Source: Rhodothermus marinus
GTDB lineage: Bacteria; Bacteroidota; Rhodothermia; Rhodothermales; Rhodothermaceae
NCBI RefSeq assembly: GCF_009936275.1
Contig: NZ_AP019797.1
Span: 1-64,000, forward strand
DNA length: 64,000 nucleotides
Direction of reading: 5' to 3'
The stretch's first letter is position 1. Each line of letters begins with the position of its first letter. Under the pieces are notes generated by a model that was not told the origin of the DNA, did not search any database, and saw only the letters and a list, made by a program, of their open reading frames with translations. A program made the position numbers and the translations under genes. Shown one piece after another: positions 1-64,000 of this stretch.

Positions 1-1512
1 ATGGAGCGAACACCGGAGGCGATCTGGCATGCCTGTCTGGAAATCATCCGGGACAACGTCAGCCGGCAGAGCTTCAAGACCTGGTTTGAGCCGATCAAGC
101 CGGTCAGCCTGACCGAAGAAGACGACCAGATCAAGCTGACGGTCGAGCTGCCGAGCCGCTTCTATTACGAGTGGCTGGAAGAGCACTACTACAGCCTGTT
201 GCGGAAGACCATCACCAAGGTGCTGGGTCCCAGAGGGCGTCTGTTCTACAAGATCGTGATCGAGAAAGAGGACCCGCAGAGCGGTTTCGAGGGCATCTCG
301 GTCAACATGCCGGCCCATCCTCCGGAGACGACGACACCCCCGCCGCCGCCCCGCACACGTCCGGTTTCGCCGACCGTACCGCCCGGTACGCCGGAATCGC
401 CGGTAGAAGTCGCCGAGCAGGAGCCGCCCGTTCCCGCCAACCCCTTTGCGATTCCCGGCATCATCCGCAAGATTCAGGTCGACAGCCAGTTAGATCCGAA
501 GTACACCTTCGAACGCTTCATCGAAGGGGACTGCAACCGGCTGGCCCGCAGCGCCGCGCTGGCCATTGCGCAACAGCCGGGCGCGACCAGCTTCAACCCC
601 TTCCTGGTTTACGGTGGCGTGGGGCTGGGCAAGACGCACCTGATCCAGGCGATCGGCAACTATGCCCGCCAGCACGGCACGGCCGAAACGATCCGCTACG
701 TCTCCAGCGAACAGTTCACGAACGAGTTCGTGCAGGCCATCCAGCACAACCGGATCAACGAGTTTTCGCTGTTCTACCGGCACATCGATCTGCTGATCGT
801 CGACGACATTCAGTTTTTCGGCGGCAAGGAGAAGACCCAGGAGGAGTTTTTCCACATTTTCAATGCGCTGCACCAGACGGGCAAGCAGATCGTCCTTTCA
901 GCCGACCGGCCGCCCAAAGACATCCCCGGCATCGAAGAGCGGTTGCTGTCGCGCTTCCAGTGGGGACTGATGGCCGACGTGCAGCCGCCGGATCTGGAAA
1001 CGCGCATTGCCATTCTGCGCCGCAAGGCCGAGGACGAAGGCATCGAACTGGGCGACGACGTGATCGAGTTCATCGCGCATCACGTCAAGAGCAACTTCCG
1101 GGAGCTGGAAGGGGCGCTGCTCCGGCTGGTGGCACACGCGGCCTATCAGCGCCGGGACATCGACCTGGCACTGGCCCGCGAAGCCCTGCGCGACCTGATC
1201 AAAGAAAGCCGCGTTACACTGACCATCGACCAGATTCAGCAACTCGTCTGCGAATACTTCGACATTGCGCCCGACCTGATCCGCTCCAAGACGCGCAAGC
1301 GCGAGATCGTCCAGGCCCGCCAGGTGGCCATGTACTTCTGCAAGCAGTTCACGCAGCACTCGCTGAAGTCAATCGGACTCCACTTCGGTGGCCGCGATCA
1401 CTCGACGGTGATTCACGCCTGCCAGAGCGTGGAAAACCTCATGGAAACCGATCCGAAGTTCCGGGAAATAATCGAAGAGCTGCGGCACAAAATCTCGCTT
1501 TACAGCCGCTGA
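1..1512 (+). CDS. dnaA: Chromosomal replication initiator protein DnaA
   Basis: DnaA binds 9-bp DnaA boxes at oriC and melts the duplex so that the DnaB helicase can be loaded. The 503-residue product is of normal length. It has an N-terminal domain I (about residues 1-85), a proline-rich linker (about 105-150), an AAA+ ATPase domain with Walker A GLGKTH just after residue 205 and Walker B LLIVDDIQFF near 265, and a C-terminal DNA-binding domain ending with the DnaA signature GGRDHSTVIHA. The gene starts at base 1, so its promoter lies outside the window. dnaN follows after 57 bases. No dense DnaA-box cluster is seen inside or just downstream of the gene; the box cluster lies near 31.4-31.8 kb. 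Confidence 0.98.
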   Translation: MERTPEAIWHACLEIIRDNVSRQSFKTWFEPIKPVSLTEEDDQIKLTVELPSRFYYEWLEEHYYSLLRKTITKVLGPRGRLFYKIVIEKEDPQSGFEGISVNMPAHPPETTTPPPPPRTRPVSPTVPPGTPESPVEVAEQEPPVPANPFAIPGIIRKIQVDSQLDPKYTFERFIEGDCNRLARSAALAIAQQPGATSFNPFLVYGGVGLGKTHLIQAIGNYARQHGTAETIRYVSSEQFTNEFVQAIQHNRINEFSLFYRHIDLLIVDDIQFFGGKEKTQEEFFHIFNALHQTGKQIVLSADRPPKDIPGIEERLLSRFQWGLMADVQPPDLETRIAILRRKAEDEGIELGDDVIEFIAHHVKSNFRELEGALLRLVAHAAYQRRDIDLALAREALRDLIKESRVTLTIDQIQQLVCEYFDIAPDLIRSKTRKREIVQARQVAMYFCKQFTQHSLKSIGLHFGGRDHSTVIHACQSVENLMETDPKFREIIEELRHKISLYSR

Positions 1513-1569
1513 CATCCCGCGATTTTTCCCTATATTCCAGCATCCCCTGGCCAGCTTTTTAAGAAAGCC

Positions 1570-2709
1570 ATGCGTTTTACCGTATCCAGCAACGACCTGC
1601 TGAAGGCCCTGACGGCGGTGGCCGGTGTGGTGCCCTCGAAGGCTACCATGCCCATTCTGGAGTGCATCCTGTTCGAGGCGGAAGACGGCGCGCTCCGGCT
1701 GAGCGCGACGGATCTGGAGATCTCGATCGTTGAGCGGCTCCCGATTCAACTGGAGCTTCAGAACGGCAAGGAAGGAGCGCGCCGCGTGGCCGTCCCGGCC
1801 CGTCGGCTGCTGGAGACGCTCCGGGCACTTCCGGATCTGCCGGTGCAGTTCAGCGCCGACGAGTCGTTCAACGTGACGCTGACCACCGATCAGGGGCATT
1901 ACAAAATGGTGGGCTTCGACGGCGCCGACTATCCGGCCCTGCCCGAACTGGACGAAGCCCATAGCCTGAGCGTCGATGCCGCCCTGCTGCGCCGGGCCAT
2001 CCAGAAGACGGCTTTCGCCGTCAGCAAAGACACGCTGCGCCCGGCCATGATGGGCATCTTCTTCCAGGTGCAGCCCGAAGAGGGGCGGGTGGTGGCCACC
2101 GACGGCCACCGGCTGGTACGTCTCCGCCTGCGCGAGCTGGTCAGCGAGACGCCCCTGGAATTTATCGTCCCGGAAAAGGCCACGTCGCTGGTGGCCAAGC
2201 TGGCCGCCCAGCTCGACGGCACCTGCACGATCCGCGTGGACGAACGCCACGTGGCCTTCGAGATGGGACCGGTGCGCATCATCAGCCGCCTGATCGACGA
2301 GGTCTATCCCAACTACGAGGCGGTGATCCCCGTCGAAAACGACCGGCGGCTGGTGGTGGACCGGGACGCCTTTCTGTCGGCCGTCAAGCGCGTGGGCCTG
2401 TATGCCTCCAGCACGACCAACCAGGTGCGGCTGACGCTCGAGCCGGACCATGTGGAGATTGCGGCCGAGGACATCGAGCGGGCCAGCGAAGCCTACGAGC
2501 GCGTGCCCTGCGCCTACGACGGCGAACCCATGGTGATCGGCTTCAATGCGGGCTATCTGACCGAAGTGCTGGGGAACGTGGACTCCGACGAGGTCGTGCT
2601 GGAATTCAGTTCGCCTAACCGGGCCGGCGTGGTCATGCCGCACGAGCAGGCTGAAGGCGAAGACCTGCTTATGCTCATCATGCCGGTCATGCTGAACACC
2701 TACGCCTGA
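1570..2709 (+). CDS. dnaN: DNA polymerase III beta subunit (sliding clamp)
   Basis: The clamp encircles DNA and tethers DNA polymerase III and other replication and repair proteins. The 379-residue product has the usual length for three tandem clamp domains. It starts MRFTVSSNDLLKAL and ends with the family-typical LIMPVML segment, the expected C-terminus that closes the hydrophobic partner pocket. It lies directly downstream of dnaA, the classical order. Its stop codon is immediately adjacent to the stop of the convergent gene on the minus strand, with no room for a separate terminator between them. Confidence 0.98.
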   Translation: MRFTVSSNDLLKALTAVAGVVPSKATMPILECILFEAEDGALRLSATDLEISIVERLPIQLELQNGKEGARRVAVPARRLLETLRALPDLPVQFSADESFNVTLTTDQGHYKMVGFDGADYPALPELDEAHSLSVDAALLRRAIQKTAFAVSKDTLRPAMMGIFFQVQPEEGRVVATDGHRLVRLRLRELVSETPLEFIVPEKATSLVAKLAAQLDGTCTIRVDERHVAFEMGPVRIISRLIDEVYPNYEAVIPVENDRRLVVDRDAFLSAVKRVGLYASSTTNQVRLTLEPDHVEIAAEDIERASEAYERVPCAYDGEPMVIGFNAGYLTEVLGNVDSDEVVLEFSSPNRAGVVMPHEQAEGEDLLMLIMPVMLNTYA

Positions 2710-3720
2710 TTAGCACAGCTCCGGTGTCTCCAGGCACCGAAGCCGCGTCAGGAGCTGTTGGGCCGCTTCGGTGTAGGGCCCTTCCTGCGCGGCCACCTCC
2801 TGGAGGGCCTGGCGCGCGCCGTCCACATCGTGGCGCAGGAGCCGGACTTTCCCCAGCAGCCACTGCGCCTCCTGTCGGATTGGGGACGACTCAGGCATGG
2901 CCGTCACCACGGCCACCAGAAGCGACTCGGCCCGGGCCAGACGCTCCGTGTCGTAGTGCGGGAAAAGCCCCAGAAACGACCGATAAGCCGTCCGGATCTC
3001 CTGAAGTGCCTCCTGATAGGTGCGTTCGGCCTCGGAGGCACTCGGCGCCGCTTCGCCCCGATACTGCTCGACTTCAAGCTGCGCCGGCGCGATGAAGCCC
3101 AGCCGCTCCAGCTCGGACTGCGAGGCCCGACTCCACCAGAACAGCCCCCCGTAAATCACCGACAGCACGACCACGACAAAGGCGCCGCACTCCACCCAGC
3201 GCCAGGCGGACCTGCGGGCAAGACGCCGTGCCGGTCGGTCCGGCGCACCGACCGGGGCCCGATCTCCTGCGGGCGTGGCAAAGGACGCGGGCTCCTCGGC
3301 CACGACAAGGGCTGGCTCGGTCTCGCGCTCCAGGCTGCGTCCCGTGAGGCGCTCGAAATGCGCCGGCGCATCGAATTTCCGGACCAGCTCGTCCAGTTGC
3401 CGGGCCATTTCCTCGCAGCGACGACGCAGCGTCGGATCGGCCTCCAGTTGCGCTTCCAGACGGGCAAAGAGCACGGCCAGCGACGGCGGAAGCGGTCGAT
3501 CGGACAGGCGCCGGGTAACCAGATAGAAGGCCAGCATTTCTTCGGACATGGGACCCTCCGGCGTCAGGGGTAGCGATTGCAGCAAGGGCGTGATCGACTG
3601 AACGGCCTCCAGCAACTCCCGCCAATCAGGATCACGAAGGGCTTCCTGTTCAATTTCCCGCTGCGTTTCCCGGCTAAGCCAGGGATAACGCAGAATTTTA
3701 TCGCCTAAGGTCTCTTTCAT
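2710..3720 (-). CDS. Single-pass membrane protein with TPR-like C-terminus, possible partner of the upstream ECF sigma factor
   Basis: I do not recognise a named family. The 336-residue product has a charged N-terminal half (about 1-170), one hydrophobic segment near residues 175-197 (a run of valines then GGLFWW), and an alanine-rich helical C-terminus (about 225-325) with spaced hydrophobic and Ala residues that looks like tetratricopeptide helices. It lies 104 bases downstream of an ECF sigma gene on the same strand, the usual place for a membrane-bound anti-sigma factor. No zinc-binding HxxxCxxC motif of the classical anti-sigma fold is visible, so that role is inference from position and topology only. 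Convergent with dnaN with no gap. Confidence 0.7.
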   Translation of the reverse strand: MKETLGDKILRYPWLSRETQREIEQEALRDPDWRELLEAVQSITPLLQSLPLTPEGPMSEEMLAFYLVTRRLSDRPLPPSLAVLFARLEAQLEADPTLRRRCEEMARQLDELVRKFDAPAHFERLTGRSLERETEPALVVAEEPASFATPAGDRAPVGAPDRPARRLARRSAWRWVECGAFVVVVLSVIYGGLFWWSRASQSELERLGFIAPAQLEVEQYRGEAAPSASEAERTYQEALQEIRTAYRSFLGLFPHYDTERLARAESLLVAVVTAMPESSPIRQEAQWLLGKVRLLRHDVDGARQALQEVAAQEGPYTEAAQQLLTRLRCLETPELC

Positions 3721-3824
3721 TATGCATTTCTACGGTCGTATCTGTTAAATAAGAACCCGAAAAGTTCTTTCTGTTACCTCTTTCGTCAAAATACCAGACC
3801 TTACGTATCCCGAATCAATTCTGT

Positions 3825-4457
3825 CTAAAGAAATTCCTGCAACGCCGGGTCCTGACGCAGGCGGCGAAAGGCCCGGCTCAGGTAGACGCGCACCGTACCC
3901 GGCGGTCTTTTCAGCCGCCGGCTGATTTCATGATAGGTGAGCCCTTCCAGCAGCGCCAGCCGGGCCACCTCACGGAGAAAGTCCGGAAGGCGCTCGACGG
4001 CGGCCGCAAGGACCGGAAGCAGCCGGGCAAGATCACCCCGCGCCAGATGATCTTCCGCCTCCGGCGCTTCGACAGGAGGGTCGTACGGCTCCGGAATGGG
4101 TCGCCGTCGCAGGGCGCGCAGATAGTTCAGAAAGGCATTGCGGCAGGCCGTGCCCACCCAGCTCACGAAGCGTTCCACTTCGCGCACCGAATCGAGCTGG
4201 CGGCGCAGCCGAAGGAACGTGTCGCCGATGAGCTGCTCCAGTTCCACTTCCGACAGGTGGGGCTCCCGGAGCATCCGGATCAGAAAGTATCGCCCCACAA
4301 AGCAGTAAAGCCAGAGTTCCAGCAGCGCCAGATCTTTCGGATGCCGGGAGGTGCACCAGCGTTCGTAGAGGGCCACCACCGCAGCCTGATCGTCCGGGTG
4401 GAACGGCAAGCGCGCCGCCAGGGCCTCCAGCCCGCCCAGTTCGTCGTGAACGGCCAT
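3825..4457 (-). CDS. RNA polymerase sigma factor, sigma-70 family, ECF type
   Basis: A 210-residue sigma factor of the extracytoplasmic-function group, which redirects RNA polymerase to a small regulon. Region 2 is visible around residues 45-115 (helices with LIGDTFLRLRRQLDS and FVSWVGTACRNAFLNYLR), and region 4 around 150-205 with the helix-turn-helix LEGLTYHEISRRLKRPPGTVRVYLSRAFRRLR. No region 1.1 or 3 is present. The start gives MAVHDELGG and lies 230 bases from the divergent rplM. The next gene on this strand encodes a single-pass membrane protein that could regulate it. The signal sensed cannot be told from the sequence. Confidence 0.88.
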   Translation of the reverse strand: MAVHDELGGLEALAARLPFHPDDQAAVVALYERWCTSRHPKDLALLELWLYCFVGRYFLIRMLREPHLSEVELEQLIGDTFLRLRRQLDSVREVERFVSWVGTACRNAFLNYLRALRRRPIPEPYDPPVEAPEAEDHLARGDLARLLPVLAAAVERLPDFLREVARLALLEGLTYHEISRRLKRPPGTVRVYLSRAFRRLRQDPALQEFL

Positions 4458-4588
4458 CTTTTCTCCAGACCCGCTTTGCTAAAAGCTAAGCATTATTGCG
4501 TCAAGAATAAAGGAAGAATCACGCCCCCGGAAAACCATTTGCCTGAAACGGCGTGAGATGGCCTGCTTTTGCCCGGAGCGTGTGCATC

Positions 4589-4619
4589 TTGACACACACA
4601 CGCGGAAACCCTAAATTTG
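4589..4619 (+). promoter_or_regulatory. Bacteroidota-type promoter of rplM
   Basis: TTG at 4589-4591 and TAAATTTG at 4612-4619, separated by 20 bases, fit the -33 TTG / -7 TAnnTTTG promoter form known in Bacteroidota. The distance to the rplM start implies a leader of roughly 60 bases that contains the hairpin at 4642-4666. Confidence 0.7.
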
Positions 4620-4641
4620 GCGGCTACGTTTCCTGAAAACG

Positions 4642-4666
4642 ACGTCCGGCCAGACCGGACGTTTTT
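4642..4666 (+). terminator. Terminator-like hairpin in the rplM leader (possible attenuator)
   Basis: Perfect 8-bp stem ACGTCCGG (4642-4649) / CCGGACGT (4655-4662) with the 5-base loop CCAGA, followed at once by five T. It stands 21 bases before the rplM start codon. There is no + strand gene between it and the divergent sigma gene, so it is unlikely to end an upstream transcript. It probably acts inside the rplM-rpsI leader. Confidence 0.65.
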
Positions 4667-4687
4667 ATTGGCTTTCGACGAAGCGCC

Positions 4688-5131
4688 ATGGATGTCAACA
4701 GCTACAAGACCTACAGCGCCAAGCCCGGAGAGGTTACGCGCAACTGGTACGTGATCGACGCCGAGGGTCAGGTGCTGGGCCGGCTGGCCTCGCGGATTGC
4801 CACGATCCTGCGGGGCAAGCACAAGCCCACCTACACGCCCCATGTGGACATGGGCGACTTTGTGATCGTGATCAACGCGGACAAGGTGCGCCTGACCGGC
4901 AAGAAGGAACTGCAGAAGCAGTACTTCCAGCACTCCGGGTATCCGGGAGGTGAGCGGCTGCGCACGCCGGCCTACATGCGCACGCACCGTCCGGAGTTTT
5001 TGATCGAGCACGCGGTCAAGGGCATGCTGCCCAAGGGACCGCTCGGGCGGCGCATGCTGCGCAAGCTGAAGGTGTACGCGGGGCCCTCGCATCCGCACGG
5101 GGCCCAGAAACCCATTGAACTCACGTTGTAA
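4688..5131 (+). CDS. rplM: 50S ribosomal protein L13
   Basis: Early-assembling protein of the large ribosomal subunit. The 147-residue product carries the family segments [29 protein letters not shown] and the C-terminal [16 protein letters not shown] before HPHGAQKP, and has the normal length. rpsI follows after 20 bases, the near-universal rplM-rpsI operon. A consensus promoter and a terminator-like hairpin precede it, which suggests control of the operon by premature termination, as in other L13 leaders; that last point is inference. Confidence 0.97.
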
Positions 5132-5151
5132 CGAAGGCCTGCAGGCACGTT

Positions 5152-5553
5152 ATGGCTACAGCAACCCTGAACCAGTGGATTGCGGTTGGTCGCCGGAAGA
5201 CGGCCACGGCGCGCGTTTACCTGCGGCCGGGCAACGGCCAGATCACGGTAAACCGCCGTCCTTTTGAAGAATACTTCCCGCTGGAATGGCGGCGCAAAGT
5301 GATTCTGGCACCCTTCGAGGTGACGGGCACGACGGGACAGTTCGACGTGCTCGTCAACGTACAGGGCGGCGGTCTGACCGGCCAGGCCGAGGCCATCCGC
5401 CACGGCATTGCCCGGGCGCTGGTCGCCTACAACCCGGAATTCCGCAAGCCGCTGCGCGACGCCGGCTTCCTGACGCGCGACCCGCGCATGGTCGAGCGCA
5501 AGAAGTACGGCCAGCCCAAGGCGCGCAAACGGTTCCAGTTCTCGAAGCGGTAA
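5152..5553 (+). CDS. rpsI: 30S ribosomal protein S9
   Basis: Small-subunit protein whose C-terminal tail reaches the P-site tRNA. The 133-residue product shows the family motifs [16 protein letters not shown], the glycine-rich [21 protein letters not shown], and ends [11 protein letters not shown] with the invariant terminal SKR. It is the second gene of the rplM-rpsI operon. The 101-base gap to rpsB contains a long imperfect stem rather than a clear terminator. Confidence 0.97.
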
Positions 5554-5570
5554 TTTTTCAATCACCCATA

Positions 5571-5630
5571 CCTCCCGATGTCCGGTCGGGTGGCCGCCTG
5601 CGGGCGGCTGAGCCGGACAGATGACGGAGG
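5571..5630 (+). promoter_or_regulatory. Long structured leader upstream of rpsB
   Basis: Three nested stem segments can form here: CCTCC (from 5571) with GGAGG (to about 5630), TGTCCGG (5579-5585) with CCGGACA (5613-5619), and GCCGCC (5593-5598) with GGCGGC (5603-5608) closed by a TGCG loop. No T-run follows, so it is not a terminator. The GGAGG is about 25 bases from the rpsB start and is not its ribosome binding site. Position before rpsB-tsf suggests an S2-responsive leader; this is inference. Confidence 0.5.
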
Positions 5631-5654
5631 TAGCGGCCCAACCCGAAACCAGCC

Positions 5655-6554
5655 ATGAGCGAACACGAAACGCAACCCGTTCCCGAAACGGAAGCTTCGG
5701 CTTCCGAAGAGACGACGGCCGAAGTGGCCGAAGCCGCGACCGAAACATCGGCTCCTGAAACCCAGCCCACGCATCGCGTCTCCATCGAGGAGCTGCTCAA
5801 AGCCGGCGCCCACTTCGGGCACCTGACCAGCCGGTGGAATCCCAAAATGCGCCCCTTCATCTTCATGGAGCGCAACGGGATCCACATCATCGACCTGGTG
5901 CAGACGCAGCAGCTCCTCGATCGCGCGGCCGAAGCAGCCGCCCGCTTTGCCCGCCAGGGTAAGAAGATCCTGTTCGTCGGCACCAAGAAGCAGGCCCGCG
6001 ACATCGTCCGCAAATACGCGGAAGCCTGCGGTCAGCCCTACGTCGTCGAACGCTGGCTGGGCGGCACGCTGACCAACTTCCAGACGATCCGCCAGAGCAT
6101 CCGCCGCATGGAAGAGCTGGCCCGGATGGAAGAAGAGGGCATCCTGGACCAGCTCAAGAAAAAAGAGCGCCTGATGAAGCGCCGCGAGCGTGAAAAGCTG
6201 GAGCGGACGCTCGGCGGCATCGCCCAGATGGCCAAGCTCCCGGGCGCGCTGTTCATCGTCGACGTGGTGCGCGAGCATATCGCCGTCAGCGAAGCGCGCA
6301 AGCTCGGCATCCCCATCATCGCCATCGTCGACACGAACGCCGACCCGGAGCTGATCGACTACCCGATCCCGGCCAACGACGACGCCGTACGCTCCATCGA
6401 ATTGATCACCTCGGTGATCGCCAACGCGATCACCGAAGGGGCCAAGCAGCGCGAGCAGGAAGAAGCCTCGCGTAAAGCGGAGCGGGAAAAGCGCGCGGCC
6501 GATGCCGAAGCCGCCAAGGAGACGCGCGCCAGGCGTCGCAAGAAAGGTTCCTGA
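5655..6554 (+). CDS. rpsB: 30S ribosomal protein S2
   Basis: Small-subunit protein that helps S1 join the ribosome. The 299-residue product is longer than the usual 225-260 because of an acidic, low-complexity N-terminal extension (about residues 1-38, rich in Glu, Ala and Thr) and a charged Lys/Arg/Glu C-terminal tail. The core carries the family segments [40 protein letters not shown] and the C-terminal [12 protein letters not shown]. It is followed by tsf after 32 bases, the conserved rpsB-tsf pair. Confidence 0.97.
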
Positions 6555-6586
6555 TATTCTCCGAACATAAACGACGGACATAAACA

Positions 6587-7417
<831 letters not shown>

Positions 7418-7433
7418 CTCACAAGACGCCCAC

Positions 7434-7463
7434 AAGCCCGAGCCGAACGGTTCGGGCTTTTTT
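7434..7463 (+). terminator. Intrinsic terminator after rpsB-tsf
   Basis: 8-bp stem AAGCCCGA (7434-7441) / TCGGGCTT (7452-7459) with a 10-base loop and a run of six T at 7458-7463. Confidence 0.85.
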
Positions 7464-7496
7464 GTAGCCGATCGGCTCCTGGCCCCGGCTGGGGCG

Positions 7497-7527
7497 TTGA
7501 ATCCCTGCCCGAAAGGGCCTACTTTTC
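7497..7527 (+). promoter_or_regulatory. Bacteroidota-type promoter of pyrH
   Basis: TTG at 7497-7499 and TACTTTTC at 7520-7527 with exactly 20 bases between, 7 of 8 matches to TAnnTTTG, ending 21 bases before the pyrH start. It lies just after the tsf terminator, so pyrH-frr is a new transcript. Confidence 0.6.
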
Positions 7528-7548
7528 GGAAGCAAGACCCTCCGAGTC

Positions 7549-8334
7549 ATGGCTGGCGAATCGGACACGTCGAACAACCGACCGCGTCCCCGTTACCGCC
7601 GTATCCTGCTCAAACTGAGCGGCGAGGCCCTCATGGGCCGCAAGCCCTACGGCATCGACTGGCACGTGCTGGAAACCTACGCCCGGGAGATCCGCCAGGT
7701 GGTCGAACTGGGCGTGGCCGTGGGCATCGTCATCGGCGGCGGCAACATCTTTCGGGGCGTGCAGAACGCCTCGCGTGGCATGAAGCGGGCCCATGCCGAC
7801 TACATGGGCATGCTGGCCACCATGATCAACGCGATGGCGCTGCAGGACGCGCTCGAGCAGGCCGGACTCGACACGCGCCTTCAGTCGAGCATCAAAATGG
7901 AACAGATCGCCGAGCCGTTCATCCGTCGCCGGGCCATCCGGCATCTGGAAAAAGGGCGGGTGGTGATCTTTGGCGCCGGCACCGGCAATCCGTACTTCAC
8001 CACCGACACGGCCGCCGCCTTGCGCGCGCTGGAGATCGAAGCCGAGGTGCTGCTCAAGGGCACGCGCGTCGATGGCGTCTATTCGGCCGATCCGGAACAC
8101 GACCCCAACGCCCGCCTGTTCACCACCATCCACGGGCGGGAGGTAATCCAGCGGGATCTGCGCGTGATGGACATGACGGCCTTCACGCTGTGCCGGGAAG
8201 CCGGCCTGCCCATCATTGTCTTCAACATGAACAAACCCGGCAACCTGTTGCGCGTGGTCTGCGGCGAGCCGGTCGGGACGCTGGTCTACTGGACCGAAAC
8301 GCCGCCTTCGTTTGCCGAAACCGCTCAGGCCTGA
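7549..8334 (+). CDS. pyrH: UMP kinase
   Basis: Phosphorylates UMP to UDP with ATP in pyrimidine nucleotide synthesis; a bacterial amino-acid-kinase-fold enzyme. The 261-residue product shows [15 protein letters not shown] near the N-terminus, the glycine-rich [12 protein letters not shown], the [16 protein letters not shown] helix, and the nucleotide-binding [22 protein letters not shown] segment. It is slightly longer than the usual 240 residues at both ends. frr starts 25 bases downstream, a conserved pair. Confidence 0.96.
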
Positions 8335-8359
8335 TCACGAACCCAACCCGAACGGGACC

Positions 8360-8938
8360 ATGGTGGCCATACCGAACGAACACCTGCAGCTGATTCTGGA
8401 CGACGCGCGCGAGCACATGGAAAAGTCGCTTGCGCATCTGCGCACCGAGCTGGCCGCACTCCGGGCCGGACGCGCCACGCCGGCCATGCTCGAAGACGTG
8501 CGCGTCGAGTACTACGGCACGATGACGCCGCTCATGCAGCTGGCCAGCATCACGGCACCCCAGCCGGACCTGCTCATCGTGCAACCCTGGGATCGCTCGG
8601 CCCTGGGTGCCATCGAACGGGCCATCATCAACGCCAACCTGGGACTCAACCCCTCCAACGACGGCAACATCATCCGCATTCCGATTCCGCCGCTTTCCGA
8701 AGAGCGACGCAAGGAGCTGGTGCGGGCCGCCCGCATCCGGGCCGAAGAAGCCCGCGTGGCCATCCGCAACATCCGGCGACACGCCAAAGACCATATCAAA
8801 AAAGCCAAAGACGAGGAGCATCTTCCGGAAGATCTCTGTCACGTCGCCGAGGAGGAACTCCAGAAACTCACCGACAGCTACATCGAAAAGATCAATCACC
8901 TTCTGGAGCGCAAGGAGGCCGAAATCATGGAAGTCTGA
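8360..8938 (+). CDS. frr: Ribosome recycling factor
   Basis: Releases ribosomes from mRNA after termination together with EF-G. I chose the ATG at 8360, giving 192 residues, because an upstream in-frame extension to 8312 would overlap pyrH and add 16 residues with no family match. Family segments seen are MEKSLAHLRTELAALRAGRATPAMLE, the IIRIPIPPLSEERRKELV strand-helix, and the long C-terminal helices ending EKINHLLERKEAEIMEV. Normal length for the family (about 185). Confidence 0.96.
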   Translation: MVAIPNEHLQLILDDAREHMEKSLAHLRTELAALRAGRATPAMLEDVRVEYYGTMTPLMQLASITAPQPDLLIVQPWDRSALGAIERAIINANLGLNPSNDGNIIRIPIPPLSEERRKELVRAARIRAEEARVAIRNIRRHAKDHIKKAKDEEHLPEDLCHVAEEELQKLTDSYIEKINHLLERKEAEIMEV

Positions 8939-8989
8939 CGGGAGGCCCGGAACTCCCGGCCGACCGATGCCATAAAGTAGGGCGCTTGC

Positions 8990-9081
<92 letters not shown>

Positions 9082-9146
9082 GCCGGGTTGCCGTAAACCG
9101 ACGGGCAACCCGGCTTTTCGTTTGGACCAACCCGACGTTGCGGCCC

Positions 9147-10025
9147 ATGATCGCCAGCATGACCGGCTTCGGGCGCGGCCAGGCCGAACGCGACGGCTTT
9201 ACGGCCACCGTCGAGCTGCGCTCGGTCAACAATCGCTACCTGGACGTCTCGGTGCGGCTGCCCCGCATCGCGTCGCTGTACGAACCGGACGTCCTGGCGG
9301 CCATCCGCCAGGCCTTCAGCCGTGGCCGCATCACCGCCCAGATCGATCTGAAGCTGCCCCCGGAAGCGGGCCTGCTGCCACGTCTTAACCTTGACGCGGC
9401 CCGTCAGTACCTGGCCCAGCTCGAAGCGCTGCGTGCGGAAGCCGGCCTGTCCGACCCGATCCGGCTCGAACACCTGCTGACGCTGCCCGACCTCTTCGAG
9501 CGTCCGGAAGTGCCGGAAGAGGACGACCGCATCCGTCAGGTGCTGATGGAGGCGCTCAGCCGGGCCATCGAGGCCCTGCAGGCCACCCGCCGCCAGGAAG
9601 GCGCCCTGCTGCAGGCCGACCTGGAAGCCCGCCTGGAGGCCATCGCCCGCCGCCTCGAAGCCATCGAAGCCCGCGCGCCCGAACGCCTCGTCGAAGCCCG
9701 CGAAAAACTGCGGGCCCGCGTGCAGGAACTGCTGCGGGACGATCAGATCGACCCGGATCGGCTCGAACTCGAAATCGTGCTGCTGGCCGATCGGCTCGAC
9801 ATCACCGAGGAATGCGTTCGGCTCCGGGCCCACCTGCAGCACTTCCGCGAGGCGCTGCAGGCCGAGGAGCCCAGCGGCCGCCGCCTGAACTTCCTGACCC
9901 AGGAGCTGCACCGCGAGGCCAACACGATCGGCGCCAAAGCCAACGACGCCACGATCGCCCTGCTGGCCGTCGAGATCAAAGAAGAAGTCGAAAAGATCCG
10001 CGAGCAGATCCAGAACATCGAGTAG
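9147..10025 (+). CDS. YicC-family endoribonuclease-like protein
   Basis: YicC proteins are conserved RNases/stress proteins. The chosen start (ATG at 9147) gives 292 residues beginning MIASMTGFGRG, the diagnostic N-terminus of the family; an upstream in-frame extension would run through the tRNA-Ser gene. The middle is a long Ala/Arg/Glu coiled region (about 150-200). The C-terminal DUF1732 region is seen as FLTQELHREANTIGAKAND followed by the last helix of Glu, Lys and Ile. gmk follows after 3 bases, the standard yicC-gmk order. Confidence 0.92.
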   Translation: MIASMTGFGRGQAERDGFTATVELRSVNNRYLDVSVRLPRIASLYEPDVLAAIRQAFSRGRITAQIDLKLPPEAGLLPRLNLDAARQYLAQLEALRAEAGLSDPIRLEHLLTLPDLFERPEVPEEDDRIRQVLMEALSRAIEALQATRRQEGALLQADLEARLEAIARRLEAIEARAPERLVEAREKLRARVQELLRDDQIDPDRLELEIVLLADRLDITEECVRLRAHLQHFREALQAEEPSGRRLNFLTQELHREANTIGAKANDATIALLAVEIKEEVEKIREQIQNIE

Positions 10026-10028
10026 CCC

Positions 10029-10598
10029 ATGCCGGAGCCCCGGATCGTCATCCTGACCGCTCCCAGCGGAGCCGGCAAAACCACGCTGGCCCGTCGCCTG
10101 CAGGAGGCGCTGCCCCAGCTTCGCTTCTCGGTATCGGCCACCACGCGTCCGCCCCGTCCCGGCGAGCGCCATGGCGTGGATTACTACTTCCTGTCCGAAG
10201 ACGAATTCCGGCGGCTCATCGAGCAGGGCGAACTGATCGAATACGAGGAGGTCTATCCCGGCCGCTTCTACGGGACGCTGCGCCGGGAAATCGAGCAGGC
10301 CAGCCGCGACCACCCCGTGCTGCTCGACATCGACGTCAAGGGCGCGCTGCGCGTCAAGGAACGCTTCGGCGACGAGGCTTTCGCCATCTTCGTGCAGCCG
10401 CCTTCGCTCGAGGCCCTGGCCGAACGCCTGCGCAACCGGGGCACCGAAGACGACACGACGCTGCGCCAGCGTCTGGAGCGCGCCCGTATGGAGCTGGCGA
10501 TGGCCGATCGCTTCGACGCCGTGGTGGTCAACGACGACCTGGAGCGGGCCGCGGCCGAAACCCTTCGTCTGGTGCGCTCGTTTCTGGAGCGGCCCTGA
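10029..10598 (+). CDS. gmk: Guanylate kinase
   Basis: Converts GMP to GDP with ATP. The 189-residue product has the P-loop TAPSGAGKTTLARRL near the N-terminus, the GMP-binding segment TTRPPRPGERHGVDYYFLSEDEF, and the lid LRNRGTEDDTTLRQRLERAR. Normal length. It sits between yicC and coaBC with 3- and 11-base gaps. In many relatives rpoZ lies between gmk and coaBC; no such gene is present here. Confidence 0.96.
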   Translation: MPEPRIVILTAPSGAGKTTLARRLQEALPQLRFSVSATTRPPRPGERHGVDYYFLSEDEFRRLIEQGELIEYEEVYPGRFYGTLRREIEQASRDHPVLLDIDVKGALRVKERFGDEAFAIFVQPPSLEALAERLRNRGTEDDTTLRQRLERARMELAMADRFDAVVVNDDLERAAAETLRLVRSFLERP

Positions 10599-10609
10599 CC
10601 CCGATCTCT

Positions 10610-11836
10610 ATGGTCCCGAAACCCCTCGCTTCGCTTGCAGGCCGCCATCTGTTGCTGGGCGTCACCGGGAGCATTGCCGCCTACAAGGCGGCCGAGCTGG
10701 TCCGGCTGTTCAAAAAAGCCGGTGCCGAGGTGCAGGTCATCATGACGCCCGACGCCACGCGCTTCATCACGCCGCTGACGCTCGGCACGCTTTCCGAACG
10801 CGAAGTGCTCGTCGAGCTCTTTCCGGAAAACGAACCCGGCTCCTGGACGAAGCACGTCCATCTCGGACGCTGGGCCGATCTGGCCGTCGTGGCGCCCGCC
10901 ACGGCGCAGACGCTGGCCCGGCTGGCGCACGGCTTCTGCGACACCATGCTGGCCGCCACGCTCCTTTCGGCCCGCTGTCCGGTGCTGCTCTGTCCGGCCA
11001 TGGACCACGACATGTACCACCATCCGGCCACGCAGCGAAATCTGGAGCAACTGCGCCGGTACGGCTACGAGATCCTGCCGCCGGAGTTCGGCGAGCTGGC
11101 CAGCGGGCTCGTGGGCGACGGGCGCCTGCCCGACCCCGAGCGCATCGCGGCGCATGTGGCCGCCCTGCTCGCACGACGGCATTCCCTGGCCGGCAAGCAC
11201 GTGCTGGTGACGGCCGGCCCCACGCGGGAGATGATCGATCCGGTCCGGTGCCTGACAAACCCCTCCACCGGCACCATGGGCTTCGCACTGGCCCGGGCGG
11301 CCGCCCGACGCGGTGCCCGCGTGACGCTCATCACCGGCCCCACGCTGCTCCCCACCCCGCCCGGCGTCACCCGCATCGACGTCACCTCGGCCCGCGAGAT
11401 GTACGAAGCCGTGCTCCGGCATGCCGACACGGCCGATTTCGTCTTTATGGCGGCCGCCGTGGCCGACTATGCGCCCGTCGAAACTTCGCCTTCCAAGCTC
11501 AAAAAAGAAGCGGACGAACTGGTGCTCCGCCTGCAACGCACGCCCGACATTCTGGCCGAACTGGGCCGGCGCCGTCGTCCCGATCAGGTGCTTGTGGGCT
11601 TTGCCATGGAAACCGACAATGCGCTCGAAAACGCCCGCGAAAAGCTCCGCCGCAAAAACCTCGACTGGATCGCACTCAACCGCCTGAACGAACCAGGCGC
11701 CGGCTTCGGCACCGGGACCAACCGCCTGACACTGCTGCACCGAAGCGGCCACCTGGAAGAGCTGCCCCTCCTGCCCAAAGACGAAGCGGCCGAAGCGCTT
11801 CTCGACCGCGTGCTGCGGGAAATCCCTTCCGGCTGA
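10610..11836 (+). CDS. coaBC: Bifunctional phosphopantothenoylcysteine decarboxylase / phosphopantothenate-cysteine ligase
   Basis: Performs two steps of coenzyme A synthesis. The start at 10610 gives 408 residues. The N-terminal flavoprotein decarboxylase part (about 1-190) shows LLGVTGSIAAYKAAELV, the TPLTLGTLS segment, an active-site-like HVHLGRWADLAVVAPAT, and CPAMDHDM. The C-terminal ligase part (about 195-408) shows VTAGPTREMIDPVRCLTNPSTGTMG and AAAVADYAP. Third gene after yicC-gmk, 11 bases from gmk. Confidence 0.96.
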   Translation: MVPKPLASLAGRHLLLGVTGSIAAYKAAELVRLFKKAGAEVQVIMTPDATRFITPLTLGTLSEREVLVELFPENEPGSWTKHVHLGRWADLAVVAPATAQTLARLAHGFCDTMLAATLLSARCPVLLCPAMDHDMYHHPATQRNLEQLRRYGYEILPPEFGELASGLVGDGRLPDPERIAAHVAALLARRHSLAGKHVLVTAGPTREMIDPVRCLTNPSTGTMGFALARAAARRGARVTLITGPTLLPTPPGVTRIDVTSAREMYEAVLRHADTADFVFMAAAVADYAPVETSPSKLKKEADELVLRLQRTPDILAELGRRRRPDQVLVGFAMETDNALENAREKLRRKNLDWIALNRLNEPGAGFGTGTNRLTLLHRSGHLEELPLLPKDEAAEALLDRVLREIPSG

Positions 11837-11845
11837 AATCTTCTC

Positions 11846-11876
11846 TTGTGTAACACGGAAAAACCCCGTAGCTTTT
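11846..11876 (+). promoter_or_regulatory. Bacteroidota-type promoter of the uracil-DNA glycosylase gene
   Basis: TTG at 11846-11848 and TAGCTTTT at 11869-11876, separated by 20 bases. The -7 element sits in the loop of a short CCCCG/CGGGG stem (about 11864-11881). Confidence 0.5.
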
Positions 11877-11913
11877 CGGGGTGTCGTCTTCATGTACTGC
11901 CCCGGGAGGGTCC

Positions 11914-12705
11914 ATGCAGGAGCTGCTGCACGCCGTCCGTGACGCTCTGCTGCAGGAGTACGCGCTGCTGGGCCCGCTGGGCTTCTGGAAAACCCCGGTC
12001 GCCATGTCCACCCCGGAACACGCCCCGAGCAACCAGGACCTGTTCGGCCAGCCGCAGCCCCCGCCGGAATCGGCTCCGACGGATCCCTACGCCCGCATCG
12101 AGGCGCTGATTCCGCTCGAGTCGCCGCTGCGGGCCATGCGCACGCTCGACGAAGTGGCCCGCTACGTGGCCGAAACGGTCCTGATCCCGATCGACGCCCG
12201 CCGCACGAACCCGGTCTTCGGCGTCGGTAACCCCGAGGCGGATCTCATGGTGATCGGCGAGGCGCCCGGGGCCGAAGAAGATCGCCAGGGCGAGCCGTTC
12301 GTGGGTCCGGCCGGCCAATTGCTCAACAAAATGCTCAAAGCCATCGGCTTCGAGCGCGAAGAAGTCTACATCACGAACGTGCTGAAAAGCCGCCCGCCCC
12401 ACAACCGGGATCCCCAGCCGGACGAGATCGAAGCGCACCTGCCCATTCTGTACAAACAGATCGCGCTGGTGAAGCCCCGGATCATCCTGTGTGTGGGGCG
12501 CATTGCCGGCAATGCGTTGCTGGGCCGGAACGGTTCGCTGCGTGCCCTTCGGGGCAAGGTGCACGACTTTCACGGGCTGCCGGTCGTCGTCACCTTCCAC
12601 CCGGCCGCTCTGCTGCGCAATCCCCAGTGGAAGCGGCTGGCCTGGGAAGATCTCCAGCTACTGCGCGCCCACTACGATCGCCTGATGGGCACGGCAACGC
12701 GCTGA
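11914..12705 (+). CDS. Uracil-DNA glycosylase, family 4 type
   Basis: Removes uracil from DNA, important in thermophiles where cytosine deaminates quickly. I chose ATG 11914 (263 residues) because GGGAGGG lies just upstream; a GTG at 11881 would add 11 residues. The catalytic core (about 90-260) shows the motif-A segment [41 protein letters not shown], and the motif-B-like [11 protein letters not shown]. Family 4 enzymes carry an Fe-S cluster bound by four cysteines; only one Cys is visible in the core (LCVGRIAG), so cluster binding is doubtful here. Confidence 0.85.
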
Positions 12706-12721
12706 AACCTGCAGGAAAACC

Positions 12722-14932
12722 ATGGCCGAGTTTGAGGAGCGTCCCCGGTTGAGCATTGGCGAAGAGGAAGCGCCGCCCTACCCGCTGGAGAAACTGACCG
12801 GCGGGCGACGCCGCACGCGTGCCCAGATTCATGCGCTGCACCAACAGGCCGGACGCGTGCCGCCCCAGGCCGTCGAACTGGAGCAGGCCGTGCTCGGCGC
12901 CATGCTCATCGAGCCGGAGGCGATCCCCCGGGCGCTGGAGATTCTGACGCCCGAGGCCTTCTACGACGGCCGCCACCAGCGCATCTTTCGCGCCATCATC
13001 CGGCTGTTCGAGCAGAACCGGGGCGTCGATCTGCTGACGGTCACCGAGGAGCTGCGGCGCACGGGCGAGCTGGAGCAGGCCGGCGACACGATCTACCTGA
13101 GTGAACTGACCACCCGCGTGGCCTCGGCGGCCAACGTCGAATACCACGCCCGGATCATCGCCGAGAAGGCGCTCCTGCGCCGTATGATCGAGGTGATGAC
13201 GCTGCTCGTCGGCCGCGCCTACGATCCGGCCGCCGACGCTTTCGAGCTGCTCGACGAGGTGGAGGCCGAGATCTTCCGGCTGTCGGACGTGCACCTGCGT
13301 AAGGCCGCCCGTTCGATGAACGAGGTCGTCAAAGAGACGCTGGAGCGGCTGGAAGCCATTCACGGTCGACCCGGTGGCATCACGGGCGTCCCCAGCGGCT
13401 TCCACCAGCTCGATGCGCTGACGGGCGGCTGGCAACGGGGCGATCTGATCATCATCGCGGCCCGTCCGTCGATGGGCAAGACCGCCTTTGCGCTGAGCTG
13501 CGCGCGCAACGCCGCGCTGCACCCGCACTACGGCACGGGCGTGGCCATCTTCTCCCTGGAGATGGGCGCCGAGCAGCTGGCCCAGCGCCTGCTGACGGCC
13601 GAGGCCCGCGTCGATGCCCAGGCGGCCCGCACCGGACGACTGCGCGACGAGGACTGGCGCAAACTGGCCCGCGCGGCCGGACGTCTCTCGGACGCGCCGA
13701 TCTTCATCGACGACACCCCCTCGCTCGGCGTGCTCGAACTCCGCGCCAAATGCCGCCGCCTGAAGGCCGAGCACGACATCGGGCTGGTGATCGTCGACTA
13801 CCTGCAGCTCATGCAGGCTTCCCACATGCCGCGTAACGCCAACCGCGAGCAGGAAATCGCCCAGATCTCCCGCTCGCTCAAGGCGCTGGCCAAGGAGCTG
13901 AACGTGCCGGTCGTGGCCCTCTCCCAGCTCAGCCGTGCCGTCGAAACCCGCGGCGGCGACAAACGCCCCCAACTCTCCGATCTACGCGAAAGCGGGTGCC
14001 TTGCCGGAGACACACTGATTACGTTGGCCGATGGGCGACGCGTACCGATTCGCGAGCTGGTGGGCCAGCAGAATTTCTCTGTGTGGGCCCTGAATCCTCA
14101 GACGTATCGTCTGGAGCGCGCCCGGGTCAGCAGGGCATTCTGCACCGGGATCAAACCGGTCTATCGTCTGACCACCCAGCTGGGCCGAAGCATCCGGGCC
14201 ACGGCCAATCACCGCTTTCTGACCCCTCAGGGTTGGAAACGCGTGGACGAACTTCAGCCAGGCGACTACCTGGCGCTACCCCGCCGTATTCCCACAGCTT
14301 CTACCTCAACCCTCACCGAAGCAGAGCTGGCGCTACTGGGCCATCTCATCGGCGATGGCTCTACCCTGCCATCTCATGCGATCCGGTGCGCACCCGCCCT
14401 TTTACCACACCTGGAACTCGCTGCACCGGTAGGAACTGACTTCAGAAGCGCAACCGTTTACCAGCACTTAAGTCGTGCGCTCGCGCTTCGCCCTGACGAA
14501 GCCGCGACCTGTCCGGAGCTTCGTCAGCCAGCAGAAAGCGATGTCTACTGGGATCCTATCGTTTCGATCGAGCCGGATGGCGTCGAAGAAGTGTTCGATC
14601 TGACCGTTCCCGGGCCGCACAACTTCGTGGCCAACGACATTATCGCCCATAACAGTATCGAGCAGGATGCCGACGTCGTACTATTTATCTACCGGCCCGA
14701 ACGCTACGGCATTACGGTGGACGAAAACGGCAACTCCACCGAGGGTATCGCCGAGATCATCATCGGCAAGCAGCGCAACGGCCCGACCGGCACCGTGCGC
14801 CTGGCCTTCATCAACCAGTACGCCCGCTTCGAGAACCTGACGATGTACCAGCCGGAGCCCGGAACGCCCCTGCCCGAGACGCCGGATGAGACCATCCTGC
14901 CTTCCGGGCCTCCCGACGAAGCGCCTTTCTGA
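12722..14932 (+). CDS. dnaB: Replicative DNA helicase DnaB with an embedded mini-intein
   Basis: Hexameric 5'-3' helicase that unwinds DNA at the fork. The 736-residue precursor consists of an extein of 517 residues interrupted by a 219-residue intein (residues 426-644). The N-terminal domain starts about residue 45 (PPQAVELEQAVLGAMLIEPEA); the RecA-like domain has Walker A IIAARPSMGKTAFAL and VIVDYLQLMQ. The intein splits LSDLRESG from SIEQDADVVLF in helicase motif H4, the classical DnaB insertion point. Splicing would leave a normal helicase. The gene begins 16 bases after the glycosylase gene and is followed by a strong bidirectional terminator. Confidence 0.97.
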   Translation: MAEFEERPRLSIGEEEAPPYPLEKLTGGRRRTRAQIHALHQQAGRVPPQAVELEQAVLGAMLIEPEAIPRALEILTPEAFYDGRHQRIFRAIIRLFEQNRGVDLLTVTEELRRTGELEQAGDTIYLSELTTRVASAANVEYHARIIAEKALLRRMIEVMTLLVGRAYDPAADAFELLDEVEAEIFRLSDVHLRKAARSMNEVVKETLERLEAIHGRPGGITGVPSGFHQLDALTGGWQRGDLIIIAARPSMGKTAFALSCARNAALHPHYGTGVAIFSLEMGAEQLAQRLLTAEARVDAQAARTGRLRDEDWRKLARAAGRLSDAPIFIDDTPSLGVLELRAKCRRLKAEHDIGLVIVDYLQLMQASHMPRNANREQEIAQISRSLKALAKELNVPVVALSQLSRAVETRGGDKRPQLSDLRESGCLAGDTLITLADGRRVPIRELVGQQNFSVWALNPQTYRLERARVSRAFCTGIKPVYRLTTQLGRSIRATANHRFLTPQGWKRVDELQPGDYLALPRRIPTASTSTLTEAELALLGHLIGDGSTLPSHAIRCAPALLPHLELAAPVGTDFRSATVYQHLSRALALRPDEAATCPELRQPAESDVYWDPIVSIEPDGVEEVFDLTVPGPHNFVANDIIAHNSIEQDADVVLFIYRPERYGITVDENGNSTEGIAEIIIGKQRNGPTGTVRLAFINQYARFENLTMYQPEPGTPLPETPDETILPSGPPDEAPF
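13997..14653 (+). mobile_element. DnaB mini-intein (219 residues) with a remnant of a homing endonuclease
   Basis: Begins CLAGDTLITLADGRRVP (nucleophile Cys1), has the block B TANHRFLTP with His72, and ends with block F VFDLTVPGPHNFVAND then the terminal His-Asn, with Ser as +1 extein residue, so all splicing residues are present. After residue 105 it still carries a LAGLIDADG-like dodecapeptide LLGHLIGDG, then about 40 unrelated residues, then rejoins the intein C-terminal part near ALRPDEAATCPELRQ. The known R. marinus DnaB intein is about 428 residues with a full endonuclease; here that domain has been lost in frame. Splicing competence is inferred from the motifs. Confidence 0.93.
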
Positions 14933-14936
14933 ACGG

Positions 14937-14974
14937 AAAAAGCCCCGACGCATTGGGCGCCGGGGCTTCTTTTT
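14937..14974. terminator. Bidirectional terminator between dnaB and tRNA-Cys
   Basis: Stem AGCCCCG (14941-14947) / CGGGGCT (14961-14967). On the + strand it is followed by TCTTTTT; on the minus strand the complementary side is followed by TTTTT, so it can end both dnaB and the convergent tRNA-Cys transcript. Confidence 0.8.
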
Positions 14975-14975
14975 G

Positions 14976-15046
14976 AGGTGACGGGCGGATTCGAACCGCC
15001 GTACGGGGCTTTGCAGGCCCCTGCCTAGCCACTCGGCCACGTCACC
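14976..15046 (-). tRNA. tRNA-Cys (anticodon GCA)
   Basis: Read on the minus strand: acceptor GGTGACG pairs with CGTCACC, anticodon stem GGGGC/GCCCC holds CTGCAAA with anticodon GCA, T-loop TTCGAAT. The discriminator base is U, typical of tRNA-Cys. CCA is not encoded. Confidence 0.94.
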
Positions 15047-15133
15047 GTTTCCGCTCCGTCTTACGACAGAACAGACCCGCCGGATCCATCGGGGGCACGG
15101 CTAACGAGGATTTCGCCGACGGGTTCCGGCCGC

Positions 15134-16810
15134 TCAGCGAACGCTTACCCAGCGCCGACGGGCTACCAGATTCCCGGCCCGCACCTGGACCAGATAGACG
15201 CCGGGCGCCAGCTCCAGCGCGAACGCCCGCCGCCAGAGGCCGGCCGGCTGCATGCCTGCCTGATACCGGAAGACCCGCTGGCCCAGCAGGTTGAACACCT
15301 CCACGACCACCGGCGCGGCCACGGACAATCCGACTTCCACGTGCAACCGGCCGGCACCCGGATTGGGATACACGGCCAGCGCCAGATCGCCCGCGGGCTG
15401 CACGGTCGTCGTATGCAGCACGTAGCTGCGCCAGTCGGGCAATTCGTCCCGCGTCAGCACGCGCTCGCTGTGATAGACGCGCATCAGGCGATCCGGATCG
15501 ACATCGCGCAGAAACGGATCGGTCCAGATCGAAAACCAACTCCACCAGATGCCATAGTCGGTGATGACCTCTACATCCGGCAACGTGCCCGTTTCGGTCA
15601 GCGCCACCAGTTTACGCCCGCCAAAAAGTGTCTGCAGCTCGTTCCAGTCGCCGCGCATGAGCGCGTCGGGGTCGTCGGCGTACACGTCCCGGCCCACGAT
15701 GTCCACGTAGGCGTCGCCCGGATACCACTCGGCCGCGCCCGGCTCGTGCGTATACACCCAGATCAGGTTGTGCAGCCCGTGATGGTGCACCAGACGCTCG
15801 TAGAGCAGGCGCCAGAGCTGTTTGAAGGGCTCGGGGCCCTTCGCACCCCACCAGAACCAGCCGCCGGCGGCCTCGTGCAACGGCCGCCAGAGCACGGGAA
15901 CGTCGGCCTGCTGGAATTTCTGAAGCTGGGCGGCAATCACGTCGATGTCTCGAAGCAGCAGCCGGTAGCGCTCCGAACTCGTGTCGGCCAGCGCCGCAGC
16001 CACGTCGAACGTCGTGCATCGGGTGTAGAAGCCGTACCACCAGTAGCAGTCCTGCGAGGGATCCTCGATCAGGTCGGTGGGGGCGTTCCAGTGCCACATG
16101 AGCGAAACGATGCCGTCCCGGCCTGCCCAGGCAATCCAGTCCTCGGGCGTCTGGTAGTGCACGACCCCGTGTGCTTCCCGCGTGGGCGAGTAGTCGATCA
16201 GGTCGAACGACACCAGGGCGGGCTCCTTGCCGGTTACATTGCGAACATAGTTGATCGCGTCGAAGTCGCGCCGGTAGGGATTCTGTTGCTGCCCGGCCAG
16301 GATATGCCGGCCGTACTCCGAAAGCAGAAAGGCAAAGAGCGCCTGCGCCGAGGCGGTCGCCTGCGAATCGCTGAGCTGCGCCGGCGGCCGCGCAGGCGGC
16401 CCGTACGAGACCGGCTCCAGGCGCACGTAGTCCAGGGCTCCGTTCATGAGCTGAAACGCCATCGTGTGTGCCCCCTCGTCCAGCCAGATCTCGCCGATGG
16501 AGGCCTCAAAAAAGCCCCCGCCCCGCTTGATCAGTGAACCGGTCTGGTGCCAGTCGTCCACCCGCAACGCATAGGAAGCAAAGCGTGAGGAGAAGGACAC
16601 GCCGAAAAACACGCGATAGACACCACGGGGCGCCTCGAAGGAAAAACGCACGCTGTCTTCGGGGGCGTCGAAGCCGGTGACGTAACCACGTCCTGAATAG
16701 CCCGTCAGGGTCGAATCGACCGCAACGCCCAGCAATTCCCCGTCTTCGGCTTCGAGCCGGATCTCTCCGGCCACGCCGGTGAAAATCAGCCAGACCAGCA
16801 GCAGCGTCAT
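15134..16810 (-). CDS. Secreted GH26 beta-mannanase-like glycosidase with CBM35-like and C-terminal sorting domains
   Basis: Predicted endo-1,4-beta-mannanase or related GH26 enzyme. The 558-residue product has a signal peptide (1-15), a carbohydrate-binding module of CBM35/CBM6 type (about 18-133, [14 protein letters not shown], and a C-terminal LDYVRLEPV), a GH26 catalytic domain (about 145-445), and an 85-residue C-terminal beta domain starting AVYPNPGAG and ending [15 protein letters not shown], typical of type IX secretion cargo. Catalytic glutamates expected in GH26 are in WRPLHEA (acid/base) and ALTETG (nucleophile). Monocistronic, divergent from the NfeD gene. Substrate cannot be fixed from sequence alone. 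Confidence 0.85.
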
Positions 16811-16949
16811 GCGCCTTTTCGTTTTTTTCTAATTGATTGACAAAATATAACACCGGCGCATCTTTATCGGGAAAACGTCTAAAGCTTTTGGGACAGGCCA
16901 TAGGCTTCCGGCGCCGTTTTTCATATTTTCCTAAAAAAGCCTGATTACC

Positions 16950-18263
16950 ATGTGGCCCCTGCTGCTGTGGCTGATGCTGCTGCCGATGCCAGCTCAGACG
17001 CCCGCGCCGGTGGTTTACCGACTGGCGCTGGAGGACGAGCCGATCACGCCGGCGACCTTCCGATTCATCCGGCGCGGGTTGCGTGAGGCCACGGAAAACG
17101 GGGCGGTCTGCCTCGTCGTCGAAATGGACACGCCGGGTGGGCTCGTCGAGGCCACGCGCGACATCGTGCAGCTTTTCCTGCGGAGTCCGATTCCGATCGT
17201 CGTCTACGTGACACCGCCGGGCGCGCGGGCGGCCTCAGCCGGGGTGTTCATCACGCTGGCCGCGCACGTGGCCGCCATGGCCCCGGGCACGCACATCGGC
17301 GCCGCCCATCCCGTGCAGCTCGGAGGAGGACCGGCGGCACCGCCCGACACGGCCCGGGTCGATCCCATGTCGGAGAAGATCCTGAACGATGCGGTGGCCT
17401 GGGCGCGGGCGCTGGCCCAGTATCGGGGACGCAACGCCGACTGGGCGGCGCGGGCTGTCTCGGAAAGCCAGACGCTGACGGCCCGGGAGGCCGTGGCCCA
17501 GAATGTGGTCGATCTGCTGGCGCCTTCGCTGGACTCACTGCTGGTGTTGCTGGACGGCCGGAACGTGGCGCTCGACGGCCAGAGCGTAACGCTGCAGACG
17601 GCCGGGGCCACCGTGCACACGATCGAGCGCTGGTGGGGCGAACGCATCCTGGCGGCGCTTTCCAATCCGAACATCGCCTTCCTGCTGCTGATGCTGGGCT
17701 TCTACGGACTGCTGTTCGAGCTCTACACGCCCGGCTGGGGCATTCCCGGCACGCTGGGCGCCATCTTTCTGATGCTGGGCTTCTACGGGCTCTCCATCCT
17801 GCCGGTCAACTACGTCGGCCTGGCCCTGCTGGTGCTGGGCCTGGGCATGCTCGTGGCCGAGGCTTTCGTGCCCAGTTTTGGCCTGCTGACCGTGGGGGGC
17901 GTCGTGTGCCTGATCCTGGGTGGATTGATGCTCGTGGAAAGTCCGATGGGCTTTCCGAAGGTTTCGGCCGCCCTGGTGGTGCCGGTGGCGCTGGCCACGG
18001 CACTGATCGCGCTGTTTCTGCTGGGCAATGCGCTGCGCATTCAGCGCCGGCCGGCCCGCGTGGGCGACGAAACGCTGATCGGCCAGCAGGCCGTGGCGCG
18101 CGAAGACTTTGTGCCCGAAGGCGATCACTTCCAGGGCTACGTGTTCATTCACGGCGAGTGGTGGCGGGCCTGTAGCACGGCCCCGGTTCGGGCGGGCCAG
18201 CCCGTCCGCATCGAACGCCGGGAGGGACTCTGCCTCTGGGTTTCACCGATTGCGTCAACCTGA
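16950..18263 (+). CDS. NfeD-family membrane serine protease (1510-N type)
   Basis: Membrane-bound protease of the ClpP/crotonase fold fused to a membrane domain and a soluble OB-fold NfeD domain, which acts with slipin/stomatin partners. The 437-residue product has a signal peptide (1-16), a protease domain (about 20-205) with a nucleophile serine at Ser96 in RAASAGVF and VEMDTPGGL, several hydrophobic helices (about 230-355), and a C-terminal OB domain (about 365-435). The downstream gene encodes a slipin, the standard partner, 25 bases away. Confidence 0.9.
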
Positions 18264-18288
18264 AAACCAACCAGCCGGAGGTGCGGCC

Positions 18289-19044
18289 ATGCTTTCGTCG
18301 ACAGGCATCGTCATCGGACTGATCGTGCTGTATTTCATCAGCTGCATTCGCATTCTGTACGAGTATCAGCGCGGCGTCATCTTTCGGATGGGCCGGGCCC
18401 TCCCCGAGCCGAAGGGTCCGGGCATCGTGTTCGTGTTCTGGCCGATCGACCGCATGGTGCGCGTCAGCCTGCGCACGTTCGTACACGACGTGCCTGAGCA
18501 GGACGTGATCACGCGCGACAACGTGTCAGTGCGCGTGAATGCCGTGGTCTATTTCCGCGTGGTCGATCCCATGAAGGCCGTGCTGGAGGTGGAAGATTAC
18601 CGCTATGCCACCACCCAGCTTTCCCAGACTTCACTCCGGAGCATTGTGGGACAGGTGGAACTGGACGAACTGCTGGCCGAGCGCGAAAAGATCAACCGTC
18701 GGTTGCAGGAGGTCATCGACCAGCAGTCGGATCCCTGGGGCATCAAAGTGTCGCTGGTGGAGGTCAAGCACGTGGATCTGCCCGAACACATGAAGCGGGC
18801 CATGGCCAAGCAGGCGGAAAGCGAACGGGAACGCCGCGCCAAGGTGATCCACGCCCAGGGTGAGCTGCAGGCGGCCGAGCAACTGGCTCAGGCGGCCGCC
18901 ATGCTCGAGGCGCACCCCATGGCCATGCAGATGCGCTTTCTGCAGACGCTCGTGGAAGTCGGCTCCGAAAACAATACGACGATCGTCTTCCCGATCCCGC
19001 TGGAGTTGATACGTCCGTTGCTGGAGCCAAAGAAGCAGCGCTGA
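18289..19044 (+). CDS. Slipin / stomatin-like SPFH-domain membrane protein
   Basis: SPFH proteins form oligomeric membrane microdomain scaffolds and are cut by NfeD-type proteases. The start at ATG 18289 gives 251 residues; an upstream extension would overlap the NfeD gene. There is one N-terminal membrane helix (about 5-22), then the band-7 domain with [36 protein letters not shown], the STRSIVGQ-like [14 protein letters not shown], and a C-terminal Ala/Gln/Glu helix. It forms a two-gene operon with the protease gene upstream. Confidence 0.93.
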
Positions 19045-19049
19045 ACACA

Positions 19050-19075
19050 AAAAAGCCCGGACCGAAGCCGGGCCG
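19050..19075. terminator. Bidirectional terminator between slipin gene and tRNA-Arg
   Basis: Stem GCCCGG (19055-19060) / CCGGGC (19068-19073). The strand complement ends with TTTTTT, making it a clear terminator for the minus-strand tRNA transcript; on the + strand only the A-run precedes the stem, so it is weaker in that direction. Confidence 0.7.
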
Positions 19076-19076
19076 G

Positions 19077-19150
19077 CGCCCCGGGCAGGACTCGAACCTG
19101 CAACCGGCGGCTTAGAAGGCCGCTGCTCTGTCCGGTTGAGCTACCGGGGC
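19077..19150 (-). tRNA. tRNA-Arg (anticodon TCT)
   Basis: Minus-strand acceptor GCCCCGG pairs with CCGGGGC; anticodon stem GCGGC/GCCGC with loop CTTCTAA, anticodon TCT, reading AGA. T-loop TTCGAGT. CCA is not encoded. Confidence 0.93.
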
Positions 19151-19161
19151 TTATCCGATGG

Positions 19162-19236
19162 TCGGGGCGGCCGGATTTGAACCGGCGACCTTCTGCTCCC
19201 AAAGCAGACGCGCTAACCGGGCTGCGCTACGCCCCG
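19162..19236 (-). tRNA. tRNA-Pro (anticodon TGG)
   Basis: Minus-strand acceptor CGGGGCG pairs with CGCCCCG; anticodon stem TCTGC/GCAGA with loop TTTGGGA, anticodon TGG. T-loop TTCAAAT, discriminator A. It lies 72 bases after the DUF4295-like gene and 11 bases before tRNA-Arg, so the whole set may be one transcript. Confidence 0.93.
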
Positions 19237-19308
19237 AGTCGTTCCATAGAACACGACAGCGCCCCGAGTGGATTCCCGGGGCGCGCCTACCAAACTCCCA
19301 GCAACCGA

Positions 19309-19473
19309 TCAACCGGCCTGAACCGCCTGGTTGACGGCCTCGAGCGGCACAACCCGCTCGCGAAACCGATACTGGCCGTTCGGCTTCTTCTCGGCCACCA
19401 CAATTTTGGCCATCTTGACCTGCTGGCGATTCTTGACGCGGTCCGTCCGCTGGTTCTTGCTGACCTTGGCCAT
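19309..19473 (-). CDS. Small basic DUF4295-like protein
   Basis: A 54-residue, lysine-rich protein starting MAKVSKNQRTDRVK and containing KMAKIVVAEKKPNGQYRF near its middle. The second half resembles DUF4295, a short protein of unknown function that in Bacteroidota follows rpmB and rpmG; the N-terminal 20 basic residues appear to be an extension. It starts 3 bases after the rpmG stop, so it is part of the ribosomal operon and is probably ribosome-associated. That role is inference from context and basic composition. Confidence 0.8.
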   Translation of the reverse strand: MAKVSKNQRTDRVKNRQQVKMAKIVVAEKKPNGQYRFRERVVPLEAVNQAVQAG

Positions 19474-19476
19474 GGC

Positions 19477-19650
19477 TTATTTCACCTCCCGATGCAAAGT
19501 GTGGCGACGAAGAACCGGATTGTACTTTCTTAACTCCAGTCGGCCCGGGGTGTTGCGCCGGTTCTTGGTGGTCACGTAACGCGAGGTGCCCGGCGCTTCC
19601 GTGCACTCCAGAATGACCTGCACCCGGGCTTCTTTCCCCTTTTTAGCCAT
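19477..19650 (-). CDS. rpmG: 50S ribosomal protein L33
   Basis: Small large-subunit protein of 57 residues. Family segments are [21 protein letters not shown] and [21 protein letters not shown]. Only one cysteine is present (ECTE), so it lacks the paired CxxC zinc motifs and is a C- type L33. It lies between rpmB (17 bases upstream) and the DUF4295-like gene, the typical Bacteroidota order. Confidence 0.95.
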
Positions 19651-19667
19651 CGCTCACTCTCACGGTT

Positions 19668-19904
19668 TTAGATTTTGATACCCTGACGGCGCGCCTCGTC
19701 CAGCACCGCCTTGAGCCCTTTCTTGTTGATCGTCTTCATCGTTTTGGCCGAGACGCGGAGCGTGATCCAGCGCTTCTCCTCCGGAATGTAGAACCGCTTC
19801 TTCTGCAGGTTGGGGAGAAAACGCCGTTTCGTCTTGTTGTTGGCGTGCGAGACGTTATGCCCCGATACCGGCCCTTTACCCGTCAGCTGATCTCTACGTG
19901 CCAT
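19668..19904 (-). CDS. rpmB: 50S ribosomal protein L28
   Basis: Large-subunit protein of 78 residues. The chosen start gives [32 protein letters not shown], the diagnostic N-terminus. An upstream in-frame extension to 20012 adds unrelated residues and is rejected. The C-terminal part [20 protein letters not shown] matches the family. No zinc-binding Cys pairs are present, again the C- form. First gene of an rpmB-rpmG-DUF4295-tRNA-Pro-tRNA-Arg set. Confidence 0.95.
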
Positions 19905-20032
19905 GACAACGCGCGACTGAATTTCCGAGTTTGATAATTTAGTAAAAGGATCCCTGCGGGCGCAATGCGCCCTGCTGGCGAAAGCCTTCCTTCTAAGCCC
20001 AGGCTTCCGCAAAGGTTTCGCAAAAACGAGCG

Positions 20033-20809
20033 TCAGGAAGTCGAAGAAGCCTGCCGGTAGCCGTCCAGCAGTGTATCGGCCCGAAGCCCCCGCCGCAACG
20101 TTTCCAGCGGGAGCACCTCTTCGGGCGCGATGTTGCCCAGGTTCACATTGGGTCCCAGGTGGCGGATGAACCAGACCTGTTGCACCTTGCGGGGCGCCTC
20201 GAAGATGAGCTGCGCCGGTGGAACCATCGCAACGATTTCGTCGACCAGTCCGGCCCGCACTTCACCGCTGGGGCGATAGAGTCCCACCGTGCCGCTTTCC
20301 CGGGCTTCGCAGATCACCTTCCAGCTACCTGCTTCCAGTTCGGCCTGAATCTGCTGCACCCACCGGTAGGGAGGGAGAATGCGTTCGGCATCCTTGGAGC
20401 CTACCTCGCTCAGCACCACGAAGTGCGCGGCCAGTTGCCGGATGACGCGCAGCTTTTCTTCCAGCGGAATGGTCAGGACCCCGTCGGATACCTCCACGTG
20501 CGCAAGCCCGAGCCGCTCGACCAACCGACAGTAGGCGTCCAGTTCACCGCGCAGGTAGAACGCTTCGAACAGCGTCCCGCCCAGATAGACGGGAAGCCCG
20601 GCCGCCCGGTAGCAGGCCAGCTTGCGTTCCAGACAGGGCGTGAGCAGCGCCGTCCCCCACCCCAGCTTGACCAGATCGATGTAAGGGCCGGCCACCTCCA
20701 GCACGTCTTCCACCTGTCGAACCGAGAGCCCTTTGTCGAGCATGAGCGTCAGGCCGAAGGTTCGGGGACGTTCCGGCCGCTCGGGCATAGAGGGAAGTTT
20801 CTGCAGCAT
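20033..20809 (-). CDS. comA: Phosphosulfolactate synthase (ComA family)
   Basis: ComA adds sulfite to phosphoenolpyruvate to give phosphosulfolactate, the first step of one coenzyme M route and a possible source of sulfonate head groups. The 258-residue TIM-barrel protein shows [74 protein letters not shown] and [25 protein letters not shown], which are family hallmarks. It is the last gene of a minus-strand operon, 9 bases after a LolC/E-type permease. A role in sulfonolipid synthesis is inference: related Salinibacter makes sulfonolipids. Confidence 0.88.
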
Positions 20810-20818
20810 GGCGCTTGG

Positions 20819-22075
20819 TCAGATGTCCAGATGAACGGCCTGGGCCGGCTCGATGGCGGCCGCGCGGGCCGCCGGGTAGAGCGCCGCCAGCACGCAGAGC
20901 ACCAGCGCCGCCAGCGTGATGCCCAGCAGGTCCGTGATTTCGATGGCCACCGGATAGGCATGAATCAAGAAGGCCTCGGCACCCGGCAACGGAACCAGCT
21001 GGAAGTGCTGCTGCAGCAGGGCCAGTCCGACTCCCAGCAACAGCCCCAGACCGGCGCCGGCCACGCCGATCAGCAGACCCGCCAGCAGGAACACCTGACG
21101 CACCCGCTTCCGGGAAAGTCCCATCGCCTGGAGCACGCCGATGTCCCTTCGTTTTTCGATGACCACCATGGTAAGCGCGCCCACGATGCTGAAGGCGGCC
21201 ACCACCACGATCAGCGCCAGAATCAGCGAGGCGCCCCACTTTTCCAGCCGCATTACGTCGTAGAGCCCCCGCTGCAGGTCGTACCAGGTCTGCACGCGGT
21301 AACGGGTCGTGTCGAGCTGCTGCTCCAGGAGCGCCTTGAGGGCGGCCGCGTGGGCCACGTCGTCCAGTCGCAGCGCGATGCCATCGACCCGATCGCCCAT
21401 GCGAAACAGCCGCCGGGCTTCTTCGAGCGCCACGAACACGTGGCTTTCGTCATAACCCGACGTCAGCTGGTAAAGGCCGCGCACCTCGAAGCGGATCAGG
21501 GGCGGTGGCGCCAGCGGTTGGGTGAGCAACTGCTCGAGCGCGGGTGCCGAGAGCAACCCAACCTGACTGGCCGGGTCGGTCGAGCTGGCCGGAAGCAGTC
21601 CCAGCCGGCGGGCCAGTGGCATGCCCACCAAGATGCCCGGTCGGCCCTCGCGCCGCTGCAGGTCCACGCTCCCGAAAACCCGCGCCGCGCCCATCGCCTC
21701 CAGCGCCTCGGGCTCGACGCCCCGCACGATCACCACCTTGTTCACCTCGCCCTCGCCTTCGTAGAGCAGCAGCGCCTTGCCCTCCACGTAGGCCGTCACC
21801 TCCGTCACATGGGGCAACCCCCGCAGGTACTGCTCCAGCGAATCGTCCACGGCCAGGCCGCCCGGCGTGGTGCTCACAATGCGCACGTGCGGATCGACCG
21901 ACACCAGCAGATCGCGCACCACCCGGTAGAAGCCGTTCATCACGGAAAGCACCACGATCAGGGCGGCCACGCCCACCGCCACACCCAGCACCGAAATGCC
22001 GGTAATGACGGCGATCAGCGTCACCTGATGCCGCGCCATCAGGTAGCGGCGGGCCAGCAGCAAGCGAACGTCCAT
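20819..22075 (-). CDS. ABC transporter permease of the LolC/LolE (MacB-FtsX) family
   Basis: Inner-membrane subunit of a lipoprotein-release or related transporter. The 418-residue product has an N-terminal helix (about 17-45) after LLLARRYLMARHQV, a large periplasmic domain (about 50-260), and three C-terminal FtsX-type helices (about 275-405) with MVVIEKRRDIGVLQAMGLSR between them, the LolC/E hallmark. No ATPase gene is adjacent, so it must use a LolD-like ATPase encoded elsewhere. It is 4 bases after a lipoprotein gene and 9 bases before comA, suggesting one operon. Confidence 0.88.
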   Translation of the reverse strand: MDVRLLLARRYLMARHQVTLIAVITGISVLGVAVGVAALIVVLSVMNGFYRVVRDLLVSVDPHVRIVSTTPGGLAVDDSLEQYLRGLPHVTEVTAYVEGKALLLYEGEGEVNKVVIVRGVEPEALEAMGAARVFGSVDLQRREGRPGILVGMPLARRLGLLPASSTDPASQVGLLSAPALEQLLTQPLAPPPLIRFEVRGLYQLTSGYDESHVFVALEEARRLFRMGDRVDGIALRLDDVAHAAALKALLEQQLDTTRYRVQTWYDLQRGLYDVMRLEKWGASLILALIVVVAAFSIVGALTMVVIEKRRDIGVLQAMGLSRKRVRQVFLLAGLLIGVAGAGLGLLLGVGLALLQQHFQLVPLPGAEAFLIHAYPVAIEITDLLGITLAALVLCVLAALYPAARAAAIEPAQAVHLDI

Positions 22076-22079
22076 CGTG

Positions 22080-22910
22080 TCAGCGTTCCGAAGTCGGCGT
22101 CAGTGGTTGGCCCAGGCGGGGCAACGGGTCCGTAAACAGCGCCTCCGGCAATGCGTCCGGAAAAGCCAGATTGTCCGTAAAGATGATTAACGGCGCATAG
22201 CGATACACCTTGCGCGTTGCCAGACGCACCGGCCCGAAAGGAGTTTCCCACGTCCTGTATCCTTCCCACCGGTAGCGGGCCGGCAACGCCTCGGGATTGT
22301 CGCGGGCCGGATAGGCCAGCTCGGCAATCAGTCCTTCCTGGCGATCCACGTAGAGCCAGAAGCGCCGGGCCGGAAGCCACTGGGCCCGTGCGAGTTCCAG
22401 GCGCAGTACCTCGTGCGTGGTCGTCGCCGAGTCGGCCTCGTAGAAGCGCTGCACCTCCGGCTCGAAAAGCCGCACGGGCAACAGCAGCCAGAACGTATCG
22501 TTGACAAAGCGACGGTAGGCCTCCTCCAGCAGCCGGCGGTTGGCCGCCTCGGCCAGCGGCCGCCCGTTGCGGTAGACCTGGCCGCGCCGCGTGCGCACGT
22601 TGAACAGCGCCACGTAGAGCGAATCGTCCTCCCGCACCCATTCCAGCCGGTACCGACCGCTGGGGCGATGCCAGAGGTGGTGTGCCAGCAGGCGCCGGGG
22701 GCCGTCGTGCGCTACCGCGTAGTCGAACCGGACGTAAGGCAACGCCCGCCAGACCTCCGGCCCACCGCAGGCCCGGTAGACACGCAGCGCCAGCGAATCG
22801 GCCCGCGTGTGCACGGGAATCGCCACAGAATCGGCCGCTGCAGGCGTTTCCGCCGGACGCGTGCGACAGCCCGCCAGCAGGATCAAAAGCACAACCGCGT
22901 AAAACCGCAT
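22080..22910 (-). CDS. Predicted lipoprotein of unknown function
   Basis: A 276-residue protein with a lipoprotein signal peptide ending LILLAGC (lipid-modified Cys near residue 15). No family recognised. The mature part contains a VYRACGGPEVWRALPYVRFDYAV segment and many beta-strand-like stretches (PSGRYRLEWV, RFWLYVDRQEGLIAELAYPA, YRTWETPFGPVRLATRKVYR), resembling outer-membrane lipoprotein folds such as LolA/LolB-like half barrels; this is only a shape impression. First gene of the operon with the LolC/E-type permease and comA. Confidence 0.75.
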   Translation of the reverse strand: MRFYAVVLLILLAGCRTRPAETPAAADSVAIPVHTRADSLALRVYRACGGPEVWRALPYVRFDYAVAHDGPRRLLAHHLWHRPSGRYRLEWVREDDSLYVALFNVRTRRGQVYRNGRPLAEAANRRLLEEAYRRFVNDTFWLLLPVRLFEPEVQRFYEADSATTTHEVLRLELARAQWLPARRFWLYVDRQEGLIAELAYPARDNPEALPARYRWEGYRTWETPFGPVRLATRKVYRYAPLIIFTDNLAFPDALPEALFTDPLPRLGQPLTPTSER

Positions 22911-22983
22911 GCCTTCGACGATTTGATTTTTCGGGGAAAAGTAACAACACCGCGCGGCACACGCACCCCCCGAACCGCTTTCG

Positions 22984-23008
22984 TTTTACCTTTGCGGTTA
23001 AGGTAAAA
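22984..23008. promoter_or_regulatory. Perfect inverted repeat over the -7 element upstream of the GH5 gene
   Basis: TTTTACCTT (22984-22992) and AAGGTAAAA (23000-23008) are perfect 9-bp arms around a 7-base centre. The left arm contains TACCTTTG (22987-22994), a full match to TAnnTTTG. The dyad therefore covers the predicted -7 box and start site, as expected for a repressor operator. No clear TTG is at the usual -33 distance. Confidence 0.55.
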
Positions 23009-23034
23009 TCTTTTGACAAAATACCCCGCGAGCC

Positions 23035-24108
23035 ATGCGTGTTCTGGCGCTGCTGCTTCTGCTGGCGATTTCGGCCGCGGCCCAGCCGCAGAAAGACAAC
23101 TTCTACGACGACCGGATCGACACCACGGCCAAGGCGCCCCCGAAGGAAATGCCCCGGACCTATTCGCTTCCGTTCATTCGCGTGGAAGGCAACCGTTTCG
23201 TGGATGAACAGGGCCGTACCGTCGTGTTTCGGGGCGTGTCGATTGCCGACCCCGACCGGCTGGAACGGCTTGGCCGCTGGAGCCGACGCATCTTCGAAGT
23301 GCTCAAAAACGACTGGAACGTCAACATCGTACGCATTCCGGTGCACCCCCGGGCCTGGCGTGTGCGCGGCGAAGAAGCCTACCTGAACCTGCTGGATCAG
23401 GCCGTCGAGTGGGCCAACGAGCTCGGACTTTATCTGATCATCGACTGGCACTCGATCGGCAACCTCCGCACCGAGTTGTTCCAGCACCCCATGTACAACA
23501 CGACGAAGACGGAAACCTTCCGCTTCTGGAAAACGATTGCCGAGCACTTCCGTCACAACCCGATCGTGGCCTTCTACGAGGTATTCAACGAGCCGACGCG
23601 TTTTAACGGCACGCTCGGGCGCATGTCGTGGGAGGAGTACAAACAGATCGTCGAGGACATCATCTACATCATCTACGCGCACGACCGCACGGTCATCCCG
23701 CTGGTGGGTGGCTTCGACTGGGCCTACGACCTGACCTACGTGCGCGAAAGCCCGATCGCCTTCCCGGGCATCGCCTACACGGCCCATCCGTACCCGCAGA
23801 AACGGCAACCCCCGTGGGAGGAAAAATGGGAGCACGACTGGGGCTTCGTGGCCGACACCTATCCGGTCTTCGTGACCGAGCTGGGCTTTATGAGTGCGGA
23901 TGAGCCCGGCGCGCACGTGCCGGTCATCGGCGACGAAACCTATGGGGAAACCATCATCAACTACATGGAAAAGAAGGGGATTTCCTGGACGGCCTGGGTG
24001 TTCGATCCGGTCTGGTCGCCCCAGCTCATCAAAAACTGGGACTTCGAGCCCACCACGCAGGGCCGCTTTTTCCGAGAGAAAATGCGCCAGCTCAACCCGC
24101 GAAACTAA
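23035..24108 (+). CDS. Secreted GH5-family glycosidase (cellulase/mannanase-like)
   Basis: Predicted endo-acting beta-glycosidase. The 357-residue product has a signal peptide (about 1-17, ALLLLLAISAAAQ) and a TIM barrel with the GH5 pattern: VVFRGVSIADPDRL, VNIVRIPVHP, GLYLIIDWHS, the acid/base glutamate in EVFNEPTRF, the HPYP histidine, and the nucleophile glutamate in FVTELGFMS. No binding module or sorting domain is attached, unlike the GH26 and GH13 enzymes in this window. Subfamily and substrate cannot be told from sequence. Divergent from the lipoprotein operon; a dyad operator precedes it. Confidence 0.88.
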   Translation: MRVLALLLLLAISAAAQPQKDNFYDDRIDTTAKAPPKEMPRTYSLPFIRVEGNRFVDEQGRTVVFRGVSIADPDRLERLGRWSRRIFEVLKNDWNVNIVRIPVHPRAWRVRGEEAYLNLLDQAVEWANELGLYLIIDWHSIGNLRTELFQHPMYNTTKTETFRFWKTIAEHFRHNPIVAFYEVFNEPTRFNGTLGRMSWEEYKQIVEDIIYIIYAHDRTVIPLVGGFDWAYDLTYVRESPIAFPGIAYTAHPYPQKRQPPWEEKWEHDWGFVADTYPVFVTELGFMSADEPGAHVPVIGDETYGETIINYMEKKGISWTAWVFDPVWSPQLIKNWDFEPTTQGRFFREKMRQLNPRN

Positions 24109-24126
24109 CGGTTTGCTGAAACATAT

Positions 24127-24201
24127 CCCCTGCAGACCTTCCTCGCTGCAGGGGCCGAGGTGCCGGATGGGCGGAGCTGGCCCGAAGGCGTGGGCTTTTT
24201 T
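24127..24201 (+). terminator. Two hairpins after the GH5 gene, the second terminator-like
   Basis: First a perfect 9-bp stem CCCCTGCAG (24127-24135) / CTGCAGGGG (24146-24154) without T-run, then a shorter GCCC/GGGC stem (24180-24195) followed by TTTTTT (24196-24201). Together they fill the gap between the GH5 gene and the next start. Confidence 0.55.
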
Positions 24202-24340
24202 CGTCAGCCCGGATTCCGTCGCGGTCCCGAAGGCTCGGGCCGACGCCGCCCCTTTCTGGCTCAGGGGAAGGGCACCGTCGTTCTGCTACGAGGTGGCCCG
24301 CCAAGAGGTCTTCTGGTCCGTTTCAAACCGCATGGAAGCC

Positions 24341-25045
24341 ATGCGTGCCATCTGGATGTGCGGGTTGTTGCTGCTGCTTTCGGGCTGGACGGCCCGGGCG
24401 CAGCTCCCGGCCGACACCGGTCGCACGGACCCCTACGGCACGGGCGCCGGCTTTCAGATCCTGCTCACCAACAGCGGTTTCGGGCTGGGCGGCTACTACC
24501 ACCGGTCCGTGGGGCGTGACCTGAGGCTGCTGTTCGACTTCAGCCTGGGATCGGGCAAGGACGAACGCGAGCAGAAATTCTACAACGCGCTCACGGGCGC
24601 CAGCTACATCCAGAACAAGGCCAACTACCTGCTGCTTGTCCCGATCCAGTTCGGTCTGCAGCGGCGGCTCTGGCGCGAGCAGATCGCCGACAACTTCCGG
24701 CCTTACCTGCAGATCTCGGCGGGACCGACGCTGGGCTGGGTTTATCCGTATTTTCGGGACCGCAACGGCAACCGCCGCTACGATCCGGAAATCGGCGAGC
24801 GCACCTACGACGTGTTTCAGGGGCTTCCGAAGGGGCACCTCCGGGCGGGCGTCGGCGGCATGATCGTGCTGGGCGCCTATTTCGGACAGAGTCTGCGCAC
24901 CACGCAGGGGCTCCGCTTCGGCTACGCGCTCCACTACTTCCCGCACCCCATTCAGCTACTGGAAGGCGACGCACCGCCCCGGCGATTCTTCGGCACGCCG
25001 GTCATCAGCCTGACGTTCGGCCGCCTCTACGGCGTCAGACGTTGA
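24341..25045 (+). CDS. Outer-membrane beta-barrel-like protein
   Basis: A 234-residue exported protein with signal peptide (about 1-20, [13 protein letters not shown]). I chose ATG 24341, preceded by GGAAG; ATG 24332 would add MEA. After cleavage it shows alternating aromatic/glycine strands ([63 protein letters not shown]), the pattern of a small outer-membrane barrel, and ends with a strand, [10 protein letters not shown]. Function unknown. It overlaps the convergent ychF by 11 bases. Confidence 0.75.
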
Positions 25046-26135
25046 AGCGAAACAGGATCACGTCGCCGTCCTGCACGACGTAGTCGCGCCCTTCCGAGCG
25101 CATGGCACCGGCCTCGCGGGCGGCCGCTTCCGAGCCGTAGCGGATGTAGTCCTCGTAGGAGATCGTCTCGGCCCGGATGAAGCCGCGCTCGAAGTCGCTG
25201 TGGATAAGTCCGGCGGCCTGCTGGGCCCGCGTGCCCCGCCGGATCGTCCAGGCGCGCGCCTCCTTGGGGCCCACCGTGAAGAACGTGATCAATCCCAGCA
25301 GCTCATAGGCGGCCCGCACCAGCCGTTCCAGTCCGGGGCGCTCCAGTCCCAGTTCTTTCAGGAAGGCCCGCCGTTCTTCTTCGTCCAGTTCGGCCAGCTG
25401 GGCCTCCAGCTCCGCACAGATCACCACGACCTGCGCACCTTCCTTTGCGGCAATTTCCCGGACCGTGGCCACGTGCGGATTGCCTTCGCCCTCGGGTAGA
25501 TCCGACTCGGCCACGTTGGCCACGTACAGCACCGGCTTCACGGTGAGCAGAAAGAGCGAGCGCAGCCAGGGCGCTTCCAGATCGCTCACCGTGAACAGGC
25601 GCGCCGGAGCCCCGCTGCTCAGATGGTCACGCAGACGCTCGTAGAAGGCCAGCTCCTCACGCAGCTTCTTGTCGCCGCTTTTGGCGGCGCGGGCCGTCCG
25701 TTCGATCCGGCGCTCGACGGTCTCCAGATCCTTCAGCAGCAGTTCGGTCTGGATGATTTCGATGTCGCGGGCCGGATCGACCGAGCCGCTCACGTGCACG
25801 ATGTTCGGATCCTCGAAGCAGCGTACCACGTGCAGGATGGCATCCACCTCGCGGATATGCGCCAGAAACTGGTTGCCCAGCCCTTCGCCCTTCGACGCGC
25901 CGGCCACCAGGCCCGCAATGTCCACGAATTCGATGGTGGTGGGGGTCACTCTGGCCGAACCGGCCAGCTCGGCCAGCCGCTCCAGCCGCTCGTCCGGCAC
26001 CGGCACCACGCCCACGTTCGGCTCGATGGTGCAGAACGGATAGTTGGCCGACTCGGCGCCGGCCCGGCTGAGCGCGTTGAACAGCGTCGATTTTCCAACG
26101 TTCGGTAGCCCGACAATTCCACAGCGCAGCGGCAT
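25035..26135 (-). CDS. ychF: Ribosome-associated ATPase YchF (Obg family)
   Basis: Universally conserved P-loop NTPase that prefers ATP and binds ribosomes. The 366-residue product has the expected length and shows G1 [15 protein letters not shown], the switch region [20 protein letters not shown]3 [20 protein letters not shown], a helical coil, and the C-terminal TGS domain with [17 protein letters not shown] and [15 protein letters not shown]. It is divergent from a small outer-membrane protein gene. Confidence 0.97.
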
Positions 26136-26245
26136 TGTATCCTTTTCGTTTCAGGGATGGTACAACTTTCGCGGAAGCTTTCCGGTAAAAGCCAGCCGGC
26201 CCAAATCGGACAACGCCTGAATTGTTCCGCAACCGCTCGGTGAAC

Positions 26246-26752
26246 ATGCACCGCGCACGTGCCACGCTGATCGCACTGCTGCTGGCCCTTTCCTGCTCGG
26301 CGGTGGCGCAGCCCGTTCCGCCCGATCGGGGACGCGTGCTGCAGGCCGGTCTGGCCGCCGCGCCTGGACTGGGTGTGCAGCTCGGTTACATCTCGCCCCG
26401 GAGCATCTACACGCTGGAAGGCATTTTTTACCTGGACACCGCCCCGTCCTTTGCCGGAGGCGAGGGCAACACGCAGCTCTCGCTGGCTTTTGGTTCGGCC
26501 TTCCGGATCACCGGGCTGATCCGCACGATGGGCAACGCGCCGATCCTCTACGATCTCGATGTGGGCCTGCGGCTGGGACCGGGCCTGCTCTTCACGCCAG
26601 GCGAAACGCGCGCCCAGAAAAACCAGCAGTTCGGCCTGTTTCTGGAACCTTTTTTCCGGTTCGTGTCGGCCTTCGGCACCCGTCGGTTTTTCTTCGGCGA
26701 GGCCGGCCTACACCGACCGTTCTTCCGGGCCGGGCTGTGGTTCGTTTTCTGA
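26246..26752 (+). CDS. Small predicted outer-membrane barrel protein
   Basis: A 168-residue exported protein. The start at ATG 26246 gives signal peptide MHRARATLIALLLALSCSAVAQ; a TTG eight codons upstream is possible but less likely. The mature part has glycine- and aromatic-rich strands (VQLGYISPRSIYTLEGIFYL, LSLAFGSAFRITGL, LDVGLRLGPGLLF) and ends with a typical outer-membrane terminal strand FFRAGLWFVF with C-terminal Phe, the signal recognised by the BAM machinery. No specific function recognised. Confidence 0.72.
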   Translation: MHRARATLIALLLALSCSAVAQPVPPDRGRVLQAGLAAAPGLGVQLGYISPRSIYTLEGIFYLDTAPSFAGGEGNTQLSLAFGSAFRITGLIRTMGNAPILYDLDVGLRLGPGLLFTPGETRAQKNQQFGLFLEPFFRFVSAFGTRRFFFGEAGLHRPFFRAGLWFVF

Positions 26753-26757
26753 ACAAT

Positions 26758-27414
26758 TCAGATCAGATCCTGGCGTGGGATCGAGATGAACGTACGCTCC
26801 GGGAGCCGGACGGCCGTCAGGCGGCCCAGCCCCGGATGGGGATAGACGCAGCCGGTGTCGATGGCGATGAGTTTCTCCCGGTTGATGGGCTCGGGCACGG
26901 GCGTGTGGCCGCACACGACAGGCTTTTCCCAGGCGAAGCGGGGGGCGTTCAGGTGCTCCCGCTCCCAGAGAAACAGATCGGTATGGGCAAAGCGACGCAG
27001 GTTTTCGGCGATGGTCAGATCGGGCTTCAGCCCGCCGTGGACGAAGAAGAACTCCGGCGTGTCGTAATAAAGCAGCGTCTCGCGGATGAACGCCTCGTGC
27101 TCCTCGGGAATGCGAATCCCATCGTTCCGATAGCTATTGAGCGTGGTGAGTCCGCCGTTGATGAACCAGAGATCGGCCTCGCCACGATCCAGGTAGTTGA
27201 GCATCAGGGCCTCGTGGTTGCCCCGCAAAAAGACGCAGGGGATCTCCTCGCGCAGCCGGAGCAGCCGTTCGATGACGCCCCGGGCGTCGGGACCGCGGTC
27301 GATGTAGTCGCCGATGAAGACGAGCAGGTCGTCGCGCGTGGGCGCCAGGCACTCAAGGAGTGCGTCCAGCGTGCGGGCACAGCCGTGAATATCGCCGATG
27401 GCTATCAGCGCCAT
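26758..27414 (-). CDS. PPP-family serine/threonine phosphatase / diadenosine tetraphosphatase-like
   Basis: Metallophosphoesterase of 218 residues with all PPP metal-binding motifs in order: GDIHGC near the N-terminus, GDYIDRGPDARG, RGNHEALML, a mid HGGLKP and a late CGHTPVPEP. Close relatives are bacterial protein phosphatases of the PrpA/PrpE type or ApaH-like hydrolases; substrate cannot be told from sequence. It ends 6 bases after the convergent barrel-protein stop and is followed upstream by nusB with a 6-base gap, so the two share a transcript. Confidence 0.9.
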   Translation of the reverse strand: MALIAIGDIHGCARTLDALLECLAPTRDDLLVFIGDYIDRGPDARGVIERLLRLREEIPCVFLRGNHEALMLNYLDRGEADLWFINGGLTTLNSYRNDGIRIPEEHEAFIRETLLYYDTPEFFFVHGGLKPDLTIAENLRRFAHTDLFLWEREHLNAPRFAWEKPVVCGHTPVPEPINREKLIAIDTGCVYPHPGLGRLTAVRLPERTFISIPRQDLI

Positions 27415-27420
27415 GATGGG

Positions 27421-27918
27421 CTACGACTTCGACGATTGCTGTTCGGCCAGGCGTTGCAGCAGCGTCTCCATGCCGATCAGCCCGCGTCCCGACTTCTTCA
27501 AGCGTCCCTGGCGTTGCAGGTCCAGCACCACGGCATCGAGCACGCCGTTGACGAACTGGCCGCTTTTCTCGGTGCTGTACTTCTTGGCCAGCTCGATGGC
27601 TTCGTTGATGGAAACCTTCGGGGGAATATCTTCAAACGCGAGCAATTCGCAAATGGCCATGCGCAGCAGCAGCCGGTCGATCAGGGCAATACGCGTCAGG
27701 TCCCAGTTTTTCACATGATCGGCAATGAGGCGATCGGCTTCCTCGCTGTAGTTGATCGTCCGGAGAAAAAGCTGGGTGGCAAACCGGAGCGCCTCCCGGT
27801 CGTCCTTCAGCGCGGACCGCAGCACAGTGTCGATCACGTGCTCGGCCGTGTCGTGCCCCACCTCGTAGGCGTACAGCGCCTGCAGTACCCGTTCCCGAAC
27901 TTCCCTTCGGCTGTGCAT
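27421..27918 (-). CDS. nusB: Transcription antitermination factor NusB
   Basis: Binds boxA RNA with S10 to assemble antitermination complexes on rRNA. The 165-residue product begins MHSRREVRERVLQALYAYE at ATG 27918; a TTG five codons upstream is rejected. The helical core shows LIDRLLLRMAICELLAFEDIPPKVSINEAIELAKKYST and FVNGVLDAV, the family signature. It is divergent from comEC and cotranscribed with the phosphatase gene. Confidence 0.95.
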   Translation of the reverse strand: MHSRREVRERVLQALYAYEVGHDTAEHVIDTVLRSALKDDREALRFATQLFLRTINYSEEADRLIADHVKNWDLTRIALIDRLLLRMAICELLAFEDIPPKVSINEAIELAKKYSTEKSGQFVNGVLDAVVLDLQRQGRLKKSGRGLIGMETLLQRLAEQQSSKS

Positions 27919-28073
27919 CTTCCCGCGTGTCAAAGGACTGCTTCTTCGTCATCGAGCGCTGGTCCAATTCGCAAGGCGCCAGAAGGTTCTGCACCGGACC
28001 GGGATTCACGCAGGCTTGTCGGTTGCAGCTTTCGGAATCCGGTGTCTTTTCGGACAGGAAGCCGCTCGGTCTC

Positions 28074-30467
28074 ATGCCGCCGCTTCGCACCGCACCGCTT
28101 TTCTGGACGGCGCTCGGCCTGGTCCTCGGGATTCTGGCGGCCGACGCCTGGCCGATACCGGCCGGCTGGTGGCTGCTCGGCGCCGGTTGTACGGCAACGC
28201 TGGCGCTTGTCTTCCTTCTGGTGGATCGAAAACGTCGGGGCTCGGTCCCGTTGTGGCCGGTCCCGCTGCTGCTGAGCGTGCTACTTGTGGGGGCCGCCCG
28301 CCACCGGCTTCAGATGGCACCGCCGCCTCCTTTTCCGCTCGACACGACGGCGGTCGTGCTGGCCGGAGTTCAGAAAACGCCCGAAGCGACCGCGTACGGC
28401 CTGCGTTTTCCGGCGCGGACGCATCTGCTGCTGATCGGTCCCGACACGCTGCGCGCCCACGTGTTGCTCGACGTGCGCCTGGTAGCCGACAGCCTGCCGA
28501 CGCTCCGATGTGGATACCGGGCACTGCTGGGGGGACGCCTGGAGCCGCTCCGCGCCCCCCGCAACCCCGGACTGCCAGACCGCACCACGCAGTGGCGGCG
28601 ACAGGGCGTGGTCGCGCGCCTGGTGGTGGACGATCCCCGGCTCGTTCAGGTACTTGACGTCCGTCGCTGCTTTGCGGATCGGCTGGCCTCACTCCGGGAT
28701 TCGGTCGCAGCCGTGCTGCAGCAGTACATGCCCCGACCCGAAGCCCGGCACGTCGTGCAGGCCCTACTGCTGGGCGACCGCTCAGGGCTTTCCGCAGACG
28801 TTCGGAATCGACTCGGCCGCGCCGGTCTGGCCCACCTGCTGGCCATCTCGGGGCTGCACGTGCTGCTGGTGGGACTGGTGCTCTACGGCCTGCTTCGTCC
28901 GCTGCTGCTCCGACTGGGATTGAGCTGGTGGGTGATGGAGTGGACGCGCACCGTGCTGACGCTGCTCGTACTGAGCGGCTATGTGCTGCTGGCGGGCGCT
29001 CCGGCCTCGGCCGTCCGCGCCCTGGTGATGGCCGCGCTGTTTCTGGGCGCAACGCTGTTTCAGACGCCCCCACACCCCCTGAACGCGCTGGGCGCCGCGG
29101 CCGTCGTGCTGCTGCTGGCCGATCCGGCGCAGCTCTTCGAGCCGGGCTTCCAGCTCTCGTTTGCCGCCGTGATCGGACTGCTGCTGGGCTGGCTGCCCCT
29201 GCAGCAACGCCTTCCCGCCCTGTTCTTTCGTCAGCCCACATTTCGCTATCTGACCGGTACGCTGCTGGTGACGCTGACGGCCACGCTGGCCACGGCGCCC
29301 TTTGTGCTCTACCACTTCGGCTACGTGTCGCTGGCCGGGCTGCCGCTGAACCTTCCGGGCATCCCGCTGGCCGCAGGCGCGCTGGCGGGCGGTCTGCTCA
29401 CCGTGCTGAGCGCGCCGTTCAGCCCGACGCTGGCCGGGCTTTTTGGACATGCGGCCACGCTGTGCGCCCATCTGTTGCTGCAACTCGGCGAACTGGGACT
29501 CCGCCTGCTCCGTCCCTTCGTGTGGCACGTGCCCGAACCGCCCTGGTGGGTGCTGATCACACCTCCTGTCCTGCTGGGAATTCTGAGCAGTTCTTCCCGG
29601 GGACGTCGATGGTCCGGAACGGTCCTGCTCGGGGTGCTGGGTCTCGGTCTCTGGACAACACCACCCACGTCGCCCCATCTGGACGTGCTGTTTTTCGACG
29701 TGGGCCATGGCGATGCCGTACTGATTCGCGCGCCCGGCGGCCGGCACCTGCTGATCGATACGGGCGGCCGCTATGCCGGTCGTGTGGCCGCCGAAAGGAG
29801 CGTGCTGCCCTTTCTGCGCCGATACGGTATCGATCGACTCGACGCTGTGCTGATCACACACCCCGATGCCGATCACGCCGGCGGCCTCCCGCTGCTGCTT
29901 CGCCGACTTGAAGTCGGCCGTGTGCTCGATAGCGGCACGGCCGACTCCTCGGCGCTCTCGCGGGAAATCGCGCATCTGATCGACAGCCTCCGGCTTCCGC
30001 GCCGATCCCTTCAGGCCGGCGATACCGTTCGTCTGGATCCCGCGCTGGTGCTCCAGGTGCTGGCACCCGCGCCGAACGCCGGGGACCTCCCCGACAACGA
30101 ACGTTCCGTGGTGCTCCGGATGGTTTTCGGTCAGACGCGCTGGCTGTTTCTGGGCGACGCAGAACGCGAACTGGAACGCCAGCTCGTACGGGCCTATGGC
30201 AATCTGCTGGAAAGCGACGTGGTCAAGGTGGCCCACCACGGCTCCCGCACCAGTTCCACGCTGGAACTGGTCCAGCAGGTGATTCCGGAACGCACACACC
30301 CCGCCCGGGCCGTGATCAGCAGCGGCTGGCGGAGCGTCGACGATTCGGTCCGGGTCCGGTGGGAGCGTCAGGGGGCCCGGCTGTGGATCACGGCCGATTC
30401 CGGCGCGCTCTGGCTTCGCAGCGACGGTCGGCGGATCTGGCCGGTCGCCTGGCGCAGGGCTCAGTGA
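28074..30467 (+). CDS. comEC: ComEC/Rec2-type DNA uptake channel protein
   Basis: Inner-membrane channel that takes up single-stranded DNA in natural transformation. The chosen start (ATG 28074) gives 797 residues. It has N-terminal helices, a DUF4131 region (about 25-190), the Competence domain with many helices (about 225-500, including HLLAISGLHVLLVGL), and a C-terminal metallo-beta-lactamase domain (about 535-780) with FFDVGHGDAVLI, LLIDTGG, VLITHPDADHAGGL and VVKVAHHGSRTSS. All three parts are intact, so the strain may be competent. It overlaps the convergent stress-protein gene by 7 bases. Confidence 0.94.
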   Translation: MPPLRTAPLFWTALGLVLGILAADAWPIPAGWWLLGAGCTATLALVFLLVDRKRRGSVPLWPVPLLLSVLLVGAARHRLQMAPPPPFPLDTTAVVLAGVQKTPEATAYGLRFPARTHLLLIGPDTLRAHVLLDVRLVADSLPTLRCGYRALLGGRLEPLRAPRNPGLPDRTTQWRRQGVVARLVVDDPRLVQVLDVRRCFADRLASLRDSVAAVLQQYMPRPEARHVVQALLLGDRSGLSADVRNRLGRAGLAHLLAISGLHVLLVGLVLYGLLRPLLLRLGLSWWVMEWTRTVLTLLVLSGYVLLAGAPASAVRALVMAALFLGATLFQTPPHPLNALGAAAVVLLLADPAQLFEPGFQLSFAAVIGLLLGWLPLQQRLPALFFRQPTFRYLTGTLLVTLTATLATAPFVLYHFGYVSLAGLPLNLPGIPLAAGALAGGLLTVLSAPFSPTLAGLFGHAATLCAHLLLQLGELGLRLLRPFVWHVPEPPWWVLITPPVLLGILSSSSRGRRWSGTVLLGVLGLGLWTTPPTSPHLDVLFFDVGHGDAVLIRAPGGRHLLIDTGGRYAGRVAAERSVLPFLRRYGIDRLDAVLITHPDADHAGGLPLLLRRLEVGRVLDSGTADSSALSREIAHLIDSLRLPRRSLQAGDTVRLDPALVLQVLAPAPNAGDLPDNERSVVLRMVFGQTRWLFLGDAERELERQLVRAYGNLLESDVVKVAHHGSRTSSTLELVQQVIPERTHPARAVISSGWRSVDDSVRVRWERQGARLWITADSGALWLRSDGRRIWPVAWRRAQ

Positions 30468-31300
30468 TACAGAAACAGCGGCACCGTCGTCTTTTCGATC
30501 AGCGCCGAAGTCGAAGACCCGAACAGCAACTTCTTCAGACCGGTAGTCGCATAGGCGCCAGCGACGATCAGGTCGGCCTCAATTTCCTGTGCAAACGCTA
30601 CGATCGCTTCTTCCGGGTTATCACCCTTTCGAGCCGTCGTAGTCACCTTGAACCCGTGCTCCTGCAGGTATTCCTGCACGAGCGAGAGCATCAGTCGGGT
30701 TTCGGCCTCTTCATCGTCGTAGACGGTCAGCACTTCCACGCTTACTTCGGTACCGAAAGGCCTGAGCTGGGCGAAGCGCTGCATCGTACGGGCGGCCGTA
30801 TCGCTGCCGTCATAGGCGATCAGGACCCGTTGGATGGGTCGGTATTCGGTGCCTACGATGAACGAAGGGCCGACGCTTTCCCGAACCACCCGCACCAGCG
30901 TCCTGGTTTTTTCCTCCGGATGGCTGTAGAAGAAGTGCGGCTCCTTTCCCACGACGAGCAGATCGTGCACTTTCATATCCTCCAGGATGCGGCGGAAAGG
31001 CACGCCCTCGGCCACTGTATTGCGATGCCGGAGCCCTTCTTTTTCGGCCACGTCGTCGAATTCCTCGATCAGCCGACGGGCCACGGCCCGGGCTTCTTCC
31101 GTCATCTGCTCACGCAGCTTTTCGGCGTAGTACATGCTGCCGATGCCGCCGCCTCGCGCACTGGCTTCGATATGGCCGGTGTCCACGACGGCCAGGCCAG
31201 TGACGCTGGCATCGTGCTGACGGGCAAGCTCGGCGGCATACCGGACGGCAATGCCGGTGTCCGTATCGGGATCGAGAGCGACAAGAATACGCCGGATCAT
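30461..31300 (-). CDS. Universal stress protein with two UspA domains
   Basis: A 279-residue tandem UspA protein. The first domain starts IRRILVALDPDTDTGIAVRYAAELA, the second IQRVLIAYDGSDTAARTMQRFAQL near residue 155, and it ends with the nucleotide-binding type segment IVAGAYATTGLKKLLFGSSTSALIEKTTVPLFLYH, in which GxxxxGxxxxxxxGS residues are present. The start at 31300 is the first Met that fits the family. The gene faces away from oriC and is preceded by a consensus promoter. Confidence 0.9.
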   Translation of the reverse strand: MIRRILVALDPDTDTGIAVRYAAELARQHDASVTGLAVVDTGHIEASARGGGIGSMYYAEKLREQMTEEARAVARRLIEEFDDVAEKEGLRHRNTVAEGVPFRRILEDMKVHDLLVVGKEPHFFYSHPEEKTRTLVRVVRESVGPSFIVGTEYRPIQRVLIAYDGSDTAARTMQRFAQLRPFGTEVSVEVLTVYDDEEAETRLMLSLVQEYLQEHGFKVTTTARKGDNPEEAIVAFAQEIEADLIVAGAYATTGLKKLLFGSSTSALIEKTTVPLFLYH

Positions 31301-31333
31301 GGAGTCTGAACAGCTTGGTTCCGGTTGTGTGGC

Positions 31334-31364
31334 TAAAAGTACGAGTTTTCCCGGTTCCGGACAA
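31334..31364 (-). promoter_or_regulatory. Bacteroidota-type promoter of the universal stress protein gene
   Basis: On the minus strand TTG (complement of 31362-31364) and TACTTTTA (complement of 31334-31341) are 20 bases apart, with the start codon about 34 bases downstream of the -7 box. It lies at the left edge of the DnaA-box cluster. Confidence 0.6.
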
Positions 31365-31387
31365 ACAGGAAGGGGCGCCGGTGTTTC

Positions 31388-31786
31388 ATTCATCCACAAT
31401 GGATTTGTTTAAAAAATGTCGTCGTGTTGGTTTGTAGAAGGCTGTGGAAATGTGGATTTCGAAGTTGTGCACCGTGAAAAAAGTTGTTGTGGATAAAAAC
31501 CGGGGGTATTCCACAACGTTATGCACAGCGGCCGAGTAACCAAATCGTCACATCTGGGGAATCCAGGCCGGTTTCGGAGAAACAATCCACGTTTCCACAG
31601 CAATCCACAGCTAACGACTCTGGTTCAGCGTCTCGTTATCCACCGTTGTCCACATTGTGGAAGTGTGGGGAAAACCCGGGGAGAACGGGGGTAGTTATCC
31701 ACGGCTGTCCACACGGTGGATTTTTTCCCCGAATTATCCCCCGGGTTATCCCCGGCAATCCACAGGTAATCCACAGCGTGGATAAA
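31388..31786. other. oriC: Probable chromosomal replication origin (oriC) with a dense DnaA-box cluster
   Basis: A gene-free stretch of about 490 bases between the stress-protein gene and pgi. I count at least a dozen 9-mers matching TTATCCACA with 0-2 mismatches on both strands: a perfect box on the minus strand at 31488-31496; one-mismatch boxes at 31390-31398, 31519-31527 (TTATGCACA), 31636-31644, 31646-31654, 31695-31703, 31767-31775 and, minus strand, 31777-31785; two-mismatch boxes at 31451-31459, 31591-31599, 31601-31609, 31705-31713 and 31756-31764. An A/T-rich patch (about 31400-31420, GTTTAAAAAATG) at the left end could be the unwinding element. Base composition of the + strand changes from C-rich to G-rich across it. 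Confidence 0.85.
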
Positions 31787-31789
31787 AAC

Positions 31790-33085
31790 TCACGGTTTGC
31801 TGAGCAGGCGGTACATTTCGCGCTTGTAGGCCTCGACGCCGGGCTGGTCGAAGGGATTGACTTCGAGCAGATAGCCGCTGATGGCCACCGCGTGCATGAA
31901 GAAGTAAAGACAGGCGCCGAGTGATCCGGGTGCCAGGCGTTCGAGCCAGACGGTCGAGACGGGCACGCCGCCGTCGGCGTGGGCCTTGCGCGTGCCTTCG
32001 TAGGCTTTGCGGTTGACTTCCTGCACCGTACGGCCGGCCAGGTAGGCCAGGCTGTCGCGATCGTCGCCGGTATCCGGAATGGTCAGCGGTTCGGGTTCGC
32101 GTTCCACCATAAGGAACGTTTCGATCAGGTGCCGGCGGCCTTCCTGCACGTACTGGCCCAGTGAATGCAGGTCGGTGGAGTACTGGATGGCATCGGGGTA
32201 GAGACCTTTGCCCGCTTTGCCTTCGCTTTCGCCGAAGAGTTGCTGCCACCAGGCGCCGATGCCGCTCAGCCGCGGTTCAAAGACGGCCAGCAGTTCGATG
32301 GCGTAGCCGCGTTCGTGAAAGAGATAGCGCAGCGCGGCGTAATCGAGGGCCGGGTTGTCGGAAGCGCCGGTCAGGCGCTCGCACATCTCGACGGCGCCGT
32401 AGAACAGCGAGCGAATGTCGATGCCGGCCACCGCGATGGGGAGCAGTCCGACGGGCGTCAGCACCGAGAAGCGGCCGCCGACGCCGGGCGGGATGGCATA
32501 ACGTCGGTAGCCGAACGTTTCAGCCATGTCGTGCAGGCGGCCGCGGGCCGGATCGGTGGTGACGATGATGCGGCGGGCGGCGTCCGGAAAGCGGGCTTCC
32601 AGCCAGGGACGCAGCACGCGAAAGGCTAGCATGGTCTCCAGCGTGGTGCCGCTTTTGGAGATGACGTTGACATAGACCGACTTGCCTTCCAGATAGGCCA
32701 GCAATTCTTTCAGATAGCGGCCGCTCAGGTGGTGTCCGGCAAACAGCACCTCCGGGGTGATCGGGCGGCCGGTTTCGGGATCGACAGGGGGCCGGAATTG
32801 CGGGGCGAGCGCCTCGATGACGGCCCGGGCGCCCAGATAGGAACCGCCGATACCCAGACACAGGAAGACGTCGGCCTGCTCGCGAATCTCGGCGGCCGTG
32901 GCGTCGATGTCTTCCAGCAGGGCGTCGTCCGGCTGCAGCAGCAGGTCGCGCCAGCCGAGCATTTCATGGCCGGGACCGGTGCGTTCCAGCAGCATCCGAT
33001 GGGCTGCTTCCGCCCGCGGACGGACGGCCTCCAGATCGTGCGCTTCGAGGAAGGGCAGGGCGGTGGAAAGATCGTAGCGGATCAT
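31790..33085 (-). CDS. pgi: Glucose-6-phosphate isomerase
   Basis: Interconverts glucose-6-phosphate and fructose-6-phosphate in glycolysis/gluconeogenesis. The 431-residue product is of the shorter bacterial type. It shows DVFLCLGIGGSYLGARAVIEAL (phosphosugar binding), NVISKSGTTLETMLAFRVLR (SIS domain signature), PPGVGGRFSVLTPVGLLP (PGI signature 1), and the C-terminal NPFDQPGVEAYKREM (PGI signature 2). The chosen start gives MIRYDLSTALPF. It ends at the right edge of oriC and is divergent from moeA with a 78-base gap. Confidence 0.96.
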   Translation of the reverse strand: MIRYDLSTALPFLEAHDLEAVRPRAEAAHRMLLERTGPGHEMLGWRDLLLQPDDALLEDIDATAAEIREQADVFLCLGIGGSYLGARAVIEALAPQFRPPVDPETGRPITPEVLFAGHHLSGRYLKELLAYLEGKSVYVNVISKSGTTLETMLAFRVLRPWLEARFPDAARRIIVTTDPARGRLHDMAETFGYRRYAIPPGVGGRFSVLTPVGLLPIAVAGIDIRSLFYGAVEMCERLTGASDNPALDYAALRYLFHERGYAIELLAVFEPRLSGIGAWWQQLFGESEGKAGKGLYPDAIQYSTDLHSLGQYVQEGRRHLIETFLMVEREPEPLTIPDTGDDRDSLAYLAGRTVQEVNRKAYEGTRKAHADGGVPVSTVWLERLAPGSLGACLYFFMHAVAISGYLLEVNPFDQPGVEAYKREMYRLLSKP

Positions 33086-33163
33086 GGCGGCGTAAACACT
33101 GGCTGTGGGTTGTAACTTTATCTTTCGTAAGATCGGCTTTTTCTGTAAAGTCCACCGAAAATC

Positions 33164-34387
33164 ATGCGCGAATTTATTTCGGTCGAAGAAGCCCGAAGCA
33201 TCATTCTGGAGCAGGTTACGCCGCTGCCGGTCGAGCGCGTGTCGCTGGCCGAGGCGCTGGGACGGCGGCTGGCCGAGGCCGTGGTCAGCCGCGACGACAT
33301 CCCGCCGTTTCCAAATGCGGCCATGGACGGCTACGCCGTGCGGCTGGCCGATGTGCAGCAGGTGCCTGCGACGCTTCGGGTCGTGGCCGACGTGGGGGCC
33401 GGGCAACTACCACCCGCGTCGATTCCGCCGGGCGCCTGCATCCGGATCATGACGGGTGCGCCGGTGCCGGCCTGGGCCGAGGCGGTCGTGCCCGTCGAGT
33501 GGACCGAAGCCGGGGCGAACGGCACCGTGCGCATTTTGCAGGCGCCGGCCGCCGGCGAGAACATCCGTCCGGCCGGGCAGGACGTACGGGCCGGCGAGCG
33601 GTTCTTCGAAGTGGGCCAGCGCATCACGCCGCCAGTGGTGGCCATGCTGGCCACGCTGGGCGTGGCCGAGGTGCCGGTATTCCGGCGGCCCCGCGTGGCG
33701 ATCGTCGCGACCGGCGACGAACTCATCGACGCGGGCCAGCCGCTCACGCCGGGACACATCCGCGATTCGGCCGGACCCGGTCTGGCCGCCCAGGCCCGGT
33801 GGCTCGGGGCCGAGGTGGTGGGGCCGCTGCGGGTGCCCGATGATCGCGCTGCGCTGGAGCAGGCCGTCGAACAGGCACTCGAAGCCGACGTGCTCGTGTT
33901 TTCCGGGGGCGTCTCGGTGGGGCTGTACGATCTGGTCCGGCAGGTGCTCGACGGCCGCGGCACGCAGTGGCTTTTCTGGAAGATCCGCCAGCGGCCCGGC
34001 AAACCGATGGCCTTCGGCCTGCTGGAGGGCAAACCGGTCTTTGGTCTGCCGGGCAATCCGGTTTCGTCGGCGCTCTGCTTCGATCAGTACGTGGCGCCGG
34101 CGCTTCGCCGCATGCAGGGACAGCAGGAGGTGTTGCGACCGCGATTCCCGGCCGTGCTGGAGGCGCCCACACCGAAGAAGGCCGGGCTGCACTTCTACGT
34201 GCGCGGCGTGGCCCGTCCGGGAGGCGATGGCCGCCTTCTGGTGCGCGACACCGGACCCCAGGGCTCCAACCTGTACCATTCGATGGTGCGGGCCAACTGT
34301 CTGATTCACCTGCCCGAGGCGCTCGACGAAGCACCGGCCGGACTGGAGGTGGAAATCGAATGGCTTCCCTGGACGCTGGAGCCGTGA
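33164..34387 (+). CDS. moeA: Molybdopterin molybdenumtransferase MoeA
   Basis: Inserts molybdate into adenylated molybdopterin to form the molybdenum cofactor. The 407-residue product has normal length and shows the N-terminal ISVEEARSIIL, DIPPFPNAAMDGYAVR, IMTGAPVPAWAEAVVPVE, the MoaB-like domain with ATGDELIDAGQPLTPGHIRDS and VFSGGVSVGLYDLV, RQRPGKPMAFGLLEGKPVFGLPGNPVS, and a C-terminal beta domain. No other cofactor genes are adjacent, but a modABC molybdate transporter is encoded at 54.3-56.9 kb. Confidence 0.96.
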   Translation: MREFISVEEARSIILEQVTPLPVERVSLAEALGRRLAEAVVSRDDIPPFPNAAMDGYAVRLADVQQVPATLRVVADVGAGQLPPASIPPGACIRIMTGAPVPAWAEAVVPVEWTEAGANGTVRILQAPAAGENIRPAGQDVRAGERFFEVGQRITPPVVAMLATLGVAEVPVFRRPRVAIVATGDELIDAGQPLTPGHIRDSAGPGLAAQARWLGAEVVGPLRVPDDRAALEQAVEQALEADVLVFSGGVSVGLYDLVRQVLDGRGTQWLFWKIRQRPGKPMAFGLLEGKPVFGLPGNPVSSALCFDQYVAPALRRMQGQQEVLRPRFPAVLEAPTPKKAGLHFYVRGVARPGGDGRLLVRDTGPQGSNLYHSMVRANCLIHLPEALDEAPAGLEVEIEWLPWTLEP

Positions 34388-34450
34388 AGGTTGTTTGTGT
34401 TTATATTGAACAACGATACCCCCGTAACCACTCACCAAACTCTGCCTGCC

Positions 34451-35065
34451 ATGATGCGCCTGTCCACACGGTTATGCCTGGTCGGTCTGCTCGGACTGGC
34501 CTTTGTGCTGCCCGGCCCGGAAAAGGAGCTGGAGATCGGCGCCAAAGCGCCCCTGGTCGATCTGAAGATGCGCGACGTCTCCGGAAAGATGCTTTCCCTG
34601 AAAGACGTGGCCGGAGAGAACGGACTGCTGGTAATCTTTTCGTGCAACACCTGTCCCTGGGTAGCCGCCTGGGAAGATCGCTACCTGATCGTCGCGCAGA
34701 AGGCGAAAGAACTGGGAATCGGCATGATCGCCGTGAATCCCAACGAAGCCTATCGTGACCGTGGCGATGGTTTCGAGGACATGCAGCGACGGGCCAAAGA
34801 GAAAGGCTACACCTTCCCTTACGTGCTGGATGAAGGCTCGAAGTTGGCCGATGCTTTCGGGGCGACACGCACACCCCATGTGTTTCTGTTTAACAAAGAT
34901 CTGGTGCTGGTCTATCGGGGGGCCATCGATGACAATGCGCGCAACCCTGAGGCCGTGAAGCATCATTATCTGCTGGATGCCATGGAGGCCATGGTGGCCG
35001 GCAAGCCCATTCCGGTGGCCACCACGCGCTCGATCGGTTGCACCATCAAGCGCGTGGAAAGCTGA
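34451..35065 (+). CDS. Exported thioredoxin-fold redoxin (AhpC/TSA-like)
   Basis: Predicted periplasmic thiol-disulfide protein. The start ATG 34451 gives 204 residues with a signal peptide MMRLSTRLCLVGLLGLAFVLPG. The redoxin domain shows LEIGAKAPLVDLKMRDVSGK, the active-site region FSCNTCPWVAAWEDR (CxxC pair), MIAVNPNEAYRDRGDGFEDM, and the cis-proline segment GATRTPHVFLFN. It matches the thioredoxin-family subgroup with a CNxCPxV motif common in Bacteroidota. Physiological partner unknown. Confidence 0.85.
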   Translation: MMRLSTRLCLVGLLGLAFVLPGPEKELEIGAKAPLVDLKMRDVSGKMLSLKDVAGENGLLVIFSCNTCPWVAAWEDRYLIVAQKAKELGIGMIAVNPNEAYRDRGDGFEDMQRRAKEKGYTFPYVLDEGSKLADAFGATRTPHVFLFNKDLVLVYRGAIDDNARNPEAVKHHYLLDAMEAMVAGKPIPVATTRSIGCTIKRVES

Positions 35066-35093
35066 GCTCGGTGCCTTAGAAAATCCGACCTGG

Positions 35094-35701
35094 ATGCGGC
35101 CCGTATTGCTGACGGTCATCCTGGGATGGCTGCTGCCCGGATGTATTTCGCTGGGCGCCTTTCAAGGACCCGATGTGCTGCCGGAGGGAAAGGCCGAAGT
35201 GGGGGTGGGAATTGTAGGAGGCGGATCGCTGGGGGAAGGGGCGGCGGTATCGGGATGTTCGAACTCTACGGCCGCAGGGGGATGGCTCCCCGGCTGGAAC
35301 TGGGGGTGCGCACGACGGGCTTTCTGGCAACCGAAGGGGTGGCGATGGGGGCCCTTATGGTGGAAGGAAAATATCAGCTTGTTGCCGCCCATCCGCTGGT
35401 GTCGCTGGGCATGGGCGTCTCGTATTACGCGCTGGAAGTGGACGACGACATGTTTTCCTCGATAGGCCTGTACCCGGCCGTCTGGGTCGGTTTCCCCCGG
35501 CTGTATGCCGGGGCGCGCATGATCGTCGTGACGATCGGTACCAGCAATTCGGACGAAGTGGGCACCGGCTCGCTGGTGGGACTGACCATCGGCGGGCGGC
35601 TGGGCGATCACGTGCGTATTCGGCCGGAACTCACGCTTTTTGCACCGCTAGGCGGCCCGCCGCTCCTGGTGGGCGGGCTGGGCATAGCTTTTCGTCTTTG
35701 A
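35094..35701 (+). pseudogene. Predicted outer-membrane lipoprotein gene with a frameshift
   Basis: The first part, from ATG 35094, encodes a lipoprotein signal (VILGWLLPGC, Cys at residue 17) and GPDVLPEGKAEVGVGIVGGGSLGEG, then runs into unlike sequence. The next frame carries the continuation from about GIGMFELYGRRGMAPRLELGVRTTG to the end LLVGGLGIAFRL at 35701, which looks like a small membrane barrel. The switch is best placed at 35230-35255, in a G-rich run (CTGGGGGAAGGGG), and equals loss of one base. Without it the product would be about 200 residues. Sequencing error or phase variation cannot be excluded. Confidence 0.65.
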
Positions 35702-35703
35702 AA

Positions 35704-36393
35704 ATGCGCATACAGACGGTGCCGCCTTTACTGTTGTCCCGCGAAGCGGCTCAGGTTTTTGTAGCCTGTTCCTCGGAAGAAAATCTGGAGCTGCCTGAAG
35801 GCACGCCGCTCTGGGAGACGCCGGAGCAGGCCGCCGCGGCGTGCCCGGAAGGGAGACTGTGGGTGGTGGAGGTGCCGCCCGGCGGAGCCGTGCACTATGG
35901 CGAAAGCTGGCGGCTGCAACGCTCATTGACGGCCTCGGCCGTTCGCAACCGGTCGCCCTATCGTCCCCCGATCACCGTACCGGCCGCGGGCGGTGTCGTG
36001 GTGCGGAGCGCGGAGGTGCCCGAGGTACTGCTCATCCACCGGCGGGGGCACTGGGATCTGCCCAAGGGCAAGTGTGATCCGGGCGAGTCGCCGGAAGCCT
36101 GCGCCCGTCGGGAGGTGAGCGAGGAGCTGGGCATCTCGCCCGAGACGCTCCAGCTCCGGAAGCCGCTGGGCCGCACGATCCACGCCTACCCGCTCGACGG
36201 TCATTACGCCGTCAAACCCACCTGGTGGTTTCTGATGGAGACCACGGCCACGACGTTTATCCCCCAGGCCGCCGAGGACATCCGGGAGGTGTGCTGGTTT
36301 CCGCTGGAGGAAGCCTGTCGCCGCGTGCGCTATCCAACCCTGCAGGCGCTGCTACAGCACCTGGCCGAGCTCGCCGGTTCAGGGCTGCTGTAA
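35704..36393 (+). CDS. Nudix hydrolase
   Basis: A 229-residue protein with a complete Nudix box GKCDPGESPEACARREVSEELGI (Gx5Ex7REVxEELGI), so it should hydrolyse a nucleoside-diphosphate derivative with Mg2+. An N-terminal domain of about 95 residues precedes it. The segment LLIHRRGHWDLPKGKCD is typical of the diadenosine polyphosphate/8-oxo-dGTP type, but the substrate is not determined. The first Met (35704) is used; a TTG two codons earlier exists. It begins 3 bases after the frameshifted lipoprotein gene. Confidence 0.88.
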   Translation: MRIQTVPPLLLSREAAQVFVACSSEENLELPEGTPLWETPEQAAAACPEGRLWVVEVPPGGAVHYGESWRLQRSLTASAVRNRSPYRPPITVPAAGGVVVRSAEVPEVLLIHRRGHWDLPKGKCDPGESPEACARREVSEELGISPETLQLRKPLGRTIHAYPLDGHYAVKPTWWFLMETTATTFIPQAAEDIREVCWFPLEEACRRVRYPTLQALLQHLAELAGSGLL

Positions 36394-36435
36394 GGTTGCG
36401 GCTTCTTCCATCATGGATAACAATTCACGCAAATC

Positions 36436-37614
36436 ATGCAGCTTCCCGAGACAATCCTGGGTGGCCTGGCGCCCGAGGAATTCCTGGCGAACTACTGGCA
36501 GAAACGGCCGCTTTTGATCCGGCAGGCGCTGCCGGGCTTTCGGTCGCCCATCACGCCCGAGGAGCTGGCCGGACTGGCCTGTGAGGAAGGGGTGGCGGCC
36601 CGGCTGATTCTGGAAAAAGGCGGAGCCTATCCCTGGGAGGTGCGCTACGGGCCGTTCGCGCCCGAGGATTTTGCCGCGCTGCCACCCACGCACTGGACGC
36701 TGCTGGTGCAGGAGGTCGATCGGCTGGTGCCGGAGGTGGCCGCGCTGCTCGAAACGGTGCGCTTCATTCCCAACTGGCGCCTGGACGACATCATGGTCAG
36801 CTACGCGCCCGAGGGCGGAACGGTCGGAGCGCATATCGACAACTACGACGTGTTTCTGGTGCAGGCCTGGGGGCGTCGCCGCTGGCAGATCAACCATCGG
36901 CCTGTCGAACGCGAGGAGCTGGTGCCGGGACTGGAGGTGCGTCTGCTGGCCCACTTCGAACCCGATGCCGAATGGATTCTGGAGCCCGGCGACGTGCTCT
37001 ACCTGCCGCCCCGCACCCCGCATTACGGCGTGGCCCTGGAGGACTGCATGACGTTCTCGATCGGCTTTCGGGCGCCCGATCAGGCCGAGCTGGCCGAAGC
37101 CATGCCCCGCATGGCCACGTGGCTGGACGGCGGCCGGCGCTATGCCGATCCCGATCTGAGGCCCGCCGACGAACCTGGCGAGATCACGCCGGAAGCGCTC
37201 GATCAGATTCAGACGCTGCTCCGGGAACTGATCGACGATCGGGCCCGGCTGGCCCGCTGGTTCGGCTGCATCATCACCGAGCCCCGACGGGGCCTGCTGC
37301 CGGAGTCGCCCGAACGCCCGCTTTCTGCAGCGCAACTGCGCCGGCGGCTGCAGCAGGGGGCGACGCTTCGGCGCAATGCGATCCCGGAGCTGGCCTACGT
37401 GCGCCACGCGGACGGATCGGCCACACTGTTCGCCTCGGGCGAGGCCTACGAGTTGCCGCCCGAGCTGGCCGACGTGGCCCCCCTGCTGACAGGCCGCCGG
37501 CCGCTGAGCGCCGAAACACTTCGACCCTGGCTCGAACGGGACGACTTTCTGGAACTCCTCCAGACGCTTGTCCATTCCGGCATTCTGTCGCTGATACCAG
37601 CCCGCAAACGCTGA
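36436..37614 (+). CDS. JmjC-fold ribosomal protein L16 arginine hydroxylase-like oxygenase
   Basis: Fe(II)/2-oxoglutarate-dependent oxygenase of the RoxA/YcfD kind, which hydroxylates an arginine of ribosomal protein L16. The 392-residue product has the family N-terminus EEFLANYWQKRPLLIRQA, the metal-binding HxD in GAHIDNYDVFLVQAWGRRRWQI and the distal His in LPPRTPHYGVAL, then a dimerisation region and a winged-helix C-terminus. Substrate assignment rests on similarity. It starts 43 bases after the Nudix gene and is followed after 1 base by another Nudix gene. Confidence 0.87.
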   Translation: MQLPETILGGLAPEEFLANYWQKRPLLIRQALPGFRSPITPEELAGLACEEGVAARLILEKGGAYPWEVRYGPFAPEDFAALPPTHWTLLVQEVDRLVPEVAALLETVRFIPNWRLDDIMVSYAPEGGTVGAHIDNYDVFLVQAWGRRRWQINHRPVEREELVPGLEVRLLAHFEPDAEWILEPGDVLYLPPRTPHYGVALEDCMTFSIGFRAPDQAELAEAMPRMATWLDGGRRYADPDLRPADEPGEITPEALDQIQTLLRELIDDRARLARWFGCIITEPRRGLLPESPERPLSAAQLRRRLQQGATLRRNAIPELAYVRHADGSATLFASGEAYELPPELADVAPLLTGRRPLSAETLRPWLERDDFLELLQTLVHSGILSLIPARKR

Positions 37615-37615
37615 C

Positions 37616-38167
37616 ATGCCCGGTCCCTGGAAGTGTCTGCACCGCGAGGTGCTGGCCGATTACAAGGTGTTTCGCATCTGGCGCGAACAGGTGCAGCCGC
37701 CCCGCGCGCCTCGTCCTTACGATTTCTATCTGCTGGAGGCCATCGACTGGGTCAACGTGATTCCGATCACGCCGGACGGTAAGATGGTGTTCGTGCGCCA
37801 GTACCGCTACGGCACCCGGGAGGTCTCGCTGGAGATTCCGGGCGGGGCGGTGGATCCGGACGATCCATCGCCGCTGGAAGCTGCCCGGCGCGAGTTGCGC
37901 GAAGAGACCGGCTACGAGGCCGAACGCTTCGTCTATCTGGGCGCGGTGGCCCCCAACCCGGCCATTCTGACGAACCGCTGCCACACGTTTCTGGCCGAAA
38001 ACGTCCGGCCGGTCGGTCCCCAGCAGCTCGACGACGCCGAGGAGATCGAGGTCGTGCTGCTCGATCCGGCCGAGATTCCGGCGCGCATTCGCCGGGGCGA
38101 GATCAACCACGCGCTGGTCGTGGCTGCCTTCTACCTGTATGAACACCGGGACGAAGGACAGCGGTGA
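37616..38167 (+). CDS. ADP-ribose pyrophosphatase-type Nudix hydrolase
   Basis: A 183-residue enzyme expected to cleave ADP-ribose or a related sugar nucleotide. It shows the ADPRase N-terminal strands, INVIPITPDGKMVFVRQYRYGTREVSLEIPGGAVDP, and the box end EAARRELREETGY. The first glutamate of the standard Gx5Ex7REUxEExGU box is not present at the expected place (DPDDPSPLE with one extra residue), while RELREETGY is intact. It follows the L16 hydroxylase gene after 1 base and overlaps the next gene by 4 bases. Confidence 0.85.
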   Translation: MPGPWKCLHREVLADYKVFRIWREQVQPPRAPRPYDFYLLEAIDWVNVIPITPDGKMVFVRQYRYGTREVSLEIPGGAVDPDDPSPLEAARRELREETGYEAERFVYLGAVAPNPAILTNRCHTFLAENVRPVGPQQLDDAEEIEVVLLDPAEIPARIRRGEINHALVVAAFYLYEHRDEGQR

Positions 38168-38820
38168 GGGAGACGTTGATCGAACCGTTTCGCAGGGTCT
38201 GGGCGGCGTTCGAGCGTCGGTTGTTTCCGGCCCCCTCAAGCGATCGGCTGTTCAACCTGTACCGCGATCGACATCCCGAGCTGGATCGGCCCGAAGCGCC
38301 GGCCATCCGGCGACGCAACCTGTGGCGTTATCTGGCCGCCTACGAGACGCCCCCGCCGGTCTTTCTGCTGGCCGAAGCGCCGGGTCCCTGGGGCTGCCGG
38401 TTTTCCGGCGTGCCGCTCACGAGCGAGGCGCAGCTGCTGGACCCCGACTTTCCGCTTGCGGGCGAGGCGTCCGGCCTGTCCGAACGCCCGCACCGCGAGT
38501 ACAGCGCCCGCATCTACTGGCGCGTCATGCGGCCGTACTTCCCACGCTTTTTCACCTGGAGCACCGTGCCGTTGCATCCCCACCGGCCCGGGGCGCCGCT
38601 GTCGATTCGCACGCCCACGCAGCGCGAGGTACGCGACTGGCTGCCGCTGGTGGCCGACCTGATCGAAGCGCTGAAACCCGCGCAGGTAATCGCCATCGGT
38701 CGAAAAGCCGAGTTTGCGCTGCAGTCGCTGGGCGTGCGCTGCACGTACGTGCGCCATCCGTCGCAGGGCGGTGCCCGTCTGTTCGAAGCCGGCGTGCGGG
38801 CCCTGCTGGACGATTTATAA
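38164..38820 (+). CDS. Uracil-DNA glycosylase-superfamily protein
   Basis: A 218-residue protein starting at GTG, whose first bases overlap the stop of the Nudix gene (GTGA). It has the superfamily motifs FLLAEAPGPWGCRF near residue 65 and RHPSQGGARLF near 198, with a PTQREVRDWLPLVADLIEAL helix and VIAIGRKAE between them. It differs from the family-4-like enzyme at 11.9 kb. It belongs to a group of glycosylase-like proteins common in Bacteroidota; activity on uracil is not proven. Confidence 0.75.
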   Translation: MRETLIEPFRRVWAAFERRLFPAPSSDRLFNLYRDRHPELDRPEAPAIRRRNLWRYLAAYETPPPVFLLAEAPGPWGCRFSGVPLTSEAQLLDPDFPLAGEASGLSERPHREYSARIYWRVMRPYFPRFFTWSTVPLHPHRPGAPLSIRTPTQREVRDWLPLVADLIEALKPAQVIAIGRKAEFALQSLGVRCTYVRHPSQGGARLFEAGVRALLDDL

Positions 38821-38907
38821 AGTCTCTGCCGAATTGCGTCCCTTTTTCAGAAAGGATTTGTAGTTTGTCGTTCATTCCGAAAAAGTCGACCAACCTGGAG
38901 CATTCCC

Positions 38908-40416
38908 ATGCAGAAGCATATTGTCCGCGTCTATTCTTCGAAGGAGCATCTGCCGCGCGAGGAGCAGCTGGCCTGGAAACTGGCCCGGGTGGCCACCGAC
39001 GAGGCGCCCATCGACGAAGAGGCCGCCGAGATGGTGATCAACCGGATCATCGACAACGCGGCGGTGGCCGTGGCCGCGCTGAACCGGCGGCCGGTCGCCA
39101 ACGCCCGCACGCAGGCGCTGGCGCATCCCAATCCCGAAGGCGCCACGCTCTTCGGGCTGCCTTCGACGCAGCGGTTCAGTTGCGAGTGGGCCGCCTGGGC
39201 CAACGGCGTGGCCGTGCGCGAGCTGGACTTCCACGATACGTTCCTGGCCGCCGACTACTCGCATCCGGCCGACAACATCCCGCCCATTCTGGCCGTGGCG
39301 CAGCAGACCGGACGCAGCGGGGCCGATGTGCTGCGCGGCATCCTGGCGGCCTACGAGGTGCATATCAGTCTGGTGAAGTCCATCTGCCTGCACAAACACA
39401 AAAAAGACCACATCGCGCACCTGGCGCCGGCGGCCACCGTGGGCATCGGCGCGCTGCTCGGACTCCCCACCGAGATCATCTACCAGGCGGTGCAGCAGGC
39501 CGTGCACGTGTCGTTCCAGACCCGCCAGTCGCGCAAGGGCGAGATCTCGAGCTGGAAGGCCTATGCGCCAGCCTTTGCGGGCAAGCAGGCCGTGGAGGCC
39601 ATCGACCGGGCCATGCGCGGCGAGACGTCCCCTTCGCCGATCTACGAGGGCGAAGACAGCGTGATCGCCTGGATGCTCGACGGCCCCGACGCCGTCTATG
39701 AGGTCTGGCTGCCCGAGCCGGGCGAGCCGCGCCGCCAGATTCTGGAATCCTACACGAAAGAACACTCCGCCGAGTATCAGGCGCAGGCGCTGATCGACCT
39801 GGCCTTCCGCATGCGGGAAAAGATCGACGACTTCGAGAAGATCAAGGAAATCGTCATCTACACGAGCCACCACACGCACTACGTGATCGGCTCCGGCTCG
39901 GGCGATCCGCAGAAGTACGATCCGAACGCCAGCCGCGAGACGCTCGACCACAGCATCATGTACATCTTCGCCGTGGCGTTGCAGGACGGCACCTGGCACC
40001 ACGAGCGCAGCTACGCGCCCGAGCGAGCCCGGCGACCCGACACGGTGCGGCTATGGCGGAAGATCCGGACCGTCGAGGATCCCGAATGGACGGCCCGCTA
40101 CCACCATCCGGATCCGTCGAAAAAAGCCTTCGGCGGGCGCGTGGAGATCACGTTCGAAGACGGGAGCAAGCTGGTCGACGAGATCGACGTGGCCAATGCG
40201 CATCCGAACGGCGCGCGGCCGTTCCGCCGTCCGGACTACATCCGCAAGTTCGACACGCTGACCGAAGAGATCATCGACCGCGCCGAGCGCGACCGCTTCC
40301 TGGGACTGGTCGAACGCCTGCCCGAACTGACGCCCGAAGAAGTGCTGGAGCTGAACGTCGTCGTGCCCCGCGACTGGCTCACGCACGCCGAACGCGACCG
40401 CCGGGGCATTTTCTGA
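38908..40416 (+). CDS. MmgE/PrpD-family protein (2-methylcitrate dehydratase-like)
   Basis: The family includes 2-methylcitrate dehydratase PrpD of the methylcitrate cycle and cis-aconitate decarboxylases. The 502-residue product has the normal length and shows [48 protein letters not shown], the helical [31 protein letters not shown] and the C-terminal lid region. No prpB/prpC genes adjoin it, so the substrate is open. It is monocistronic, ending in a strong terminator. Confidence 0.87.
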
Positions 40417-40442
40417 GGGTGATTTCCCGAATCTATTTTGAG

Positions 40443-40478
40443 ATTCGACCGTCCAGATATGGACGGTCGAATTTTTTT
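40443..40478 (+). terminator. Strong intrinsic terminator after the MmgE/PrpD gene
   Basis: Perfect 12-bp stem ATTCGACCGTCC (40443-40454) / GGACGGTCGAAT (40461-40472) with loop AGATAT, followed by seven T (40472-40478). Confidence 0.92.
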
Positions 40479-40489
40479 GTTGCAGCGTA

Positions 40490-40672
40490 ATGGAACCACG
40501 CGACGAACGTCAGCGGCTGGCCGAGCAGGTGCGCCGGATCTGCCTGGAGACGATGCGCCGGGCCTACGAGGACGCCCGCATCCAGGGACTCTGTGCCGAA
40601 GGCGCCTTCGAGGCAGCGGTTTCGGCCGTGGCCATGCTGGACCTACAAACCCTGCTCGCACGCCCGGAATGA
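40490..40672 (+). CDS. Small helical protein of unknown function
   Basis: A 60-residue acidic/basic alpha-helical protein, MEPRDERQRLAEQVRRICLE then an Ala-rich half (GAFEAAVSAVAMLDL). No family recognised. Its stop overlaps the next start (ATGA), so it is translated with the FG-GAP gene, and it begins 12 bases after the terminator. It could be a short regulator or a spurious ORF; the tight coupling makes a real gene likely. Confidence 0.55.
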   Translation: MEPRDERQRLAEQVRRICLETMRRAYEDARIQGLCAEGAFEAAVSAVAMLDLQTLLARPE

Positions 40673-41877
40673 AACCCTTTCTGCTGGGGCTGAGCCTGGT
40701 ACTGGGGGCCTGCTCGGCGCAGGCGCAACTGGTGCCACTCTGGCCGCTGCCGGTGCCCGACACGTCGGCGGACAACGCCTTCGGCGAGGCGGTGGCGCTG
40801 GGACCGGACCGGGCGGTGGTGGGTGCCGGGGGCGTGCGCGGGTGCGGACCGGCTTCGGGCGCGGTGTACGTGTACGAACGCCGAAACGAGGCGTGGACGC
40901 TGGCGGCCGTGCTCCAGCCGGACGACTGTGCGTCCGGGCGCCATTTCGGCCGCGCGGTGGCGCTCGACGGCGATCGGATCCTGGCCGTGGCGGCCGGACA
41001 ACCCTACCGCACCGAAGTGGCCGACGCCGCCTATGTGTTCGAGCGCGGCGCCGGCGGGCGCTGGCACCAGACTGCCCGCCTGACGGCCCCACCGGACGCC
41101 CCCACAGGCGCCTTCGGTGCGGCCGTGGCGCTCGACGGCCCCCGGGCCGTCGTCAGCACCTGGGGCGATCCGGCCCGGCAACGACCGGGCGCGGCGTACG
41201 TGTTCGTACAGCAGCCGGATGGCTTCTGGAAGCTGGAGGCCACGCTGACCGACACGCTCGCACCCGGCGGCCCCTGGCCCGGCGGAGCCGTGGCGCTCGA
41301 CGGCGATGTGGTGGCGCTGGCCGCTCCGTCGTACCGCTACGATCGATCAAGTGCTGTGCTGCTGTTCGTGCGCCAGCCCGACGGAAGCTGGCGGCGCGAC
41401 ACGACGCTTGCGGGCATCCGGGACTTCAACCCGGCGCTGGCGCTGACCGGCGGCGAGCTGCTGGTGGGTGAGCGCCTGGGCGGACGCCACAGCGGCGGGC
41501 GCGTCCGCCACTACCGCCGCCTGCCTGATGGACGCTGGACGCTCGTGGCCACGCTCGATCCTCCGCAACCGTACCCGAACGGCGGCTTCGGGGCCGCGCT
41601 GGCTTTCGACGGTCGCCGGGCGCTCGTCTCGGGCTTCGACGAACAGCTCGGCCTCGACTTCAACGTGGACCAGGTGGTGTACGTCTTCGTGCACACGGCC
41701 GATCGCTGGTGTTTCTGGCGACGCATCGACCCCGGCGAAAAAGCCTTCGGCGCCGCGCTGAGCCTGCACGGAGACCTTGCGCTCATCGGTGTGCCGCGCG
41801 AAGGCGCTCCCGGTGCCGCCTACCTGATCCCGCTGAACGCCGCCCGGTGTGAACTGAAGGAACCGGTCGGAAAATAA
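40669..41877 (+). CDS. Exported FG-GAP-repeat protein
   Basis: A 402-residue secreted protein with signal peptide (about 1-20, LLGLSLVLGACSAQAQ; Cys15 may make it a lipoprotein). It holds about six repeats of the FG-GAP beta-propeller type, each of the form FGxAVALDGxRxxVxA, e.g. FGEAVALGPDRAVVGAGG, FGRAVALDGDRILAVAAG, FGAAVALDGPRAVVSTWG, FGAALSLHGDLALIGVP. Such propellers mediate extracellular binding. Function unknown. It overlaps the small upstream gene by 4 bases. Confidence 0.8.
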   Translation: MKPFLLGLSLVLGACSAQAQLVPLWPLPVPDTSADNAFGEAVALGPDRAVVGAGGVRGCGPASGAVYVYERRNEAWTLAAVLQPDDCASGRHFGRAVALDGDRILAVAAGQPYRTEVADAAYVFERGAGGRWHQTARLTAPPDAPTGAFGAAVALDGPRAVVSTWGDPARQRPGAAYVFVQQPDGFWKLEATLTDTLAPGGPWPGGAVALDGDVVALAAPSYRYDRSSAVLLFVRQPDGSWRRDTTLAGIRDFNPALALTGGELLVGERLGGRHSGGRVRHYRRLPDGRWTLVATLDPPQPYPNGGFGAALAFDGRRALVSGFDEQLGLDFNVDQVVYVFVHTADRWCFWRRIDPGEKAFGAALSLHGDLALIGVPREGAPGAAYLIPLNAARCELKEPVGK

Positions 41878-41914
41878 CCGTATCTTTCTGAATCCAGGAC
41901 CTACAAGGTGCACA

Positions 41915-42238
41915 ATGGAGGCCCCTCGGGAAAGCATTTACCGGGTCATTCAGGATGAGGTGACGCGGGCCGGATGTCGCCTTGTTCGCGTATTGCTTTT
42001 CGGAAGCCGCGCGCGTGGCGATGCACATCCGGATAGCGACTGGGATCTGTATGTCGTTATAGACAGGGATCCGGGCTTTCATCAACGAAATGCCATTGCT
42101 TCAAAAATCTGCTGGCGGCTGGCTCAGGAAGGTATCGTGGCCGATGTGTTTGTGCAGGCGGAACAGACCGTTCGGGAGCGTGCCGAAGACCCCGGGTATC
42201 TCACCTATTATGTGCTTAAAGAAGGTGTCGCCCTGTGA
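41915..42238 (+). CDS. MNT-type nucleotidyltransferase of a HEPN/MNT pair
   Basis: A 107-residue minimal nucleotidyltransferase with the diagnostic GSx10DxD motif (GSRARGDAHPDSDWD) and a downstream FVQ strand. In HEPN/MNT pairs such proteins act as antitoxins, some by transferring AMP to the HEPN partner. The last bases overlap the GTG of the HEPN frame, as usual for the pair. The partner is broken here, so the gene may be a leftover. It starts 37 bases after the FG-GAP gene. Confidence 0.88.
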   Translation: MEAPRESIYRVIQDEVTRAGCRLVRVLLFGSRARGDAHPDSDWDLYVVIDRDPGFHQRNAIASKICWRLAQEGIVADVFVQAEQTVRERAEDPGYLTYYVLKEGVAL

Positions 42239-42639
42239 ATGAGCGGGCTGTCAGAAACTGGATTCAAAAAGCAGAGCACGATCTGAAGATCTGAAAAGAT
42301 GAGATGGCCATGGAAAATCCGGCCACGGATATGGTCTGTTTCCATATGCAACAATGCGTGGAAAAATATCTCAAAGCATTTCTCATCTGGCATGGAAATC
42401 CCTATCCCAGAACGCACCGCCTGGCTGTGTTGATTGCGCTGTGTGCAAGTATCGATCCTGACTTTGCCCGGTTAATGGCATGGGGCGTTGATGAATTGAC
42501 ACCCTACGCAACCAGTTTGCGATATGGTGAGGAGTTTTACATGCCCTCCGTAGAGGAAACCATCCGGGCTATTGAACTGGCGGAGAACGTTCGGCATTTC
42601 GTGAGAGAGAAGCTCGCGGAGGGAGGAATGGTGTTGTAA
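42235..42639 (+). pseudogene. HEPN-domain gene interrupted by a premature stop
   Basis: From GTG 42235 the frame reads NERAVRNWIQKAEHDLKI and then meets TGA at 42292-42294. The same frame continues without shift to 42639 as KDEMAMENPATDMVCFHMQQCVEKYLKAFLIWHG, ending LAEGGMVL. FHMQQCVEKYLKA and KTH-like PRTHRLAVL are the hallmarks of the HEPN (PF05168) family. A single base change (for example GGA to TGA) explains the break. A shorter frame from ATG 42304 encodes 111 residues that lack the first helix. Sequencing error is possible but less likely in isolation. Confidence 0.8.
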
Positions 42640-42642
42640 TGG

Positions 42643-44295
42643 TCATGCAAGCACGTGCCGCAGCCAGTGCTCCAGGTGCTCGGTGGCGTCGGGAAGGAGA
42701 GGGAGGGCGCCGACGCCGTCTTCGGCAAGGGCACGGGCCAGACGGCTTTCGGCGAAGCGACCGGCTTCGCCGTTGCGGTACGGGTAGAGGGCCAGCGCCT
42801 GAGCTATCGTGCCCTTGCCCTGGCGGGTGAAGTAACTCGAGAGCGCGTCGCGGTAGCGGTGCAGGTCGTTCAGCGCGTCTGTTGGCGGTCCGGGCACCCC
42901 GTAGCGACGTACGTAAGCCGGCGAGGCATCGAGCCGATACTTTGCGTCGAGCACGTAGTGGACGGGCGGAGCATCGGGCCGAAAGCGGGACAGCAGCAGG
43001 TCGGGTTGCTGGGGGACAAGCAAAGCGCGAGCACCCCAGCGCGGGTTGTACACGAGGCGAAGGCGTCCGCCGTCCGAAAGAGGAAACGACAGCGGACGGC
43101 CGCGCACCGGGCGAAGCTGCAGCCCGTCGTCCGACAGTGTGAACAGCCGGTGCAGCAGAAGCGACCGGCCGGTCATCCGACTCAGCAACCGGACCAGCGT
43201 CAGGTAGCACCAGTACTCGTAGAGCGTGTGGATCTGTCCGACTTCGAACGAAAGCAACCCGCCCAGCAGCGAAAGCCGCCGGCGCAGCCAGCAGAAGATC
43301 CGATGGGCCTGACGGTACCCTTCGGCGTGAAGCAGGCGCATCGTGGGTGGGGGCGGAAGCAGCGGAAGCATGGCCGCAGGAAGGCGCTGCTGCAGCCGCT
43401 CCAGCCGGGCGGCCAGCGCCAGGAGGGCCTGTCGACGTGTGCGCGTGGCGGCGTCCGGACGCGTCTGGCGATCGGCCAGCCGTTGCACCTGCCGGAGCGT
43501 GTGGTCGAGTTGCCAGGCCAGCCACCGGTGCTCCGGCGTGTCGGTGGTCACGACGGTCCGGGGTGCCCATTGCAGGCGGTGGGTGCGAACCCCCGCCAGA
43601 TGCACCTCCGGTCCCTGACCGCCGCCGGTCTGCACCGCCCGTCGCAGCGCGGCATCCGGCCGCCGCACCGCCTCCAGGGGTTGCCAGCAGCGGGACATCC
43701 GCACCTCGGTCAACGGTCGGTGTGCGATGCGCCGGAAGGCGACCTCCAGCGCGTCGAGCACGGCCGCCAGGCGGGCGATCCAGCCCGGAAGTTCATCGGG
43801 CGGTCCGGCCAGCACCCGACCGGGTTGCCGGACACCGGACCCGAAGCGTAGCGCCGGCTCGATGGTCCACGTCTCCAGATCGGCCAGCATGGCCTCGTAG
43901 TCGGACCGGTAGGCCAGGCGCGTGGGGAAGATCTCCAGCTCCAGCCGCAGGTGCGGGCGCTCGTCGTACCACACGATGAAGGACGTACGGCCTGCGTACG
44001 TGCCGAAATGCACCATGCCGTGCCACAGACGTCCGCCTTCGAGCGCGTGCAGGTCGCGAAGCAACGCCGGGTTGGCATGACGAAGTGCAACAGGCCGACC
44101 GTCGCGGCTTTCCAGCAGCAGCCGGTAGCGCGTCTGCTCGATCAGCCCCGGCGCATCGGCGACGCAGTGCAGCGTCGGCTCTGCGTCTGCATCGAGCGCC
44201 CGGGCTTCCACCGTCAAAGGAGGGGCGGAAGGTTGCCGGAGTGGGCCTTCCCAGGTGAGCCGCACGCGGTCGGTTTCGATCGTGAAGTAGCGCAT
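42643..44295 (-). CDS. DUF2357/McrC-like PD-(D/E)xK nuclease subunit
   Basis: Putative nuclease partner of the McrB-like GTPase encoded just upstream. The 550-residue product has an N-terminal DUF2357-like beta domain (about 1-200; e.g. WHGMVHFGTYAGRTSFIVWYDE), a helical middle (about 250-345), and a C-terminal nuclease domain with a conserved Glu in LYEYW (about 360), PD at 431-432 and the catalytic DAK at 450-452 (VLDAKYR). This arrangement is the McrC type that cuts modified DNA. It starts 3 bases after the McrB stop. Confidence 0.8.
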   Translation of the reverse strand: MRYFTIETDRVRLTWEGPLRQPSAPPLTVEARALDADAEPTLHCVADAPGLIEQTRYRLLLESRDGRPVALRHANPALLRDLHALEGGRLWHGMVHFGTYAGRTSFIVWYDERPHLRLELEIFPTRLAYRSDYEAMLADLETWTIEPALRFGSGVRQPGRVLAGPPDELPGWIARLAAVLDALEVAFRRIAHRPLTEVRMSRCWQPLEAVRRPDAALRRAVQTGGGQGPEVHLAGVRTHRLQWAPRTVVTTDTPEHRWLAWQLDHTLRQVQRLADRQTRPDAATRTRRQALLALAARLERLQQRLPAAMLPLLPPPPTMRLLHAEGYRQAHRIFCWLRRRLSLLGGLLSFEVGQIHTLYEYWCYLTLVRLLSRMTGRSLLLHRLFTLSDDGLQLRPVRGRPLSFPLSDGGRLRLVYNPRWGARALLVPQQPDLLLSRFRPDAPPVHYVLDAKYRLDASPAYVRRYGVPGPPTDALNDLHRYRDALSSYFTRQGKGTIAQALALYPYRNGEAGRFAESRLARALAEDGVGALPLLPDATEHLEHWLRHVLA

Positions 44296-44298
44296 GAA

Positions 44299-46005
44299 TT
44301 ATTCCCAGAACGAAGCGAAGCCTTCGCTTTCGAGCCGAAGCCACATGTGCGCCAGGCGGGCGGCCGTCATGGGAAAGGCGGTTTCCGGCCAGCGGTCCGG
44401 GTAGCCCGCCGCCGTCCAGGTGTCGAGCAGCGCGTGCAGTTCGTCGTCGCGTTCGGCCGGTGCGCCGGTGACGGCCCAGCCCAGCAGGGCCCGGAGGGCC
44501 CGTCGCAGCGTGGGCGAGCTGCCCTGCAGGCGGGGGAGCACCTTCATCCAGAGCGCCAGGTCCAGCGGATCGACCGGTTCGCCGGTGCGCGTTCGGAACG
44601 CTTCGGGCGTTTCAGCGGCGTGCAGCACGAACAGTGCCACCTCGTCGCGCGTCCGGTAGGCCACCGGAAAGCCGGCGGGCTGCAGCCATCGGTTGAGCGT
44701 CTGGAGCGTCTCCAGCACGCGATCCAGTTGCTTTTGCTCCGCGTCGGATGGCGTCGGTAGCTCGGCCAGGCGGAGCGCACGGGGCCACCAGGCCGTCACC
44801 GGCCAGGGCTCGGGCTCGACCACCGAGGAAACGGGCGTGGCCGTCAGGTCGATCTCTGTCAGCTCCAGCGTGAAGGCGCGGTCGATCACCTTGCGGCTGA
44901 AGCCGTGGGTGGTTTCGTCCACGTTCACCGTGCCCACCAGCGCGAAGTTGGCCGTCCAGGCCACGCGGGCCCAGCCCTGATCGGCCGGAGCGAGCGACAG
45001 TTGCAGCAGGGGTTCGGTGGTCCAGCCGCCTTCTGGAAGCGGGCGACGATCTTCAATGCGGCTGAGCGCTTCGGCCAGGTACTGCTCCGGTCGCGCCAGG
45101 TTCATCTCGTCCAGCACGCCCACAAAGAACCGATTGGGTTGCTGCTGCGCCTCGCGCATGAGGCGCAGCAACACACCGGGACGAAAGCGGCCCTGCAGGT
45201 CCACGTAGCCCAGCAGTTCGGCGCTGTCAGCCCAGTCGGGGCGCACGGGGATGAGCTGTGCCGCGCTGCCGGTCGCCTCGGCCACCAGCAACGGAAGTTT
45301 TGATTTCCCCGTGCCGGTAGGTCCCGCCAGGATGACCAGCGGTTTGGTGCGAAGCGCCGCCACGTAGGCCGCCACGATCCAGGGCGCATAGACGAATCCC
45401 CGGCCTTCCAGGTGGCTGAGGAGCGTTTCGAGCGCGGCGGCCCGGTCGAACGCTTCGGCGCGGTAGCGCACGCGTTTTTCGCGCACGACCGGTGCCGGTC
45501 GCTCGATCCTGAGCCGGCGCAATTCTTCCAACGCCGACATGGCCCGCTCCAGGTCGGCCGCCCGCGCCCGGATCAGAAACTCCAGCACTTTTTCGTCCAC
45601 GCGCGGAAGCAGGTGCAGCACCTGCTGCACGACCGACCGAAAGTCGGGATAGTTGCGTACGACCTCCAGCTTGTCGGCGAATGCCTCGAACGGCACCCAG
45701 GCTTCTTCGGAGAGCACCACCAGCGGTCGCACGCGCACGCGGTGCGGATAGGCCACGCCCGGCACCAGCGGCGTGTGGTCTTCGAAGGGCTCGCCCGTTA
45801 CCTCAAACATGCCCACGAGCACCTTGGAGCCCGACAGATAGGCGAAGATTCGATCGCCCGGACGCAGGCGATGGAGCGCAGCCCGCCCTACCCGGTGCAC
45901 GGCAAAGGTGCCCGTCTGCAGAAAGGCCGGGTAGTGCTGGGGCGGGATGGCCCAGAGCCAGGCGCGTCCCTCGCGAGGGCGATATGTGGTAGGCGCTTCT
46001 GCCAT
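44299..46005 (-). CDS. EVE-domain McrB-type AAA+ GTPase of a Type IV restriction system
   Basis: Predicted motor subunit of a modification-dependent restriction system. The start MAEAP (ATG 46005) gives 568 residues; an upstream in-frame extension would run through the divergent promoter region. The N-terminal EVE domain (about 15-100; WLWAIPPQHYPAFLQ, GRAALHRLRPGDRIFAYLSG) is a PUA-like fold that reads modified bases. A helical linker (about 120-200) follows. The AAA+ domain (about 205-480) has Walker A GPTGTGKSK at 228-236, Walker B FVGVLDEMN near 295-302, and the McrB sensor NVDETTHGFSRKVIDRA near 361-377. Confidence 0.85.
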   Translation of the reverse strand: MAEAPTTYRPREGRAWLWAIPPQHYPAFLQTGTFAVHRVGRAALHRLRPGDRIFAYLSGSKVLVGMFEVTGEPFEDHTPLVPGVAYPHRVRVRPLVVLSEEAWVPFEAFADKLEVVRNYPDFRSVVQQVLHLLPRVDEKVLEFLIRARAADLERAMSALEELRRLRIERPAPVVREKRVRYRAEAFDRAAALETLLSHLEGRGFVYAPWIVAAYVAALRTKPLVILAGPTGTGKSKLPLLVAEATGSAAQLIPVRPDWADSAELLGYVDLQGRFRPGVLLRLMREAQQQPNRFFVGVLDEMNLARPEQYLAEALSRIEDRRPLPEGGWTTEPLLQLSLAPADQGWARVAWTANFALVGTVNVDETTHGFSRKVIDRAFTLELTEIDLTATPVSSVVEPEPWPVTAWWPRALRLAELPTPSDAEQKQLDRVLETLQTLNRWLQPAGFPVAYRTRDEVALFVLHAAETPEAFRTRTGEPVDPLDLALWMKVLPRLQGSSPTLRRALRALLGWAVTGAPAERDDELHALLDTWTAAGYPDRWPETAFPMTAARLAHMWLRLESEGFASFWE

Positions 46006-46024
46006 CGCGCGCAATATACGCCCG

Positions 46025-46047
46025 GAAGTTGTCGAAAACGCAACTTC
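46025..46047. promoter_or_regulatory. Inverted repeat between the divergent mcrB-like gene and uvrB
   Basis: GAAGTTG (46025-46031) and CAACTTC (46041-46047) form perfect 7-bp arms with a 9-base spacer. Read on the minus strand it overlaps a TTG that stands 22 bases before TATATTGC, a plausible promoter of the restriction genes. Confidence 0.4.
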
Positions 46048-46098
46048 TGACGGGACTTCCGGTTCTTGGAAAGGACCGGTGCAAAATGAAGGCACGAG

Positions 46099-48162
46099 AT
46101 GGAGGGAGCGGTTGAAACCCGGAAGTTCGAGCTGGTGGCGCCGTTCGAGCCGACCGGCGATCAGCCCCGCGCCATCGCGGAGCTGACCGAAGGCATCCTG
46201 CGCGGCGACAGATACCAGACCCTGCTGGGCGCGACTGGCACGGGAAAGACCTTCACCCTGGCGCACGTCATTCAGAATGTGCAGCGGCCGACGCTGGTGA
46301 TGAGTCCCAACAAGACGCTGGCCGCGCAACTCTATGGCGAGTTCAAGCAGTTTTTCCCCAACAACGCGGTCGAGTTTTTCATTTCCTACTACGACTACTA
46401 CCAGCCCGAGGCCTACATCCCGGCCACTGATACCTACATCGAAAAGGACCTGGCCATCAACGAGCGGATCGATCGGCTGCGCCTGCGGGCCACCAGTGCG
46501 CTCGTCTCGGGTCGGCGCGACGTGATCGTGGTGGCGTCGGTCTCCTGCATCTACGGGATCGGCTCGCCGGACGAGTACCGTGAGCAGATCGTGCCGCTGC
46601 ACGTCGGCCAGCAGATCGAGCGCAACGAACTGCTTCGGCGACTGGTCAACATCTACTACACGCGCAACGACGTGGAATTCAAGCCGGGCACGTTCCGCGT
46701 GCGTGGCGACGTGGTGGACATCTTCCCGGCCTATGCCGAAGAAAGCGCCTTCCGCATCGAGTTCTGGGGCGACGAGATCGACCGCATCGCCCGACTGGAT
46801 CCCGCCACGGGCGAGCTGGGGGCCGAAGAGGCGGCCATCACGATCTATCCGGCGAAGATTTTCGTGACGCCGCGCGACCGGCTGGAGCGGGCCATCGCCT
46901 CGATCGAGGAAGAATTACGCTGGCGGCTGGCCGTCCTGCGGGCCGAGGGCAAACTGCTCGAAGCCCAGCGCTTAGAGCAGCGGACGCGCTTCGACATCGA
47001 AATGCTTCGCGAAGTCGGCTACTGCTCGGGCATCGAAAACTACAGCCGGCATCTTTCGGGTCGGGCGCCCGGCGAGCGGCCCTACTGCCTGTTCGATTAC
47101 TTTCCGGACGACTACCTGCTCATCATCGACGAAAGCCACGTCACGATTCCCCAGGTGCGGGCCATGTACAACGGCGACCGGGCCCGCAAGCTGACGCTGG
47201 TCGAGCACGGCTTCCGACTGCCCTCGGCGCTCGACAACCGGCCGCTGACGTTCGAGGAGTTCGAAGCGCTGCACAATCAGGTGATCTTCGTGAGCGCCAC
47301 GCCCGGCGATTATGAGCTGGAAAAGAGCGGCGGCGTGGTGGTCGAACAGATCATCCGTCCCACGGGCATCCCGGACCCCGAGGTCGAGGTGCGGCCCACC
47401 GAAGGCCAGATCGACGACCTGCTCGAAGAGATCCGTCAGGTGGTGGCCCGTGGCGAGCGGGCGCTGGTGACCACACTCACCAAGCGCATGGCCGAAGACC
47501 TGGCCGAGTACCTGGACCGCTTCGGCGTGCGCGTGCGCTACCTGCACTCCGAGATTGACGCGCTCGAGCGTGTGGACCTGTTGCGTGGCCTGCGGCTGGG
47601 TGAGTTCGACGTGCTTGTGGGCGTCAACCTGCTCCGCGAGGGACTCGACCTGCCCGAGGTGTCGCTGGTGGCCATCCTCGACGCCGACAAGGAGGGCTTT
47701 CTGCGCTCGGAGCGTTCGCTGATCCAGACGGCGGGGCGGGCGGCCCGCAATGCGAACGGCAAGATTCTGCTCTACGCCGACAAAATCACCGAGGCCATGC
47801 AGCGCATGATCGACGAGACGAACCGTCGGCGGGCCATTCAGCTCGAATACAACCGCAAGCACGGCATCACGCCGCGCACCGTGTACAAGTCGCGCGAGGA
47901 GATTCTGAAAAGCACGATCGTGGCCGAAGAGAAGTACCGGCCGCTGGTCGATTCGCCCCGCTACGAGGAGCCCGAGGTGCCGCCGATCGTGGCCGATCCG
48001 GTCTTGAAGGAGCTGACGCCCGAGCAGAAGCGCGAACTGATCGAACAGCTCCGGCGCGAAATGCTCGAAGCCGCCGAGAACCTGGAGTTCGAGCGGGCGG
48101 CCGAGCTGCGCGACACGATCCTGGCGCTTGAGCGCGAGCTGGACGCGTCCGAGGCCGGGTAG
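46099..48162 (+). CDS. uvrB: Excinuclease ABC subunit B
   Basis: Damage-verification helicase of nucleotide excision repair. The 687-residue product has the usual length. It shows the motif I Walker [13 protein letters not shown], the [12 protein letters not shown] beta-hairpin, [17 protein letters not shown], the DESH box in [68 protein letters not shown], and a C-terminal UvrC-binding UVR motif in the last 40 residues. It is divergent from the restriction genes. Confidence 0.98.
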
Positions 48163-48222
48163 GCATAACGCATCGCTCGGGTACTGTAGCAGCAGAAAAG
48201 CCTGCGCGCTTGGAGGCCTTCG

Positions 48223-48777
48223 GTGACGGACGACCTGCAAACGCTCTGCCGGCGGTTGGTTGATTCGGACCGTGCGGCGCTGGAGGAGCTGTTTCGCCAC
48301 ATGCGCGAGCCGCTCCTGCGCTACGTCTGCGCCATCGTGGCGGATCCCACCGTGGCGCACGACCTGGTGCAGGACGTGTTTCTGGACCTGTGGCTGCGGC
48401 GGACCACGCTCGATCCGGGGCAACCACTGCGGCCCTATCTCTATCGCATGGCCCGCAACCGGGCGTTGCGCCACCTGCGCGACGAGCGCCGCCGGGCCCG
48501 CAAGCGCGCCGAGCAATTGCCAAAGACGCCGCCGGTCGAGCCGCTGTCGCCGGACGATCATGTGGCGTCGCACCAGCTAGAAGCCCTGCTGGCGCACTGG
48601 CTCGACGAACTCCCCGAGCGCCAGCGCGAGGTGCTGGTGCTCAGCCGCTGGCACGGACTGAGCCATCGCGAGATCGCCCGGGTGATGGGTATCTCCCCAC
48701 GAACCGTCAACAACCACATGTTGCGGGCGCTGGAGACGCTTCGCCGGCGGCTTCAGGCGCTCGCCCTCATGCCATGA
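48223..48777 (+). CDS. ECF sigma factor of FecI type
   Basis: A 184-residue sigma factor starting at GTG (TDDLQTLCRRLVDSDRAALEELFRHM). Region 2 is at about 25-90 (HDLVQDVFLDLWLRR, YLYRMARNRALRHLR) and region 4 at about 125-180 (LPERQREVLVLSRWHGLSHREIARVMGISPRTVNNHMLRALETLRRRL). It overlaps the FecR-like gene by 4 bases (ATGA) and is followed by a TonB-dependent receptor gene, the classical sigma/anti-sigma/transporter arrangement for uptake of a specific ligand. Confidence 0.9.
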   Translation: MTDDLQTLCRRLVDSDRAALEELFRHMREPLLRYVCAIVADPTVAHDLVQDVFLDLWLRRTTLDPGQPLRPYLYRMARNRALRHLRDERRRARKRAEQLPKTPPVEPLSPDDHVASHQLEALLAHWLDELPERQREVLVLSRWHGLSHREIARVMGISPRTVNNHMLRALETLRRRLQALALMP

Positions 48778-49724
48778 ACGGACGCCCTGCATCCAGATTG
48801 CCCCGGGAGCTGGAGGAAGCCCTGCAGGAACGGAGCCCGGAGGAACGCCGCCAGATCGAGGCGCTCTGGGAGCGACTGGGCACGCTGGAGCCGCCCGTCG
48901 AGGGCGTGCCTTCTACCGAGACGGCCTGGGCGGAGCTGTCGGCCCGGCTGGCTGCAGCGCCCCGACCTGCGCGGCCGCCCCGCCGATTGCTTCGCCGACG
49001 CTGGCCGGCGGTGGTGGGCCTGCTGCTGGTGCTGGGCCTGGTCGCCGCGTATGCGCTGCTGCGGCCGCGCACGGTGATCGTGCCGCCGGGCACGATTCAG
49101 ACCGTCACGCTGGCCGATGGCTCGACCATCACGCTGCGGGCGGGCTCCCGGCTGCGGTACGCAGCGACACTGCCCTGGCGACGGCCCCGGCGGGTGCATC
49201 TGACGGGTGAGGCACTGTTCGAGGTGGTGCCCGGGCGTCCGCTGACCGTCGAGACCGCCCAGGTCCGTGTGGAGGTGCTGGGCACGCGCTTCACCGTACG
49301 TGCCTGGCCCGAAGCGAACGAAACCCGCGTCACGCTGCTGGAGGGGCGCGTGCGGGTACAATCCATCCGGACGCCCCGGCAACCGCTGGTGCTGGAAGCG
49401 CCGGGCCAGAGCGTGCGCATCGGTGCGAAACCCGAGCTTGTGCCGGAGCGGCTGGAGCCCGATCAGGTGCTGGCCTGGCGGCGCGGCGGGTTCGTTGTGA
49501 TCGACGAGCCGGTGGGGGTCGTGCTGCGCGAACTGGAACGCACCTTCAACCTCCGCATCGAAGTAGCGGGGCCGCTGTCGCTCGACCGGCGCGTGACCGT
49601 GCTGTATCAGCAACAGGCCCGTCCTGAGGCCATCCTTCAGGATCTCTGTCTGACGCTGCCATGCCACTACCGCCGCATCAGCCGTGGGTTTGTCATCGAG
49701 GCCGAGCCATCCTCCGGGCGCTGA
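48774..49724 (+). CDS. FecR-family transmembrane anti-sigma factor
   Basis: Single-pass regulator that holds the FecI-type sigma factor until the outer-membrane receptor signals. The 316-residue product has a cytoplasmic part (1-70), a membrane helix (about 77-96, VVGLLLVLGLVAAYALL), a periplasmic FecR domain (about 105-200) with TVTLADGSTITLRAGSRLRY and LTGEALFEVVPGRPLTVET, and a C-terminal DUF4974-like domain. It overlaps the sigma gene by 4 bases and the receptor gene by 64 bases, so the three are coupled. Confidence 0.9.
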   Translation: MNGRPASRLPRELEEALQERSPEERRQIEALWERLGTLEPPVEGVPSTETAWAELSARLAAAPRPARPPRRLLRRRWPAVVGLLLVLGLVAAYALLRPRTVIVPPGTIQTVTLADGSTITLRAGSRLRYAATLPWRRPRRVHLTGEALFEVVPGRPLTVETAQVRVEVLGTRFTVRAWPEANETRVTLLEGRVRVQSIRTPRQPLVLEAPGQSVRIGAKPELVPERLEPDQVLAWRRGGFVVIDEPVGVVLRELERTFNLRIEVAGPLSLDRRVTVLYQQQARPEAILQDLCLTLPCHYRRISRGFVIEAEPSSGR

Positions 49725-52444
49725 TCGTCGCAGCGGTGTTGCTCGGAGGTGCAGGGGCGGCCGCGGCCCAGGACGGCGGCCGCTTCACGCTGGTGGTGCG
49801 CGACGTGCCGCTGCAGGAAGCGCTCGAAGCGCTGGCCCGTACGGCCCGCATCAACCTGGTCTATCCCTCCGAGCTGGTGCGTGGTCAGACGGCCTCCTGC
49901 GCCCTTCGCAACGCTCCGGTCGAAGATCTCCTGCGCTGTCTGCTGGCCGGTACGGGTCTCGATTTTGTCCGATCGTCCTCGGGCGCCTACGTCATTCTGG
50001 AGGCGCGAGAGTTGCCGCCCCGGCTGGGGTTGCTGACAGGTCAGGTGATTGACGGGACGACGGGCGCGCCGCTGCCGTTCGCGCACGTGCTGCTGGCCGA
50101 CGCGGGCACGGGCACCGTCACGAACGAAGCGGGAATGTTCACGATCAGCGGCCTGCTGGCCGGTCCGCACCGGCTGGTCGTTTCGTATGTGGGGTATCGC
50201 CCGCGGATTGACAGCGTGCAGGTGGATCCGGACCGTCCCGCCCACGTGCGCATTGCGCTGGAGCCCACGCTGCTGGAAGCGCCGCCCATCGTGATCGACG
50301 GGCTGAGCCGGCGGCCGCTTTCGGCCGAACTGGGCCGTGTACACCTGACAGCCGAACAGCTTCAGCAGACCGGCACGGCCGGCGACCTGCTGCACGCCGT
50401 CGAGCGCCTGCCGGGCGTACAGGTGCCCCATCCGCTGGCCGAACTGCACCTGCAGGGCGGCGATAGCGGCGAACACCTGACGCGGATCGACGGCGTGCCT
50501 GTGCGCAATCCCGTCAGCCTGGGGCGCTACCTGAGCGCCTTCAGTCCGCTGGCGATCGGGCGCCTGACCGTCCATCGGGCCGGCTACGGGGTGGCGCTGG
50601 GGAGCCAGCTGGCGGGCGTGATCGAACTGGAGCACGATCTGAACGTGGCGGGGCCTTTTGATGCGGTGGCCCGCGTCGATCCGCTGGCCGCCAACGTTCG
50701 CCTTCGGGGACGCTACCAGAACGCGACCGCGCTGGTGGCTCTCCGGCACAGCGTCTGGGACCTGTATCAGGAACCGGGCCTGCGTACGCTGCTCCGCCAG
50801 TGGAACACGATCGACCCGCTCATGGCCGCCCGCTGGCTGGGCGAACCCATCGCCCGGGAAGGGCTGCAGGCCTACCACTGGACGCCGCGCGCGGCGTTTT
50901 CGGATCTGCACGTAGCCGGACGGATGCAGCCCGATCCGTTTCAGACGCTGCACGTGGCCGCCTATCGGGGCACAAACCGTCTGGAGGCCGGTCAGCAGAC
51001 CCGTTATGCAGCGGCCGGGGCTGATTCGGCCCGGCTCATCCTGACGGATGACGCCTATCGCTGGCTCAACGAGGCATTTCGGCTGCGCTACGACCGGTTG
51101 CTGGGCGCGCGCGTGTTGCTGGGAGTGCAGTTCCGGGGAAGCTGGCACACATCTACCTACCATTACCGGGCCCGCGAAGGGACGGCGCCGCTGGGTGACC
51201 CGGCCGCCTGGGAGGCGCTCGAAGCCCGGCTGCGCGAGGAACTGGCCCGGGCGCCGGGCACGTCCGAGCGCAACACCATCCGCGAGCTGGCGCTGGAAGC
51301 CTCGTTGCATTACAGCCCGTCGGCACGGTGGCAACTGGAGGGTGGCCTTGTGGTGGAGCAGGTGCAGGCCCGCTTTCGACTGGGCAACGTGTTCGTGGCG
51401 CCGTTCCGCCATGCGATCACCGCCTGGCAACCCGCCTCCTATCTGACGGCCATATGGACCCCCGTGGAAGGGTTGAGCGTGGAGCCGGGCGTGCGGCTGA
51501 CGTGGCTGCCCGTGCGGGCGACGGTCTATGCCGAGCCGCGACTGGCCGTGCGTCGGGATCTGCAATTCGGACCGTTCGCGCTGGCGGTGCGGCTGGCCGG
51601 CGGGGTCTATCGCCAGTTCGTCAACCAGTTCGAGTTGACGAGCGTCGGGGCCACGGCCATCGTGCCGTCGGTGCTCTTCTGGCTGCCGCCCGACGCCACG
51701 GTCGCCCCGCCCTGGAGTTACCATCTGACGGGCGAGCTGCTGCTGGCCCGGGGTGATCGCTGGACCCTGGAAACCACGCTGTATCAGAAAGGACAGCCGC
51801 ACCTGCTGCTTGTCGACTATCCGCGCCTTCTGGCCCGACTGCCAGCCCGCCGGCCCGTGCCCGAAGCCATCCCGCTCGCGCAACGTGACTTCCTGCGGCA
51901 CAGCCGGGGCATGGCCCGCGGGTTGAGCCTGCGGCTTCGGTACCGGAATACGCGTGATCGGATCACGCTGGCCTATAGCTATGACCAGACTCTTCGAGCC
52001 TATCCCGACAGCCGGGGTACGCTTCGCATGGTACCGGCGCCCTGGAACGAGCCGCATCGCGTTCGGCTGGATCTTTCCCGAGAGCTCCCGGCCGATCTGA
52101 CGCTTTTCGGTAGCGGACAGGTGCAGTGGGGACGGCGCTGGGCCTTCCGCCGTCTGTACTACGACTACCTCCGCTACGGCGGCACGCCGGTCGTCGGCGG
52201 CTACGACCTGGACCGACCGGAGGCACATCGGCTACCCGGACGCTATCGGCTGGATCTGGGGCTGTCGTGGCACAGGCGCGTTCGCGTGACGCATCTACAA
52301 CTGCAACTGCTGGTGCGCAACGTGCTGGACCGCCGGGACGTGTACGACCGGAGTCTGATGCTGATCGACCCGGCCTCGCCGGCCCCTGCCGACCGCCTGC
52401 TGCCCGGCCGCCAGTGGCTGCTGACCCTCCAGGTTGCCTACTGA
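49661..52444 (+). CDS. TonB-dependent outer-membrane receptor with STN signalling domain
   Basis: Outer-membrane transporter that also signals to FecR. The 927-residue product has a signal peptide (about 1-36, ending GAAAAQ), a secretin/TonB short N-terminal (STN) domain (about 40-115), a carboxypeptidase-D-like regulatory domain (about 122-205, GQVIDGTTGAPLPFAHVLLADAGTGTVTNEAGMFTISG), a plug (about 225-325), and a barrel to the end. The STN domain is the part that contacts FecR. The ligand is unknown: iron chelate or another nutrient. It begins 64 bases inside the FecR gene. Confidence 0.87.
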   Translation: MPLPPHQPWVCHRGRAILRALIVAAVLLGGAGAAAAQDGGRFTLVVRDVPLQEALEALARTARINLVYPSELVRGQTASCALRNAPVEDLLRCLLAGTGLDFVRSSSGAYVILEARELPPRLGLLTGQVIDGTTGAPLPFAHVLLADAGTGTVTNEAGMFTISGLLAGPHRLVVSYVGYRPRIDSVQVDPDRPAHVRIALEPTLLEAPPIVIDGLSRRPLSAELGRVHLTAEQLQQTGTAGDLLHAVERLPGVQVPHPLAELHLQGGDSGEHLTRIDGVPVRNPVSLGRYLSAFSPLAIGRLTVHRAGYGVALGSQLAGVIELEHDLNVAGPFDAVARVDPLAANVRLRGRYQNATALVALRHSVWDLYQEPGLRTLLRQWNTIDPLMAARWLGEPIAREGLQAYHWTPRAAFSDLHVAGRMQPDPFQTLHVAAYRGTNRLEAGQQTRYAAAGADSARLILTDDAYRWLNEAFRLRYDRLLGARVLLGVQFRGSWHTSTYHYRAREGTAPLGDPAAWEALEARLREELARAPGTSERNTIRELALEASLHYSPSARWQLEGGLVVEQVQARFRLGNVFVAPFRHAITAWQPASYLTAIWTPVEGLSVEPGVRLTWLPVRATVYAEPRLAVRRDLQFGPFALAVRLAGGVYRQFVNQFELTSVGATAIVPSVLFWLPPDATVAPPWSYHLTGELLLARGDRWTLETTLYQKGQPHLLLVDYPRLLARLPARRPVPEAIPLAQRDFLRHSRGMARGLSLRLRYRNTRDRITLAYSYDQTLRAYPDSRGTLRMVPAPWNEPHRVRLDLSRELPADLTLFGSGQVQWGRRWAFRRLYYDYLRYGGTPVVGGYDLDRPEAHRLPGRYRLDLGLSWHRRVRVTHLQLQLLVRNVLDRRDVYDRSLMLIDPASPAPADRLLPGRQWLLTLQVAY

Positions 52445-52448
52445 TAAG

Positions 52449-52499
52449 CAGCACCGGTAGGCATTCGCATACCGTCAGGTGCTGTATATAAAACAGCAC
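52449..52499 (+). promoter_or_regulatory. Overlapping alternative hairpins before the Rieske gene
   Basis: CAGCACC (52449-52455) pairs with GGTGCTG (52478-52484); the overlapping GTGCTGT (52479-52485) pairs with ACAGCAC (52493-52499). The two stems are mutually exclusive, a layout seen in RNA switches. No T-run follows, so it is not a simple terminator. As DNA, GTGCTGT-N7-ACAGCAC is also a perfect dyad that a repressor could bind. Confidence 0.4.
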
Positions 52500-52518
52500 A
52501 AACTAAACGCAGCAGGCC

Positions 52519-52998
52519 ATGAAGCCGGAAAAATCCTCGCGGCGGGAATTTTTACGATGGGCCGGAGGGCTGTCGCTGGGCACCGTGGTCGCTTCGCTGG
52601 TCGGGTGTGATACCAGTGGCATGGAAGGAAATGGCGACCAGCCGCCCGGCCCACCGTCGCCCGGAGAAAACAGCGGCATCACAATCGAAGGCAATACGGT
52701 TACGCTGGATCTGACCGGAAGCGAAGCCAGAAAAGTAGCCGAACCGGGAGGTTTTCTGCACATCGATGAAGCCGATATGCTCGTGGTGAATGTGGATGGA
52801 ACGATCCGGGCATTTTCGGCCATTTGCACCCATCAAGGATGTGAAATCAGTTCATTTCAGGATAACCGGTTCACCTGCTGGTGTCACGGCTCCCAGTTCG
52901 ACACCAGCGGCCAGGTGGTGCGTGGACCGGCAACACGCGCCCTCACAGCGTACACCGTCGCGCGTGACGGCAACATCGTCCGCATCACCAAAGGCTGA
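52519..52998 (+). CDS. Exported Rieske [2Fe-2S] protein
   Basis: Predicted electron carrier. The 159-residue protein has a twin-arginine-like start SRREFLRWAGG followed by a hydrophobic stretch and a lipobox-like SLVGC (Cys30), then a Rieske domain. Cluster motifs are CTHQGC (Cys103, His105, Cys108) and CWCHGSQF (Cys120, Cys122, His123). It is small compared with bc1-complex Rieske proteins and resembles arsenite-oxidase-type or stand-alone Rieske proteins. The next gene encodes a His-rich membrane protein 10 bases downstream, suggesting a small redox pair. Confidence 0.87.
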   Translation: MKPEKSSRREFLRWAGGLSLGTVVASLVGCDTSGMEGNGDQPPGPPSPGENSGITIEGNTVTLDLTGSEARKVAEPGGFLHIDEADMLVVNVDGTIRAFSAICTHQGCEISSFQDNRFTCWCHGSQFDTSGQVVRGPATRALTAYTVARDGNIVRITKG

Positions 52999-53008
52999 AG
53001 GAGGACGC

Positions 53009-53728
53009 ATGCGATACGCCGTCGTGGGAGTACTGCTAAGCGTTCTGACGGTGGCGCTGGCGCAGGCCCAACCGGCCCTGCAGGTGCGGCTCGGTCTGGC
53101 GCACCATCCGCCGGAGGCGCTGTTTTCACAGAAAGAGCCCCCGGCGCCTGCATCGGCCTATGCACCGCCGGTGCTGGCCGCGCCCGACCCCACCGACAGC
53201 CTGCCCGACGGCATGCCGCTGAACACGCGGCTGCTCTGGGGGCGCAAAGGGCTGGTGCGATTGCTGGGCCTGGCGCCTGCCACCCGCAAACGTGAGCTGG
53301 AAATTCGCCGCACGATGCTGCACTGGCACCAGCGGCTGGCGCTGGTTACGTTTGCGGCGCTGACCACGCAGGTGATCCTCGGCGAGGTGCTGGCCAGCAA
53401 CCGGGCGCGCTACTACCAGGACCTGCAGCCCGTCCACCGCACGCTGGGCTACGCCACGTTCGGGCTGTACCTGACCACGGCCAGCCTGTCGCTCGGAGCA
53501 CCGCCGGCCCGCCGCTACACGCCCGGCTTCAGTTCGATCAAGCTGCACCGCTGGCTGGCGTTGATCCATTTTACCGGGATGATGCTGCAACCCTGGCTGG
53601 GACGTCATCTCCGGCTGGCGCCGACGCCCGACAGCTACGAGCGCCGGCTGCGCACGCACCGCTGGGTCGGGCGCATCACGCTCGGGGCCTACACGGCCGC
53701 GTTTCTGGCCATCCTGCTTCCATACTGA
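53009..53728 (+). CDS. Four-helix membrane protein, possibly b-type cytochrome
   Basis: A 239-residue membrane protein with a signal peptide (about 1-21), a Pro/Ala-rich linker, and four hydrophobic segments (about 108-128, 143-162, 180-198, 217-238). Several histidines sit at or in the helices (His105, His107, His143, His180, His187, His217), a pattern seen in heme-b membrane cytochromes of the b561 kind. No named family is recognised. It directly follows the Rieske gene and precedes a YceI gene, so an electron-transfer role is likely but unproven. Confidence 0.65.
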   Translation: MRYAVVGVLLSVLTVALAQAQPALQVRLGLAHHPPEALFSQKEPPAPASAYAPPVLAAPDPTDSLPDGMPLNTRLLWGRKGLVRLLGLAPATRKRELEIRRTMLHWHQRLALVTFAALTTQVILGEVLASNRARYYQDLQPVHRTLGYATFGLYLTTASLSLGAPPARRYTPGFSSIKLHRWLALIHFTGMMLQPWLGRHLRLAPTPDSYERRLRTHRWVGRITLGAYTAAFLAILLPY

Positions 53729-53739
53729 GAGAGGGCACC

Positions 53740-54345
53740 ATGCGACGCTTTTCGATTTGCTGGCTTCTGCTGGGATTTCTGGTCGGCGGGCTCAATGCAC
53801 AGCCGATCACGGTGGCCGTCGACAGCACCGAGAGTATTCTGCAGTACCACGGCCATCATCCGCTGCACGGGTGGACGGGCACGAGCCGCTCGGTCCACGG
53901 CACGCTCCGGCTCGATCTGAGCGACCCCGCCGACCCCGCCCGGTCGGCCGTCACGATCCGCGTGCCGGTGGCCAGCTTCGACAGCGGCAACAGCAACCGC
54001 GACGCGAACATGCTCGACGCCGTCGAGGCCGATCGCTATCCGGACGTGCTCTTTGAATCGACCGCCATCTCCGTGCAGCGCTGGGAGCGTACGGCCTCCG
54101 GCTACGAAGGAAGCTGGACGGTGGGCGGCAACCTGACCTTTCACGGCCAGACGCATCCGGTCACGATTCCGGTGACGGTGCGCATCGAAGGCAACTGCTT
54201 CGAGGCAACGGGGGCGTTCTCGATCGCGCTTTCGCAGTTCGAGGTGCGGCGGCCCAAACTGCTGCTCTGGTCCATCCGCGACACGATCGATCTGGAGGGG
54301 ACGATCCGCGCCACGCTGCCCGACAGCGCCGTCAGTCGGCGTTAG
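53740..54345 (+). CDS. YceI-family periplasmic protein
   Basis: YceI proteins are lipocalin-like beta barrels that bind long isoprenoid or amphipathic ligands such as quinone precursors. The 201-residue product has a signal peptide (about 1-20, LLLGFLVGGLNAQ) and the family strands VDSTESILQYHGHHPLHGWTGTSRSVHG, SVTIRVPVASFDSGNSNRDANMLDAVEADRYPDVLFESTAI and LTFHGQTHPVTIPVTVR. It follows the membrane cytochrome-like gene by 11 bases. Its stop overlaps that of the convergent modC. Confidence 0.88.
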   Translation: MRRFSICWLLLGFLVGGLNAQPITVAVDSTESILQYHGHHPLHGWTGTSRSVHGTLRLDLSDPADPARSAVTIRVPVASFDSGNSNRDANMLDAVEADRYPDVLFESTAISVQRWERTASGYEGSWTVGGNLTFHGQTHPVTIPVTVRIEGNCFEATGAFSIALSQFEVRRPKLLLWSIRDTIDLEGTIRATLPDSAVSRR

Positions 54346-55427
54346 CGCGGCACCAGATGGACGGCCGGTGCCTTGACGAGGGCCCAGACCAAACGGCCGG
54401 GCTCGAGTTGCAGTTCTTCGCGCGACGGGCGCGTCACCAGCGCTACCAGCGGAAAGCCGGCGTCCAGCTCCACGCGCACGAGCGCCCCTTCGGGTTCGAC
54501 GCGCACGACCTGCGCCAGCAGGCGGTTGCGGGCGCTGGTGGCTTCGGGCGGCGCCGGTACCAGCGTCACCTCTTCGGCCCGGATGCACACGTACACGCGC
54601 CCGTTCTGCTCCGCCGGGGCTATGGCGGTCAGCGTGGCCGATCCGACGGCCACCCGGGCCAGCCCGTTTTCGACGGACAGCACCTCGCCGGACACGACCG
54701 TCTCGACCCCCACGATCCCGGCTACGCGCGTGCTGGCCGGTAGCGAAAAGACCTCCGCCACCGGTCCCTGTTGCAACACCTGGCCTCCGTCAAGCACCAG
54801 CACCTGCTCACCCAGCGTGCTGGCCTCCAGCCAGTCGTGCGTAACGATCACGGCCGGGATGTTCAGCGCCTGCAGCCAGCGTCGGAGTTTGCGTCGCAGC
54901 ACGTCGCGTGTGGGACCGTCGAGCGCCGAAAGCGGTTCGTCCAGCAGTAGCAGACGGGGATGTGGCGCCAGCGCCCGTGCCAGCGCCACCCGTTGCTGCT
55001 GTCCGCCCGAAAGCTCGTGCGGATAGCGATCGGCTAGGCCTTCCAGCTCGAAGAGTGCCAGCAGTTCGGCCACCCGACGGCGACGTTCGGCACGCGACAG
55101 ATGCGCCAGCCCGAAGGCGATGTTGCCGGCCACCGTCCGGTGCGGGAACAGCGCGTAGTCCTGAAAGAGAAAGCCGATGCGGCGCTGCTGGGGAGGCACA
55201 TGCCGGCCGGTGGCGGCATCGAACCAGATCGTATCGCCGAGCTGAATCCGGCCGTCGTCGGGCCGTTCCAGTCCGGCCAGGCAGCGGAGCAGCGTGGTTT
55301 TTCCGCTTCCGGAAGGGCCGAACAGCACGGTGATGCCCGCCGGGTCGATCGGCTGACGCCAGGCCGCCGCTACCTCGAAGCCGGACGGATACCGCCGCAC
55401 GATCTGTACGTCCAGCTCCGTGCTCAT
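54342..55427 (-). CDS. modC: Molybdate ABC transporter ATP-binding protein ModC
   Basis: ATPase that powers molybdate import. The start at 55427 gives 361 residues; a longer in-frame extension would run through modB. It shows Walker A LFGPSGSGKTTLL, the Q-loop FLFQDYALFPHRTV, the ABC signature LSGGQQQRVALARAL, Walker B RLLLLDEPLSALD, and a C-terminal TOBE-type oligomer-binding domain (about 290-361). It overlaps modB by 4 bases. Last gene of the padR-modABC operon. Confidence 0.92.
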   Translation of the reverse strand: MSTELDVQIVRRYPSGFEVAAAWRQPIDPAGITVLFGPSGSGKTTLLRCLAGLERPDDGRIQLGDTIWFDAATGRHVPPQQRRIGFLFQDYALFPHRTVAGNIAFGLAHLSRAERRRRVAELLALFELEGLADRYPHELSGGQQQRVALARALAPHPRLLLLDEPLSALDGPTRDVLRRKLRRWLQALNIPAVIVTHDWLEASTLGEQVLVLDGGQVLQQGPVAEVFSLPASTRVAGIVGVETVVSGEVLSVENGLARVAVGSATLTAIAPAEQNGRVYVCIRAEEVTLVPAPPEATSARNRLLAQVVRVEPEGALVRVELDAGFPLVALVTRPSREELQLEPGRLVWALVKAPAVHLVPR

Positions 55428-56086
55428 CGCCGCAGGCCTTTGCGTTCGAGCAGATAGACCAGCGTCAGCACCCCCAGCGCAAAGCCCACGAGCGCCAGTG
55501 CCATGCGGTCGGCCGCCGCGTAGTTGAGCGCCTGCACTTCGTCGTAGATGGCGATCGAGAGCGTGCGCGTCACGCCGGGGATGTTGCCGCCCACCATGAG
55601 CACGACGCCGAACTCGCCCAGGCTGTGCGCAAAGCTGAGCACGAGCCCCGTCAGAATGCCGGGCCAGGCCAGCGGCAGCACCACGCCTGTCAACGTGCGC
55701 CAGCGCGAGACGCCCAGGCACCAGGCGGCTTCGACCAGCCGACGTTCGACGCTCTGGAAGGCGGCCGTGAACGGCCGCACGGCAAACGGCAGGTTGAACA
55801 GCACCGAGCCCAGCACGATACCGGGAAAGGTGAAGGCCACGCGGTCGATGCCCAGGGCCGCCAGCACCCGGCCGATCGGACTGTCGGGCGCGGTAGCTAC
55901 CAGCAGGTAGAATCCGACCACCGTGGGCGGCAGCACGAGCGGCAGCGTGACCAGTGCCTCGATCACGCCACGTCCCGGAAAACGCGTGGTGGCCAGCCAG
56001 TAGGCCAGCGGAAGGCCCAGCACGCAGAGCACGCCGGTCGTCCACAGGGCCAGGCGCAGCGTTACCCAGGCGGCGGTCCAGTCCAT
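55424..56086 (-). CDS. modB: Molybdate ABC transporter permease ModB
   Basis: Inner-membrane permease of 220 residues. The chosen start gives MDWTAAWVTLRLALWTTGVLC; an extension would lie in modA. Five or more membrane helices are visible, with the ABC-permease EAA-like loop EAAWCLGVSRWRTLTGVVLPLAWPGILTG (residues about 130-160), which docks on ModC. FAHSLGEFGVVLMVGGNIPG is typical of ModB. It overlaps modA by 25 bases and modC by 4. Confidence 0.93.
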   Translation of the reverse strand: MDWTAAWVTLRLALWTTGVLCVLGLPLAYWLATTRFPGRGVIEALVTLPLVLPPTVVGFYLLVATAPDSPIGRVLAALGIDRVAFTFPGIVLGSVLFNLPFAVRPFTAAFQSVERRLVEAAWCLGVSRWRTLTGVVLPLAWPGILTGLVLSFAHSLGEFGVVLMVGGNIPGVTRTLSIAIYDEVQALNYAAADRMALALVGFALGVLTLVYLLERKGLRR

Positions 56087-56898
56087 GGCCTTTCGGTCGG
56101 CTGCGCGGTGGAATCCGGGATAAAAAAGCCGTAGCGACGCAGTACGGCCCGGCCTTCCGGCTGCTGCACGAAGCGCCAGAGCGTCCACACCTCGGGGCGG
56201 GCGGCCGCCCGGCGTAGCACGACGGCGCCCTGTTCGATGGATGGGTAGGTGTCCGAAGGCAGGAGCCGATAGCGGCCACGCCGCTGCATGTCGGGCGCCA
56301 GGGCCAGCGACAGTGCGATGAGGCCGGCGTCGGCTGCGCCGCTGGCGGCAAACTGGGCAGCCTGCGCGACGTTTTCGCCCTGCACGAGCCGATCGCGTAC
56401 GCGCTCGTAGAGTCCCAGTGCCTGCAGGGCTGCAACGGCCGCCCGGCCGTAGGGCGCATGCCGGGGATTGGCAAGGGCCAGCCGGCGCACGGCCGGCCCC
56501 GCCAGTTCGTCCCAGGAGACCAGCTCCAGCGGCGAATCCGCCGGGACCCACACGACCAGTTGCCCGACGGCATACAGGAAAAACGAAGAGTCCACGGCCA
56601 GTCCCTCCACGATCAGCCGACGCGGGTAGTCGGCATCGGCCGAGAAATAGAGATCGAAGGGCGCGCCGTTGCGCAGCTGGGTGAAAAACTGACCCGAAGA
56701 GCCGTAGCTGATCTTCAGGCGGATGCTCGGGTGCGCTGCTTCGAAGCGCGCGCGCAGCGTCTCGAACGCGTAACGAAGGTCGGCGGCGGCCGCCACCTGC
56801 ACTTCGACGGGCCGCACCGGAGACGTTTCCTGCGGGCGGCAGCCCCCGAGCACCAGCAGCAACCCGATCAGCACTTCAGGCCAGCGTCGTTTCCACAT
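56062..56898 (-). CDS. modA: Molybdate-binding lipoprotein ModA
   Basis: Periplasmic oxyanion-binding protein. The 278-residue product has a lipoprotein signal (about 1-20, IGLLLVLGGC) and the ModA pattern: VQVAAAADLRYAFETLRARFEA, KISYGSSGQFFTQLRNGAPFDLYFSADADYPRRL, and ALANPRHAPYGRAAVAALQALGL. The SGQ and ADADY parts form the oxyanion pocket. Second gene of the operon, overlapping padR by 23 bases and modB by 25. Confidence 0.92.
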   Translation of the reverse strand: MWKRRWPEVLIGLLLVLGGCRPQETSPVRPVEVQVAAAADLRYAFETLRARFEAAHPSIRLKISYGSSGQFFTQLRNGAPFDLYFSADADYPRRLIVEGLAVDSSFFLYAVGQLVVWVPADSPLELVSWDELAGPAVRRLALANPRHAPYGRAAVAALQALGLYERVRDRLVQGENVAQAAQFAASGAADAGLIALSLALAPDMQRRGRYRLLPSDTYPSIEQGAVVLRRAAARPEVWTLWRFVQQPEGRAVLRRYGFFIPDSTAQPTERPWTGPPPG

Positions 56899-57382
56899 CG
56901 TCCAGCCAGGTCAGGAGCGTTTCGATGTGCAACACCCGGTAGCGCCACACGGCCCGGGCGAAATCGTCCACAGGCGGTGCGGCCGTCCGCAACTCATCCA
57001 GCCATTGCCGGCACAGATCGCGCTGGTTCTGCAGGAGCGTGCGGGCGACCTCCGGTCCGTCACGGCGGGCCAGGTAAAGTTTGGCCAGAAACAGTTGTCG
57101 GATGTCGCGGCCGCGGCGGACGGGCTCCGTCCGCCATTGCCGGTAGCGGGCTTCGCCGTCGGGCGTCAGTCGGAAGACCCGGCGCGCCGGACGTCGCGGC
57201 TGGGGCACCGTCTCCGAGCGGATCAGGCCGGTCCGCTCCAGCCGGTCCAGGATGGCGTAGAGCCGGGGCAGTTTCAGACGCCAGACCAGCCACAGGCCGT
57301 CCGATCGCCGCAGCTCCCGGTAGAGCGCGTAGGCATGTCGCGGACCCGGCGCCAGCAGGCCCAGCAGCACGTAGTCGATCAT
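56876..57382 (-). CDS. PadR-family transcriptional regulator
   Basis: A 168-residue regulator with an N-terminal winged-helix domain (about 1-80): MIDYVLLGLLAPGPRHAYALYRELRR, LPRLYAILDRLERTGLIRSETVPQPRRPARRVFRLTPDGE, and a C-terminal helical half that dimerises. The start is 57382. It heads the modABC operon and reads from a promoter that contains a perfect dyad, so it most likely represses itself and the molybdate transporter. This is unusual: molybdate uptake is normally controlled by ModE, which is not seen here. Confidence 0.88.
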   Translation of the reverse strand: MIDYVLLGLLAPGPRHAYALYRELRRSDGLWLVWRLKLPRLYAILDRLERTGLIRSETVPQPRRPARRVFRLTPDGEARYRQWRTEPVRRGRDIRQLFLAKLYLARRDGPEVARTLLQNQRDLCRQWLDELRTAAPPVDDFARAVWRYRVLHIETLLTWLDDVETTLA

Positions 57383-57394
57383 CTCACCGGACGA

Positions 57395-57413
57395 ATATTC
57401 ATGGCTTGAATAT
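57395..57413. promoter_or_regulatory. Perfect dyad operator upstream of padR-modABC
   Basis: ATATTCA (57395-57401) and TGAATAT (57407-57413) are perfect 7-bp arms with a 5-base spacer, centred about 22 bases before the padR start. A TTATATTC box on the minus strand overlaps it. Probable PadR binding site. Confidence 0.6.
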
Positions 57414-57482
57414 AACCAACACGTCCCCGAAAAAGAAATGGACGGCGTATTTTGTCGCCGACTCATTCAATCCTGAAGAAAA

Positions 57483-58676
57483 ATGCAACCTGTGAGCGAA
57501 TACGTCGACCGGTTGGTCTGCAGTGCCTGTGGGGCGGCATTTGCGCCCGAGTCGTTGCACACGGTCTGCACGCATTGTGGTAAGCCGCTGTTGGTATCCT
57601 ATCGGCTGGAAGCGCTTCGCGGTCGATTCCGGCCCGAACTGCTTGCCGGGCGCGTGCGCAGCCTCTGGCGTTATGCCGAGGTGCTTCCGGTACCGTTCGA
57701 CGCCGCCCGCAGTCTGGGCGAGGGCTGGACGCCGCTGCTTCCACAGCCCCGGGTGGGCCGCCTGCTGGGCATGCCGAACCTGTACGTGAAGGACGAGAGC
57801 CTGAATCCGGGCGGGAGCTTCAAGGCGCGTGGACTGGTCATGGCCGTGGCGGCCGCAGCGCTCCGGGGCGTGCAGCAGGTGGGACTGGCTTCGGCGGGCA
57901 ACGCGGCCGGTGCGCTGGCGCTGTATGCGGCCCGGATGGGGTTGTCGGCCATCGTCTTTTTACCGGAGGAAACGCCGGAGCCGGCCGTGTGGGAGTGCCG
58001 ACTGGCCGGGGCGCAGGTGCATCAGGTGCCCGGCACCATCGCCGAGGCGGGGGCGGCTTTCGAAGCGTACCGCCGAGAGCATCCCGGCGTGTTCAGTGTG
58101 GCGACGCTTCGTGAGCCCTATCGCGTGGAAGGCAAAAAGACGATGGGCTACGAGCTGTTCGAGCAACTGGGTGGACGACTCCCGGACGTGATTCTCTATC
58201 CCACCGGTGGCGGTACCGGCCTGATTGGCATGTGGAAGGCGTTCGATGAAATGGAAGCGCTGGGGTGGATCGGTCCGGAGCGGCCGCGCATGGTGGCCGT
58301 ACAGGCGGCCGGATGTGCGCCGATCGTGCGGGCCTTTCAGGAAGGGCGTGAAACGGCGGACTTCTGGGAAAACGCGCAGACGCTGGCGGCCGGACTCCGC
58401 GTGCCGAAGGCGCTGGGCGACTTTCTCATCCTTCGGGCGCTCCGCGAAAGCAGCGGTACGGCGGTGGCCGTGGAGGATACCGAGATGCTGGACGCCATGG
58501 CACGCTGGGCCCAGGCCGAAGGCGTGCTGGCCGCATCGGAGGGCGCCGCCACGCTGGCCGCGCTGCTCCGGCTTCGGGAAGCCGGGTGGGTGCAGCCCGG
58601 AGAGACCGTCGTACTCTTCAACACGGCCTCGGCGCACAAGTATCCGGCTGTGGTACAACGGGTACTGTTGCGGTAG
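57483..58676 (+). CDS. thrC: Threonine synthase
   Basis: PLP enzyme converting O-phosphohomoserine to threonine. The 397-residue product is of the short (thermophile/plant-like) type. An N-terminal four-cysteine zinc-ribbon-like start (VCSACGAAF and VCTHCGKPL) is followed by LRGRFRPELLAG, GEGWTPLL, the PLP lysine in NPGGSFKARG, ASAGNAAGALALYAARMG, GYELFEQLGGRLPDVILYPTGGGTGLIGMWKAFDEM and a C-terminal domain. It is divergent from the padR operon. Confidence 0.94.
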   Translation: MQPVSEYVDRLVCSACGAAFAPESLHTVCTHCGKPLLVSYRLEALRGRFRPELLAGRVRSLWRYAEVLPVPFDAARSLGEGWTPLLPQPRVGRLLGMPNLYVKDESLNPGGSFKARGLVMAVAAAALRGVQQVGLASAGNAAGALALYAARMGLSAIVFLPEETPEPAVWECRLAGAQVHQVPGTIAEAGAAFEAYRREHPGVFSVATLREPYRVEGKKTMGYELFEQLGGRLPDVILYPTGGGTGLIGMWKAFDEMEALGWIGPERPRMVAVQAAGCAPIVRAFQEGRETADFWENAQTLAAGLRVPKALGDFLILRALRESSGTAVAVEDTEMLDAMARWAQAEGVLAASEGAATLAALLRLREAGWVQPGETVVLFNTASAHKYPAVVQRVLLR

Positions 58677-58727
58677 TGGGGATGAATAAGTTGAAGAAAT
58701 CGAGAAGATCTGTGTGAATATTTGCTA

Positions 58728-58805
58728 GAAAGCGTTTACATTATTATGAATTAGATTGGACCGAACTTCCGGCTTTTTGTTCTAAAAAATTGAGTAAGCG
58801 ATTAC
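58728..58805 (+). promoter_or_regulatory. Two LacI-family-type operators upstream of the amylase gene
   Basis: GAAAGCGTTTAC (58728-58739) and GTAAGCGATTAC (58794-58805) both fit the GTAAnCGnTTAC half-symmetric form used by LacI-family repressors of the CcpA/MalR kind. Their centres are 66 bases apart, close to six helical turns. A candidate -7 box AATATTTG (58717-58724) lies just before the first operator. Confidence 0.5.
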
Positions 58806-58832
58806 ATAAACTCGCCAAACTACAGCCTCGCC

Positions 58833-61520
58833 ATGTATCGATACCTTCTGATGCTACTGCTGGCCGGTCTGACGCTCCAGGCGCAGGCCCAGCACGACGT
58901 CATGATGCAGGCCTTCTACTGGGACGTGCCGGTGGATGCCGCTGCAAAAAACGGCTTCTGGTGGGATACGCTGGCCGCGAAAGCTCCGGAACTGGCCGCA
59001 GCCGGCATCACGGCCATCTGGGTGCCCCCGCCTTCCAAGGGCAATTTTGGCATCTACGACATGGGATATGGCATCTACGACCACTTCGACCTGGGCAACT
59101 ACAACCAGAAAGGCACGGTCGAGACCCGCTTCGGCAGTCGGGATGAGCTGCTGAAAATGGTCCAGACCATGCACGCCTATGGCATTGAGGTTTATGCCGA
59201 CATCGTGCTCAATCACATCTTTGGCGGTCCTGACAATCTGGAGCCCAACCCGGCTGTCAAGCAATACGTCTTCGACGAAGCCATTCGCGACCCGGACGGT
59301 GACGGCCACTACGACCAGTTCAGCCCCTACCCGACCAACGAGATCATCTGGCGCATTCCAGATGCCGAGCCCGGCGACTACTACATCAAAATCAAAGGCT
59401 ACTGGCTTCCCTGCAGCGATCCCAAGGGTGAACGGGGTTACGATCTTTACATCAACTGGGATGGCTCGCCCGACCAGCCCAACTCGCCCGACAACGCCAA
59501 CTGGGAGTATGAGCCCAACGACGGCAACGGCCAGTACAACGACTTTCCGGGCTCCGGAAAGCACATCTGGGCGCACATTGACCCCTGCGGCGATGTCGAC
59601 GAATACAAGATCACCCTGACGGAAACCCACACCATCGAAATACGCCTTGAGGCCCGGCGCGAAGTGTACAATCCTTTCGACTTCGTGCCCACCGATCAGC
59701 GACGGGGTTACTATCCCTTCGAAATCTGGCACAACGGCCAGAACCTGGCCCCGACGGCGCTGCAGGCCTGGACCTATACGGGCATCACGTACGTGACCCA
59801 CACCGGACCCGGAGAGGCCAACTGGAGCTGGAATTACAGTCACTTCCACCCGGTGGACGATCGGGACTATCTGGGATGGCCGGGCACCGACGAGGTCATC
59901 CCCAACACCAAATTCTTCGGTAATGATCTGAACACCTTCGACCCGGTCGTGCAGGACCGGCTCATTACCTGGGGTCAGTGGCTCACCAATACGGTCGGAT
60001 TCGATGGCTATCGCCTGGACTTTGTGCGCGGCTATCAGCCGGAGTTCGCCGCTGCCTGGATCAACAACATGCCCCGGCGTAGCGACGGCAGCCAGCGCTT
60101 TGTGGTGGCCGAGTACTGGGGCGGCAAGGCCGCCATCAAGAACTGGGTGACCACGGTCGAAAGCCTGGGCGCCGATGCCGATGCGTTCGACTTTCCGCTG
60201 AAGGCCACTCTGACCGACATGGCCAACTGGAACGGGGCCGACTGGGACATGAGCTGGCTGAACCACGCCGGGCTGGTGCGCGACAACGGCGGCAATAATC
60301 TCTCGGGCCTGCAGGTGGTCACCTTTGTGGAAAACCACGATACGGGAAAGGAGCACGACAAATGGCTCTGGCGCGACTGGGATATGGCCTATGCCTATAT
60401 TCTGTTTGCCGAAGGGCGTCCCACCATTTTCTATCCACACTTCTACGGCATTCCGCAGCATGACCACAGTGATCCCGGCATCACAGTACAGGCGCCTGCC
60501 TCGCTGCGCCAGGACATTATCCGGCTGATTAACCTGCGCCGCAACTATCTGGGCGGTACCATGGTGGTGCTCAGCGAGGTGGGCAATCCCTGGCCGAGCG
60601 CCGAGGTGGCCGACGTGTTCGTGGCCCGACGCGGCGGTAACGGTACTCGCTCAGGGGCCATTCTGGTGCTGAACGATCATGAGACGGACACCAAAGGGCT
60701 CTGGGTGGATAGTTCGCCGACCGGCTGGCCGAACTGGGCCGGAAAAGACCTGATCAACCCGGAAACCGGCGAGACCACCCACATCTATGATGATGGCCGT
60801 GTGTATGTCTGGGCACCACCGCGTGACTACGCCATCTGGGTGCTACAGGAGGAATACGATGCTGGACTGCTGGCCGCTGATACTGGTGAGCCCTGTACAC
60901 TGGCACAGATCGCCTCGCAGACCGTCTCCGGCAACCAGGGCGTGGCCACGTTCTATTCCCCCGATGGCATCCGGGAACTTCAGTTTACTCTGCTTGACAA
61001 CCTGACGGTGGTTTCTGTGCAGGGCGCTGGTGGCGAGCGTTTCTCACCGGTTGAAGGCGGCAGGTACACGCTGGACGATGGCCAGGAGCCGCCGGTTTAT
61101 GTCGAGGTGGTGTTTCAGCAGGTTGATCCGGCGGTTTCCCACGGTACCTACTATGCCGTGGTGGGATCGATGTGCCCCTACGAGGAGGACGGGTTGCTGG
61201 AAGCCAATCTGGATCCCTCCCTGCGCTTCGAAAATCGGCCACAGCATTTCCGATGGGAAGGACCGGCTCCCAATCCCTTTGTCGGGCAGACATACTTTGA
61301 GCTGGCGCTTCCCGAAGCGGCACAGGTGCGTCTGACGGTATATGATCTGCTGGGACGCGCCGTCCAGCAACTTACCAGTGGGGCGTTTGCGGCTGGCCAT
61401 CATCGAATCGCATGGAACGCCGACGGACTGGCCGGGGGCACCTACCTGGTGCGGATGGAGGCTCGGACCGCCGATGGCCAGCACTACGTACAGGATCGCG
61501 TGGTCACGCTGCGGCGGTAG
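58833..61520 (+). CDS. Large secreted GH13 alpha-amylase with inserted domain and C-terminal sorting domain
   Basis: Predicted starch-degrading enzyme. The 895-residue product has a signal peptide (about 1-20, LTLQAQAQ) and a (beta/alpha)8 GH13 barrel. Catalytic residues read as Asp396 (nucleophile, GFDGYRLDF), Glu427 (VVAEYWGG) and Asp503 (ENHDTG); conserved DIVLNH is at about 125-130. Domain B contains an insertion of about 130 residues (about 165-290, with GDYYIKIKGYW and GDVDEYKITLTETHTIEIRLE) resembling a PPC-type beta sandwich. After the barrel and a C-domain, an extra beta region and a C-terminal sorting domain (about 810-895, APNPFVGQTYFEL, YDLLGRAVQQL, GGTYLVRM) follow. Preceded by LacI-type operators. 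Confidence 0.9.
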   Translation: MYRYLLMLLLAGLTLQAQAQHDVMMQAFYWDVPVDAAAKNGFWWDTLAAKAPELAAAGITAIWVPPPSKGNFGIYDMGYGIYDHFDLGNYNQKGTVETRFGSRDELLKMVQTMHAYGIEVYADIVLNHIFGGPDNLEPNPAVKQYVFDEAIRDPDGDGHYDQFSPYPTNEIIWRIPDAEPGDYYIKIKGYWLPCSDPKGERGYDLYINWDGSPDQPNSPDNANWEYEPNDGNGQYNDFPGSGKHIWAHIDPCGDVDEYKITLTETHTIEIRLEARREVYNPFDFVPTDQRRGYYPFEIWHNGQNLAPTALQAWTYTGITYVTHTGPGEANWSWNYSHFHPVDDRDYLGWPGTDEVIPNTKFFGNDLNTFDPVVQDRLITWGQWLTNTVGFDGYRLDFVRGYQPEFAAAWINNMPRRSDGSQRFVVAEYWGGKAAIKNWVTTVESLGADADAFDFPLKATLTDMANWNGADWDMSWLNHAGLVRDNGGNNLSGLQVVTFVENHDTGKEHDKWLWRDWDMAYAYILFAEGRPTIFYPHFYGIPQHDHSDPGITVQAPASLRQDIIRLINLRRNYLGGTMVVLSEVGNPWPSAEVADVFVARRGGNGTRSGAILVLNDHETDTKGLWVDSSPTGWPNWAGKDLINPETGETTHIYDDGRVYVWAPPRDYAIWVLQEEYDAGLLAADTGEPCTLAQIASQTVSGNQGVATFYSPDGIRELQFTLLDNLTVVSVQGAGGERFSPVEGGRYTLDDGQEPPVYVEVVFQQVDPAVSHGTYYAVVGSMCPYEEDGLLEANLDPSLRFENRPQHFRWEGPAPNPFVGQTYFELALPEAAQVRLTVYDLLGRAVQQLTSGAFAAGHHRIAWNADGLAGGTYLVRMEARTADGQHYVQDRVVTLRR

Positions 61521-61577
61521 TGTCGGACACAAAGCCTGGAGCATCGCATAACGGACGGTTTCCTCTGATGCTCCGGA

Positions 61578-61616
61578 AAGCCCTGTCGGCCGAAGAGGCT
61601 GGCGGGGCTTTATTTT
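61578..61616 (+). terminator. Intrinsic terminator after the amylase gene
   Basis: AAGCCC (61578-61583) and GGGCTT (61605-61610) form the base of a larger stem with an inner GCC/GGC pairing, followed by TATTTTA. Confidence 0.6.
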
Positions 61617-61673
61617 AGGCGAATCGTCCGAGCCGGGCTGACGTTACAGGTTGGAGGTAGCCAGAGGAGTCTC

Positions 61674-62333
61674 ATGCCGCGCACGGCTGCCTTCGATCAG
61701 CACGCCGAGCGTTACGACGCCTGGTTTGAGCGGTATCCGGCGGTTTATGCCTCGGAGCTGGCGGCCGTTCGCGCGCTCTGGCCGCCGGTGCGGGAGGCTC
61801 TGGAGGTAGGCGTGGGGACCGGACGGTTCGCCGTGCCGCTCGGGATCCGCTACGGCGTGGAGCCGTCGTCGGCCATGCGACGACTGGCCGCAGCGCGGGG
61901 CGTGCAGGTGATGGACGGCGTGGCCGAGGCGTTGCCGTTTCCGGACCGGCGCTTCGAGGCCGTGCTGATGGTGACGACACTCTGCTTCGTGGATGATCCT
62001 CGACAGGCACTACGGGAAGCGTATCGTGTGCTCCGGCCCGGTGGATTTCTGGTGATCGGCTTTGTCGACCGGGACAGTCCGCCGGGCCGTCGCTACCTGA
62101 AGCGCCACCGCGAAAGTCCCTTTTATCGGGAAGCCCGCTTCTTCTCGGCATCGGAGATAGCCGCATTGATGCAGGAAGTCGGCTTTGGAGAACTGGTCTG
62201 GCGGCAGACGCTCTTTTCCGATCCCGACACGATGACCCGTCCGGATCCGGTACGGGAAGGCTATGGCGCGGGTGCTTTCGTAGTCGTGCGCGGGCAACGC
62301 CCGCCCGGATCCCGCATTTTTGCAGGGCGTTAG
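61674..62333 (+). CDS. SAM-dependent methyltransferase, class I
   Basis: A 219-residue Rossmann-fold methyltransferase. It shows AFDQHAERYDAWFERYPAVY near the start, motif I ALEVGVGTGRFAVPLG, the acidic residue at the end of strand 2 in YGVEPSSAMRRLA, and motif IV-V AVLMVTTLCFVDDPRQALREAYRVLRPGGFLVIGFVDRDS. It is of the UbiE/small-molecule group; the substrate is unknown. It stands alone between the amylase terminator and tRNA-Ser. Confidence 0.85.
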   Translation: MPRTAAFDQHAERYDAWFERYPAVYASELAAVRALWPPVREALEVGVGTGRFAVPLGIRYGVEPSSAMRRLAAARGVQVMDGVAEALPFPDRRFEAVLMVTTLCFVDDPRQALREAYRVLRPGGFLVIGFVDRDSPPGRRYLKRHRESPFYREARFFSASEIAALMQEVGFGELVWRQTLFSDPDTMTRPDPVREGYGAGAFVVVRGQRPPGSRIFAGR

Positions 62334-62348
62334 TCTGAACGCTTCTTC

Positions 62349-62435
62349 GGAGGGGTGGCAGAGTGGTTTAATGCACCGGTCTTGAAAACCGGCGTGCCCT
62401 CACGGGCACCGTGGGTTCGAATCCCACCCCCTCCG
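62349..62435 (+). tRNA. tRNA-Ser (anticodon TGA)
   Basis: Acceptor GGAGGGG (62349-62355) pairs with CCCCTCC (62428-62434); anticodon loop CTTGAAA with anticodon TGA; long variable arm GTGCCCTCACGGGCAC; T-loop TTCGAAT; discriminator G. CCA is not encoded (CAA follows), unlike the tRNA-Ser at 8990. It is followed by a terminator. Confidence 0.94.
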
Positions 62436-62442
62436 CAACCCG

Positions 62443-62470
62443 GCCACCCTGAAATCGGGGTGGCTTTTTT
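62443..62470 (+). terminator. Intrinsic terminator after tRNA-Ser
   Basis: Stem GCCACCC (62443-62449) / GGGTGGC (62458-62464) with an 8-base loop and six T (62465-62470). Confidence 0.88.
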
Positions 62471-62553
62471 GCTATTCGGGCGTAACAAACTGGCCGTTCT
62501 TTTCGTCTACTCCCAGCGTCAGCGAATTATGGAGGATTAAATCCGCGAGACTT

Positions 62554-63903
62554 ATGCGTTGCCACAGGTTGCTCGGCGTGCTTCTGCTGCTCGGGTGGTG
62601 GATTCCCGTCCTGGCCCAGGCCCAGCAGGTGCAGCGCATCACGTTCGAGGAGGCGCTTCGGCTGGCTCTGCGGCGCAATCCGGCCATTCAACAGGCCGCC
62701 AACGAACGCGAGCGCAGCGAAGTCGGTCTGGCCAGTGCGCGCAGCAATTTTCTCCCGGACCTCAGCCTTTCGATCAGTGGCAGCCGCGACTACGGCCGCA
62801 ACTTTGTCATGGACGAAGGCCGCGTCGTGGATCAGACCACCCATTACTTCAGCTCCGGCATTTCGGCCAACCTGAACCTGTTCAACGGCTTTCGGGACCT
62901 GAACTCGGTCGCGCAGGCACGCTTTCAGGTGGCCGCCAGCGAGCTGAACTATGCCCGCCAGCGCGAAACGGTGCTGTTCAACGTGATCTCAACGTTTCTC
63001 TCGCTCATCGAGGCACGCGAGCAGGTGCGCATTCAGGAAGAAAACCTGGCTGCGCAGCGGGCATTGCTCGAGCAGATCGAGGCGTTCGTGCAGGTGGGCA
63101 GCCGTCCGGTGGCCGATCTCTACCAGCAACAGGCCCAGGTGGCGGCCGCCGAGCTGGAGCTGATCAACGCCCGCCGTAACCAGCAACTGCAGGAGGCGAA
63201 TTTGATCCAGCTCCTGCAGCTCGATCCGTTTGGATCCTACGAGTTCGTCATCCCGGAAGTGGACACGATGGCGCTGGGCACCCGGGAGTATGACGTGCAG
63301 GCGCTGTTGCAGGCGGCGCTGGAGCGACGCTCGGACCTTCGGGCGCTGGAGCAGCAGATCGAGGCCGCCGAGTACGGCGTTCGCGTCGCCCGCTCCAGCT
63401 ACTGGCCCACCATTTCGTTGCGGGCCAGCTATGGCTCCAGCTACACCGATCTGGCCCCGCTGAGCTTCCAGGACCAGTTCTTTGATCGCAACCGGCGTGG
63501 CTCGATCGGGCTGAGCCTCTCGTTCCCGATCTTCGATCGGTTCACGACGCGCCACAACGTGCAGCGGGCACGCATCGAGCTGGAAAACACCCGCCTGCAG
63601 CTTCTGCAGCTTCGCCAGGAGATCGCCACGCAGGTGCGCCAGGCGTATCTGGACTACGAGACGGCCCGTCAGCAGTACCGGGCGGCCCAGGCACAGCTGC
63701 AGGCCGCCCGCCAGGCGCTGGAGGCTGCCCAGGAGCGGTACAACGTGGGCTCGGCCACGCTCGTCGAACTCACGCAGGCACGCGCCACCTACGTGCGGGC
63801 CGAGTCGGACCTGGTGCGGGCCCGCTACACGCTGGTGTTTCGCCAGAAACTCATCGACTACTACGTGGGCACGCTGGTGCCCGAACTGGACGTGTTACGG
63901 TAA
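62554..63903 (+). CDS. TolC-family outer-membrane efflux protein
   Basis: Trimeric outer-membrane channel that pairs with an inner-membrane pump. The 449-residue product has a signal peptide (about 1-25, LLLLGWWIPVLAQAQ) and two OEP repeats, each starting with a helix of the form ITFEEALRLALRRNPAIQQA and PVADLYQQQAQVAAAELELINARRNQQLQEANLIQLL, then the second half with DVQALLQAALERRSDLRALEQQIEAAEYGVRVARSSYWPTISLRASYG. The helical barrel ends with a long coil near 370-430. It is followed by an adaptor gene after 21 bases. Confidence 0.92.
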   Translation: MRCHRLLGVLLLLGWWIPVLAQAQQVQRITFEEALRLALRRNPAIQQAANERERSEVGLASARSNFLPDLSLSISGSRDYGRNFVMDEGRVVDQTTHYFSSGISANLNLFNGFRDLNSVAQARFQVAASELNYARQRETVLFNVISTFLSLIEAREQVRIQEENLAAQRALLEQIEAFVQVGSRPVADLYQQQAQVAAAELELINARRNQQLQEANLIQLLQLDPFGSYEFVIPEVDTMALGTREYDVQALLQAALERRSDLRALEQQIEAAEYGVRVARSSYWPTISLRASYGSSYTDLAPLSFQDQFFDRNRRGSIGLSLSFPIFDRFTTRHNVQRARIELENTRLQLLQLRQEIATQVRQAYLDYETARQQYRAAQAQLQAARQALEAAQERYNVGSATLVELTQARATYVRAESDLVRARYTLVFRQKLIDYYVGTLVPELDVLR

Positions 63904-63924
63904 GCCAAACCTGAGATCAAGACC

Positions 63925-64000
63925 ATGGCCCTTTCGAAAGCAACGCGGCGTCTGTTGATCATTCTGGCCGTCATGCTCGGCCTGCTGGTGGTGATCGGCG
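63925..64000 (+). CDS. Start of an efflux adaptor (HlyD/RND membrane-fusion) protein, partial
   Basis: Only the first 25 residues lie in the window: MALSKATRRL then a hydrophobic stretch LIILAVMLGLLVVIG that looks like an uncleaved membrane anchor. Position right after a TolC-type gene makes a membrane-fusion protein the likely identity, but the visible sequence alone does not prove it. It is cut by the window end. Confidence 0.5.
   Translation, partial: MALSKATRRLLIILAVMLGLLVVIG

Follow-up and report, generated by a model that had tools for sequence, protein, structure and literature searches.

A predicted replication origin between a universal stress protein gene and pgi, 31 kb from dnaA, in Rhodothermus marinus

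Where does replication of the Rhodothermus marinus chromosome begin, given a crowded group of DnaA boxes between a gene for a universal stress protein (Usp) and pgi, far from dnaA? Among the literature matches listed, no title or abstract opening describes where replication starts in Rhodothermus or other Rhodothermales, and a computed DoriC entry may exist. The R. marinus genome paper carries GC skew as a map ring and names no origin in the text available (PMC3035238), the accessible portions of two further papers give none (PMC6060240, PMC6087703), and PMC6669920 yielded no match to four terms searched. Here, we describe a window of 64,000 nucleotides, the whole stretch of DNA analysed, which is the opening 64 kb of a genome (label G000) made up of one contig of 3,430,829 bp (NCBI RefSeq assembly GCF_009936275.1, contig NZ_AP019797.1). 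An earlier reading of the letters, hereafter the sequence-only reading, had placed a probable oriC beside pgi, about 30 kb from dnaA. From comparisons of sequence, we conclude that the usp-pgi intergenic region (31301..31789, no strand assigned, 489 bp, compared in seven genus sequences) is very likely the single chromosomal oriC of this Rhodothermus genome, with predicted DnaA binding at about 20 boxes and predicted opening at its usp-side end.

The region is bounded by the Usp gene (30461..31300, minus strand, Pfam PF00582), which would be the neighbour of the origin on that side, and by pgi, encoding glucose-6-phosphate isomerase (31790..33085, minus strand, NF010697 and PF00342), the start of which is residue 108 of the open frame listed at 31790-33406. 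The dnaA gene lies at 1..1512 on the plus strand (TIGR00362), and the gap, 31 kb away, does not flank it. If the origin is at 31.5 kb, dnaA transcription points at it, head-on to the predicted fork. The gap had been called the only long gene-free stretch of the window, which is probably not so, as other gaps of 345-609 bp appear in a rough gene call that may miss genes. A search of 30900-32200 for RNA elements (Rfam) returned a single match, scoring 18.7 against a gathering score of 117, and this was taken as chance.

DnaA boxes and predicted unwinding elements in the usp-pgi gap

The DnaA of the window has GGRDHSTVIHA in its DNA-binding domain (residue 463), aligned with the DNA-binding motif GGRDHTTVIHA of the solved DnaA chain 8btg, from which we infer that the consensus TTATCCACA is a fair choice. 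Scanned with this consensus, the 489-bp gap holds 9 boxes at ≤1 mismatch and 20 at ≤2 mismatches, compared with means of 0.14 (maximum 3 in 1000) and 1.6 (maximum 7), respectively, in first-order shuffles of the same gap. Within 31388-31786 there are 8 TTATCCACA-type 9-mers at ≤1 mismatch, namely the one perfect box and seven one-mismatch boxes that had been claimed, and 19 at ≤2 mismatches. The 64-kb window has 15 boxes at ≤1 mismatch, and 8 of the 15 fall inside this 0.6% of it. The genome-wide count that the sequence-only reading had proposed as a check gave 271 boxes at ≤1 mismatch (155 for the pattern read backwards), a density that predicts 0.03 boxes per 399 bp, so that the intergenic usp-pgi cluster stands far above chance.

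The perfect TTATCCACA box (31488..31496, minus strand) keeps TGTGGA in 7/7 aligned sequences. Box scan and genus alignment place further boxes toward pgi, all on the plus strand: two at 31507..31527 (2 and 1 mismatches), two 10 bp apart at 31591..31609 (2 mismatches each), two 10 bp apart at 31636..31654 (1 mismatch each), two 10 bp apart at 31695..31713 (1 and 2 mismatches), and four 10-12 bp apart at 31734..31775 (2, 2, 2 and 1 mismatches). A last box from the scan (31777..31785, minus strand, 1 mismatch) adjoins the pgi stop codon. Many box positions are kept across the genus in the alignment of seven sequences. Another candidate DnaA site, near genome position 3,136,081, has four boxes (≤2 mismatches) at 3,136,070-3,136,197 and was set aside as smaller than an origin-sized cluster.

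At the usp-side end of the gap lies a tandem pair of DnaA boxes in an 8-bp register (31443..31459, minus strand), the predicted loading platform for unwinding. Its core, TCCACATTTCCACA, occupies 31443-31456 on the minus strand, and the pair is the sole exact match to TCCACANNTCCACA in the 3.43-Mb genome. The pair is found beside a GC spacer and A/T-rich DNA, and next to the spacer are two DnaA-trio-like triplets (CTTCTA, 31435..31440, minus strand), of which many relatives have three or more. The predicted DNA unwinding element is the least stable 45 bp of the region (31384..31428) and contains TTTAAAAAA; scored with nearest-neighbour energy values, it has z = 3.5 against the window, yet 155 of the 63,955 windows compared are less stable. 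The A/T-rich patch pointed out earlier at 31400-31420 is 76% A+T, and the T/A run of the element is seen in the genus alignment too.

The basal unwinding system (BUS) of Bacillus subtilis-type origins consists of DnaA boxes, a spacer and DnaA-trios (PMC8287927), and the published rule for it requires three or more trios no further than 16 bp from a DnaA box (≤2 mismatches). No site in 31301-31800 of the window conforms to this rule, and the platform has two triplets only. Among the seven genus sequences, G002 and G003 alone conform to it at the tandem pair, and G004 and G006 give weak formal matches at other boxes. With only two triplets at the platform, we do not file the predicted origin as a strict BUS member; it looks like an eroded BUS origin.

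In the mechanism that we propose, DnaA would load on the tandem pair (31443-31459), spread along the trio-like triplets (31435-31440) and melt the A/T-rich DNA around 31384-31428; the helicase would enter at the melted patch, with forks leaving both ways. The pgi-side boxes, many of them paired about 10 bp apart, may hold the rest of the DnaA complex. A separate box array upstream of dnaA would control dnaA expression or titrate DnaA.

The usp/pgi address and its unwinding module among relatives

We collected 80 pgi loci and, judging from title or rank, placed 38 of them (L021-L056, L059 and L086) in the order; the titles include Rhodothermus, Roseithermus, Salinivenus, Longimonas and Rubrivirga, others being merely "Bacteroidetes bacterium" or "bacterium". 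After L031 and L086 (<200 bp of flank) were dropped, 33 of the 36 usable order loci had at least 9 boxes (≤2 mismatches) in the 900 bp beyond pgi, versus none of the 42 other pgi loci (maximum 8 boxes; three with flanks <900 bp). Three order loci fall short of 9 boxes: L055 has 6, L056 has none, and in L023 the cluster sits at a greater distance. Counted by genome, in a set that shares genomes with the 36 loci and hence overlaps them, 24/32 order genomes with a fetched pgi locus reach 9 boxes, and outside the order 0/19 do (maximum 8). Among the eight order genomes without 9 boxes within 900 bp, G032 is not judgeable (its contig ends 39 bp past pgi), G009, G010 and G025 have a module or cluster that is weaker or further out, and G008, G015, G022 and G033 are exceptions. 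The trio module of G025 (L317, L307; G025:C76) lies about 2.7 kb past pgi and directly adjoins a Usp gene. By these counts, a matching cluster is present at the usp/pgi address in most examined relatives of the order, and its position is conserved.

The exact TCCACANNTCCACA occurs in 18/36 order loci, and many of these carry next to it, in turn, a GC-rich spacer, trios of the CTACTACTA type and an A/T tract, a nearly textbook unwinding module. Scored by the published rule together with our own trio score, with 20 shuffles per locus, 21/36 order loci reach at least 5 on the pgi strand (shuffles never exceed 4) and 8/36 lack any site there that conforms to the rule; on the opposite strand L034 reaches 6 and L044 reaches 5. 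Trio tracts vary among these related origins, with four perfect CTA repeats in L055 at one extreme and hardly any at the other. The strict pattern TCCACANNTCCACAN{2,6}CTACTA matched once each in 14 of 60 genomes, with 0/60 for the reversed control; the window's own genome, one of the 60, has no match. Nine of the 14 matches lie 204-466 bp past the pgi 3' end, the other five adjoin the Usp gene, the best pgi match of those five genomes being either remote or at another place, and none of the 14 is within 20 kb of a listed dnaA match. A looser pattern, TCCACAN{2,6}CTACTA, was never commoner than its reversed control in six genomes (three Bacilli as positive control) and is therefore uninformative.

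Across the class, TCCACAN{2,6}CTACTACTA matched in 32/117 genomes (reversed control: 5 matches in 4 genomes), of which 13 are among the 59 of the order and 19 among the 58 outside it. Within the order, usp or pgi lies within 1.5 kb in 11/11 fetched loci, and in the other two genomes (G019 and G038) the module is beside pgi by coordinate. Of the 19 matches outside the order (L286-L304), which belong to family f18, 17 have both a purM-like gene and dtd within 1.5 kb, one has dtd only, and L290, which is nearly without boxes, has neither; no dnaA match was found within 1.5 kb of the 19 modules. The purM-like and dtd genes stand on opposite sides of the module in all four loci laid out (L286, L293, L298 and L303), and the L286 neighbours match Pfam AIRS and Tyr_Deacylase. 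This pairing of a trio module with purM-like and dtd genes in 17/19 matches suggests that in f18, too, the origin is probably away from dnaA.

GC skew at the gap, at dnaA and in relatives

GC skew changes sign at the usp-pgi gap, from -0.039 over 1-31,500 to +0.027 over 31,501-64,000. A change here had been read from two 60-base samples, the compositions of which are as given then (25861-25920, C 26 and G 16; 32521-32580, C 16 and G 29). With the 20 kb ahead of the window joined to it, the cumulative minimum looked for near 31.5 kb was found locally, at 31,161, some 230 bp away from the first box in the stretch originally reported. The curve keeps falling past dnaA with no turn, skew being -0.067 over the 20 kb that precede the gene and -0.039 over the 31.5 kb from there on. 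The chromosome as a whole was judged from 40 samples outside the window, and 37/40 agree in sign with a single origin at this site and a terminus near 1.67 Mb: 21/24 are positive between 74 kb and 1.67 Mb (negatives at 104, 284 and 324 kb), and 16/16 are negative between 1.68 and 3.43 Mb.

The close relative G004 has its skew minimum at 32,002 and the pgi 3' end at 32,634. Ten further relatives with dnaA and pgi on one long contig were hand-picked (G001, G012, G016, G017, G029, G033, G036, G038, G042 and G049), a sample that left out other such genomes, e.g. G023, G026, G047 and G058. Of these, 9/10 show negative skew ahead of the pgi site and positive skew beyond it, and 0/10 make that switch at the main dnaA; the exception at pgi is G036 (+0.008 to +0.021, no sign change), and G012 and G016 shift only slightly, by about 0.01. 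A short-flank test was entered by 32/36 usable order loci, omitting L023 and L056 (no cluster past pgi) and L038 and L059 (short left flanks), and by 28/42 controls. Flanks of 3 kb or more on either side were available for 28 of the order loci; 22 of these show skew rising over the cluster, and in 14 it passes from minus to plus. In the same test the 28 control pgi loci gave 11 and 2.

A recent inversion can shift a skew minimum. An old inversion of the dnaA-pgi segment could in that way explain the minimum found here, the box cluster being unrelated to initiation, but no analysis result points to one, the minimum is within about 230 bp of the box cluster, and the switch recurs at the same gene neighbourhood in several families with dnaA about 28 to 410 kb away; we give this explanation next to no weight. 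An oriC beside pgi, as originally proposed, is instead supported by box density, the skew minimum, the skew switches of relatives and the module at the same address. The relatives are the strongest evidence for the predicted usp-pgi origin.

The box array upstream of dnaA and comparison with known origins

The sequence-only reading had counted on there being no equally dense box cluster upstream of dnaA. On this point it stood in part: an array of six boxes at ≤1 mismatch, all in one orientation, does lie there within 244 bp (G000:C1:3430524-3430767), but no skew switch accompanies it. The boxes are laid out as three pairs in an 11-bp register, the pairs are kept in 7/7 genus genomes (in G001 two pair members have 2 mismatches), and the A/T-rich stretch between pairs is slightly less stable than 31384-31428. 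Replication could then start at dnaA, with the array at 3,430,524-3,430,767 opening and the pgi cluster serving as a titration or regulatory site, and such a location would agree with the usual flanking of dnaA by oriC (PMC4285127) and with the dnaA-dnaN origin predicted in related Melioribacter (PMC3534657). We nevertheless consider an origin at dnaA very unlikely, since skew is negative on both sides of the gene here and none of the ten relatives switches there, the window's genome has no unwinding module by the published rule over the 420 bp ahead of the gene, and none of the 14 strict matches is at dnaA. The array is, moreover, dense in the genus only, 21 other order genomes having 0-4 boxes (≤1 mismatch) in the 420 bp upstream of dnaA. 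The lack of both a skew turn and an unwinding module at dnaA leads us to read the array as a putative autoregulation or DnaA titration site, not a replication start; DnaA boxes accumulating near the E. coli origin have been argued to be a titration device (PMC12371093).

Many Rhodothermales genomes (G018, G028, G029, G038, G047, G058 and others) have two dnaA matches at distant places. As an independent locator, parS was tried: seven parS-like sites (≤2 mismatches) form two groups at G000:C1:3368574-3373879, at a distance of about 57-62 kb ahead of dnaA and 88-94 kb to the pgi site, and these favour neither place strongly and do not decide between them.

The dnaA array and the pgi cluster might also act jointly, as a bipartite origin whose spacer would be unusually long. 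Within the genus both arrays are conserved, and the dnaA-pgi distance is 27.8-32.5 kb in the five genus genomes with both on one contig (G000, G001, G003, G004 and G006), although this equal spacing may be plain synteny. Known bipartite origins extend to at most about 2000 bp, with dnaA usually as the spacer (PMC4285127). In other families dnaA and pgi can be as much as about 410 kb apart, and the dnaA array thins out. We consider joint action extremely unlikely.

With the preferred origin in the usp-pgi gap, 31 kb from dnaA and at the same address in most relatives, a search confined to dnaA would likely pick the wrong place. The warning that such a search would miss this origin was thus right, and dnaA-anchored searches can mislead all the more where, as here, dnaA itself bears an array that would act as a decoy. 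The usp-pgi gap is an origin candidate open to test, both in Rhodothermus and across much of the order, and the related origins offer a graded series of trio tracts. For the class as a whole, we tentatively suggest, while holding it somewhat doubtful, that the origin left dnaA long ago as a portable module (tandem boxes, spacer, trios and A/T tract) and took a lineage-specific home, at usp/pgi in one order and at purM/dtd in another family, that Rhodothermus dnaA keeps its array as a separate control site, and that Rhodothermus is now losing the trios. If so, trio loss in Rhodothermus would be a natural test of the minimal sufficient module.

An oriC away from dnaA is of an already known kind (PMC4285127, PMC6323995, PMC10225481). 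Like the BUS, as outlined in its published description, many relatives have tandem boxes, a short GC-rich spacer, CTA-type trios and an A/T-rich tract in the same order and polarity, and the window keeps the module order with its trios eroded. Unlike the Bacillus subtilis-type BUS origin, the predicted usp-pgi origin is not next to dnaA, and the window has two trio-like triplets only. It shares with the dnaA-distal origin of E. coli a gene context other than the dnaA cluster, and such distal contexts are described as conserved within bacterial groups (PMC4285127); the neighbours here, unlike those of E. coli-type distal origins, are the Usp gene and pgi. In Synechococcus lividus, oriC is likewise far from dnaA and dnaN (DoriC 10.0, PMC6323995), and both cases have a DnaA-box cluster away from dnaA. 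As that entry presents it, S. lividus is one named species set against the cyanobacterial habit of dnaN linkage, whereas here much of an order shares the address. A similar arrangement within the class is that of the probable origins of family f18, where a trio module is likewise surrounded by DnaA boxes and no dnaA match lies closer than 1.5 kb, the neighbours being usp and pgi here and, in 17/19 f18 matches, purM-like and dtd genes.
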